From contig JACVJD010000012.1 in assembly GCA_015711825.1 (NCBI GenBank), forward strand, positions 1 to 43,841: a DNA stretch of 43,841 nt, read 5' to 3'. Each line of letters starts with the position of its first letter. Positions within the stretch are counted from its first letter, which is position 1. A program made the position numbers and the translations under genes. Origin of the DNA: Candidatus Solincola daggyaiensis (lineage in GTDB: Bacteria > Actinomycetota > Geothermincolia > Geothermincolales > RBG-13-55-18). The notes below the pieces were generated by a model. That model did no database searches and was not told the origin of the DNA. It saw only the letters and a program-made list of their open reading frames with translations. Positions 1-43,841 of this stretch are shown here, in pieces.

Positions 1-1800
1 GAGGGAGTTCACGGGAATGGTGAGGCGCGAGAAAGCGGGCATGGAATACCCATGCTCCTGGACCTCCCCGCCGGGCTTCATGAAGCTTACCTGCAGGGAG
101 GCGGGGTCGGGGTTGGGGTTCTGCACCAGCACGTACTCCTCGAAACCCCAGGCGGTGGTGCCCTCGGCGAGGTACCAGTCCCGCGCGGGCCGCGGCTGGG
201 TGTCGTTGCGATACACCGTCACCGCGCCCTCGCCGCTGGAGGAAGAAGACCCCCCGGACGCCACCGCCCGCACGGTAATCTCGCTGGCCCCCGTCCCCAG
301 CTCCGAGAGGTCCCAGGAATCGAAGCTGTGGTTCACGGCGCTTCCCGGCACCGGCAGGTGATAGCTCTCCACCAGCTCCCCGTTCACCCACAACTCCAGG
401 ACGGTTATGCTCGCTCCGTTCACCTGCGCCGAAGCGGCCACCTTGCCCGATTGCGGATAGGAGTATCCGGGAGGGCTGGTGATGGTCACCAGGGGAGAGC
501 GCAGCGAGGCGTTGACGTCCAGTAAGCCCCACCCGTAGTAGTGATCGTATCCCGGCGCCCCGAGGTCGCGGGTCCCGCTCTTGAGCCTTTGCCATATATC
601 CTCGGGTGCGGCGCCAGGGTACTGCGCCAGCAGGAGCAACGCCGAGGCGGACACGTGCGGGGTGGCCTCGGAGGTCCCGGACATGCGCCGGTAACCCCCT
701 CCCGGCGCAGGGCCGACGATATCCTCCCCCGGCGCCACCAGGTCCACGCTGGAGTTGTGGTTTGAGAAGTAGGAACGTGTGCCGGACCGGTCGGTTGATC
801 CCACTCCGATCACCTGGGCGAGCCCGGCGGGGTAGTTCACGCGCGCGTCCCCTTCGTTGCCGGCCGCCGCCGTCATCACGCAGCCACGGGAATGGGCATA
901 GGCTACCGCTTCCGCCAGCTCCTGGGAGTACTGGGAGGAGGTGAGGCTCATGTTGATGACGTCGGCGCCGTAATTGGCCGCGTGATAGATGCTGTTCACG
1001 ACGCTTTCCAGATCGCCGGTGCCGTCCCTGCCCAGGGCCTTGAGGGGCATGACCCGGGCCCGCCAGTCCAGCCCCGCCATGCCCGTGCCGTTGTCGGAAT
1101 TGGCGCAGGCCATCCCCGCCACCATGGTGCCGTGGCCGTTGTCGTCCCAGGGGTCACCGTCCTGGTTGAAATAATCGTAGCCGCCATTGCGGCGCCCCTC
1201 TAAGTCGGGGTGGGTGTAGTCCATGCCCGTGTCCACCACCGCCAGGGTCAGGGTCGCGGATCCTCTCTGCAGGTCCCATGCCGCCGGCGCCCTTATCCCG
1301 TACTCCCCGTTGAGGTTCCATTGCTGGCCGTAGAGGGGGTCGTCGGGCACGGTCTCCGCGACATGGAAGACGATATTGGGCTCCGCCAGCTTTACGAGGG
1401 GCGAGGACAGCAGCCGCCTAGCCGCCTCAAGCTCATCCACTCCCGGCAACAGGCGCAGGCGCACCGCCGGCGCCGCCGGCTGTTCCGTGAGGAGCGCGGA
1501 GGCGGCGGCCTGCACCGGCTCCAGCATCCAGGCGAAATCGCGGCACAGCTCCGCCACGCCTTCGCGAGAGGGCCGCTCGAGCATCACCACCACCTCTCCC
1601 GGCAGGTAGCTTTCCTCCGCATAGTTGGCGGCCGTCAGCCTGGCCATAAGGGCCGCTTTCAACGCGCCGCCGCCCTCCCCCGCCGCGGGCTTCACGTTCA
1701 TGCCGGCGACGGGAACCGGAAAGCCCGCCGCCGAACACGCCAGGCAGGCGATGAGCGTGATGAGCGCCGCTTTTGCGCATATTTTAGCCAAACCGTCCAA
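1..1800 (-). CDS. secreted S8 (subtilisin-family) serine protease, C-terminus cut by the window edge
   Basis: An extracellular endopeptidase with the complete subtilase triad. Counting from a TTG start at 1800, Asp190 lies in AVVDTGMDYTHPDL, His223 in NGHGTMVAG and Ser377 in GTSEATPHVSA. The spacing matches subtilisins; Glu replaces the usual Met after the serine. TTG1800 is chosen because an in-frame stop lies 30 bases upstream and AAGGAAG sits about 8 bases before it. Residues about 11-25 form a hydrophobic signal peptide; LIAC at 16-19 could be a lipobox, so it may be a lipoprotein. Residues about 30-160 look like an inhibitor-type propeptide. After the catalytic domain come an Ig-like segment (TITSPPGYSYPQ...) and the beginning of a WYLAEGTTAWGFEEYVLVQNP domain, which I link from memory to surface proteins of anaerobic Actinobacteria. 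600 codons are visible; the 3' end is outside the window. Natural substrate unknown. Confidence 0.9.
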   Translation of the reverse strand, partial: MDGLAKICAKAALITLIACLACSAAGFPVPVAGMNVKPAAGEGGGALKAALMARLTAANYAEESYLPGEVVVMLERPSREGVAELCRDFAWMLEPVQAAASALLTEQPAAPAVRLRLLPGVDELEAARRLLSSPLVKLAEPNIVFHVAETVPDDPLYGQQWNLNGEYGIRAPAAWDLQRGSATLTLAVVDTGMDYTHPDLEGRRNGGYDYFNQDGDPWDDNGHGTMVAGMACANSDNGTGMAGLDWRARVMPLKALGRDGTGDLESVVNSIYHAANYGADVINMSLTSSQYSQELAEAVAYAHSRGCVMTAAAGNEGDARVNYPAGLAQVIGVGSTDRSGTRSYFSNHNSSVDLVAPGEDIVGPAPGGGYRRMSGTSEATPHVSASALLLLAQYPGAAPEDIWQRLKSGTRDLGAPGYDHYYGWGLLDVNASLRSPLVTITSPPGYSYPQSGKVAASAQVNGASITVLELWVNGELVESYHLPVPGSAVNHSFDSWDLSELGTGASEITVRAVASGGSSSSSGEGAVTVYRNDTQPRPARDWYLAEGTTAWGFEEYVLVQNPNPDPASLQVSFMKPGGEVQEHGYSMPAFSRLTIPVNSL

Positions 1801-2220
1801 CTTTCCCGCTTCCTTTCTCCCCCCGCTTCACCGCCCATGCATTGGATTTCGGCTTTTATGCCGGCAAACCATGGAGATAAACGCATCCCGCCGGAAGCAC
1901 GTCGCTTCTCGCGGCCATCCACGCCTTGTTTGCCATGGCTATCGGTTCATCCATACTCGCTCCTGTGCGTCCCGCAAGCCACGCGAGACCGCTCCACCCG
2001 ATTCTGCTCCCCTGTACCATCAACGATTCCCTGATTCCGTTATTGCATAGCGGACAGTTCCTCCCCGCAAACCTGAGCCCGGAATCCACTTCGGAAGGCC
2101 GGTGGAGAAAACACCTCGCCTCCATCGCCGGCGTGAAGACCGCGAAGGCGGCGTGCCCCCCGCGCTTTCCGCCTCTTCCCTCCAGGCCTGCTTCACCATA
2201 ACCCGGCGAGCCAGGCGGCT
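1801..2220. other. 420-bp intergenic region with no gene seen
   Basis: This lies between the murA stop and the protease start. Reading frames here are short or are shadows of murA. I see no U-tract terminator and no convincing sigma-70 promoter, though both would be expected because the protease is unlikely to be co-transcribed with murA across 420 bases. The protease ribosome-binding site (AAGGAAG) lies at the low-coordinate end. Confidence 0.5.
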
Positions 2221-3483
2221 TCAGTCCACTGTCTCCCGGCGTATGTCGGCTCCCAGTGAAGTAAGCTTCTCCTCCAGCCTCTCGTAACCCCGGTCCACGT
2301 GATGGATATCGAGGACGTGCGTCTCGCCCTCCGCCGCCAACCCGGCGAGGACGAGGGCGGCTCCGGCACGCAGGTCGGGGGCGCTCACCTCCGCCCCGCT
2401 CAGCCTTCCCACCCCTTTCACGACCGCGTGATGGCCTTCGATGGCGATATCGCAGCCCATGCGGTTGAGCTCGTCCACGAACATAAAGCGGCTCTCGAAG
2501 ACGTTCTCGGTGATCACGCTTATGCCTTCCGCCAGGCTGAGGAGCACCATCATCTGAGGCTGCATGTCGGTGGGAAAACCGGGGTAGGGAAGGGTGGCGA
2601 GGTCCACGGAGCGGTAAGCGCCTCCGCCCCTTACCCTGATGCCTTCCCCGCCTACCTCGATCTCCACCCCCGCGTCGCGCAGCTTCTCCAGGGGCATGCC
2701 GAGGTGCCCGGGGTCTGCGCCCTCGATGGCTACCTCGCCTCCCGCCACCGCCGCCGCCACCGCCAGGGTCCCGGCCTCGATGCGGTCCCCGATGGCGGTG
2801 TGCTCGGTACCATGTAGCGGGGTGGGTCCCGTAACCTCCACCACCGGGGTGCCCGCACCCTCGATGTCCGCGCCCATGGACAACAGGAAGGCGATGAGGT
2901 CCTGGATCTCGGGCTCGCGGGCGGCGTTCTCTATGCGCGTGGTCCCTTCCGCCCCCACCGCCGCCATGACCAGGTTCTCCGTGGCCCCCACGCTGGGAAA
3001 ATCTAGTACTATATGCGCCCCTCTCAGGCGAGGAGCACATGCGTGAACATAACCGTGCTCGGTGGTTATCTCCGCGCCCATCTCCGCCAGCCCTTTGAGG
3101 TGCATGTCTATCTTGCGCGACCCTATATTGCACCCCCCCGGTATGGCCACCCTCGCCTCCCCCCAGCGCGCCACCAGGGGTCCCAGGACGATGATGGAGG
3201 CGCGCATGCGCCTGACCAGGTGATAGGGCGCCTCCCGGGACGCGAAATCGCCAGCCCGGATGCGCAGCGATTCCCCCGACCTCTCCACCTCCGCCCCCAG
3301 GTGCTGCAGGACCTCACACATTATCTCCACGTCCGCTATGCGGGGGGCGTTGTGGATGAGGCACTCCTCGGGGGTGAGCAGGCTGGCGGCCATGAGCTTG
3401 AGCACCGAGTTCTTAGCCCCGCCCACGCGCACCCTTCCCCGCAGGGGCTTTCCTCCCGTGATCACGAACTTGCTCTCCACCAT
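2221..3483 (-). CDS. murA: UDP-N-acetylglucosamine 1-carboxyvinyltransferase
   Basis: First committed step of peptidoglycan synthesis in the cytoplasm: transfers enolpyruvate from PEP to UDP-GlcNAc. The 420-residue length is typical of the EPSP-synthase-like fold. The catalytic cysteine is present (Cys118 in PGGCNIGSRKID), so the enzyme should be fosfomycin-sensitive, unlike the Asp-type variants. Lys24 in GGAKNSVLKL matches the conserved substrate-binding lysine. The C-terminal half has the expected PGFPTDMQPQ motif. The ATG at 3483 has no good Shine-Dalgarno sequence directly upstream; the only purine-rich stretch (GGGGGTGA) is about 14 bases away. The gene is separated from the ATPase operon by about 417 bases and may have its own promoter, which I could not identify. 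Confidence 0.97.
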   Translation of the reverse strand: MVESKFVITGGKPLRGRVRVGGAKNSVLKLMAASLLTPEECLIHNAPRIADVEIMCEVLQHLGAEVERSGESLRIRAGDFASREAPYHLVRRMRASIIVLGPLVARWGEARVAIPGGCNIGSRKIDMHLKGLAEMGAEITTEHGYVHACAPRLRGAHIVLDFPSVGATENLVMAAVGAEGTTRIENAAREPEIQDLIAFLLSMGADIEGAGTPVVEVTGPTPLHGTEHTAIGDRIEAGTLAVAAAVAGGEVAIEGADPGHLGMPLEKLRDAGVEIEVGGEGIRVRGGGAYRSVDLATLPYPGFPTDMQPQMMVLLSLAEGISVITENVFESRFMFVDELNRMGCDIAIEGHHAVVKGVGRLSGAEVSAPDLRAGAALVLAGLAAEGETHVLDIHHVDRGYERLEEKLTSLGADIRRETVD

Positions 3484-3651
3484 GACAAGGAGATGATATC
3501 ACCCCCGCCTCCGCCTCCGACAGCCCGCAGCCGTTCGCCCGTACCGGATAGAAAACCCATGTCCTTATCCCCCGTTGTCTGGACCTTGCGGCATGTCGAA
3601 AGCGATTGCGGAGGCCGAAAGGAGGGGGGGCGGCAGCGCCGCTCGTAACAG

Positions 3652-3768
3652 TGGTGCGAAAAGTGGGGGTTAGGTTTTCGGGCCCCCATCGCCTGGAGGG
3701 TGATCCGAGGTCCCAGGAGGCAGTAATGGTGCGAAAGGAGGGAGACGGATTGTCGTGCCCCGATCGCC
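3652..3768. repeat. pair of diverged 42-bp direct repeats
   Basis: Two 42-base units occupy 3652-3693 and 3727-3768, start to start 75 bases. Both begin TGGTGCGAAA and end with ATCGCC, and they align without gaps at 32 of 42 positions by eye. The first unit contains an inverted repeat (TGGGGG ... CCCCCA); the second keeps it only in part. They lie in the 417-bp gene-free gap 3484-3900 between the ATPase operon and murA. Two units with a 33-base interval and clear divergence do not make a CRISPR array. They could be an old duplication or two members of a dispersed intergenic element. Confidence 0.55.
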
Positions 3769-3835
3769 GTATGACCTCATGGCCTTCGCTCACCACCGGC
3801 ACGATCCGAGAGGCGAGAGCCCCGAACAGCCAAGG

Positions 3836-3865
3836 CCGCCTATACGGCGGGGAGGTTATACCGCC
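3836..3865. other. alternative hairpins after the ATPase operon
   Basis: CCGCC (3836-3840), GGCGG (3846-3850) and CCGCC (3861-3865) allow two mutually exclusive 5-bp hairpins beginning 35 bases after the subunit D stop. No U-run follows on the minus strand, so this is not a standard intrinsic terminator. It may still mark the operon end or stabilise the 3' end of the mRNA. The rest of the gap 3484-3900 holds only the direct repeat pair. Confidence 0.3.
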
Positions 3866-3900
3866 CGAGGGGAAGCCGGGGCGGGGCAAGCGCGACGCGA

Positions 3901-4560
3901 TCAGGCCTTTAGCCTCTCCAGGCGCGCCTCCTCTTTGCGCTCCAGGGCCTTCTTCACCTTCTTGAGGCGGAAGATGTCCTCGCGCGCGCGCTCCTCCAGG
4001 CTCATCTGGATGAACTTGATCTGCTCGTCGTAGTCGGGGATGACGATGTTCTCCAGGGCGTTGACGCGGCGGTTGGTCTTGCGCAGCTCCTCACCCAGGC
4101 GGCGCAGGCGGGTCTCGATGTCCGCGGACTCGATGATCACGTCGATGATCTCCTCGAACTTCTCCGCCGCGGAGTCCACCCGGCTGGAGACGCCGGTGAT
4201 ACTGTAGCCGCGCTTGAGCACGCTGCGCATGGTGCTCTGGCCCTTACGGATCACGGGGATGGGCACCCCCATGACATGGGTGCCGGTGATGTCCACCAGC
4301 ACCTCCCCCTGGGTGGCGTAGGATGCCGAGCGCACCGCGGGCCCCCCGTCCTTGGCCTTGGCCATGGCCAGGTCGAACTGGGCATCGGCGGTGACCCTCT
4401 CCAGGCGCAGGGAGAGGCGCATGGTCTCGTCGATGATGGGCATGAACTCCGCCAGCAGGGCGTCGCGCTTGCGCTTGAGCAGGTTCATGCCCTGCTCGGC
4501 CAGGGTGCGGTTGGCCTTGCGCTTAAGCAGCTCGCTCCTGGTGGGGTGTACCTGTTCCAT
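3901..4560 (-). CDS. atpD: V/A-type ATPase subunit D (central stalk)
   Basis: Subunit D forms the long coiled-coil rotor shaft inside the A3B3 head and connects it with F and the K ring. The 219-residue protein starts with the family's typical HPTRSELLKRKANRTLAEQGMN-like N-terminus. It is predicted to be almost wholly alpha-helical, with heptad-rich ends and a central region around residues 80-110. The Arg/Lys/Glu-rich C-terminus is typical. It is the last gene of the operon, 32 bases after subunit B, with GGAAG just ahead of the ATG at 4560. Symbol use varies (ntpD, atpD). Confidence 0.95.
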   Translation of the reverse strand: MEQVHPTRSELLKRKANRTLAEQGMNLLKRKRDALLAEFMPIIDETMRLSLRLERVTADAQFDLAMAKAKDGGPAVRSASYATQGEVLVDITGTHVMGVPIPVIRKGQSTMRSVLKRGYSITGVSSRVDSAAEKFEEIIDVIIESADIETRLRRLGEELRKTNRRVNALENIVIPDYDEQIKFIQMSLEERAREDIFRLKKVKKALERKEEARLERLKA

Positions 4561-4592
4561 TTCTTCCTACCGACCCTTCGCTCCTGCAGACA

Positions 4593-6014
<1,422 letters not shown>

Positions 6015-6038
6015 CTTTTCTCTCCCGTCCTCTTTCTC

Positions 6039-7787
6039 TTACCATTCGCCCAGCGCCCTCAGTTCGCGCTGCACGCGGTCCAGCAGGTCGGATATCTTCT
6101 CCTCCGCGTCCTCCGAGGGGATCTCCTTCATGCGCGCGATCTCGTTCTTGATGGGGTGCTCCGTGGCCTGGCGCAGGGGCACCCCCTGCACCAGCACCTC
6201 CTCCAGGCAGTCGTAGTAGGTGAGGATGACCTTGAGCATGAGGTAGGCCTTGCGCAGGGAGCAGAAGGCGTCGGTGTCGGAGAAGGCGAACTGCTGCAGG
6301 AAGTCCTCGCGCAGCATGCGCGTGGTCTCCAGCACCGCCTTGGCGAAATCCGGCAGGGCGTCCGGCCCCACCAGCTGCACGATCTCCTGCAGCTCCACTT
6401 CCTTCTGCAGCAGGCTCATGGCCTTGTCGCGCATGGCCCTCCAGTCCTCGGCCACGTTCTTGGTGTACCAGTCCTGGATCTGGTCAAGGTAGAGGGTATA
6501 GCTCTTGATCCAGCTGATGGCCGGGAAGTGGCGGCGATAGGCGAGGCTGGTGTCCAGGGCCCAGAAGGCGCCGGTGATGCGCAGGGAGTTCTGGGTCATG
6601 GGCTCGGAGAAATCTCCCCCCGGGGGCGAGACCGCCCCGATGGCGGTTATGGAGCCCATGCGCTCGTCGCTTCCCAGGCACACCGCCCGCCCGCAGCGCT
6701 CGTAGAAGTCGGCCAGACGGGTGGCGAGGTAGGCGGGATAGCCTTCCTCGCCGGGCATCTCCTCCAGGCGCCCCGATACCTCGCGTAGGGCCTCCCCCCA
6801 GCGCGAGGTGGAATCGGCCATGAGGGCCACGTTGTAGCCCATGTCGCGGTAGTATTCCGCCAGGGTGATGCCGGTGTAGATGGAGGCCTCCCTCGCCGCC
6901 ACCGGCATGTTGGAGGTGTTGGCCACCAGGATGGTGCGCTGCATGAGGGGTACCCCCGTCTTGGGATCGATAAGGCTGGGAAATTCCGCCAGCACCTCGG
7001 TGATCTCGTTGCCCCTCTCGCCGCACCCTATATATATCACGATATCCGCGTCCGCCCACTTGGCGAGGGTGGTCTCGGTCACCGTCTTTCCGGTGCCGAA
7101 GCCCCCGGGGATGATGCTGTAGCCGCCCTGGGCGATGGGGAAGAAGGTGTCGAGTATGCGCGTGCCGGTGATGAAGGGAACGGTGGGGTTCTCCTTCCTC
7201 CTCACCGGCCTGGGCACGCGGGCGGGCCAAGTCTGGTGGAGCTTGATCTCCGCGCCGCCCTCCAGGACCACCACCGTCTCGTCCACGGTGAATTCGCCTT
7301 CTTTCACCTCCGCCACCCGTCCGGACATCCCCGGCGGCACCATGATGCGGTGGGTGATGTGGGTGGTCTCCTGCACCTCTCCCACGATATCGCCCTCCTG
7401 CACCTCGTCCCCCACCTCCACCATGGGCTGAAAGGCCCACTTGCGGTCGCGGGGGAGGGCCACGGTGGAGACGCCGCGCACCACGAAGTCGCCGTAGTTC
7501 TCGGCGATATCCGTCAGGCGCCTCTGAATGCCGTCGTAGATGGAGGAGAGCAAGCCGGGCCCCAGCTCCAGCAGGAGCGGCTCCTCGGTGCATTCCACCT
7601 TCTCGCCCACCCTGAGTCCCGAGGTGTCCTCGTAGACCTGCACGATGGCCACGTCCCCGTCCAGGCGCACCACCTCGCCGATGAGTCCGAGCTCTCCCAC
7701 CCTGGTGATATCGTACATCTTGGCGCCGGACATCCCCTCCGCGCTGACCACGGGTCCGGATACCTTGGCAATGCTTCCTACGATCAT
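6039..7787 (-). CDS. atpA: V/A-type ATPase catalytic subunit A
   Basis: ATP-hydrolysing or -synthesising subunit of the rotary ATPase. The 582-residue length is normal. Walker A is GGFGTGKT at residues 228-235 (commonly GPFGSGKT, so Pro to Gly and Ser to Thr). The long 'non-homologous region' typical of A subunits precedes it (residues about 115-190, with [15 protein letters not shown]). [13 protein letters not shown] and the [20 protein letters not shown] motif follow. ATG at 7787 has GGAGAG about 7 bases upstream. Direction (synthesis or pumping) cannot be read from sequence. No F-type ATPase gene is in the window. Confidence 0.98.
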
Positions 7788-7860
7788 TCCGACACTCTCC
7801 CGTCTCTCAGAAATCCTTCCGCCAGGCGAACCTCTCTACGGCATTAAACCCCGCCCGCGC

Positions 7861-8202
7861 CTATTCGCCCTCCCTGCCCCGCAGGGTGATATCGAACCCG
7901 ATGGCGCGGTGGATGAGGCGAGCGAGGTAGGCGCGCCTCTCCCCCGCCATCTCCACCGTCTCCTTGATGGGGAGGGGGATGACGATGGGACGGTAGATGC
8001 TGTCTATCTTCTCCTGCGTCTTCTCGTCTATGTGGTTGTAGAAATGCTCGTTCACCGCCAGTATGCCGGCGTTGGGGTCGTCGATGAGGAGCTTTATCTT
8101 CTCCAACGCCTCGTCGGGGTTCTCCGCCTCCACCACGCTGACGCCCGCCAGGCGGAAACCGTCCGCCGTCTCCGGGTCGGTCACCACTATAGCCTTGTAC
8201 AA
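7861..8202 (-). CDS. atpF: V/A-type ATPase subunit F
   Basis: Small Rossmann-like central-stalk subunit that binds D and modulates activity. At 113 residues it has the expected N-terminal strand (YKAIVVTDPETADGFRLAGV), a central NPDEALEKIKLLIDDPNAGILAVNE segment and a PIVIPLPIK strand. The start is TTG at 8202: in the same frame a TGA lies 9 bases upstream, no other start codon is available between them, and AGGAGG lies about 10 bases before it. An overlapping ATG at 8212 opens a different, spurious frame. It lies between C and A, 73 bases before A. Confidence 0.93.
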   Translation of the reverse strand: MYKAIVVTDPETADGFRLAGVSVVEAENPDEALEKIKLLIDDPNAGILAVNEHFYNHIDEKTQEKIDSIYRPIVIPLPIKETVEMAGERRAYLARLIHRAIGFDITLRGREGE

Positions 8203-8228
8203 GACGCATCACCCTCCTGGAAGCGGGC

Positions 8229-9326
8229 TCACCCGCCCCTCTGCTCCTCGCCGAAAAGCACCATCTCCTTGCGTATCTGGGACTCTATGAGCCCGATGCT
8301 CTTGCCCCTGACGATGATACGCAGGTTGGTTATCTCCAGGTACTTCCTCCACATGTACTCGATGATCACCCCGACGCCCAGGGGGTCCTTGGACATCTTC
8401 AGGCAGGTCCTGATGATGTGCTTCTGCATCTCGTCCTCGAAGACGCTCTCGCCCCTCTCCTCGAAGGCCTTCCAGGCGTTGAGGAGGGCATCCTTGTAGG
8501 GCATGCGGTGCGACAGCCTTTCGTAAACCTGTTCCGGCTGTCCCAGGGACATGATCTTGGCGAACTCCCCCGCGTCAGCGATGGTTCCTCCGGGGACGAA
8601 ATAACCCTCGATGCGGACATCTTTGAGCTCCAGGCCGCAGATGCGCATGAGGGTGGCGATGTTCACGGCGTCCACCTCCATGACCATCACCTCACGCACC
8701 AAGGCGGTGTCCGCGTCCCCACCCTCGAGGATCTTACCCAGTTCCTGGTAATGGAAGCGGTCCAGTGCCAGTTCAAGGATGGAGAGGTCATGTTCATGAA
8801 GGTACTGCGCGAGGTGGGCCATGATCGCCCTGCCGTAGGGTATGGGCCACTCTCGTCCCAGCACCACCATGGCGTCTATGCTCGCACGGAGGTCGGGTTG
8901 GCCTATGATCTCCTCCAGGGTCACCAGGTCTATGGCCCCGATGGGCACCAGGTTCCTGCTTATCTCCGCCTTGGGGACGAGGGCTCGCATGCCCCTGAGT
9001 ATGGTCTTGAGGTTGTAGGGATCCCAGCGCGAGAGCAGGGCTTTGACCAGCTCCTCCGGCCTGCCCACGAAGAACTCCTTTATCTTGGAGAAGGTCCGCA
9101 CCAGGTTGCGGTTGAAGGCGCGGTCGATGGTGGTGGGGCGCGCCCCCTCGAGCATGAAGTGCTCGATATCCGGGCCGTACTCGGTGTTCTCCAGCACCGC
9201 GAGGGCCTGGTTGTAATCCGGCGCCTCCAGCAGCTCCTTATAGACGTACGGTTCCAGCAGGCGCCCGGACATGGCGCGCACCCGCGCGTTGGCGTAGCTG
9301 TAATCCTTGAGCGGTACCTGAACCAT
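8229..9326 (-). CDS. atpC: V/A-type ATPase subunit C (AC39/d-type socket)
   Basis: The funnel-shaped socket that joins the central shaft to the membrane K ring. The 365-residue all-helical protein begins MVQVPLKDYSYANARVRAM, matching the Y-x-x-x-R-x-R-AM start of this family. It includes three related helical repeats (for example the EELVKALLSRWDPYNLKTILRG segment). The frame is open further upstream to 9434, but that part has no family resemblance and overlaps subunit E; ATG 9326 is preferred and has GAGG a few bases ahead. It follows subunit E after 79 bases. Confidence 0.92.
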   Translation of the reverse strand: MVQVPLKDYSYANARVRAMSGRLLEPYVYKELLEAPDYNQALAVLENTEYGPDIEHFMLEGARPTTIDRAFNRNLVRTFSKIKEFFVGRPEELVKALLSRWDPYNLKTILRGMRALVPKAEISRNLVPIGAIDLVTLEEIIGQPDLRASIDAMVVLGREWPIPYGRAIMAHLAQYLHEHDLSILELALDRFHYQELGKILEGGDADTALVREVMVMEVDAVNIATLMRICGLELKDVRIEGYFVPGGTIADAGEFAKIMSLGQPEQVYERLSHRMPYKDALLNAWKAFEERGESVFEDEMQKHIIRTCLKMSKDPLGVGVIIEYMWRKYLEITNLRIIVRGKSIGLIESQIRKEMVLFGEEQRGG

Positions 9327-9405
9327 TGCCCTCAAGCTTTCAACGCGTTCTCCGACCTCTGGTACGCGGGCATTCGCAGGACATTCCCACACTGAAGGAG
9401 GGGGC

Positions 9406-10014
9406 TTACCCCCCTCCCGCCGCGACCGCCGCATCGCCCTCGAAGAGGACCTTGGAAACCTGCATGCGCAGCTTCTCCCGCGCCCGGTTCAGCCTCTCCT
9501 CCACGGTGTTGATGATGGTCACCCTTTCCGCGGCGTCCGAAACCACCGCGCCTCCTAAGGTGCCGATGTCGTCCCTGAGATCGTAATCAAGGCCCATCTC
9601 CCGCAGGATCCCGTCCGCGAGCTCCCGGTCCGCGGGGTCCACGCGCACCACCACCTTGCCGCTCACCCGCGTGAGGCCCTCCTTGACCAGGCCCTCCAGG
9701 ATGGCCCGGTAGTCCGCGCGCTCCCGCAACTTCTCCAGGCGACCCTCTGCCTCCCGCAAGGCCTCTTCGGCTATCCTCTCCTTGGCCGCTATGACGGCGT
9801 TTTTCGACCTCAGCCGGGCGGAATACAGCATGGAGATGCTCTCGCTACGGGCCTCGGCCTCCAGCTTCTCCAGGCGCGCGCGGCGGATGGCCTCGGCCTC
9901 GGCCTGCGCTCGCTCCATGATCTGCTTGGCCTCCTGCTCCGCGCGGTGGAATATATCCCGGCATTCCGTGCGGCACTCGTCGTCCAGGGCCTGCAGGATA
10001 TCCTCTATCGACAT
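9406..10014 (-). CDS. atpE: V/A-type ATPase subunit E (peripheral stalk)
   Basis: With the small G/H subunit it forms the peripheral stator stalk. The 202 residues consist of a long N-terminal coiled coil (about 1-105, rich in Glu, Arg and Ala) and a globular C-domain with a DIGTLGGAVVSD segment, the family's conserved 'GG' strand region, followed by ITIINTVEERL-type helix residues. It is one gene after K and 56 bases from it. Its start ATG at 10014 has GAGGG close by. Confidence 0.94.
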   Translation of the reverse strand: MSIEDILQALDDECRTECRDIFHRAEQEAKQIMERAQAEAEAIRRARLEKLEAEARSESISMLYSARLRSKNAVIAAKERIAEEALREAEGRLEKLRERADYRAILEGLVKEGLTRVSGKVVVRVDPADRELADGILREMGLDYDLRDDIGTLGGAVVSDAAERVTIINTVEERLNRAREKLRMQVSKVLFEGDAAVAAGGG

Positions 10015-10070
10015 GCCCTCACTTCCCGTCTTTTAGGTGTTCCGGCTCACACCGGGGGTCTCCGCCGCAG

Positions 10071-10295
10071 CTATTCGCCCGGCTTCAAACCCGTGATCAA
10101 GAACGAGATAACGAATCCCAGCACCACCATGGTCTCGGGAATGGCGATCATGATGATGGCGTTCCCGGCGAGCTCCGGCTTCTCGGCGAGGGCACCCGCC
10201 ATGGCGGCCCCGATCTTGGATTGCGACCAACCGGTCGCCAGGGCGGACAACCCGATGGCCAGGGCCGCCCCGATGGCGATCAGTCCGAGTTCCAA
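10071..10295 (-). CDS. atpK: V/A-type ATPase proteolipid subunit K (c ring), single-hairpin form
   Basis: Forms the ion-translocating rotor ring in the membrane. This version has only two transmembrane helices (74 residues), not the duplicated four-helix 16-kDa form. Helix 1 carries ...TGWSQSKIGAAMAG and helix 2 carries the ion-binding glutamate in AIPETMVVLGF. A Gln in helix 1 and a Thr after the glutamate could belong to a Na+ site, but ion specificity cannot be settled by eye. Start choice: a GTG at 10304 abuts AGGAGG with no spacing, whereas TTG at 10295 has AGGAGG 8 bases upstream and follows the subunit I stop (10297-10299) by one base. I therefore choose TTG 10295. Confidence 0.9.
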   Translation of the reverse strand: MELGLIAIGAALAIGLSALATGWSQSKIGAAMAGALAEKPELAGNAIIMIAIPETMVVLGFVISFLITGLKPGE

Positions 10296-10296
10296 G

Positions 10297-12315
10297 CTAT
10301 TCACCTCCTGATCGTTTGAAGGGCTTGTAAACCACGTCCGATTCCTTGTAAAACTTGGTGAAGCTCTCCACCAGATTGAGACGGAGGGACTGGATGGAGG
10401 GGCTGAGCACCCCCAGGGCGATGTTCAGGGTATGCAGCAATGCCGCAACAACCACTCCGAGCACCACCATGGCCCCTCCGCCGAACTCCGCCCCCAGCTC
10501 GTTGGAGACCTCGGCCAGGATCACCGAGGCCAGGCCGATGCCGTAGAGACGGGCGTAGGAGAGGAGGTTGCCGAAGGTGAGGGCCGCCTCCAGCCCTCCG
10601 CCGAAGCCGCCGCCGTAGCCGGCCATCCCGATACCTACCAGGGACATGACCGCGCCTAGCGGAACCGCGACGCCTTTGGCGCTCTTGATCCCCCACAGGC
10701 TGCCGAAGATGACCACCAGGCCGAGGATGAAGAGCAGGTATCCCGCTTTCTCGATGGCGTGCTTGCGGTCCTTGTGGCGGATGCCGTCGATGAGACCGAT
10801 GAGCAATGCGCCCCCCATGTGCAGCACACCTATTATGATCACGATGATGAGCAGCAGCTTGAACATGTCCGGGTTGGCCTGGGCGATGCGCTCCAGCGGC
10901 CACCCGAAGGGCTTGCCGTTCGCCGTGTAGCCCCAGACCCACTGCACCTCAAGGTGGCCGGCGGCGTCCTTCCAGCCGAAGAGACGGAAGAGGAGATCGC
11001 CGAAGAACTCGAAGTAAAGCAGGCCGAAGATGAACGAGGATATGGAACAAATCAGCAAGACGTTGGCAAAGAGCCCGAAAAAGATACTCTTGGTCTCCCG
11101 TTTCTTCAGCATGCGCTTCATGAGGAAGACCACGCCTATGAGCACCAGGGCGTAGCCCATGTCCCCCAACATGAAGCCGAAGAGCAGGGGGAAGAAGATG
11201 GCCACCAGGAAGGTGGGGTCTATGTGACCGTATTTAGGGGGCTTGATGAGCATGTAGATGAACTCGAAGGGCTTGACGGCGCCCGGATTACGGAGCGCGG
11301 TCGGAGCCTCCTCCATCTCGTCGTGGCTGGGGACTTCCTCGGTTAGCTCCACCTTGCCCTCGAACCTCTCCTCCAGGATGCGGCGCGTCTCCTCCACCTT
11401 GTCCGAGGGCATCCAGCCGGTGATCACGAAGACGTGCCCCGACTGCCCGAATTTGGGAATGGCCTCCAGGGACTGGATGCGGTCGGCGAGGTAGTCCTTC
11501 AAGGCCACCAGGGTGGTATACCATTTGTTGGATATCTCCTCCAGGTCCTCCCTGACCTTTTTCAGCTTGGGGGGTATCTCCTGGTAGCGGGTCTCGATCT
11601 CCTTCAGCGCCTCGTCGTAGGGTTTGTCGGCCAGCTCCGACGGGAGGCGCACCTGGTTGACGTTCTCCGCCGCCAGGAAGTTGTGCACCTGCTCGGAATA
11701 GCGCCTGTGGAATACGAGGATGGCGGCATGGGTGTTCTCGTCCACGCGCGCCGAGAATACCTCGCACTGCCCCCCGGTTATCTTCTCCAGCTCCTTCTCG
11801 ATATACTCCAAGACCTGTTTGTAGCGCTCCTCGATGAGCAGGGCGATGGAGGTGTAGTTCTCCGTCGCCGTCACCTTGCTGGCCAGGGGGTAGACCTTCT
11901 TGATGATGGGCTCGTACTTGGAGAGGCGCGAGAGCTCCACCTCCAGCTCGTTCTTGTAGGTCAGCAGCTCGCGGGTGGCCTTCTCCTCCTCCTCCACCAT
12001 GGCCGAGATCTCGCCCAGGGTCTTGCCCTTGAAGGAGTTGTACTTTTTTTCCAGCTCCGCCCGGTTTATCTTCTCGTCGGGAGGTGCCAATTCCGACAGG
12101 ATGGCGTTGTTGCGCATGGCCAGGTTCTGGAGCAGGTTCCTTTCCTCCTCCAGGGCCGGGTCCATCTCCATGGGGATGAGGTCCGCGTAGCGCGGCCCCC
12201 TTTTCTTGGTGATGTCCTCGAGATGGAGGGTGCCCAGATCCTGCAGTACCTCCAGGACCTGGAAGAAGAGGGTCTTCACCCCCACGATCTCCACTTTCGA
12301 CATGGTCAGAAGCAT
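10297..12315 (-). CDS. atpI: V/A-type ATPase subunit I (membrane a subunit)
   Basis: Stator membrane subunit providing the ion half-channels next to the K ring. The 672-residue protein has an N-terminal cytoplasmic half with long coiled coils (about 50-290) and a membrane half with about seven to eight helices, starting near TFLVAIFFPLLFGFMLGDMGYAL. The FGNLLSYARLYGIGLA segment is the conserved helix bearing the family's channel arginine region. The start at 12315 is supported by GGGGAGG 6 bases upstream; an internal ATG at 12303 is the alternative. Its stop codon nearly touches the start of K, suggesting translational coupling. Confidence 0.96.
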   Translation of the reverse strand: MLLTMSKVEIVGVKTLFFQVLEVLQDLGTLHLEDITKKRGPRYADLIPMEMDPALEEERNLLQNLAMRNNAILSELAPPDEKINRAELEKKYNSFKGKTLGEISAMVEEEEKATRELLTYKNELEVELSRLSKYEPIIKKVYPLASKVTATENYTSIALLIEERYKQVLEYIEKELEKITGGQCEVFSARVDENTHAAILVFHRRYSEQVHNFLAAENVNQVRLPSELADKPYDEALKEIETRYQEIPPKLKKVREDLEEISNKWYTTLVALKDYLADRIQSLEAIPKFGQSGHVFVITGWMPSDKVEETRRILEERFEGKVELTEEVPSHDEMEEAPTALRNPGAVKPFEFIYMLIKPPKYGHIDPTFLVAIFFPLLFGFMLGDMGYALVLIGVVFLMKRMLKKRETKSIFFGLFANVLLICSISSFIFGLLYFEFFGDLLFRLFGWKDAAGHLEVQWVWGYTANGKPFGWPLERIAQANPDMFKLLLIIVIIIGVLHMGGALLIGLIDGIRHKDRKHAIEKAGYLLFILGLVVIFGSLWGIKSAKGVAVPLGAVMSLVGIGMAGYGGGFGGGLEAALTFGNLLSYARLYGIGLASVILAEVSNELGAEFGGGAMVVLGVVVAALLHTLNIALGVLSPSIQSLRLNLVESFTKFYKESDVVYKPFKRSGGE

Positions 12316-12429
12316 TTCCGCCTCCCCTGTTTCAGCTCTCGGGTCCCCGTTCGGCAGAGCCGCATCTTCACCCCGTTTCCAAGCTCTCTAAAGTTGACCT
12401 CCCGTCCAGTGGACTGAAAAGCCGTCCCC

Positions 12430-12858
12430 TCAGTCCGGATTCCCGGCTTTGAGGACGGCGTTCACGATGAGCTCGACCGCCTGCTCGAGCCTGGCGGCCC
12501 CCGTTTTCTCCACTTGGGAAATCTCTTCGGCGGTGGATCTCTCGATGTTCTCGATCTCGGCGCGCGCCTCCGCGATGATCCTGTCGTAGGCGTCCCTGCC
12601 GATGTCCTCAAGGGTGGCCTTGCGTCTCAACGCCGCCGCCTCGCCCTTGGCGTCTTCGATGAGGCGTTCCGCCCTAGCCCTTTCCGCACTGACCTTGGAG
12701 CGGATCTCGCTTTCCTTGGCGGATATGCGGCTGAAGACCTCTGTAGCGGTGCCGATATATTTCTCTTCCAGCTGGTCGGTAAGGTGTTTGCCTGCCTTTT
12801 TCCCTCCGTGGGCCTTTTCCGGCTTCCTCGCCTTGACCTTCAACTTGGATCCTGCCAT
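12430..12858 (-). CDS. atpH: V/A-type ATPase subunit G/H (peripheral stalk)
   Basis: First gene of the ATPase operon. The 142 residues have a basic N-terminal tail (about 1-25, rich in Lys) and then one long amphipathic coiled coil full of Ala, Glu and Arg, such as AERLIEDAKGEAAALRRKA. This is as expected for the partner of subunit E in the stator stalk. The basic N-terminal tail is longer than in archaeal AhaH proteins. Identification rests on helix pattern and operon position. GAGG lies about 11 bases before ATG 12858. Confidence 0.8.
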   Translation of the reverse strand: MAGSKLKVKARKPEKAHGGKKAGKHLTDQLEEKYIGTATEVFSRISAKESEIRSKVSAERARAERLIEDAKGEAAALRRKATLEDIGRDAYDRIIAEARAEIENIERSTAEEISQVEKTGAARLEQAVELIVNAVLKAGNPD

Positions 12859-12957
12859 GCTGTTTCGACCTCTGCTTCGTCTCTGGCCGGTTTATCCGTT
12901 TCGGGCCCTCACAGGGCGTTTTGCCTGCTATCCAGCCCGATTTCTCGGTCCCGTAAC

Positions 12958-12986
12958 ATAATATATGTGGCGGCTATGGCTGTCAA
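12958..12986 (-). promoter_or_regulatory. sigma-70-type promoter of the V/A-ATPase operon
   Basis: On the minus strand a perfect -35 TTGACA (12981-12986) is followed after exactly 17 bases by -10 TATTAT (12958-12963, 5 of 6 consensus bases). It lies in the 174-bp gap after coaX and about 100 bases before the first ATPase start. The predicted transcript starts near 12951, giving a leader of about 93 bases. It is the best promoter match in the window and suggests a strong, constitutive transcript independent of the cofactor genes upstream. Confidence 0.8.
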
Positions 12987-13032
12987 TAAAACCTCCGGGT
13001 TAGCGTACCGCGGCTCCGAAAGCACTCATCCC

Positions 13033-13812
13033 TCATGCCCGCGCCTCGCCGCGAAATCGATCGAATATGAGGCGGAGGCCGTGCAGGGTGAGGAGAGGAT
13101 CGTGGGCGTCAACGGTGCGACATTCTCCCACCACCACCTCCGCCAGGCCGCCCGTGGCCACCACCTTGGCCCCTTCGCCCAGCTCCGCCTTCATCATCTC
13201 CACGATGCGGTCCACCTGGCCCGCGAATCCGAAGACGATCCCCGACTGCAGGCTCCAGACGGTGTTCTTGCCGATGACCGAGGCGGGTCGGTGCACCTCC
13301 ACCCGCGGCAGCCGCGCCGCGGCGTTGAAGAGGGCGCGCGAGGAGATCTCTATCCCGGGAGCGATGGCGCCGCCCAGGTACTCCCCCACCGGGGACACGG
13401 CATCGAAGGTGGTGGCGGTGCCGAAATCCACCACGATGCTCGGCCCCCCGTAGCGCTCGAAGGCGGCCACGGCGTTGACCAATCTATCGGGACCCACCTC
13501 GCTCGGGTTGTCGATGAGGATCTCTATCCCCGCCTCCACGTTATGCCCCACGATGAGGGGCTCGAACTCCCAGTACTCCCTGGTCATCTGCTCCAGGGAC
13601 ATGGTGGCGGCGGGGACCACGGAGGAGATTATCACCGCGTCGAAGCTGGCGAAGGAGAGCCCCTTGAGCATCAGGAAACCCTGGTAATAAAGGGCCAGCT
13701 CGTCCTCGGTCTTGTTGGCGTCGGTGGAGATCCTCCAGTGGCCCACCAGGTCGGCATCGCGGTAGGCCCCTATCACCGTCTGGGTGTTTCCCACGTCGAT
13801 GGCCAGCAACAC
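13033..13812 (-). CDS. coaX: type III pantothenate kinase
   Basis: First step of CoA synthesis: phosphorylates pantothenate. Type III enzymes typically need a monovalent cation and resist CoA feedback. The ASKHA fold motifs are all visible in 259 residues: Asp6 in AIDVGNTQT (phosphate 1), GPDR at 107-110, and DFGTATTFD at about 129-137. It is the last gene of the cofactor cluster, 114 bases after nadC, and would use the pantothenate made by panC and panD further up the cluster. Actinobacteria often keep coaX next to panCD. Confidence 0.97.
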   Translation of the reverse strand: MLLAIDVGNTQTVIGAYRDADLVGHWRISTDANKTEDELALYYQGFLMLKGLSFASFDAVIISSVVPAATMSLEQMTREYWEFEPLIVGHNVEAGIEILIDNPSEVGPDRLVNAVAAFERYGGPSIVVDFGTATTFDAVSPVGEYLGGAIAPGIEISSRALFNAAARLPRVEVHRPASVIGKNTVWSLQSGIVFGFAGQVDRIVEMMKAELGEGAKVVATGGLAEVVVGECRTVDAHDPLLTLHGLRLIFDRFRGEARA

Positions 13813-13926
13813 TTCAACCCCTCCTTGTCGCTCCGGTTCGGTCGGTGCCCGGCATCAAACCGGCACGCTGTCATTCTACATGTATCCGTCCTCTTGCCGG
13901 GATCTCCGCTTGCGCGTGTCCCTTTC

Positions 13927-14781
13927 TCATCCCCGCAGCGGCTCGAGGTCGAGGGCGATATCCAGTGCCCTTGCGCTGTGGGTTATCGCCCCCACGGAGA
14001 TGAAATCCACCCCCGCGGCGGCATAGGCGGCCACGTTGTCCAGGTTTATCCCCCCTGAGGCCTCCAGCTTGACCCTCCCCCGCGCCAGCCTCACCGCCTC
14101 CTCCACCTCGGCGACGCTCAAGTTGTCCAGCATCACCACCTCGGCGCCCGCCTGGACGGCCTCCTCCAGGTCCTCCAGCCGCTGTACCTCCACCTCCACG
14201 GGGAACTCCCCTCCCAGCGCCTCGCGTGCCCTCCGCACCGCCTCGCCCACCCCGCCCACCGCCGCGATATGGTTGTCCTTGATGAGCACGGCGTCGAAGA
14301 GCCCGAAGCGGTGGTTTCTGCCGCCCCCCGCTCGCACGGCGTATTTTTCCAGCGTCCTCAGGCCGGGGGAGGTCTTACGGGTGTCCAGGATGGCCGCGCC
14401 GTAGGGCGCCGCCTCGGCCACGAAACGGGAGGTCAGGGTGGCAATTCCCGAGAGACGTTGCAGGAAGTTGAGGGCCGTCCTCTCCCCTTCCAGGATGGTC
14501 AGGGCGAGTCCTTCCACCTCGGCGATGACGCTTCCCGCGCCAAGCCTTTCGCCGTCGTTCGCCAGGGCCCTGAAGGAAACCCTTGCGTCGAGGACACGGA
14601 AGGCCATGGAGGCGAGGGGGAGTCCCGCCACCACTCCCTCCTCGCGCATCACCACGCGCCCCCGGGCCCGGGTGCCGGGGTCTATGACCGCCTGGGAGGT
14701 GATGTCTCCCCTGCTCTGCAGGTCCTCGTCCAGGGCCCTCCGCACCGCCTCCATGCACGCGTTCCTGAAAGCCTGGTCCAT
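13927..14781 (-). CDS. nadC: nicotinate-nucleotide pyrophosphorylase (carboxylating)
   Basis: Converts quinolinate and PRPP to nicotinate mononucleotide with loss of CO2, the third step of de novo NAD synthesis. The 284-residue type II PRTase carries DTRKTSPGLR (133-142), GGGRNHR (152-158), KDNH (168-171), the EVEV and LDN strands and the EASGGI phosphate loop. GGAGGG precedes ATG 14781 at good spacing. It lies 14 bases after nadB, so the trio nadA-nadB-nadC is one transcription unit. Confidence 0.98.
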   Translation of the reverse strand: MDQAFRNACMEAVRRALDEDLQSRGDITSQAVIDPGTRARGRVVMREEGVVAGLPLASMAFRVLDARVSFRALANDGERLGAGSVIAEVEGLALTILEGERTALNFLQRLSGIATLTSRFVAEAAPYGAAILDTRKTSPGLRTLEKYAVRAGGGRNHRFGLFDAVLIKDNHIAAVGGVGEAVRRAREALGGEFPVEVEVQRLEDLEEAVQAGAEVVMLDNLSVAEVEEAVRLARGRVKLEASGGINLDNVAAYAAAGVDFISVGAITHSARALDIALDLEPLRG

Positions 14782-14795
14782 TTTCCCTCCCCCGA

Positions 14796-16466
14796 CTATC
14801 CCTCTTCCTCCCAGGCATAACCGCCGCCGGTGAGGTCGCCGACCTCGCGCAGCTCCCGCATCACCCGCCCGCCGCGCGCCTTGAAAACCACGTGGCGCTT
14901 CCAGAACTCCGCCTCGCCCGGGAAGTCAGTGCGGTAATGGCAACCTCGGCTCTCCTCTCGCAACAGGGCGGCGCTGACCAGCAGGCGCGCGAGGGTGATC
15001 ATGTTCTGCAGCTCAAAGCCGGAAGGGCTCAGGTACTCCACCCGCAGCACCTCGAGGTTCTTATCCAGGAATTCCCAGGCCTCGCGCAGGCCATCCTCGC
15101 TGCGGCGGAAACCCGCGCAGTCCTGCATCATCTGCTGCAGGAACCTCCGCAGCAGGCCCACCTCCACCGGCAGGCGGCTCCTCTTGGCCTTGTGCCCCAG
15201 ACCCTCCAGCTCCTTCCTGGCCATCCCTCCCCGCTCCAGCCAGGCGGGCAGGTCCTGCATGATGCGCCAGCTGAACACCAGCCCCTCGAGGAGGGAATTG
15301 GAGGCCAGGCGGTTGGCTCCGTGCACCCCCGTACAGGCCACTTCCCCGCAGGCATACAGCCCCTTCACCGCCGTCCTGCCGTTGAGGTCGGTCACCACGC
15401 CGCCGCTCATGTAATGCGCGGCGGGGGAGACGGGTATGGGGGTGCGCGTGATATCCAGGCCCGCCTCCAGGCAGTGGCGGTAGATGGTGGGGAAGCGCTC
15501 CTTCAGTTTCTCCGGCGCTATGCGCGTGGCGTCGAGGAAGAGGTGGTCCCGGCCCAGCTTTTTCATCGTCCGCACCATCTCGTTCACCACCACGTCGCGC
15601 GGCGCCAGGTCCTCCATGGGATGCACGCCGCGCATGATCCTCCTCCCGGTGTGATCCACCAGCACCGCCCCCTCTCCCCGCACCGCCTCGCTGATCAGCC
15701 AGCGCGGGGTCTCGGGCAGATGCAGGGAGGTGGGGTGGAACTGCAGGAACTCCAGGTCCGCCACCTCCGCCCCGGCGCGCAGGGCCATGGAGACGCCGTC
15801 TCCGGTGCAGATCACGGGGTTGGTGGTCACGGCGTAAAGCTGGCCCATCCCCCCCATGGCCAACACCACCGCGGGGGCATGGAAAAAGCTTATGGTGCCG
15901 GACAGGCAATCCATGCCCAGGGCACCGACACAGCGTCCGTCCACGGTCACGATATCCACGGCGTAGTAGTTCTCGAAGACGTCGAGCCGCTTGTTGTAGA
16001 GAAGGCGGCGGGTGAGGCTGGCCTCCAGCTCGCTCCCGGTGGCGTCTCCCTGCGCATGGGCCACGCGGCGCCTTGAATGCCCGCCTTCCAGGGTGAGGTC
16101 GAGGTGGCCGTCCACGGTGTCGAAATGCGCCCCCACCTCCTCTATGAGCTCGGTTATGCGCATGGGGCCCTCCCTGACCAGGGTCCACACCGCTTGCTCC
16201 TCGCACAGGCCCTTGCCGGCCGCCACGGTGTCCTGGAAATGAAGCTCCGGGCTGTCGTCCGCGCCCAGGGCGGAGGCTATGCCTCCCTGGGCGATGCGGG
16301 TGGCGGTAACGGTGAGGGTGGTCTTGGTGAGCAGCGCCACGCGGTAACGCCGCGCCGCCCGCAGGGCGGTGGAGAGCCCCGCCACCCCGCTTCCTATGAC
16401 CAGCAAGTCGAAGGACAAGCAGGGCAAGGCGTCCAGGTCGAAGTTAACCAGGTAACGCGGAACCAT
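14796..16466 (-). CDS. nadB: L-aspartate oxidase
   Basis: FAD enzyme that oxidises aspartate to iminoaspartate for NadA; in anaerobes it can use fumarate as the electron acceptor. The 556 residues show the dinucleotide-binding motif GSGVAG (25-30), the TRIAQGGIA segment of the succinate dehydrogenase/fumarate reductase flavoprotein family, and the HGANRLASNSLLEG active-site region. The C-terminal helical domain is complete. ATG 16466 follows nadA by 27 bases. Confidence 0.97.
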   Translation of the reverse strand: MVPRYLVNFDLDALPCLSFDLLVIGSGVAGLSTALRAARRYRVALLTKTTLTVTATRIAQGGIASALGADDSPELHFQDTVAAGKGLCEEQAVWTLVREGPMRITELIEEVGAHFDTVDGHLDLTLEGGHSRRRVAHAQGDATGSELEASLTRRLLYNKRLDVFENYYAVDIVTVDGRCVGALGMDCLSGTISFFHAPAVVLAMGGMGQLYAVTTNPVICTGDGVSMALRAGAEVADLEFLQFHPTSLHLPETPRWLISEAVRGEGAVLVDHTGRRIMRGVHPMEDLAPRDVVVNEMVRTMKKLGRDHLFLDATRIAPEKLKERFPTIYRHCLEAGLDITRTPIPVSPAAHYMSGGVVTDLNGRTAVKGLYACGEVACTGVHGANRLASNSLLEGLVFSWRIMQDLPAWLERGGMARKELEGLGHKAKRSRLPVEVGLLRRFLQQMMQDCAGFRRSEDGLREAWEFLDKNLEVLRVEYLSPSGFELQNMITLARLLVSAALLREESRGCHYRTDFPGEAEFWKRHVVFKARGGRVMRELREVGDLTGGGYAWEEEG

Positions 16467-16493
16467 GGCCAGCCTTTCGTGTCGCGTTGAGCC

Positions 16494-17405
16494 TCACCCT
16501 ATGGCCAGCATCCTTTCCACGGCCAGCAGGGCGCCGAGGCGGATGTTCTCCGGCACCGTGACCCGCGGCTCCAGCTCCCGCAGGGTCCGCTCGACCTTCT
16601 CCAGGGTGATGAGCTTCATGTCCGGGCATAGGGGCTCGGCCACGGGAAAGATGAACCTCACCCCGGGGAACCTCTTTCCCAGGGGATACCCCATACCTGC
16701 CTCGGTGAGGACGATGACCTCCCGCGCCCCGCTCTCCTCCACCACGCGGAACATGCCCGAGGTGCTCGTAACCACGTCCGCAAGCTCCAGAACCTCCTCC
16801 CGGCACTCCGGGTGGGCGATCACCAATGCGGAGGGGAACTCGCTCTTGCGCTCCCGCACCATCTCCGCCGTTATGCGGTCGTGCACCGGGCAGCACCCCT
16901 CCCAGATGATGAGCTCCCTTCCCGTGACCCTGCGCACGTATCTCCCCAGGTTGCCGTCGGGGGTGAAAATGATCTCCGGCGCCTCTACGGCCTCGACCAC
17001 CTCCACGGCATTGCCAGACGTGCAGCAGTAATCGCTCACCGCCTTCACGGCCGCGGAGGAGTTCACGTAGGTGACCACCGCAGCCCGCGGACGCAGGTTC
17101 TTCAGGGTGACTATGCCCTCGGGGGTAACGGTGTTCGCCAGGGAGCATCCCGCCCCGGGCTCCGGGAGCAAGGTGATCTTGCCGGGATTGACGATGGCCG
17201 AGGTCTCGGCCATGAAGTGGACGCCGCAGAAGACGATGATCTCCGCCTCCACTTCCGCCGCCTTGCGCGCCAGTCCCAGGGAATCGCCGGTGTAATCCGC
17301 CAGGTCCTGTATCTCCGGCGGTTGGTAATTATGGGCGAGGATGACCGCCTTGCGCTCCCGGCGCAGCTCCTCGATCCTCTCCTTGATGTCGCCTTTTTTC
17401 TGCAT
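16494..17405 (-). CDS. nadA: quinolinate synthase
   Basis: Condenses iminoaspartate and dihydroxyacetone phosphate to quinolinate with a [4Fe-4S] cluster. From ATG 17405 it has 303 residues. Cluster cysteines by alignment to known NadA are Cys87 (GAGCSLAN), Cys172 (EGCCPVH) and Cys260 (EPLCPDMK), with the family spacing. LAHNYQPPEIQDLADYTGDS is the classic N-terminal motif. The frame is also open up to a TTG at 17468 that overlaps the panD stop and has GAGG 7 bases ahead. That would add 21 residues (MRQGRDG...) with no family counterpart and would run through a terminator-like hairpin. I prefer 17405 although it lacks a clear Shine-Dalgarno sequence. Confidence 0.95.
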   Translation of the reverse strand: MQKKGDIKERIEELRRERKAVILAHNYQPPEIQDLADYTGDSLGLARKAAEVEAEIIVFCGVHFMAETSAIVNPGKITLLPEPGAGCSLANTVTPEGIVTLKNLRPRAAVVTYVNSSAAVKAVSDYCCTSGNAVEVVEAVEAPEIIFTPDGNLGRYVRRVTGRELIIWEGCCPVHDRITAEMVRERKSEFPSALVIAHPECREEVLELADVVTSTSGMFRVVEESGAREVIVLTEAGMGYPLGKRFPGVRFIFPVAEPLCPDMKLITLEKVERTLRELEPRVTVPENIRLGALLAVERMLAIG

Positions 17406-17418
17406 AGGGATTTCCCGC

Positions 17419-17461
17419 AATAAAAAAAGCGGGGGGCTTACGCGAGCGCCGTCCCGCCCTT
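17419..17461 (-). terminator. terminator-like hairpin between panD and nadA
   Basis: Directly after the panD stop the minus-strand RNA reads AAGGGCGGG (17461-17453), a 19-base loop, then CCCGCUUUU (17433-17425), with more U residues (UUUAUU) to 17419. The arms pair over nine positions including two G-U pairs, and the U-run follows at once. CCCGC can instead pair with GCGGG at 17418-17414, just before nadA. This could reduce or control read-through into nadABC. No ligand domain is recognised. Confidence 0.5.
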
Positions 17462-17464
17462 GCC

Positions 17465-17848
17465 TCAACAGATGTCTTCGGCGGTGACGTGGTCCTCGAC
17501 GTGGCTGATGCGGTTGAGCCCGTCCACGTACACGATGCGGGGCTTGAAATCCCGCGCCCGCTCCTCCTCCACCACGCTGAAGGAGAAGACGATCACCGTG
17601 TCGCCTTTATGGATGAGACGAGCGGCCGCTCCGTTCATGGCAATGACGCCGGAGCCGGCCTGCCCTTCGATGACGTAGGTCTCCAGACGGCTTCCGTTGT
17701 CGATATCCACCACCATCACCCGCTCATAGGGCAGGAGGTCGGCGGCCTCCATGAGCTCCTTGTCGATGGTGATGCTGCCCACGTAGTGTAGGTCAGCGTC
17801 GGTTACCGTGGCGCGGTGGATCTTGCTCTTGAGCATGATGCGCTGCAT
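17465..17848 (-). CDS. panD: aspartate 1-decarboxylase (pyruvoyl enzyme)
   Basis: Makes beta-alanine from aspartate for pantothenate. The 127-residue proenzyme cleaves itself between Gly24 and Ser25 (YVGSITID) to form the pyruvoyl group. The barrel motif [11 protein letters not shown] is present. The chosen ATG at 17848 gives an N-terminus of the same length as E. coli PanD (Ser25), although the nearest GGAGAG is about 15 bases away. An extended -10 promoter about 87 bases upstream suggests that panD heads a panD-nadABC-coaX unit. Confidence 0.97.
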
Positions 17849-17934
17849 GGCCTGGTCCGTCTCTCCCTTTTCCGCTCGCCTGCACCCGGCTTATCGCGAG
17901 CCTGGCGCGCCCGCCGTCCGCGATATCCTCAATA

Positions 17935-17943
17935 AATATAGCA
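17935..17943 (-). promoter_or_regulatory. candidate extended -10 promoter for panD and the nad genes
   Basis: The minus strand reads TGC-TATATT, a TGn extended -10 element. A -35 match is poor (TTCCTG 18 bases upstream), which extended -10 promoters tolerate. The surrounding stretch 17930-17993 is AT-rich against a GC-rich background. The predicted start near 17928 gives a leader of about 80 bases to panD. Confidence 0.5.
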
Positions 17944-18021
17944 TAACGTCTATATCGGCAGGAACGGAAAAAAGTGCACTCTCTGCCTGGGCGACCTCCG
18001 GCAGATCGACCGAGAACCGGA

Positions 18022-18105
18022 TCACGGCCGCAAGCACGAAGACGTTTTCCCGGCTTTATCATGGTATATAATGGCATCCATTTCCTTACCCTTGTTTTCG
18101 CTCAT
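18022..18105 (-). CDS. possible 27-residue small protein or leader peptide
   Basis: A short frame starting with ATG at 18105 has AGGAGG exactly 8 bases upstream, as good as any ribosome-binding site in the window. It encodes a hydrophilic peptide beginning MSENKGKEMDAIIYHDKAGK and ending in SSCLRP. It lies alone in the 374-bp gap between panC and panD (17849-18222), about 117 bases after panC. I recognise no family. It may be a real small protein, a leader peptide or chance; the site strength is the main argument. Confidence 0.4.
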   Translation of the reverse strand: MSENKGKEMDAIIYHDKAGKTSSCLRP

Positions 18106-18222
18106 CCTCTCGCCCTCCTGCCCCGCGGCACCTGAGCCGCGCCGCACCTTGCTCGGTGGCGCAAAGAGGAACGCGCGCTGCACGGCAGGAAGATCGGGCG
18201 ACACCGCCCGCAATGCAAGCTC

Positions 18223-19089
18223 CTAACGGCCTCCTCCCTCGTCCCTCAGATCCAGGATCAGGTTGTCGATGAGACGCGCCTTGCCCACGCGCGCCGCCAC
18301 GGCGATGAGCACCTCCCCCTGCAGGCGTTTCACCGGCTTGAGCATGCCCCAGTCCACCGCCTCCACGTACTCCGGCTCCACCAGGGGCTCCGAGGCCATG
18401 AGCTCCCGCATCGCCGCCGTCACCTTGCTCGCGTCCCTTTCCCCCCGAGCGGCCATATCCTCCGCCAGGCACAGGGAGCGATAGAGGACCGTGGCCGCCC
18501 TTCTCTCCTCCTCCTCCAGGTAGATGTTGCGCGAGCTCATGGCCAGGCCGTCCTCCTCGCGCACCGTGGGGCAGGCGACCACCTCGATGTCGAAGTTGAG
18601 ATCCTCCACCAGGCGGCGGATGACCATCACCTGCTGCGCGTCCTTGAGGCCGAAATAAGCGCGGTGAGCGGGGATGATATGGAAAAGCTTGGCAACCACC
18701 GTGGCCACGCCGCGGAAATGCCCCGGCCTCGACGCTCCGCACAACCCCTCGGTCACCCCCTCGACCACCACGTAGGTCAGGTAGGGCTGCGGATACATGT
18801 CCTCGACGCGGGGGTGGAAGATGCAGTCCACTCCCGCCTCGGCCGCCTTTTGCGCATCCCGGGCCAGGTCGCGGGGATAGTCCCTGAAATCCTCTTGCGG
18901 CCCGAACTGGGTGGGGTTCACGAAAAGGCTCACCACCACGAAGTCGTTCTCCTCCCGTGCCGCGCGCATGAGGGAGAGGTGGCCGGCGTGGAAGAACCCC
19001 ATGGTGGGGACCAGGCCGACGCTCTCCCCGCGCAACCTGGCCTCCTTGACCATGCGCAGCATCTCGGAGGGAGAGGTCACGATGCGCAT
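18223..19089 (-). CDS. panC: pantothenate synthetase (pantoate-beta-alanine ligase)
   Basis: ATP-dependent joining of pantoate and beta-alanine in the cytoplasm. From ATG 19089 it has 288 residues, the usual size. It shows the nucleotidyltransferase motif VPTMGFFHAGH (28-37), FVNPTQF and the KMSKS-like GLAMSSRN. AAGGAG 6 bases before 19089 decides the start; the same frame is open 150 bases further upstream but that part looks non-coding and would be an unusual extension. It lies 190 bases after the DUF2520 gene and supplies pantothenate to CoaX. Confidence 0.97.
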   Translation of the reverse strand: MRIVTSPSEMLRMVKEARLRGESVGLVPTMGFFHAGHLSLMRAAREENDFVVVSLFVNPTQFGPQEDFRDYPRDLARDAQKAAEAGVDCIFHPRVEDMYPQPYLTYVVVEGVTEGLCGASRPGHFRGVATVVAKLFHIIPAHRAYFGLKDAQQVMVIRRLVEDLNFDIEVVACPTVREEDGLAMSSRNIYLEEEERRAATVLYRSLCLAEDMAARGERDASKVTAAMRELMASEPLVEPEYVEAVDWGMLKPVKRLQGEVLIAVAARVGKARLIDNLILDLRDEGGGR

Positions 19090-19279
19090 AAGCGCTCCTT
19101 CTTCAACGTCCGACCATATGGCTCTTCGCCGCGGAAGGCGGGGTTCTGCGCAGTGACCAGTATTCCAGAACGTCGCCCCTGACCTAACCGCCGGCTTTTT
19201 CCCGGCCGCGCTACCACGGCCATCATCCATTGCCCCCATTTACCGGAAAAGAAGCGACGGCGCTCAACACCTCGATACC

Positions 19280-20167
19280 TCACAGGTAGTGCCTGAGGAG
19301 CTCCTCCAGCTCCTCGCAACGCGTTCTGCTCACCTCGGCCTCGGCGAGGTCCAGGGCGAAAAGACTGAGGGAGGCGTACACGCGCAGGAGTAGCTCGCGC
19401 TCCTCCCGCTCCAGGCATTCCAGGTGGCGGCGCACCACCCCGATATCGCCTCGCGCCACCGGCCCCGTGAGCGCCCCCTCCGTTCCCAGGCGTTTCAAGT
19501 TGGAGACCGTCCCCTCGATAAGGGGCATGAGCGCCTTCAGGGCCGTCTCGCGGTAGATGCCGATCTCCTGGTATATAAGCTCCGCGGCGTGCTCCAGGGC
19601 CACCAGCAGGTTGCTCGCCACCACCGCCCCGATGTGATAGAGGGTCTTGTCCTTCTCCGCCAGCGTCACCGGGTCGCCCCCCAGGCTGCGTACCAGCTCT
19701 TTTGCCCATTCCCCGGCGGCCTCGTCCCGCGCCGTGACCGCGAACACGGAGCCGGGGATCCTCTTCACCGCCCCCTTGACGTCGGCGAAGGTCTGCAGGG
19801 GGTGCACGCTGGCCGTCCTCGCCCCCGCCTCCTCCGCCGGCGCCAGCACGTCCAGGCCCAGGGCCCCGCTCATATGCAGCACGTAGGCCCCCCTGCGCAC
19901 CGCCCCGCCGCTCACCAGGCTCAGGCAGGTATCGGCGATGAGGTCGTCCGGGGTGGTGATGAGGATGACGTTGCCTTTCTTGCCCGCCTTCACCACGTCG
20001 GTGGTCATAAGGGCGCCGCTGATGTATCCCCCCGCTCTCTGTAGGGAGTCCTCGCCCCGCGAGGCCACCGCCGTCACCCTGAGACCTCTCTGCTGCAGCA
20101 GGTGGCCGACGGCGGTCCCCACCCTGCCCGCTCCCACGACCACGAAACGGTCCTCTCGCCTAGCCAT
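19280..20167 (-). CDS. Rossmann-like and DUF2520 domain protein
   Basis: The 295-residue protein has an N-terminal NAD(P)-binding Rossmann domain (VGAGRVGTA, residues 11-19) and a C-terminal helical DUF2520 domain (about 165-290). The fold resembles ketopantoate and 6-phosphogluconate dehydrogenases. HMSGALG and SVHPLQTF are family motifs. The gene overlaps the folK stop by 8 bases and lies just before panC. From memory, orthologues (for example the Mycobacterium Rv3603c type) sit in the same place. A ketopantoate reductase role is an inference from fold and position; no panE is seen here. Confidence 0.88.
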   Translation of the reverse strand: MARREDRFVVVGAGRVGTAVGHLLQQRGLRVTAVASRGEDSLQRAGGYISGALMTTDVVKAGKKGNVILITTPDDLIADTCLSLVSGGAVRRGAYVLHMSGALGLDVLAPAEEAGARTASVHPLQTFADVKGAVKRIPGSVFAVTARDEAAGEWAKELVRSLGGDPVTLAEKDKTLYHIGAVVASNLLVALEHAAELIYQEIGIYRETALKALMPLIEGTVSNLKRLGTEGALTGPVARGDIGVVRRHLECLEREERELLLRVYASLSLFALDLAEAEVSRTRCEELEELLRHYL

Positions 20168-20681
20168 GCCATTCCTCCTCGCTGAAGCGGAACACCTTCA
20201 CGGTGTGTCCCGGCTGCACAGGTCGCCAGCGTTCAATCGCTTTCGCCATCCCGGGTGGAAGGGCGCGGGGAGCCAACTCCAGCAGCGGCACCATCACGAA
20301 ATCCCTCTCCAGCATGAGCGGGTGTGGGATCACCAGGTCGTCGTCTTCCCACACCTGATCCTCGTAGAGGAGCACGTCCACGTCGATGACGCGCGGTCCC
20401 CACCTCCGCTTCCGCACCCGTCCCAGCGCCTCCTCCACCTCGCGGCAGGCCTCCAGGACGGCGCGGGGGCCGCGTTCGCTCTCCACCGCCGCCACCAGGT
20501 TGAGAAAGCGCGGCTGGTCCTCCACCCCCCAGGGCTCCGTCTCGTAAACCGACGACACCTCCCGCACCGCCAGCCCCTCCATGCCGTCGAGCATGCGCAG
20601 GGCCGCGAGCAGGTTATGCGCGCGATCCCCCAGGTTGCTGCCCAGGCCCAGATAGACCAGGCTCTTACCCGCGTCCCTCAT
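20160..20681 (-). CDS. folK: 6-hydroxymethyl-7,8-dihydropterin pyrophosphokinase
   Basis: Transfers pyrophosphate from ATP to the pterin made by FolB, giving the substrate of FolP. The 173 residues include YLGLGSNLGDR near the N-terminus, the ETEPWG segment and the signature GPRVIDVDVLLY, which contributes the catalytic Asp pair. ATG 20681 overlaps the folB stop by 17 bases and is likely coupled; the GAGGG ahead of it is unusually close, so an exact start a few codons away is possible. Confidence 0.96.
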   Translation of the reverse strand: MRDAGKSLVYLGLGSNLGDRAHNLLAALRMLDGMEGLAVREVSSVYETEPWGVEDQPRFLNLVAAVESERGPRAVLEACREVEEALGRVRKRRWGPRVIDVDVLLYEDQVWEDDDLVIPHPLMLERDFVMVPLLELAPRALPPGMAKAIERWRPVQPGHTVKVFRFSEEEWHG

Positions 20682-21051
20682 CCCTCGCGAAGAACATCTC
20701 CACTCCCACCCAGCCCACCTCACGGCTCATGGGCGCCTCGGGTTTGCGTACCCTCACCATGGCGCCAAGGGCCGCGGTGGAGCCCATGATATGGGCACCG
20801 ATGCGGTTCGCCAGCGTCTCCAGAAGGTCGTATCTCTCCCGTGACGCCAGCTCGTGCACCTCCGCGGCCAGGCGGTCGTAATCCAGCGCCTTGCCGAGGT
20901 CGTCGCTCTCCGCCGCGCGACCGGCGTCGTAGTCCACCTCCAGGTCCACCAGGAACCGCTGCCCGCGCTCCCTCTCCTCCGGAGTGCATCCGTGATAGGC
21001 GAAGACCTCCAGCCCGGAGACGATTATCCTCGCCCGCTCCGCCCCGCTCAT
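20665..21051 (-). CDS. folB: dihydroneopterin aldolase
   Basis: Cleaves dihydroneopterin to 6-hydroxymethyldihydropterin and glycolaldehyde. The 128-residue protein has the typical N-terminus (IIVSGLEVFAYHGCTPEERERGQRFLVDLEVDYD) with the conserved tyrosine and HG pair, and the SRERYDLLETLANRI helix with the conserved glutamate. Its start overlaps the stop of the upstream cyclophilin gene as ATGA. It overlaps folK downstream. Confidence 0.96.
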   Translation of the reverse strand: MSGAERARIIVSGLEVFAYHGCTPEERERGQRFLVDLEVDYDAGRAAESDDLGKALDYDRLAAEVHELASRERYDLLETLANRIGAHIMGSTAALGAMVRVRKPEAPMSREVGWVGVEMFFARDEGRG

Positions 21052-21746
21052 CTCTCCCTCACCGTCGCGCTGATGAGCATATCCGTGCTCTCCAGGGAAT
21101 CGACCACCTCCATGCCGCGCGTCACCTTGCCGAAGATGGTAAAATATGGGTCGAGAGACACGGTGTCCTTCTTGAGGATGTAGAAGTCCGTGGTGGCGGA
21201 GTTCGCCTGCGGTTGCTGGGTCTGGGGATCGGAGGGTTTGGCCATGCCCACGGCGCCCCTGAGGTTGGAGTGCTTGACCTCGTCCATGACCACCCCCACC
21301 TCCTGGTCGCGCATCATCGCCTCCTGCAGTTTCTCCTGGTCCGGCTCCCCGCCCTCCGATTCCGCCATCAGCGAGCGGTAATGGCTCCCCGTCTGCACCA
21401 CGAACTCCTCCACGCGGTACCAGCGGAGGCGGTCATAAAAACCCCGTCCCGCCAGGTCGGTGACGTGCTGCACCGTGAGGGGGGTATCCTCACCGAAAAG
21501 CCCTATCACCACCTCGCCCTTGGTGGTTTCCAGCACCAGCTCCTGGGTTATGCGCGGTTGCGCGGCCTTGTTCTCCTCGCTTTTCTTCAGGTGGTTCACC
21601 AGTATTATCAAGCCCGCGGTCACCGCCACCGTCATTATGGAAGCCGTCACCATGACCGCGGTGCGCCGCGCTTCCCTGCGCTTCTCGAGGCGTTTCCTCT
21701 CCTCTTCCTCCTTGCGTTGCTGCTTCAGTTTCTGCGCCCTGCCCAA
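21048..21746 (-). CDS. membrane-anchored cyclophilin-type peptidyl-prolyl isomerase
   Basis: 232 residues: a very basic N-terminal segment (1-28), one transmembrane helix (about 29-51, AVMVTASIMTVAVTAGLIILV) and an extracytoplasmic cyclophilin domain from about 65. WYRVEEFVVQTG corresponds to the FHRVIPGFMCQGG motif, so the catalytic Arg and the Gln are kept. The SATTDFYILK and PYFTIFGKVTRGMEVVD strands follow. It probably helps fold exported proteins. Its place between folP and folB is odd, as those genes are usually adjacent; overlaps of 4 bases show it is translated with the folate operon. Confidence 0.88.
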   Translation of the reverse strand: MGRAQKLKQQRKEEEERKRLEKRREARRTAVMVTASIMTVAVTAGLIILVNHLKKSEENKAAQPRITQELVLETTKGEVVIGLFGEDTPLTVQHVTDLAGRGFYDRLRWYRVEEFVVQTGSHYRSLMAESEGGEPDQEKLQEAMMRDQEVGVVMDEVKHSNLRGAVGMAKPSDPQTQQPQANSATTDFYILKKDTVSLDPYFTIFGKVTRGMEVVDSLESTDMLISATVRER

Positions 21747-21750
21747 TCTC

Positions 21751-22968
21751 TCACTCCCCTCGTCCCTTGCCCAGGATGGCGTCGGCCACCCGCGCCACCC
21801 TCACCATCTCCTTGACGTCGTGCACCCTCACGATATCGGCTCCCCCGGCTATCCCCAGCGCCACGCTGGCCGCGGTGCCCTCCAGCCTCTGGTCCTCGGC
21901 GAGATCCAGTATCCTGCCGATGAAGCTCTTGCGCGAGGTTCCCAGCAGGACGGGATGCCCCAGAGAGCGGAACTCCCCCAGCCGGCGCAGGATCTCCAGG
22001 TTATGCTCCAAGGTCTTCCCGAAACCTATCCCCGGGTCGATGAGGACGTTCGCCCCATCCACCCCGGCTTCCCGCGCCGCCTCCGCCCGCTGGCGCAGGA
22101 AGGCCGCTATCTCCCCCACCACGTCGTCGTAGCGCGGGTCGACCTGCATGTCCTTGGGCATGCCTCGCATGTGCATGAGGCACACGGGCACCCCCTTTTC
22201 CGCCACCAGGCCCGGCATCTCCGGGTCGAGGCGCATGGCGCTGATGTCGTTGACCATGGCGCATCCCGCCTCCAGGGCCTGCCTGGCCACCTCGGCCTTG
22301 GTGGTGTCGATGGACACCGGGACCCCGACGCGGTCCATGATCCCCTCCAGCACCGGCATCACCCTGCGAAGCTCCTCGTCCAGGGTGACGAAATCGGAAC
22401 CCGGACGGGTCGACTCCCCCCCGATGTCCAGGATGTCCGCCCCCTCTTCCTCCAGCCGCAGGGCGTGCTCCACGGCGGCGCGGGGGTCGTGATAAAGACC
22501 GCCGTCCGAGAAGGAATCGGGGGTCACGTTCACCACCCCCATGACCAGGGTTTTGCGGTCCAGGTGGTACTCCCGACCCCCCAGCCGTAGAACCCGCGCG
22601 CCGGCGCCGAAGGCGGGGCGGAGCAGCTCCTCGAGTTCCGCCGCCAGGGCCTTGAGGCCGAAGGGCTGCCTCTTGAGCTTGGCTATCAACTGCTTATAGT
22701 GCTTGAGGTTTCCGGAGATCACCGCCGAGACCTTTTTGCCGCCGTAATCGAAGACCTCGCGGGGCAAGGACACCTCGCCTCCGATGGACAGCATGTTCTG
22801 CTTGAGGATATTGGCCGCCTTGGTGTCCACGTTGTCCACGCGCACCACGCGGTAGACCAGCTTGGGGGCCATGATGGCCCTGCCCTGCTCGCTGGGCCTT
22901 ATCTCGTCCAGCCGCGCGTAGGCCTCCCTCAGGTCTTCCACCTCGAGCAGGCGGGGGTTGAATCTCAT
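21751..22968 (-). CDS. folP: dihydropteroate synthase with N-terminal extension
   Basis: Joins p-aminobenzoate to the pterin pyrophosphate; target of sulfonamides. The TIM-barrel begins near residue 140 with LVMGVVNVTPDSFSDGG, followed by DIGGESTRPGSD, SIDTTKA, MVNDISA, LIDPGIGFGKT and the C-terminal RVHDV. Residues 1-135 form an extra domain (with KAANILKQNML, GGEVSLPREVF) that E. coli FolP lacks but that I recall in anaerobic Firmicutes, giving 405 residues in total. The gene starts 9 bases after folE. Confidence 0.96.
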   Translation of the reverse strand: MRFNPRLLEVEDLREAYARLDEIRPSEQGRAIMAPKLVYRVVRVDNVDTKAANILKQNMLSIGGEVSLPREVFDYGGKKVSAVISGNLKHYKQLIAKLKRQPFGLKALAAELEELLRPAFGAGARVLRLGGREYHLDRKTLVMGVVNVTPDSFSDGGLYHDPRAAVEHALRLEEEGADILDIGGESTRPGSDFVTLDEELRRVMPVLEGIMDRVGVPVSIDTTKAEVARQALEAGCAMVNDISAMRLDPEMPGLVAEKGVPVCLMHMRGMPKDMQVDPRYDDVVGEIAAFLRQRAEAAREAGVDGANVLIDPGIGFGKTLEHNLEILRRLGEFRSLGHPVLLGTSRKSFIGRILDLAEDQRLEGTAASVALGIAGGADIVRVHDVKEMVRVARVADAILGKGRGE

Positions 22969-22977
22969 GGCGGGACC

Positions 22978-23544
22978 TCATCTCCTGTGGCGGATAAGGG
23001 ACATGGCCTCGGCGCGGGAGGCGGCGTTGGTGTGGAAGGTCCCGCGCATGGCGGAGGTGACGGTGAGGGCTCCCGGCTTCTTCACCCCCCGCATGGACAT
23101 GCAGAGGTGCTCCGCCTCGATGACCACCAGCACGCCGCGGGGGCGCAGCGTCTCCACCAGGGTATCGGCGATGTCGGTGGTGAGCCTCTCCTGCACCTGC
23201 AGGCGCTTGGAGAAGACGTCCACCACGCGGGCCAGCTTGCTGATGCCGGTTATCTGCCCCTCCGGGCCGGGGATATAGGCCACGTGGGCCTTTCCCAGGA
23301 AGGGCATGAGGTGGTGTTCGCATATGGAATAGAGAGGGATGTCCTTGACCAGGATCATCTCCTCGTGCTCCTCCATGAACATGGCCTGGATGACGCTGGA
23401 GGGCTCGACCTCCATGCCCCAGAGAATCTCCTCGTACATCTTGGCGACGCGCTCGGGGGTGTCCTTCAGCCCCTCCCTTTCCAGGTCCTCCCCGATCCCC
23501 TCCAGGATCAGCCTGACGCCGCGCTTGATCTTATCCCTGTCCAA
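22978..23544 (-). CDS. folE: GTP cyclohydrolase I
   Basis: Opens the folate pathway by converting GTP to dihydroneopterin triphosphate. The 188-residue protein has the zinc ligands Cys75 and His78 in CEHHLMPF and Cys148 in EHLCMSMRG. The start is TTG at 23544 with AGGAGG a few bases ahead. It is first of the folate run, has a TATAAT box about 40 bases upstream, and is separated from the histidine kinase gene by 130 bases. Confidence 0.97.
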
Positions 23545-23584
23545 TTCCCTCCTCCTTGGCGGAACTCCCGCGTTTTTCCCGCCT

Positions 23585-23590
23585 ATTATA
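23585..23590 (-). promoter_or_regulatory. candidate -10 box for the folE cofactor operon
   Basis: A perfect TATAAT on the minus strand lies 41 bases before the folE start, in the gap after the histidine kinase gene. No -35 resembling TTGACA is found at 16-18 bases (CCACTC and neighbours), so an activator or an alternative mode would be needed. The predicted leader is about 35 bases. Confidence 0.45.
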
Positions 23591-23674
23591 ACTCAGGCCG
23601 CAAGCGGGAGTGGCCAGCATACGCATGACGCGCCGCCGGCTGTTCACGCCTTGGGATCAGAGTGCGTGAGGGCT

Positions 23675-24904
23675 TCAGGGGATGGTGAAACGGAAGGCGG
23701 ATCCCCCGCCCTCGCGGGGCTCGCACCAGATGGAGCCGCCGTGGGCCTCCACCACCTCCCGGGCGTAGAAGAGCCCCAGGCCGAGGCCTCCCGTGCCGCA
23801 ACCGGACGCGGACGCGGCGCGGTAGAAACGCTCGAATATCCTCTCCCTCTCGTCCTCGGCCACCCCGGGACCGCGGTCCAGCACGGAGACCAGCGCCCTG
23901 TCGCCGCTTCGTCCCAGCGTCAACTCCACCGACGAGCCCGCGGGGGAATAGCAGACCGCGTTGTCCAGGAGGATCACCATGGCGGACAGGATCTTCTCCC
24001 CGTCCACCTCCCTGGGTCCGGGGTCCTCGTCCAGCGCGAGCTCCATCGCTTCCAGGCCAAATCTCGCCTTCACCTCATCCACGGCGCGCTCGGCCAGCTC
24101 CACCAGGTCGCAACGCCGCTTCTCCAGGGACACCCTTCCCCGGGAGATGCGCGAGACGTCCAGCAGTTCCCTGATGGTGTTGTCCATGCGATCCGCTCCC
24201 TCTACCACCAAAGCCAGGAGCTCCTCGCGCTCCTCCCGCCCCATCCTCTCCCAGCTCCGCGCCAGGGAAGCGGCGTAGCCCTTGACCAGGGTGAGGGGAT
24301 GCCGCAGCTCGTGGGAGGCGATGTCCACGTAATCCCTGAGGTCCCTCTCGTAGGCGAGCCTCTCCTCCTCCACGGCCACCGCGCGGGCGAGCATCTCCAG
24401 CGCCTCCATCTCCAGGGGGGTGAAGCTCCTCTTACGCACGTCGCACAAACAGTAGGAGCCCACCACCTTGCCCCGCAGCCTCACCGGGTAGCCCAGGTAG
24501 GACTTCAGGCCGTATTCGACCACGTTGGGGTCGGTGCTCTCGTAGGGGGTTCCCTCGAGGTCCTCGATGACCACCACCCCCTCACCGTCCTCCTGGATGA
24601 CGTCGTAACAGATATGCCCCTCCGGCCTGTCCTCGGGACGGTAGCCATCGGGCCGGTGCCAGATGGCCCAGGTGCAAAGGAGATTGCGGTCGCCGTCCAG
24701 GCGGTTGTAGAGCACGCAGGCGCCGCCCAGTATCTCTCCCCCCGCCTCCACCAGTTTCTCTATGTTCTTTCCGGCGTCTTTCCCCAGCGAGAGGAGGCAG
24801 CGGATGATGCGCGCGTAAACCTCGCGGGCGCGCTCCCCCTCGCCCTCGCGGCCCCGCGCCCCCGGCGCCTCCGCCTCGCGCCGAGCCTCGATCCCCTCCT
24901 CCAT
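23675..24904 (-). CDS. GAF-domain sensor histidine kinase, cytoplasmic
   Basis: 409 residues without signal peptide or membrane helix. An N-terminal charged segment is followed by a GAF domain (about 45-183) and a HisKA dimerisation domain with phospho-acceptor His198 in DIASHELRHPLTL. The HATPase domain follows, with the N-box LLDNAVCYSPAG, the G1 box DRGPGVAEDERERIFERF and the G2 box GGLGLGLF. The GAF domain contains several cysteines (CVLYNRL, LLCTW, HICYDV, YCLCDV) that could bind a metal or sense redox, but this is not a recognised motif. No response regulator lies next to it, so the partner is unknown. It sits between ftsH and folE, where I would not expect a kinase. Confidence 0.92.
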   Translation of the reverse strand: MEEGIEARREAEAPGARGREGEGERAREVYARIIRCLLSLGKDAGKNIEKLVEAGGEILGGACVLYNRLDGDRNLLCTWAIWHRPDGYRPEDRPEGHICYDVIQEDGEGVVVIEDLEGTPYESTDPNVVEYGLKSYLGYPVRLRGKVVGSYCLCDVRKRSFTPLEMEALEMLARAVAVEEERLAYERDLRDYVDIASHELRHPLTLVKGYAASLARSWERMGREEREELLALVVEGADRMDNTIRELLDVSRISRGRVSLEKRRCDLVELAERAVDEVKARFGLEAMELALDEDPGPREVDGEKILSAMVILLDNAVCYSPAGSSVELTLGRSGDRALVSVLDRGPGVAEDERERIFERFYRAASASGCGTGGLGLGLFYAREVVEAHGGSIWCEPREGGGSAFRFTIP

Positions 24905-25052
24905 GACCTCAACTCCTGCCTTCCGACATGAAAAGACTTCGTGTTTTCAATCGCGCCGGGTGTCCATCCTGTGCCTATGATCTCCACGCCCCCGTTCCGG
25001 CCTCGGGCCTATGCCGGGCTGGTCCCCGCATGGCGAGGAAAGGAGATGAGCG

Positions 25053-27034
<1,982 letters not shown>

Positions 27035-27038
<4 letters not shown>

Positions 27039-27586
27039 CTCTCCCTTCCACTTCCTTCCATTTCATCCAGTACGCCGACGTAGGGCAGTTGCCGGAAACG
27101 CTCGGCGTGATCCAGGCCGTATCCGACCACGAAAAGCGGCGGCACCTCGAAGCCGCTGTATTTGACCTCTAGATCAACCTTACGCGCCTCCGGCTTGTTG
27201 AGCAAGGCGCATATCTCCACCGAGGCCGGCCCCCTTTCCTTGAGCAGCCCCACGAGGTATTTAAGCGTAAGCCCGGTGTCCACGATGTCCTCCACCAGCA
27301 GCACGTGCTTGCCGGCTATGTCCAGGTCGAGGTCCTTCAGGATCCTCACCACCCCCGAGGACTCGGTGTCCGAGCCGTAGCTGGACACGGCGACGAAATC
27401 TATCTCCAGCGGAAGCTCCACCCGCCGCGCCAGGTCGGCGAGGAACACGAAGGCTCCCTTGAGCACCCCCACCATGACCAGGTCGAGACCCTCGTAGTCC
27501 CTGGTGATCTCCCGCGCCAGCTCCGCCGTGCGCCGCTCCAGCTCCTCCTCGCCTATAAGCACCCTTCCCGGTTTTCTCTCCTCCAT
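27035..27586 (-). CDS. hpt: hypoxanthine phosphoribosyltransferase
   Basis: Purine salvage enzyme converting hypoxanthine (and guanine) with PRPP to nucleotides. The 183 residues have the PRPP-binding motif [14 protein letters not shown] (EDIVDTG at 99-105) and the [14 protein letters not shown] and [10 protein letters not shown] segments with the flexible-loop residues of type I HPRTs. It lies between tilS and ftsH as in many Gram-positives and is translationally coupled to ftsH. Confidence 0.97.
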
Positions 27587-27948
27587 CGCCGTGTCCTCAC
27601 CCTTTCCGCCCGGCGCCCGCGCAGGCCTGTCCGCATGGGGGCCTTTCCCCGCCCGCCGTCACCTTTCTCGCCTACCTCTACCCCTTCATCTTACCCCCTC
27701 GAGCCTGCCGGCGCGTAGGCGCGCGAGGGCGCGGCGAACCACGTTCTTGTTATCGTCTTCTTTGGGCGACCCCTGAACGGCGACCGGGGAGGGAGATGAC
27801 CTCGCCCGGCTTACGGCCTCCGCTCCGGCATGCGACGACCCGCCCGTAGCCACGGCAGGGCCTCCACGCCGCGATCCCGGCCGTGTCTTGCCCGTGCATC
27901 CCCGGGCGCGCGGCCGCGCGGGCGGGAGGGGGACGGGGCTCGCGGCGG
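27587..27948. other. 362-bp region between tilS and hpt with no firm gene
   Basis: Minus-strand frames of 80-92 codons are open here, but they are rich in Arg, Pro and Ala, lack a ribosome-binding site, and overlap the tilS end. The only protein-like stretch (KEDDNKNVVRRALARLRAG near 27700-27770) has no start I can defend. I see no terminator. An unannotated small protein cannot be excluded. Confidence 0.4.
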
Positions 27949-29370
27949 TCAGCGGCGCGGGCATTGCGGGAACGCGTCAGGGCCGGTGACCTCAAGGTAC
28001 GCCGCTTTCCCGGTATCTCCCCCCACCTTGAACCTGTCGTCTATGCGCGCCCCGATCACCCAGGCGACCTCTCCGCCCGATTCCAGCAGCAGCACCCTGG
28101 AACGCTTCTCGCGGGGGACCTTTAAATCCACCAGGAAATCCTGCAGCTTGCGCCGCCCCGGAGAGCCCAGGGGGTGGAAGCGGTCTCCCGGGCGCACCCC
28201 CCTCACCAGCAGTGGGAAGCGGAGTTTTTCGGCGTCGAGCACCGCCGCCTGCCCACCCGCCACCGCCGACCGGGGGTCCTCCCCGCGCCATTCCTGCAGC
28301 TTCACGCGGAGGGTCAGGCCGGTTTGTCCCAGGGGATACTCGCCCTCCCCGGGTATCTCCACCCGCGGCGCCGCCTCTTCCCGGCCTCGCGGTCCCATAA
28401 ACAAACGTCCGTAGATCCTGCGCGCCTGCAAGCCGCCCCCCAAGTCGAGGGAGGGATTGCCCTCTCCTTCCAGCAGCTTGAGGCGTATATCCTCCACCAG
28501 GCGGAACTCGGGCTCGCGCCCCAGCTCCCTCAACATGCCGGCGATGACCTCCCTCAGCGTCGCCACCTCCAGGGCGCGCGCGCCCTCCACCTCCAGCCGC
28601 AATCCCCCCTCGTCGAACGATACCGTCTCCGCCGCGGCCGCGGCGGCGCGCTCGCGCAGCATCTCCGCCACCTCCGAGAACATCTCCACCTCCGCGAGCA
28701 AGGTGCGCCTTAGGGATGGGTTGTAATGTTTTTCCAGTAATGGAAGCAGCTCGCGCCGCACGCGGTTGCGGGGGATGGAGAGGTCCAGGTTGCTCTCGTC
28801 CAGGCGGGGAGCGAAGGGGAGAAGGCGCGCGTATGCCTCCACCTCATGCCGCCACACCCCCATCAGCGGCCTGATATATGGTCCGCGCACGGGAGGGATG
28901 GAGGCAAGGCCGCCCGCGCTCGCCCCGGTGATCACCCGGAGCAGGAAGGTCTCCACCCGGTCGTCGGCGGTGTGGCCGGTGGCGATCCGGTCGGCGCCCG
29001 TTTGCGCCAGCAGCGACCGGAAGATCCGGTAGCGCTCGTCCCTCAGCCACTCCTCCGGGCTTTTACCCTTATCCCTGTCCGTTCCCTCCAGGCGCTCGAC
29101 ATGGCAGGACAGGCCGTAGTGGGCGGCGACCTCCCGCACGAAGGAGGCGTCCTCGCCGGAGGATGGCCGCACGCCGTGATCCACGTGCGCCACGCCTAGG
29201 GATATCCCGAGCTTGGCGGCCAGGAAAACCAGCGCGTCCAGGAGCACCAGGGAATCGGCTCCCCCTGAAACCGCCACCAGCACCAGGTCGCCGGCCTCCA
29301 GCATGCGACGCGAGCGCAAGGTCTCCTCGACCATGCGCACCACGACGTAGCGCTGCTTCTCCAGCCTCAT
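27949..29370 (-). CDS. tilS: tRNA(Ile)-lysidine synthetase
   Basis: Modifies C34 of the CAU-anticodon tRNA(Ile) to lysidine so that it reads AUA; essential in most bacteria. The 473-residue protein has the PP-loop SGGADS at 35-40 near the N-terminus, GVAHVDHGVR, a second-domain ATGHTADD motif and a C-terminal TilS domain with HPLGSPGRRKLQDFLVDLKVPR. The ATG at 29370 has a weak GGA upstream. It begins the tilS-hpt-ftsH cluster. Confidence 0.97.
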   Translation of the reverse strand: MRLEKQRYVVVRMVEETLRSRRMLEAGDLVLVAVSGGADSLVLLDALVFLAAKLGISLGVAHVDHGVRPSSGEDASFVREVAAHYGLSCHVERLEGTDRDKGKSPEEWLRDERYRIFRSLLAQTGADRIATGHTADDRVETFLLRVITGASAGGLASIPPVRGPYIRPLMGVWRHEVEAYARLLPFAPRLDESNLDLSIPRNRVRRELLPLLEKHYNPSLRRTLLAEVEMFSEVAEMLRERAAAAAAETVSFDEGGLRLEVEGARALEVATLREVIAGMLRELGREPEFRLVEDIRLKLLEGEGNPSLDLGGGLQARRIYGRLFMGPRGREEAAPRVEIPGEGEYPLGQTGLTLRVKLQEWRGEDPRSAVAGGQAAVLDAEKLRFPLLVRGVRPGDRFHPLGSPGRRKLQDFLVDLKVPREKRSRVLLLESGGEVAWVIGARIDDRFKVGGDTGKAAYLEVTGPDAFPQCPRR

Positions 29371-29527
29371 TTTTCCGTCACCACCGCTCCATCACGGCTT
29401 TCTCCGCCCCAGATAGCCAGCATGGAATCAAAACAAGGCAAAGCGCAAAGGCTTATTTCGCCGCTATGATGATGGCGTTTATCGGAATACGTGTATCGCC
29501 TTATCGCACTTGCCCTTTGCCGCCTCT

Positions 29528-30709
29528 TTACCTGAGCTCCAGGCTCGCCGAATCCCCTCCTGCCGAGATGCGCAGTTCAACGCCGGGTGATACGGCCGCA
29601 AGCTCCTCGAGGGCTTTCCTCGCCTCCTCGCCCTGGAGTAAGGAGGCGCCGTTTGCCCCGCACCGCACCGCGAAAAGCTCCAGGCGCGCCAGGTAGCCGT
29701 CCTCGAACCGGCAGCCGGCCAGGAGCCCGCCCACAAACCCGTCGCGCTGCGGGTAGAGCAGGTCTCCCAGGGAATATATGACCGGGGTCCCCTCTACCAT
29801 CTCCACTCCCTGCATGAAGTGGGGATGGCAGCCCACCACCAGATCCGCCCCCGCCCGGGCGCAGACATAGGCTATCTCCCTCTGGCGGGAGGTTATCTCC
29901 CTTCCCCCCGCCTCACCCCAGTGGACCATCACCACCACATAGGGAGCCTCGCCCGCCGCCGCGCTCACCGCCGCACTCAGCTCCCCGAGGGAGGGCAGGG
30001 CGTTGACTCCGGGCGTGCCCTCGCCGGCGGCGTAGGAACGCGGCTCCACGTCGCTATAGGACAGCAAGGCCACCCTCGCTCCTCCCGGCGATTTCAGAAC
30101 CAGCGGCTGCGCGGCTGCGCGGCGGTCCGAGCCCGCTCCGCATACCGCCAGCTTCTCCCCCCGCAGGAGGTTCATGGTCTCCTCGAGCCCCCGGGCGCCG
30201 TAGTCCATGACGTGGTCGTTTGCCAAGCACAGCGCGTCTATCCCCGCCGCGGCCATGGGTGCGGCGCTGGAGATATCACCACGCAGGCGAACGGACGCCT
30301 GGTCGGGGTGCGGGCTTCCGCCTCGGCAGAGGGGGCTTTCCAGGCTTACCGCGGTGAGGTCGTACTCGGCCAGGAACGTCTTGATGCCCTCCCATGGCGA
30401 ACCCTGCCCCGCCGCCTGGAATGCCGCCGTATGAGAGGTCCCGAAGGCCACGTCGCCCCCCAACCCCAGGCTCAGGGAGAGCCCGCCAAACCTCTCCGCC
30501 TCACGCAACGACACGGCGGGGGCCTCCACCGCCGCTCCCGCCGTCTCCACCTTGGTGTCCCCACCCCCGCCTTCTCCCGGATAGCGTCCGGAGGTGAGGG
30601 AAAAGACCAGAAAGACCAGGCCCAGCACCAGGGAACACCATGCGGTGAGGAAAAGCGACTGCCGTCTATGGCGTTGCCGCCTCAACCTCTGCTGCTGCGT
30701 CCTGGTCAT
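29528..30709 (-). CDS. membrane-anchored CapA-family (poly-gamma-glutamate synthesis-like) protein
   Basis: 393 residues: basic N-terminus, one transmembrane helix (about 20-40) and an extracytoplasmic calcineurin-like CapA domain. GDVAFG, ESPLC, CLANDHVMDYG, MVHWGEAG and VVGCHPHFMQGVE are the metal-site motifs of the PGA_cap family. The usual NLE and NNH motifs are changed to SLESP and ANDH. True CapA works with CapB and CapC in poly-glutamate capsule export; neither is nearby, so this single copy is more likely a solitary phosphoesterase-like surface enzyme. It stands alone, with a 345-base gap upstream and 157 bases downstream. Confidence 0.85.
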   Translation of the reverse strand: MTRTQQQRLRRQRHRRQSLFLTAWCSLVLGLVFLVFSLTSGRYPGEGGGGDTKVETAGAAVEAPAVSLREAERFGGLSLSLGLGGDVAFGTSHTAAFQAAGQGSPWEGIKTFLAEYDLTAVSLESPLCRGGSPHPDQASVRLRGDISSAAPMAAAGIDALCLANDHVMDYGARGLEETMNLLRGEKLAVCGAGSDRRAAAQPLVLKSPGGARVALLSYSDVEPRSYAAGEGTPGVNALPSLGELSAAVSAAAGEAPYVVVMVHWGEAGGREITSRQREIAYVCARAGADLVVGCHPHFMQGVEMVEGTPVIYSLGDLLYPQRDGFVGGLLAGCRFEDGYLARLELFAVRCGANGASLLQGEEARKALEELAAVSPGVELRISAGGDSASLELR

Positions 30710-31054
30710 GTTTCGCTCCTCAGCCCCACCCTAAAAGGGCGGTCGTAAAACGCGACCCGCCCTCCTCGCACCTCCCCAAGCGATCGCCGCCCGTCCCGCT
30801 CTCGCGCATCCGCCCTGGGCAGCGGCCGCTCCGCCTCTGCCCCCACACCTTCCTGCGGATTCTTTCTACGCCTGATCCCCCGGCTCCTGCCCGCCACGGG
30901 CGCCTCCATCCCATGTCGCGTCGCTCTCCGCGCGCCCTGGCGGAAACCGTCTTCTTCCCCGCCAACATCATAGCGCACAAAGGCACGCAATATTCATATA
31001 TAAACCGCGCTTTCGTATGTGATCCCAGCTCACATGGGTGCGGGGAGCGGCGGC
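30710..31054. other. 345-bp intergenic region between cobQ and the CapA-family gene
   Basis: It holds an exact inverted repeat ATGTGA-N7-TCACAT at 31017-31035 and next to it an AT-rich patch (about 30985-31010, TTTATATATGAATATT on the minus strand), unusual in this GC-rich DNA. I could not match a proper -35/-10 pair. Open frames here are Arg-rich and unconvincing. This is the likely place of the capA promoter and the end of the cobalamin operon. Confidence 0.45.
31017..31035. promoter_or_regulatory. possible operator: ATGTGA-N7-TCACAT palindrome
   Basis: A perfect 6+6 inverted repeat with a 7-base centre lies 19 bases after the cobQ stop. It resembles CRP/FNR-family boxes (TGTGA-N6-TCACA) except for the 7-base spacer. 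As RNA it would form only a weak 6-bp hairpin with no U-run, so a protein-binding site seems a better reading than a terminator. Confidence 0.35.
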
Positions 31055-32635
31055 TCAAAGGGCCCGCCCGCGGGCGCTCCCCATGCCCAGCAGGCGGTAT
31101 ATCTCATCCATGCGCAGGGATGAACGCACCACGCGCGAGAGGCGGCCCAGGCGCTCTTCCCGCACCAGCTCCCAATCATGCGCCTCCCGCGAAAGCGGCC
31201 CCGTAGGCAGGAGTCCGCGCCGCCTCCATAGGGCGGAGATAAAGCCTTCCCGCACGCAGCGATTCTCGAAAAGCCCATGCAGGTAGCAGCCGAAGACGGG
31301 TAAGTACTCGTGCAGCGCCCCTTCCTCCACCTCCACCCTCGCGCCGTCCCTCTCCACGATACGCAGGGGAGGCACTCCCGCGGATAGCGTGCGTCCCATG
31401 TGTATCTCGTAGCCGGAGAGCGGAGGCGAGACGGCATCCAATCCCAGGAAGGGTATGACCCCCACCACCCTTGCCCTCACGCGGTGGGTACGCTTCTCCC
31501 CCGTCAGCACCGTGGTCACGGGCAGAAGCCCCAGGCCCGTCGCCTTTCCGGGAACCGATTCCACCCCCTGCGGGTCCTCCACGTACTCTCCCAGTATCTG
31601 GTAACCGTTACAGATACCCACGATGGGGACGCCCCTTTCCGCCAGGCGAGCCACGCCGGCGGCCAGGCCGCACTCCCGCAGCCAGGCGAGGTCGCAGAGG
31701 GTGCTCTTGGAGCCGGGGATGATCACCGCGTCCGGCTCCCCCAGCCGGGACGTGCCGGAGACGTAGCGCACCCTCACCCCCTCCTCGCGCTCCAGGGGCT
31801 CGAAGTCGGTGGCGTTGGAGAGGTGAGGCAGGCGCAACACCGCCAGGTCCAGCGGCCCGCCGCCCTCCACGCGGGGCGCGGAGGCGCTTAGCGCCTCCAG
31901 GTTCACCGTGTCCTCCTCGTCCAATCCCAGGTCGTTCAGGTAGGGGATGACCCCCAGGACCGGTTTTCCCGTCCTCGCCTCCAGGGACCGCAGCCCATCC
32001 TCCAGAAGCCTCATCTGGCCGCGGAAACGGTTGACGACCAATCCCTTTACCGCCTTCCTCTCCCGCCAGGGCAGAAGCTCCAGGGTCCCCAAAAGCGAGG
32101 CGAAGACGCCCCCGCGGTCGATATCTCCCACCAGGAGCACCGGGGCTTCCGCCGCCATGGCCATGCGCATATTGGCGATATCCCGGTCCGCCAGGTTGAT
32201 CTCCGCCGGGCTCCCTGCCCCCTCCATGATCACCACCTGGAAATCTCGACGCAGCCTCTCCAGCGCCTGCAGGGCGGCGGCGACCATTCTATGGTGGTAA
32301 AGCCGGTGCTCGTCTGCCCGCATGTACCCCAAGGGGGCCCCGTTGAGGATGACCTGAGACCCGCGGCCCGAGGAGGGTTTCATAAGAACGGGGTTCATGT
32401 CCGTATGCGGCTCCACCCCCGCCGCCAGGGCCTGCAACACCTGTGCGCGCCCCATTTCCCCGCCCCCGGCGGACACGCCGGAATTCAGGGACATGTTCCA
32501 GGCCTTGAAGGGGGCCACGCGCACCCCGTCCTCCCTGAGGATGCGGCAAAGCGCCGCCACCAGCACGCTCTTCCCCACATGGGACGAGGTGCCCTGCACC
32601 ATCAAGCATCTCGCCGGGGATCCCCCGCCGCTCAT
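31055..32635 (-). CDS. cobQ: cobyric acid synthase (glutamine-hydrolysing)
   Basis: Amidates side chains b, d, e and g of adenosylcobyrinic a,c-diamide using glutamine and ATP. The 526 residues have the N-terminal dethiobiotin-synthetase-like ATPase (GTSSHVGKS at 15-23) and a C-terminal class I amidotransferase-like domain with Cys342 (IVGICNGYQILG) and His453 (CYLHGLFEN). The residue after the nucleophile is Asn where many homologues have Gly. It overlaps the BtuD-type gene as ATGA, so uptake and synthesis are co-translated. Also called cbiP. Confidence 0.97.
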   Translation of the reverse strand: MSGGGSPARCLMVQGTSSHVGKSVLVAALCRILREDGVRVAPFKAWNMSLNSGVSAGGGEMGRAQVLQALAAGVEPHTDMNPVLMKPSSGRGSQVILNGAPLGYMRADEHRLYHHRMVAAALQALERLRRDFQVVIMEGAGSPAEINLADRDIANMRMAMAAEAPVLLVGDIDRGGVFASLLGTLELLPWRERKAVKGLVVNRFRGQMRLLEDGLRSLEARTGKPVLGVIPYLNDLGLDEEDTVNLEALSASAPRVEGGGPLDLAVLRLPHLSNATDFEPLEREEGVRVRYVSGTSRLGEPDAVIIPGSKSTLCDLAWLRECGLAAGVARLAERGVPIVGICNGYQILGEYVEDPQGVESVPGKATGLGLLPVTTVLTGEKRTHRVRARVVGVIPFLGLDAVSPPLSGYEIHMGRTLSAGVPPLRIVERDGARVEVEEGALHEYLPVFGCYLHGLFENRCVREGFISALWRRRGLLPTGPLSREAHDWELVREERLGRLSRVVRSSLRMDEIYRLLGMGSARGRAL

Positions 32636-33897
32636 GCCTCCACCTCCCCGGCCACCAGCGCCAGCAGCTCGCCGCGGCCGCTCACCTCCAGCGCGCCCTC
32701 CTCCCTCAGAAGGCGGTAAAGCTCGGTGGCGGCGCCTCCCGCGTAATCCCTCTCCTCGATGGGCCGTGGCGAGTAGAGGAGGACCCTTTTCCCCGCCCGC
32801 AGCGCCGTGCGCGCCGCCTCCAGGTTGAGCAGGTTACCGGGGCCGAAATAGAGGTCCGTGACCACCACCACCTCGGCCTCCGCCACCAACTCCAGGTTGG
32901 CGCGGTGGGCCTTCTCCGAGATGCGGGAGAAAGGCGCCTCCAGGGCCATGCGGATCTCCAGAGCCCGGCCCACCTCCTCGTCGCCGTCCCCGGTGTTGAG
33001 GGTCCCCGCGGTGACGTAAAAACCCGCCTCCAGAAGCTCGCGCATGAGGGATGCCCCGCTGGCTCCACCGCAGATGAGGTGGACTTTGCTCACCTCGGCA
33101 TCGCCGGATCGGCGTCCCATGGGAAGGAAGACGATGTGCGGCCTCTCGGTGACCGCGTGGCGAGTCACCATGGCGCCCACGCCGAACACCTCCTTGAGCA
33201 TGGAGACGGTGAGCACCTCTTCCGGGGCGCCCCGCATGAATTCCCTCCCCCCGCGCATCACCACCAGCCGGTCACAATATTGCGAGGCCAGGTTGAGGTC
33301 ATGCATGACCATGACCACCGCCAGCCCGCGCCCGCACATCTCCGCCAGCAGCTCAAGGAGGGAGAGCTGGTGGCTGATATCCAGGTGCTGGGTGGGCTCG
33401 TCCAGCAGCAGCAAGCCGGTTTCCTGTGCCAGGGCCTGGGCGATGATCACTCTCTGGCGCTCCCCGCCCGAAAGCTCGGTCACGGGACGGTCGGCCAGAT
33501 GCCAGACGTTGGCTTTTTCCATGGACAGGCGCGCCTGCTCCAAGTCACGCGGTCCCGCCGCCTGCAGCCTGCCCAGGTGGGGGTTCCTCCCCATGAGCAC
33601 CACCTCCAGGGCGGTGAAGGCGAAGGAGGCGGCCGTCTCCTGGGGGACCATGGCCAGGTCCCTGGCCACCTCGCGCGCCGGCAGGCGGTAGATATCCTCC
33701 CCTCCCAAGAGCACCACCCCGCGGCGGGGGCGCAGCGCGCGCGACAGGGCTTTCAGGAAGCTGGTCTTTCCCGAACCGTTGGGCCCTATGACCCCGATGA
33801 AATCCCCCGACCTCACGGTGAGGCTTATCCCCGCCACCACCTCGTCGTCGCGGTAGGCGGCATGCAGGTCCTTAGCTTGCAGCGTCTTCCATTCCAT
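32632..33897 (-). CDS. btuD: cobalamin/iron-complex ABC transporter ATPase with a C-terminal Rossmann-like extension
   Basis: ATP-binding subunit for the BtuC permease. Residues 1-255 form a standard FecE/BtuD ATPase: Walker A GPNGSGKT (38-45), signature LSGGE (142-146), Walker B LLLLDEP (162-168), H-loop MHD (198-200). Residues 271-421 are an extra alpha/beta domain beginning KVHLICGGASGASLMRELLEAG, with a glycine-rich turn, AEVVVVTDLYFGPGNLLNLEAA and RVLLYSPRPIEERDY. I recall similar fusions in other anaerobes but know no function. The start ATG 33897 is set by GGAGGG upstream; the frame runs open another 315 bases as a shadow of btuC. Confidence 0.93.
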   Translation of the reverse strand: MEWKTLQAKDLHAAYRDDEVVAGISLTVRSGDFIGVIGPNGSGKTSFLKALSRALRPRRGVVLLGGEDIYRLPAREVARDLAMVPQETAASFAFTALEVVLMGRNPHLGRLQAAGPRDLEQARLSMEKANVWHLADRPVTELSGGERQRVIIAQALAQETGLLLLDEPTQHLDISHQLSLLELLAEMCGRGLAVVMVMHDLNLASQYCDRLVVMRGGREFMRGAPEEVLTVSMLKEVFGVGAMVTRHAVTERPHIVFLPMGRRSGDAEVSKVHLICGGASGASLMRELLEAGFYVTAGTLNTGDGDEEVGRALEIRMALEAPFSRISEKAHRANLELVAEAEVVVVTDLYFGPGNLLNLEAARTALRAGKRVLLYSPRPIEERDYAGGAATELYRLLREEGALEVSGRGELLALVAGEVEA

Positions 33898-33917
33898 GCC
33901 TCGCGCTCCCTCCCCCC

Positions 33918-35015
33918 TCAGTTCACGCCGTGCCTGCTCCGCTTGAGCAGGTAGATGAAGAAGGGGGCCCCGAAGAAAGCGGTGACGATGCCCACCGGCA
34001 GCTCCTTGGGCGCGATCACCGTGCGCGCGATGGTGTCCGCGAGCACCAGGAAGAGTCCGCCTCCCAAGATGGAGCCGGGGATGAGAAAGCGGTGGTCGGG
34101 CCCGGTGAGCAGGCGCACGATGTGGGGGGTCATAAGGCCCACGAAGCCTATGATCCCGGACACCGACACCGCGGCCCCCACCACCAGGGAGGCGATCACG
34201 ATCATGGTCCACTTGAAGCGTTCCGTCTCCAGCCCCAGCTGCGCCGCTCTCTCCTCCCCCAGCATGAGCAGGTTGAGGTCGCGGGCCATGAACGCGGCGG
34301 CGGCGGCTCCCACCAGCATGAAGGGCAGCACCGCCAGCACCATGTCCCAGTTCCCGGTGCCCAGACCCCCCATGAGCCAGAAGAAGATGTTGTGCATGCG
34401 GTCCTCGCTCACCACCATGAGCAGGGAGACGATGGAGGCGAGGAAAGAGGAGAGGGCGATCCCCACCAGGAGAAGGGAGGCGATGGAGGCGCGCCCTCCG
34501 GCCCTGGCGATGATATAGACCGTGAATACCGCCAGCAGCGATCCCGCGAAGGCGAAGAGGGGGATGGCGGAAAGCCCCCCCAGCCCCGCTTTGATGCCGA
34601 AAAAGAAGGCGATGGTGGCGCCCAGCGCGGCCCCCTGCGAGGAGCCGATGATGCTGGGGTCGGCCATGGGGTTGCGGAAGAGGCCCTGGAAGACGGCTCC
34701 CGCCAAGGCCAGCCCCATGCCCACCAGCAAGGCCAGCAGAACGCGAGGGAGGCGCACGGAGATGATGATGGTTTCCTGGGTGGGCGTCCAGGTCGCGTCC
34801 ACCAACCGGCCCAGCAGGGGAAGCCGGGATAGGATGATGCGGAAGGAAGTGGCGAGGGGGACGTAAACCGCCCCCAGGGCCACGGCCACCATCACCGCCG
34901 CCAGCGTCGCCAGGGCCAGGCAGGCGAGCACCGCGGCACGCCGCCGCCGCAGCGCCGCCAGCCTCGCCGTCACCCCTGCCGTATCTTCCATATTATCCCA
35001 TCTATATCTTTTCAT
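33918..35015 (-). CDS. btuC: cobalamin/iron-complex ABC transporter permease (FecCD family)
   Basis: Membrane channel subunit, a dimer in the complex. The 365 residues have about nine to ten transmembrane helices; typical motifs are LPRVLLALLVGMGLALAGAVFQGLFRNPMADPSIIG near the N-terminus and GFVGLMTPHIVRLLTGPDHR, the coupling-helix region that touches the ATPase. The start may be ATG 35015 or ATG 34991; neither has a strong ribosome-binding site. It is 102 bases after btuF and 20 before btuD. Cobalamin rather than siderophore is inferred from neighbours. Confidence 0.93.
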   Translation of the reverse strand: MKRYRWDNMEDTAGVTARLAALRRRRAAVLACLALATLAAVMVAVALGAVYVPLATSFRIILSRLPLLGRLVDATWTPTQETIIISVRLPRVLLALLVGMGLALAGAVFQGLFRNPMADPSIIGSSQGAALGATIAFFFGIKAGLGGLSAIPLFAFAGSLLAVFTVYIIARAGGRASIASLLLVGIALSSFLASIVSLLMVVSEDRMHNIFFWLMGGLGTGNWDMVLAVLPFMLVGAAAAAFMARDLNLLMLGEERAAQLGLETERFKWTMIVIASLVVGAAVSVSGIIGFVGLMTPHIVRLLTGPDHRFLIPGSILGGGLFLVLADTIARTVIAPKELPVGIVTAFFGAPFFIYLLKRSRHGVN

Positions 35016-35035
35016 CTCATGCCGACTCGCCTCTA

Positions 35036-35103
35036 GGCGCCGGGAAGTTTTGGTTTCGCGAGGCGCCGCCCGTGGCGGGACGGCGCCTTGCGTCGCCGGC
35101 GCC
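35036..35103. repeat. four GGCGCC palindromes between btuF and btuC
   Basis: GGCGCC occurs at 35036, 35062, 35082 and 35098 within the 102-base gap between the binding-protein and permease genes. Each copy is self-complementary, so any two can form a GC-rich hairpin. No U-run follows, so this is more likely an mRNA-stability or partial-attenuation element lowering permease expression relative to the binding protein than a terminator. Confidence 0.5.
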
Positions 35104-35117
35104 TTTCCGACCCGCCC

Positions 35118-36047
35118 TCATTCCTCAGGGTAGAGGGCCGCGTGCACCGCTTCCAGGCCGTCGATGAGCCGCGGCCCCGTGCGGTAAAGCAGGTTTTCCT
35201 CGATAACGTAAACCCTTCCGCTCCTCACCGCCTCCATGCGATCCCATCCCGGGCGGGAGGTTATGTCCCCGGGCTTGAACATGGAGCCGCTTCCCACCAG
35301 GTAGACCTGGGGATTCTGGGACATGAGCGCCTCCACGCTGAACTCGTAATAGTCGCCGGATTCGGTGTCCCCTATGTTCTCGCCCCCCGCCAGGCGGATG
35401 AGGTCGGAGATGACGCTGCCCTTGCCCACCGTCCACACGTTGTTCTCGTAGTAGATCTCGAAAAAGACCCGCGGCCTCGCTTTGCCCGCCGCTTCCATCT
35501 CACTCACCCTTCGGGCCACCTTCACCGCCCTCTGGTTCATGTCCGTGACCACTTCCCTCGCGCGCTTGTTCGCGCCGGTGAGCTCCCCCACCTCCAGGAT
35601 GGTGGCCAGGGTCTCGTCGAAGGTGGTGGGGTTGACCGCGTAAACCGTGAGACCCAGTTCCTCCATGCGCCCGAGCACCTCGGCCTGCACCCCGCCCGTG
35701 GCCAGCACCAGGTCCGGCTGCAACGCCACGATGGCCTCGAGATTGGGGGTGGTGAAGGTCCCGATCTTCTCCTTTTCCAGCGCCTCCTCGGGGTAGTCGC
35801 AGTATTCGGTAACCCCCACCACTTTTTCCCCCAACCCGAGGGCAAAAAGGATCTCCGTGCAGGCGGGGGACACGGAAACGACGCGCGAGGGCGCCTCCTC
35901 CAGGCTCACCTCTCGACCCAGGTCGTCCGTGAACACGGCGGGTCTGGCGGCGTTCTCCTCTTTCTGCGCGCCTCCGCAGCCCGCGAGGATGATCGTCGAA
36001 ACCAGGACCATTGCCGCCAGGGCGGCGGCGACGATTTTCTTTCCCAC
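35118..36047 (-). CDS. btuF: cobalamin-binding lipoprotein of the ABC transporter
   Basis: Extracytoplasmic substrate-binding protein. From GTG 36047 (AAGGAGG 8 bases upstream) it has 309 residues, with a basic N-terminus, a hydrophobic core and lipobox LAGC, so it should be lipid-anchored. RVVSVSPACTEILFALGLGEKVVGVTEYCDYPEEA is typical of cobalamin-type rather than siderophore-type binding proteins; the long central helix (ATILEVGELTGANKRA) joins the lobes. The same frame is open 90 bases further up to an ATG at 36137, but that start lacks a signal-peptide beginning. Confidence 0.92.
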   Translation of the reverse strand: MGKKIVAAALAAMVLVSTIILAGCGGAQKEENAARPAVFTDDLGREVSLEEAPSRVVSVSPACTEILFALGLGEKVVGVTEYCDYPEEALEKEKIGTFTTPNLEAIVALQPDLVLATGGVQAEVLGRMEELGLTVYAVNPTTFDETLATILEVGELTGANKRAREVVTDMNQRAVKVARRVSEMEAAGKARPRVFFEIYYENNVWTVGKGSVISDLIRLAGGENIGDTESGDYYEFSVEALMSQNPQVYLVGSGSMFKPGDITSRPGWDRMEAVRSGRVYVIEENLLYRTGPRLIDGLEAVHAALYPEE

Positions 36048-36138
36048 TTCGGCTTCCTCCTTCTCGATCACTGCATCCGCCTTCCGAAGTCGCGTGACGG
36101 TCCCACCGACTCCCGGTCTCTCATCGAAAGAATGCATG

Positions 36139-37302
36139 TCAAAGACCCATTTCCTTGCGCACCTCCTCCAGCGCCGCCACCAGGCGACGGTTTTCCTCGG
36201 GCCTCCTCACCGCCACACGCAGAAAGCCGCTTCCCAGTCCCCGGAAATCGCGGCAATCGCGCACCAGTATCCCCCTCCTCCCCAGCGCATCCGCCACCTC
36301 GCCGGCGCCCGCTGCCTGTGGCGCAAGGCGCAGGAGCAGGAAGTTTGTGCGGGAGGGGAAGACCTCGAAGATGCCGGAGTCCGCCAGGCAGGTCTCCAGC
36401 TCCTCCCTCCAGGCCGCTACCGCGGCGCGCGTCTCCTCCAGGTAAGACCGTTCCTCCAGGCAGGCCAGGGCCGCGGCCTGCGCCGCCACGTTCACCCGCC
36501 AGGGCACCGCCGTCTCCTCCAGGCGGGCGACGAGCCCTTGCGGACCGGCGAGCCAACCCGGCCCGCGCAGCCCCGCGAGGGCGAAACTCTTGGTGAAGGT
36601 GGATATGACCACCAGCCCTTCCTCCCCCGCGCGGGCGAGAAGGCTCGCCTCCGCCGCCTCCCGCAGGGGGCAGAAGGACATGAAGCTCTCGTCCACGGCC
36701 AGGATGCCCCCGGCGGCCCGGCAGGCCTCCAGCACGGGGATCAATTCCTCCCTCCCGTAAAGCCGGCCCGTGGGGCTTGAGGGGTTGCAGAAGAAGGTCA
36801 GTTGCGATCGCGCCGCCGCCTCCGCCAGCTTATCCGCTCGCAGCGAGAAGCGGTCATCGGGTGACATAAAATGGAAAGATGTCTCGGCGCCCGCGAGGGC
36901 CGCCGCCCGCTCGTACTCCCCGAAGGCGGGCGCGGCCACCGTCACCTTGAGGCGCCCTTGTCTCGCGTCTCCTTCCCCGCGCCCGCCTCCCCTCCTCTTC
37001 CCGGCTAACGCCCCCATTTGCCGCGCCAGGTGGTGGATGAGCTCGCTGGACCCGTTGCCCAGCGTGAGCTGCCCCTCTTCCAGGCCCAGGTGGAGGGCTA
37101 GGGCAGCCCGGAGTCTTTCCGCGCCCGGCTGGGGGTAACGCGCGGCCTCGCGCAGGGCGGCATGCGCCGCCTCCAGGGCGCGCGGGGGAGGTCCGAGGGG
37201 ATTGAGATTGGAGCTGAAATCGAGAAAGCCGCCGGGGGTCAGGCCGTAACGCTCCGCCGCCCACTCCAGGTCGCCCCCATGGGCGGGAAACCCCTTGCTC
37301 AT
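36139..37302 (-). CDS. cobD: L-threonine-O-3-phosphate decarboxylase (CobD-type PLP enzyme)
   Basis: Supplies (R)-1-amino-2-propanol phosphate for the nucleotide-loop linker. It is a fold type I PLP protein of 387 residues related to histidinol-phosphate aminotransferase, with Schiff-base Lys238 in STFTKSFALAGLRG, Asp204 in LAVDES and FFCNPSSPTGR. HGGD and FLDFSSNLNPLGPP at the N-terminus are hallmarks of CobD/CobC proteins. Residues about 103-117 form a Gly/Arg-rich insertion. Start ATG 37302 has GGGAGG upstream and overlaps the cbiB stop by 4 bases; the frame continues further but only as a shadow of cbiB. HisC activity cannot be excluded from sequence alone, but context favours CobD. Confidence 0.92.
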   Translation of the reverse strand: MSKGFPAHGGDLEWAAERYGLTPGGFLDFSSNLNPLGPPPRALEAAHAALREAARYPQPGAERLRAALALHLGLEEGQLTLGNGSSELIHHLARQMGALAGKRRGGGRGEGDARQGRLKVTVAAPAFGEYERAAALAGAETSFHFMSPDDRFSLRADKLAEAAARSQLTFFCNPSSPTGRLYGREELIPVLEACRAAGGILAVDESFMSFCPLREAAEASLLARAGEEGLVVISTFTKSFALAGLRGPGWLAGPQGLVARLEETAVPWRVNVAAQAAALACLEERSYLEETRAAVAAWREELETCLADSGIFEVFPSRTNFLLLRLAPQAAGAGEVADALGRRGILVRDCRDFRGLGSGFLRVAVRRPEENRRLVAALEEVRKEMGL

Positions 37303-38291
37303 CTCCCGCCTCCCCGCCTCTCGGCCGCCCACGCCAGCGCAAGCGCCAGGCACAGTCCCAACGCCGATGCGGCGCGCAGCAGCCTCACCGCTTCCCGCAC
37401 CTGCGCGGTCTTCAACTCCCTGCAGCCCTCGCCGATGCTCGGGTAAGCATGCAGCTCGCCGCGGTACCTCACCGCTCCCCCAAGCTCCAGCCCCAGCGCG
37501 CCCGCGAAGGCGGCCTCGGGATGGGCGCTGTTGGGGCTGGCATGGCGAAGCCGGTCGCGCAGCCCGATCCTCCATGCCCCCGCCCCGTCCAATCCGCATA
37601 GGGCCGCGGCCGCCGCTATGAGGGGAACGGACATCCGGGCGGGCGCGAAGACGGCGAGGTCGTCCAGGCGCGCCGGGCACCACCCCAGGTGGAGGTGGCG
37701 CTCGTCCTTGTGCCCGAGCATGGAGTCCATGGTGGAGATCGCCTTGAAGGCCAGCGCCGCCGGGGCGCCCCCCACCGCCGCCCACACAAGGGGCGCCAGC
37801 ACCCCGTCGCAGTAATTCTCCGCCACCGACTCCACCACCGCCTTGCAGATATCGCTCTCCTGCAGGAGCTCGGTGTCCCGCCCCACCAGCGCGCGCAAGT
37901 GCGACCTCGCCGCGTCCACCTCTCCCCGCTCGAGGTCCTCCGCCACCCTCAAGGCGCTTCTTTCCAGGTCCTTCCAGGCGAAGGCGGTGTACAGGAGCAG
38001 CGTCTCCGCTACCCCCGGCCACGGCCCCGCCGTCAGCACGCGTCCCGCCGCCCAGCTCCCGCCCGCCATCACCGCCGCCAGCAGGCAGCCTCGCAGTCGC
38101 GCCCCGCGGTCGCCCGCGTGGCGTTGCCCCAGCACCGTTTCCAGCCCCTCGATGCATCTCCCCATCAGGCGCACGGGATGGGGATATCCCTCGGGGTCGC
38201 CCAGCAGGGCATCGAGGGCGAAGGCGGCGGCGACGTGACGCGCCCTCGAGGGTTTCCGGCTCTCTGAACGCCTCTTCCCCACCTTCACCAC
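37299..38291 (-). CDS. cbiB: adenosylcobinamide-phosphate synthase
   Basis: Integral membrane enzyme that attaches the aminopropanol (phosphate) arm to cobyric acid. The 330 residues have four to five membrane segments and the family motifs ALDALLGDPEGYPHPVRLMG near the N-terminus, ESVAENYCDGVLAPL, STMDSMLGHKDERH and NSAHPEAAFAGALG. The start at 38291 is GTG with weak support; a few codons downstream are equally possible. It lies 186 bases after cobS and shares an ATGA overlap with cobD. Confidence 0.96.
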   Translation of the reverse strand: MVKVGKRRSESRKPSRARHVAAAFALDALLGDPEGYPHPVRLMGRCIEGLETVLGQRHAGDRGARLRGCLLAAVMAGGSWAAGRVLTAGPWPGVAETLLLYTAFAWKDLERSALRVAEDLERGEVDAARSHLRALVGRDTELLQESDICKAVVESVAENYCDGVLAPLVWAAVGGAPAALAFKAISTMDSMLGHKDERHLHLGWCPARLDDLAVFAPARMSVPLIAAAAALCGLDGAGAWRIGLRDRLRHASPNSAHPEAAFAGALGLELGGAVRYRGELHAYPSIGEGCRELKTAQVREAVRLLRAASALGLCLALALAWAAERRGGGR

Positions 38292-38477
38292 CGGAGCTCT
38301 TTACCCTTTTTCACATTCTCATGCACTACACGAACCCCTTCACGCCGCACCGCAACCTTCCCGCTGGACCTTCCTCCAACTCGCCTCACGCCGTTTAAAC
38401 CTTCATTCCACGCCGCACCGCCCGACCCGCAGATACAGCCACGCCGCGCTCCCCTCCGCGAGCGGAGATGAAATCCT

Positions 38478-39272
38478 TCAAGTCAAAAGCAGCTCGGGTA
38501 CGCGGCTGGCCAGCAGCAGCAGGGCCAGCGCCTCGTAGAGCATCCCCGCCGCCCCCACGCAGTCACCCGTCACCCCGCCCAGGGCCCGGTTGAAATAGGA
38601 TCCCGCCAGCTCCGCGAAGGCCAGCGCCGAGAGAGAGAGCACCGCCGCCAGCAAGGGGGCGCGGATCACGAACACGAAGCACCCCGCCAGCACCGCCAGG
38701 GTGACCGCGCTCGCCGCCCCCAGGGCGGTATAGCTCGCCCCCGCGATAAAGGCCGCCCCCGTGCCCTCCGCGCGCGCGTAGGGAAAGCGCACGCAGAGAT
38801 AGCACATCACCCACCTCCCCAGCACCGGGAAGACCAGGAGCGCGGCCCGGCGCAAATACCCCGGAGAGGCGGCCACGCGCGCGGGAAGGGCGTAGAGAGC
38901 GGCCAGTTCCACCAGCAGAAAGAGCGCCAGGGCGGTCACGCCCAGCGCTCCCGACCGCGCGTCCTTCATGATGCGCAACCTCTCTTCCCGCGACCTCCTT
39001 CCCCAGAAGGCGTCCGCCACGTCCACGAGGCCGTCGTGGTGCAACCCCCCCGTGAGCAAGGCATAGACCGCCAGCCCCAGGGCGGCGGAGAGGAAATGGG
39101 ACACGCGCGGGAAGGCCCGCGCGCACGCCCAGTCGGCGAGCGCCAGAGAGCCCCCCAGAAAGACGCCCACCAGGGGGAAGTAGGCCACCGAGGCGGCCAA
39201 GCCGCCGTCCTTCCGTCGCGGAGGAAGGGGCAGCGCGGTCAGGAAGCGGAAGGCGTCCAGCACGGCAGCCAT
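38478..39272 (-). CDS. cobS: adenosylcobinamide-GDP ribazoletransferase (cobalamin synthase)
   Basis: Joins alpha-ribazole (phosphate) to adenosylcobinamide-GDP, closing the lower loop. It is a 264-residue membrane protein with several helices. FRFLTALPLPP near the N-terminus and the LTGGLHHDGLVDVADAFWG motif, with its acidic and His residues, are diagnostic; GALGVTALALFLL and the late DCVGAAGM segment fit too. It lies 103 bases after cobT. Confidence 0.96.
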   Translation of the reverse strand: MAAVLDAFRFLTALPLPPRRKDGGLAASVAYFPLVGVFLGGSLALADWACARAFPRVSHFLSAALGLAVYALLTGGLHHDGLVDVADAFWGRRSREERLRIMKDARSGALGVTALALFLLVELAALYALPARVAASPGYLRRAALLVFPVLGRWVMCYLCVRFPYARAEGTGAAFIAGASYTALGAASAVTLAVLAGCFVFVIRAPLLAAVLSLSALAFAELAGSYFNRALGGVTGDCVGAAGMLYEALALLLLASRVPELLLT

Positions 39273-39375
39273 TCTTCACCACCTTCCGCCCCCGCCTCGA
39301 GGTGTAACTCTCCGCGGCATGCGGCCTCCCGGCCGGCATCTCCGCCCCGGCGCGCGCATCGCCTTCCGCCGCCCA

Positions 39376-40467
39376 TCACCCCTGCTCCCCTTCCGGGCCC
39401 GATACCCCCGCTTCCGCGAAGGTGGCCATCTCGGAGAGTATCTTCAGGGCCGCCTCCACCAGGCTGAATCCCAGCGCGGCCCCCGTGCCCTCGCCCAAGC
39501 GCATGTTGGCCCTGATGATGGGGTGGAGACCCAGGCGCTCCAGGATCACCGCGTGTCCCCTTTCCACCGAGAGGTGCGAGGCGAGCATGAAATGGGGGGC
39601 CAGGGGATGAAGCCCCGCCGCTATCAGCGCCCCGGCGCCGGAGATGAAGCCGTCCACCAGCACGGGGCGCCGGGCGGCGGCGGCGGCGAGCATCACCCCG
39701 GCGATGGCGCCTATCTCCAACCCCCCCACTTTGGCCAGCACGTCCAGGGCGTCGGAGGGATGGGGGCGGTTAACCTCCAAAGCCCTCCTTATCACCCCCA
39801 CCTTGCGCTCCAGGCCCTCGTCGTCCAGCCCGGTGCCCCGGCCGGTCACCTCCCGGGGGTCCATGCCCGCCATGGCAGCGGTGATGGCGCTCGCCGCGGT
39901 GGTGTTGCCTATGCCCATGTCCCCGGCGGCCAGCATCCAGGCGCCCGCCTCCAGCTCCTCCTCCGCCACCGCTATGCCCGCCTCCACGCAGGCCCGCGCC
40001 TCCTCCCGCGACATGGCCGGGCCCTCGGACATATCTGCGGTGCCGTGCCTGACCTTGCGCACCGTGAGCCCTTCCGCCTCCACGTCCACGGCCACTCCCA
40101 CGTCCACCACCCGCACCTCCGCCCCCACGTGGCGGGCGAGCACGTTGATGGCCGCTCCCCCGGCGAGGAAGTTGTGCAACATCTGGGCGGTGACGTCGCG
40201 GGGGTACAGGCTGACCCCCTGCGCGGTGACCCCGTGATCGGCGGCCATCACCAGCACCACCTTGCGCCCCGGCCGCGGCATCGCCTCACCGGCGATGCCC
40301 GCGACTTTGATGGAGATTTCTTCCAGCGCCCCCAGCGCCCCCGGGGGCTTGGTGAGCTGGTCCTGTCTCGCGCGGGCTTGCCCCATCGCCGCCCCGTCCG
40401 GCTCCCCGATCCTCTTCAGCGTTTCCTCCAGCCTTCCCATGACCTTCCTCTCCTTATCGCCGCTCAC
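39376..40467 (-). CDS. cobT: nicotinate-nucleotide-dimethylbenzimidazole phosphoribosyltransferase
   Basis: Activates the lower-ligand base (DMB or another benzimidazole) to alpha-ribazole phosphate. The 363 residues have LTKPPGALGALEEI, a VVLVMAADHGVTAQGVSLYP motif, the GDMGIGNTTAASAI loop and the catalytic glutamate region MRLGEGTGAALGF near the C-terminus. No DMB-synthesis gene (bluB or bza) is in the window, so the native lower ligand is not known. It follows cobU after 22 bases. Confidence 0.97.
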   Translation of the reverse strand: MSGDKERKVMGRLEETLKRIGEPDGAAMGQARARQDQLTKPPGALGALEEISIKVAGIAGEAMPRPGRKVVLVMAADHGVTAQGVSLYPRDVTAQMLHNFLAGGAAINVLARHVGAEVRVVDVGVAVDVEAEGLTVRKVRHGTADMSEGPAMSREEARACVEAGIAVAEEELEAGAWMLAAGDMGIGNTTAASAITAAMAGMDPREVTGRGTGLDDEGLERKVGVIRRALEVNRPHPSDALDVLAKVGGLEIGAIAGVMLAAAAARRPVLVDGFISGAGALIAAGLHPLAPHFMLASHLSVERGHAVILERLGLHPIIRANMRLGEGTGAALGFSLVEAALKILSEMATFAEAGVSGPEGEQG

Positions 40468-40489
40468 ATAATCATGACCCGCCGCGCGA

Positions 40490-41062
40490 TCAAGGCTTCA
40501 GGCGCAGAGGCAGCCCCGCCGCCACCAGGTAAACCTCGTCCGCCCGCTCGGCCAGGCGCTGGTTGAGCCTTCCCGCCAGGTCGCGGAAGACGCGCCCCAG
40601 GCGGTAGGGAGGCACCACCCCCATCCCCACCTCGTTGGCCACCACTATGAGCTCCGCGGCGGCCGCTCGCACGCGCTCCACCAGCTCCAGCGCCTCGGCT
40701 TCCACCTCCTCCATGCGGCGCAGGACCTCCTCCTCGGGCATGCTGCCCTCCTCTTCCGCCGGCCAGTCCAGGCCGGCATGCGCCATGAGGTTGGACAAAT
40801 ACACCGTGAAGCAGTCCATGAGCGCGAGATCCCCTTCACGGGGGAGCCCCGGCAGCTCGGTGCCGCCCGCGAGCTCCAGGGTCACCCAGCCCTGGGGACG
40901 CTCCTCGCGGTGCCTTTTTATGCGTTTTTCCATCTCCTCGTCCCCCGGCCAGGCGGTGGCGAGGAAACACACCCGCCGCCCCGACGCGGCGGCCAGACCC
41001 TGGGCGAAGGAGCTCTTGCCGCTGCGCGCTCCTCCCAGCACCAGCACCATGCGGTGTTCCAT
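40490..41062 (-). CDS. cobU: adenosylcobinamide kinase / adenosylcobinamide-phosphate guanylyltransferase
   Basis: Phosphorylates adenosylcobinamide and transfers GMP to it. The 190-residue protein has a P-loop GGARSGKS (10-17), His51 in the IKRHREERP segment matching the guanylylated histidine, and VVANEVGMGVVPPYRLGRVFRDLAG, the CobU signature. It is the first gene after the cobalamin riboswitch, with a leader of about 150 bases between the terminator hairpin and ATG 41062. Its presence allows salvage of cobinamide brought in by BtuFCD. Confidence 0.97.
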   Translation of the reverse strand: MEHRMVLVLGGARSGKSSFAQGLAAASGRRVCFLATAWPGDEEMEKRIKRHREERPQGWVTLELAGGTELPGLPREGDLALMDCFTVYLSNLMAHAGLDWPAEEEGSMPEEEVLRRMEEVEAEALELVERVRAAAAELIVVANEVGMGVVPPYRLGRVFRDLAGRLNQRLAERADEVYLVAAGLPLRLKP

Positions 41063-41215
41063 GACCTATCCCTTTCCGCTTTTGCCCTGCCCGTCCTCCG
41101 CCTCTCCCATGCCACAGTACCCCTGCCTGCGGCCCTATGGAGGAAGCCGTACCGCCTCCGGTGGCCGGGCATGCCGCGCGCGCGACCCCCTAGCCGTCCC
41201 ACCGATGCCGCACGA

Positions 41216-41253
41216 GAAAGCCCCGCTCTCTCACCTAAGAGCGGGGCGTTTTT
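41216..41253 (-). terminator. riboswitch-linked hairpin terminator
   Basis: A 10-bp GC-rich stem (GCCCCGCTCT at 41220-41229 with AGAGCGGGGC at 41238-41247, loop of 8) lies about 45 bases downstream of the B12 riboswitch and before cobU. On the minus-strand RNA it is preceded by AAAAAC and followed by UUUCUC, so the U-tract is short; on the plus strand it is followed by GTTTTT. Position suggests the expression platform that stops transcription when the cofactor is bound. Confidence 0.65.
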
Positions 41254-41289
41254 CCCGTCTCGCCAGGTTTCTCCCTGAGGCGGAGAGCT

Positions 41290-41470
41290 GACTGGCGCCC
41301 TCCGGGCAGGTCTTCTGACTCCTGGATCACCGTTCCGCCCCTCCTTCCCGACCCATGGCCAGTGGATAAGCGGGGCCTCGCTCCCCAGTCACAGCGGCGC
41401 CACCGTGCCGGACTCTCACCGGCTTCCCTCTTCGCCTTTACAGGACCCGGACGGCACTGACAAAGCCGGC
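41290..41470 (-). promoter_or_regulatory. cobalamin riboswitch
   Basis: The minus strand carries the conserved core: GGGAAGCCGGTGAGAGTCCGGCACGG (near 41427-41402), then GCCGCTGTGACTGGGGA, the GCCACTGG-like element (CCACTGGCC near 41365-41357), and the B12 box AGTCAGAAGACCTGCC at 41320-41305. Order and spacing are those of the class binding adenosylcobalamin. It leads the cobU-cobT-cobS operon and probably all genes to cobQ. The exact P1 ends were not resolved. Confidence 0.95.
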
Positions 41471-41573
41471 CGAGAAAGATAAACGCCTCACCGTCAGGGC
41501 CATGGCGCCTCCGGCGCCTTCCCGGTGATCGCCTTTAGGTTTGCGGCATCCCGTCCCCTCTCGGCCGCCTTTT

Positions 41574-41602
41574 GCTATAACGCTTTCAAGGAACGGCAGG
41601 AA
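41574..41602 (-). promoter_or_regulatory. weak candidate promoter of the cobalamin operon
   Basis: TTCCTG (41597-41602) and TATAGC (41574-41579) are spaced by 17 bases upstream of the riboswitch on the minus strand. The -10 matches 4 of 6 bases, the -35 only 2 to 3. The start near 41567 would give about 100 bases before the aptamer. The rest of 41471-41698 shows nothing else; no terminator for the thiolase gene is evident. Confidence 0.3.
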
Positions 41603-41698
41603 AAATGTTAACACCGGGCATATGCTCGGTCAAACCGTCATGCTCGACCTCCTCACCATCCCTCCCCTATCACCGCGTGTCGCGCGGAGGCGTCGGGC

Positions 41699-42874
41699 CT
41701 AAAGCCTCTCGACCACCATGGCGATGCCCTGGCCGCCTCCTATGCACAGGGAGGCCAGGCCGTACCGCGCGTCGAGCTCCTTCATGGCCGTGAGCAGGGT
41801 GACCACGATGCGCGCGCCCGTGCACCCCACGGGGTGCCCGAGAGCCACGCCGCTGCCGTAGATGTTGGTGATCTCGGGGTTCAAGCCCAGTTCCCGGATG
41901 CAGTAGTAAGCCTGGGCGGCGAAGGCCTCGTTGAGCTCGATGGCGCCTATGTCCTCCAGCTTGAGGCCCGCTTTCTCCAGGGCCTTGGGTATGGCGTAAA
42001 CCGGCCCCACCCCCATGATGTCTGGGTCCACCCCCACGTAGGCGTAGGAAAGCACCCGCGCCAAAGGCTTGACTCCCAGCTCCTCCGCCCTCGCGCCGGA
42101 CATTAACACCAGGGCGGCGGCGGCATCGTTGATGCCGGAGGCGTTGCCGGCGGTGACCGTGCCGTCCTTCTTGAAGGCGGGGGGAAGGGATGCCAGCTTC
42201 TCCAGGGTGGGATCGCTGGGGTGCTCGTCGGTGTCGAAGACCTCCACTCCCTTGCGCGTCTTCACCTCCACCGGCACGATCTCCTCCTTGACCTTCCCCG
42301 CCGTGATGGCCGCCAGCGCCCGTCGCTGGCTCTCCAGGGCGTAGCGGTCCTGCTCCTCGCGGGTGATGCCGAAGCGTTCCGCGATGTTCTCGGCCGTGAG
42401 GCCCATGATCAAACCGTTGTAGGGGTCGTGCAGCACCTCCCACAGCCCGTCGATGAACTCCCCGCTGCGCATGCGCTTTCCCCAGCGCATGTCGTTGCTG
42501 TAATAGTGGATGGAGCTCATGTTCTCGGCGCCCCCCGCCACCACCACGCGGGAATCCCCCACGCGGATGGCGCGCACGGCGTCGATGAGGGCCTGCATGC
42601 CCGAGCCGCATCCCCTGATCACTCCCGCCGCGGGCACGGTGTAGGGAAGCCCCGCCTTCAGCGCCCCCAGCCTGGCGGCCAGGCAGTTCTCGTCCGTACG
42701 CGGAACCACCTGCCCGAATATCACCTCGTCCACGCACTCCGGGGCTATCCCCGCTCGCCTCACCGCTTCCTCGATCACCACGCGCACCAGCTCGCCGGTC
42801 TTCACGTCCCTTAGGCTTCCCCCGAACCTGGCGATGGCGGTGCGGCAAGCGCCGGCAATGTAAACTTCTTCCAT
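41699..42874 (-). CDS. acetyl-CoA C-acetyltransferase (thiolase)
   Basis: Condenses two acetyl-CoA, or cleaves 3-ketoacyl-CoA, through a cysteine thioester. From ATG 42874 (AGGAGGG upstream) it has 391 residues. Cys89 ([12 protein letters not shown]) is the nucleophile, NEAFAAQ supplies the oxyanion hole, [10 protein letters not shown] the base histidine and CIGGGQG the second catalytic cysteine. The usual NRxCxSG is IRGCGSG here. The enzyme stands without other beta-oxidation or butyrate genes nearby, so its direction and chain length are not known; type II biosynthetic thiolase is most likely. Confidence 0.95.
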
Positions 42875-42933
42875 TTCTCCCTCCTTGCCTTCGTCTCCTG
42901 TTGCGTTTCCGTCTCCAGGCTTTTCCTTTCCCG

Positions 42934-43131
42934 TCAACGGCACTCCGTGAAGCGGCGCACGGAGCGGTCATAGGTGCGCTCCACCTCCGGCGGGAAAAAG
43001 CATGCCGGAAGTTCCCCATTGCGGCGGTGGTAATGCAGGCACTCGCAGCAATAGCCCTTGCGGGAACACGGCTCGTAGGTGCAGTTGCACCTTTCCAGGT
43101 TGGCCTGGTAATTCTTGCACTCCTTGGACAT
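42934..43131 (-). CDS. small cysteine-rich protein, DUF6485 family
   Basis: 65 residues with eight cysteines: ECKNY, then [23 protein letters not shown], then PACFFP and a final ECR. The NCTYEPCxRKGxCCECLxYH core is the DUF6485 signature as I remember it. The grouped Cys and His residues suggest a zinc or Fe-S site. It is cytoplasmic, with no signal peptide. GGGAGG 5 bases before ATG 43131 supports the start. Function unknown. A weak promoter (TTGCGC at 43193-43198, 17 bases, TAATGT at 43170-43175) may precede it. Confidence 0.82.
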
Positions 43132-43291
43132 GGGGACCTCCCTTCAGGGCTTGAGGAACGTTCCCCTATACATTAATAAGCGCGCTCGCGATGCGCAAGA
43201 CGATAAGGAGGCGTCTCCCGCATGCCCCTGGCGGGCACGGATCTTCCTATCCCACGCTGTCCCGCGCCCCGCTCCATGGCGTCGCCGGCCT

Positions 43292-43841
43292 TCATGCCCT
43301 ATCCCCGGGCCCGTAGATGACCACCGTATCGCCGGGTCGGGAACGGGTGCGGGAGGCCAGGTCACCCCCGTTCACTCCGACGGCCATGACTCCCGAGGAG
43401 TCCTCGTAGAGGAGCACCTCCCCGGCCCCCACCTCCCCGAAGGTGGAGGCCAGGACCGCCACCACCTCCTCCTCGCCGATCCCCAGGAGCACCTTCTCTC
43501 CCTCGCGGTACCCCAGGGCCTTTACCTGCTCCGGATAGGCGTTGAGGCGCAGGGAACCGAAGCGTTCCACGTCCACCACCGCGGCATAGACGGCGCCCTC
43601 GCCCTCGCGGGCGCGGACCCAGGGGGCGGGCGCCAGGTTGCCGGGGTCCATGGGCGATCCCATGTCCCTGGGGTCGGCCCCCAGGGAGAGGTGCGCCGCC
43701 ACCGGCGCGAAGATGTCGCGGGCGTGGAAAGTGGGGTGCACAGGGTGCCGGAAGAACTCCTGGTTGTCGAGGAAATAGGCCTCCGAGACGCCGCCCAGCC
43801 TCTCCGCCGCCGGCATGAGGATGCCGTTGTCCGGTCCCACC
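43292..43841 (-). CDS. SAM hydroxide adenosyltransferase (DUF62 / SAM-dependent halogenase family), N-terminus cut by the window edge
   Basis: The C-terminal 182 residues are present, beginning VGPDNGILMPAAERLGG, the GPDNG motif of this family, then FHARDIFAPVAAHLSLG and a C-terminal beta-rich domain. Members split S-adenosylmethionine to adenosine and methionine with hydroxide; true chlorinases and fluorinases are rare relatives. The halide-site residues lie in the missing N-terminal part, so the hydroxide enzyme is only the more probable reading. Confidence 0.88.
   Translation of the reverse strand, partial: VGPDNGILMPAAERLGGVSEAYFLDNQEFFRHPVHPTFHARDIFAPVAAHLSLGADPRDMGSPMDPGNLAPAPWVRAREGEGAVYAAVVDVERFGSLRLNAYPEQVKALGYREGEKVLLGIGEEEVVAVLASTFGEVGAGEVLLYEDSSGVMAVGVNGGDLASRTRSRPGDTVVIYGPGDRA

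Follow-up and report, generated by a model that had tools for sequence, protein, structure and literature searches.

MetN and ModC are importer ATPases with C-terminal ligand-binding regulatory domains, and in the passages of the source cited here the C2 domain of MetN and the C-terminal domain of ModC differ in fold from each other (PMC10710835). Going by the same passages, their extra domain is placed C-terminal to the ATPase, the same position as in the btuD-type protein described here. MetN and ModC bind other ligands, and because their folds differ and we claim no homology with the btuD domain, the likeness is an analogy of position only. For corrinoids, the cited passages describe a Btu-like ABC transporter that imports cobalamins in Halobacterium (PMC1447603). 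The models of E. coli-type BtuD (NF002981, 253 positions) and FecE (NF008409, 255 positions) have the ATPase domain in common with our btuD, whereas they end without its C-terminal domain.

The window (the whole stretch of 43,841 nucleotides that was analysed) contains the following gene cluster.

31055..32635, minus strand: cobQ, cobyric acid synthase, downstream of btuD (TIGR00313, 480.5 bits, cut-off 309.9)
32632..32635, minus strand: four bases, ATGA, shared by the btuD stop and the cobQ start (sequence)
32632..33897, minus strand: btuD-type gene, 421 aa, ABC ATPase plus modelled C-terminal Rossmann-like domain (sequence, Pfam, NCBIfam, motifs)
33918..35015, minus strand: btuC-type permease, upstream of btuD (FecCD, E 1.9e-99)
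35118..36137, minus strand: btuF-type substrate-binding protein (Peripla_BP_2, E 2e-38)
36139..37230, minus strand: cobD-like aminotransferase, 5' end not fixed (TIGR01140, 254.7 bits, below the cut-off of 290.55)
37299..38291, minus strand: cbiB (TIGR00380, 194.2 bits, cut-off 165.9)
38478..39272, minus strand: cobS (TIGR00317, 113.6 bits, cut-off 110)
39376..40467, minus strand: cobT (TIGR03160, 441.9 bits, cut-off 319.3)
40490..41062, minus strand: cobU (NF004469, 184.1 bits, cut-off 161)
41288..41465, minus strand: cobalamin riboswitch, upstream of cobU (RF00174, 109.4 bits)

The B12 riboswitch upstream of the gene cluster does not appear in the first-pass annotation of this DNA, which had placed btuD between btuC and cobQ and coupled to the latter, as the flanking genes and the ATGA overlap bear out.

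The btuD-type ATPase shares an operon with a FecCD permease and a Peripla_BP_2 binding protein (Pfam). The top NCBIfam model for the permease is BtuC, below its cut-off (317.8 of 461 bits), and the binding protein reaches 106 bits with the BtuF model, below the cut-off of 234. In our reading the importer encoded here is BtuFCD-type, and we propose a corrinoid as its probable substrate on the grounds of the B12 riboswitch and the cob genes in the cluster.

The btuD-type frame runs on the minus strand from an ATG at 33897 to a TGA at 32632 and encodes 421 residues. ABC_tran covers residues 23-170 (Pfam, E 1.3e-28), and the NCBIfam heme/FecE models extend to residue 256. We located Walker A at residue 38 (GPNGSGKT), the Q-loop at 85, LSGGE at 142, Walker B at 162, the D-loop at 171 and the H-loop motif at 198. 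The ABC motif set is complete, as expected of a BtuD/FecE-type importer ATPase, so a full ATPase does precede the extra domain, as had been annotated. The parts of the protein are as follows.

33127..33897, minus strand: ABC ATPase domain, residues 1-257, end approximate (ABC_tran, NCBIfam, motifs)
33097..33117, minus strand: linker, residues 261-267 (below pLDDT 50 when the whole protein is modelled)
32635..33108, minus strand: modelled C-terminal Rossmann-like domain, residues 264-421 (AlphaFold2; PRK09536 over about the first half)
33055..33069, minus strand: glycine loop after strand 1, GGASG, residues 277-281 (alignment conservation)
32980..32988, minus strand: DxD after strand 2, Asp304 and Asp306 (alignment conservation)
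32824..32844, minus strand: GxGNxxN after strand 4, residues 352-358 (alignment conservation)
32746..32751, minus strand: Arg-Asp after strand 5, residues 383-384, a long-form trait (alignment conservation)

AlphaFold2 with 14 relatives models residues 264-421 at a mean pLDDT of 94.4 and a pTM of 0.90. Numbered within the domain, the strands span 8-12, 31-38, 53-57, 80-83, 108-112 and 140-142, and helices lie in between. In the full-length model, residues 261-267 are the sole stretch of at least three residues with pLDDT below 50. This model has a pLDDT of 91.1 and a pTM of 0.67, so both folds are confident, whereas how the two domains sit relative to each other is uncertain. In these models, btuD residues from about 264 to 421 are a separate domain with a Rossmann-like order of elements. 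The first-pass annotation had recognized a distinct alpha/beta domain behind the ATPase, and the predicted fold agrees with it; all the peptides that it cited are found in the btuD translation. It had placed the domain at 32632-33084, where 33084 is slightly late, and we put the start at base 33108 (the first strand begins at residue 271).

We aligned 92 domain sequences (alignment A4; residues numbered within the domain). At the glycine loop, G14 is conserved in 90/92, G16 in 84/92 (Ala in this protein) and G18 in 74/92. The DxD pair is nearly fixed (D41 92/92, D43 89/92), and the counts for GxGNxxN are G89 86/91, G91 71/92, N92 90/92 and N95 82/92. The Arg-Asp pair separates two forms of the domain: the long form keeps it (R 62/71, D 68/71), whereas the short form does not (R 1/21, D 0/21) and has also lost the match to the C-terminal part of the domain. 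Because the short form is devoid of this pair, the pocket differs between members. When positions are ranked by conservation, 20 of the top 30 fall in the crest (65 of 158 residues, just past the strand ends; p 0.0017, a flattering value because the 13-residue segments of the crest were set by hand after the alignment was viewed), where the almost invariant polar residues D41, N92 and D43 also lie. The conserved residues thus lie at the usual ligand site of Rossmann proteins, and ligand binding is likely judging from this pattern.

The model that reaches into the domain is NCBIfam PRK09536 / NF007082, 'corrinoid ABC transporter ATPase', a haloarchaeal model. It aligns to btuD residues 5-349 (E 5.5e-98), spanning domain residues 4-86, about the first half, and matches 92/92 domain-only sequences at E 0.1 or better (this domain at 3.7e-11), two haloarchaeal ones included. 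At 328.7 bits, below the curated cut-off of 537 bits, our btuD falls outside the PRK09536 equivalog and is only related to it. By sequence similarity, it belongs to a wider PRK09536-like long BtuD group with a homologous C-terminal domain. On this domain all Pfam families stay below their cut-offs, and our literature searches (listings, and some papers in passages) found no description or proposed function of it, although it is common (7 to 32% of the genomes sampled in three phyla) and lies mostly by corrinoid genes or riboswitches. This agrees with the first-pass annotation, which gave no assigned function, while PRK09536 means that the domain is not wholly unrecorded.

Domain matches occur in 90/396, 97/299 and 22/297 sampled genomes of the three phyla, two of which were picked for an already known carrier; at least one match is false (genome G337, presumably MurC, as named from its own sequence), and the weak ones were verified in part. 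Out of the matches obtained, we hand-picked 109 sources and dropped three that had no domain match (L139, L212, L213), leaving 106 loci: 83 of the long form (82 distinct) and 23 of the short form, one of the latter broken (L198). By profile, 105/106 loci (82/83 long, 23/23 short) have the ATPase ahead of the domain in the same reading frame, and in the exception (L210) the ATPase motifs stand in the adjoining frame. A stricter motif pattern detected the ATPase in 62/83 long and 10/23 short loci; it is too strict, and the profile was used instead.

A search for the domain as a stand-alone protein, suggested in the first-pass annotation, found no intact free-standing copy in the three phylum samples, where 11 matches lie in open frames shorter than 330 aa and the others were counted as fused by frame length unless the locus was fetched. 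The 11 are cut by a contig end, broken or reduced to remnants, and in one of them a single in-frame stop parts the domain from its ATPase. G234 and G175 lie at contig ends, and G654, G673, the second copy of G402 and G692 are broken or cut by a contig end. The second match of G642 (56 aa) and G883 (69 aa) hold the C-terminal part only, with no ATPase in the 0.9-1.3 kb translated; the second match of G698 (79 aa) begins at base 5 of its contig, and G875 (contig end) and G954 complete the set.

The fusion of ATPase and domain is general, in many bacteria and haloarchaea. Similar fusions had been mentioned for other anaerobes; fusions are indeed widespread, whereas 'anaerobes' is too narrow, since the domain is carried by haloarchaeal plasmids and by Rubrobacter, and these organisms are aerobes. 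With the domain of this protein as the query, there was no match in plasmids at 1e-5 and none among PDB sequences (phmmer, E 10).

The first-pass annotation had named a predominance of such fusions outside corrinoid loci as grounds for refutation, and the loci do not refute it: 63 of the 82 distinct long-form ones lie near a B12 riboswitch or a corrinoid gene from the bait set, and 19 have neither. The gene baits matched 0/73 control loci, which are shorter (about 3.4 kb each). The baits were drawn from the window and from several of the loci under test; some matches are therefore self-matches, and other B12 genes were missed. The riboswitch counts are minima, as the Rfam scan covered this DNA, the bait-less loci and L133 and left out L134. 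Because their source genomes are related, many of the 106 loci do not count as independent, and gene calls are noisy in the high-GC loci. Elsewhere, the gene after btuD is often cobU, cobA or another, and it is cobQ in several relatives. Across 396 genomes, cobQ (E <= 1e-40; draft genomes may miss genes) is present in 39/89 with the domain and 116/307 without it (p 0.33). The two occur independently, which counts against a specific tie to synthesis; the proposed phylogenetic profile against cobQ thus gave no association.

On this basis, our favoured reading, with a probability of roughly 0.4, is that btuD encodes the ATPase of a BtuFCD-type importer whose Rossmann-like domain senses a cytosolic ligand and regulates uptake. 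Each ATPase subunit would carry one C-terminal ligand-binding domain, and a small cytosolic ligand would be sensed at the crest of the sheet by the glycine loop, DxD, GxGNxxN and RD. Binding may alter the ATPase cycle and throttle uptake, much as MetN and ModC are regulated by their own, unrelated C-terminal domains. The putative ligand would probably bear a nucleotide: either a nucleotide itself, or a corrinoid recognized via its adenosyl or nucleotide-loop part. If true, the sensor would provide protein-level feedback on B12 uptake, besides the RNA switch.

We give a small chance to a corrinoid-handling module in the importer, namely a Rossmann/SLOG-like metal-cofactor carrier, or a sensor of the entering corrinoid or its nucleotide part. 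Bacteria and archaea would then have a type of B12 carrier inside the cell that belongs to no named family we could find.

The affinities of the fold bear on this and on the next two readings. SLOG membership was our first idea, which began with a motif resemblance; it was weakened by the hhalign preference for F420_oxidored over LDcluster4 and DprA. The first profile gave 46% for LDcluster4, 45% for DprA and 93% for F420_oxidored, and the 92-sequence profile gave 64%, 24% and 92%, against 97% for the positive control, LDcluster4 with DprA. The F420_oxidored match is collinear over 111 columns, whereas the LDcluster4 match covers only 47-48. The comparison sets took in 20/20 LDcluster4, 19/20 DprA and 23/30 F420_oxidored loci, the others being missed by the motif filter, and hmmsearch with these sets gave weak matches only. 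On the SLOG side, 3/92 members match LDcluster4 (best 6e-5), three DprA sequences align with the domain profile in its second half (E 0.03-0.04), DprA is the top PDB match in Foldseek, and ranks 1-4 in the viral library are deoxyribosyltransferase and SLOG models. The domain may share its type of Rossmann-like fold with the SLOG superfamily. The GGxGTLxE motif seen in LDcluster4 sequences is absent from it, and GxGNxxN stands at the presumed aligned place. Both NAD(P)-type and SLOG-type affinities are present, and neither is decisive. Weak Pfam matches, such as TPP_enzyme_N in 5/92 members (best 4e-4), are taken as noise.

A tethered carrier, which would take the corrinoid from BtuC and pass it to CobA, CobU or CobQ much as the molybdenum cofactor (Moco) carrier protein holds its metal cofactor, would explain the hand-over of a scarce, reactive cofactor after import, and we regard it as rather improbable. 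Moco carrier and binding proteins, which like DprA are SLOG members, stand at ranks 1 (joint first), 13, 21 and 23 among the best 50 matches listed by VIA-align (6y01: Z 11.6, rmsd 4.2, 139 of 165 aligned; 2iz5, 2iz6 and 2iz7: Z 10.3-10.4, 131-136 aligned), and cobQ, cobU or a CobA family gene adjoins btuD in various loci. However, many NAD(P) enzymes equal these Z scores, the sequence profiles favour the NAD(P) type, no known corrinoid-binding motif was seen in the domain, and its occurrence is independent of cobQ.

We are just as doubtful that the domain is an enzyme processing corrinoids with NAD(P)H, such as a reductase readying the imported corrinoid for adenosylation. The domain has the glycine loop, strand order and collinear profile match in common with NAD(P)-binding Rossmann proteins (F420_oxidored, PF03807), and its second strand is followed by the Asp pair. 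In the Thermacetogenium locus (L032), the gene after btuD is of the CobA family. A ketol-acid reductoisomerase (4kqx) matches about 50 residues at the glycine loop and Asp pair (E 0.033, then 0.0035 with hmmsearch), a match that we do not rely on because 4kqx is a cofactor-switched mutant. On the other hand, F420_oxidored, the best Pfam NAD(P) family on this domain, scores 12.5 of 21.6 bits, below the cut-off, and Pfam finds no catalytic partner domain besides the ATPase.

A ligand-free structural or assembly module would suit the constant position after the ATPase and the shortened C-terminal part of the short form, but near-fixed polar residues at a Rossmann crest are hard to account for without a ligand, and we consider it unlikely. 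The first-annotated view, that the domain couples uptake specifically to synthesis through CobQ, draws on the ATGA overlap here and on the relatives in which cobQ comes next, and it is made very improbable by the independent occurrence of domain and cobQ and by the varied downstream genes. In haloarchaea, the copies adjoin btuC, and in one case cob genes lie nearby.

The btuD-type gene of the window encodes an ATPase that is followed, after a short linker, by a separate alpha/beta domain. The relevant features are as follows.

32632-33897, minus strand: btuD-type gene, 421 residues; BtuD/FecE-type ABC ATPase with canonical motifs plus the C-terminal alpha/beta domain
Residues 261-267 of BtuD: linker between the ATPase and the C-terminal domain; short, low confidence in the full-protein model
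41288-41465, minus strand: cobalamin riboswitch (109.4 bits to RF00174); it precedes the cobU-cobT-cobS-cbiB-cobD-btuF-btuC-btuD-cobQ cluster

Modelled alone on a 15-sequence alignment, the domain reached a pLDDT of 94.4 and a pTM of 0.90. The full-length BtuD model gave a pLDDT of 91.1 and a pTM of 0.67, so that both folds are predicted with confidence and the mutual arrangement of ATPase and domain is not. The stop codon of btuD and the start of cobQ share bases as ATGA. The genes upstream of btuD on its strand include btuC, btuF, a cobD-like gene, cbiB, cobS, cobT and cobU. The names btuC, btuF and cobD are tentative, since none of the three reaches the cut-off of its NCBIfam model.

The extra C-terminal domain, noticed in the first-pass annotation, proved to be real and general beyond the window. 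It is matched once in its own genome, in 18 of 59 relatives (own genome included) and in 90 of 396 genomes of its phylum, one of these (G337) being a match to MurC. In the phyla of a Syntrophaceticus and a Desulfuromusa locus, 97/299 and 22/297 genomes match, respectively. Named loci come from Ca. Geothermincola, Rubrobacter, Thermacetogenium, Syntrophaceticus, Desulfuromusa, an Armatimonadetes bacterium and Thermoflexus, and two haloarchaeal plasmids also carry the domain. The ATPase precedes it in the same frame at 105 of 106 examined loci. The score and reach of the profile match divide the loci into 83 (82 distinct) with a long form of the domain and 23 with a short form, in which the match ends at domain residue 79-128. 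At the domain locus L219 (3245-3733, reverse complement of the fetched stretch), one in-frame stop parts the ATPase from a short-form domain. The stop could reflect a natural split or a sequencing error, or the gene may have become a pseudogene.

PRK09536, the NCBIfam model of a corrinoid ABC transporter ATPase, matches all 92 domain-only sequences, its match ending about mid-domain; the window protein scores 328.7 bits, well below the cut-off of 537. Long BtuD proteins of this kind were already known, and the window BtuD adds a new bacterial member whose extra domain has no assigned function. The open literature searched (including PMC545781, PMC10710835, PMC3541065, PMC8305020, PMC4285132 and PMC1447603) showed no description of the domain; subscription papers may mention the extension.

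The domain has a predicted Rossmann-like order of elements. Twenty of its 30 most conserved positions fall within 65 residues that directly follow the ends of strands (p 0.0017, for segments chosen by hand once the alignment had been seen). Near-invariant Asp304, Asp306 and Asn355 of BtuD, with a glycine loop, occupy in the model the ligand-binding place of Rossmann proteins, a putative site judged from anatomy. By analogy, the domain is most likely a cytosolic ligand-sensing module on the importer ATPase. C-terminal domains in the equivalent position of MetN and ModC bind the transported substrate; substrate there props the ATPases apart in MetN and keeps the transporter from cycling in ModC (PMC10710835, in part). 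The likeness to the window BtuD is one of regulatory logic only. Its wide distribution, the conservation at a likely ligand site and its accessibility to experiment make the domain moderately interesting.

In rival readings, the domain would act as a tethered carrier of a cofactor, as an enzyme that depends on NAD(P)H, or as a structural module. DprA is the top PDB row in Foldseek (E 8.5e-5), with NAD(P) enzymes making up most rows after it, and in VIA-align a Moco-binding protein and an NAD-dependent dehydrogenase share a Z of 11.6, 36 of the best 50 rows having Z 10.0-11.5. Profile comparison favours F420_oxidored (93% and 92%) over LDcluster4 (46% and 64%) and DprA (45% and 24%); as controls, LDcluster4 gave 97% against DprA and 7% against F420_oxidored. 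Against this preference, hmmsearch of PDB sequences returned a ketol-acid reductoisomerase over the first third of the domain (E 0.0035) and three DprA sequences over its second half (E 0.03-0.04). Weak Pfam matches are scattered among the 92 members (F420_oxidored 8, TPP_enzyme_N 5, LDcluster4 3). We therefore call the domain a divergent Rossmann relative and place it in neither group.

A corrinoid-synthesis bait gene, i.e. a query from the window or a few loci of the set, occurs at 41 of the 82 distinct long-form loci. A bait gene or B12 riboswitch occurs at 63 and neither at 19, the riboswitch scan covering only part of these loci. Control loci, centred on other genes from related genomes and shorter, had a bait gene in 0/73 cases. 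The proposed tie to cobyric acid synthesis through CobQ is weak: over 396 genomes cobQ showed no association with the domain (39/89 with it vs 116/307 without; Fisher p 0.33), so that the domain keeps company with the importer and not with that synthesis. At L024, the gene after btuD (8486-9157) encodes a Diphthami_syn_2 (PF01902, DUF71) PP-loop protein, from a family of which one subgroup is tied to B12 salvage in PMC3541065. At L179, cobalamin riboswitches flank btuD on both sides (2151-2441 and 7348-7638; 97.9 and 97.6 bits).

Of the aligned sequences, 68/71 long-form and 0/21 short-form ones have the Asp of the RD pair, and 70/71 and 1/21 have a strand-1 histidine (residue 273; 33079-33081, minus strand). 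This histidine might reflect different ligands in the two forms. Among the 23 short-form loci, 10 match the CbiK and seven the CobN bait, both taken from two of these loci and their families checked. Short-form btuD adjoins a CbiK-type chelatase or CobN at L133 (1133-3061), L199-L204, L206-L209, L214 and L215; together they may form a separate transport and metal-handling system. By our own reading, a frame at L200 (4525-6231) holding the ATPase C-terminus and short-form domain continues into CobN-like sequence, and the next gene matches the CobN bait; this is a fusion or an assembly fault. L134 (MT835545.1), labelled 'Bacteriophage sp.', has btuF, btuC and CbiK bait matches beside short-form btuD, and we suspect a bacterial sequence inside a phage collection. 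At L133, the C-terminus of the chelatase gives a weak match to NEAT (33.6 bits vs a cut-off of 32.8), and the locus also has a cobalamin riboswitch close to a TwoAYGGAY RNA of the opposite strand (404-612, plus; 807-976, minus).
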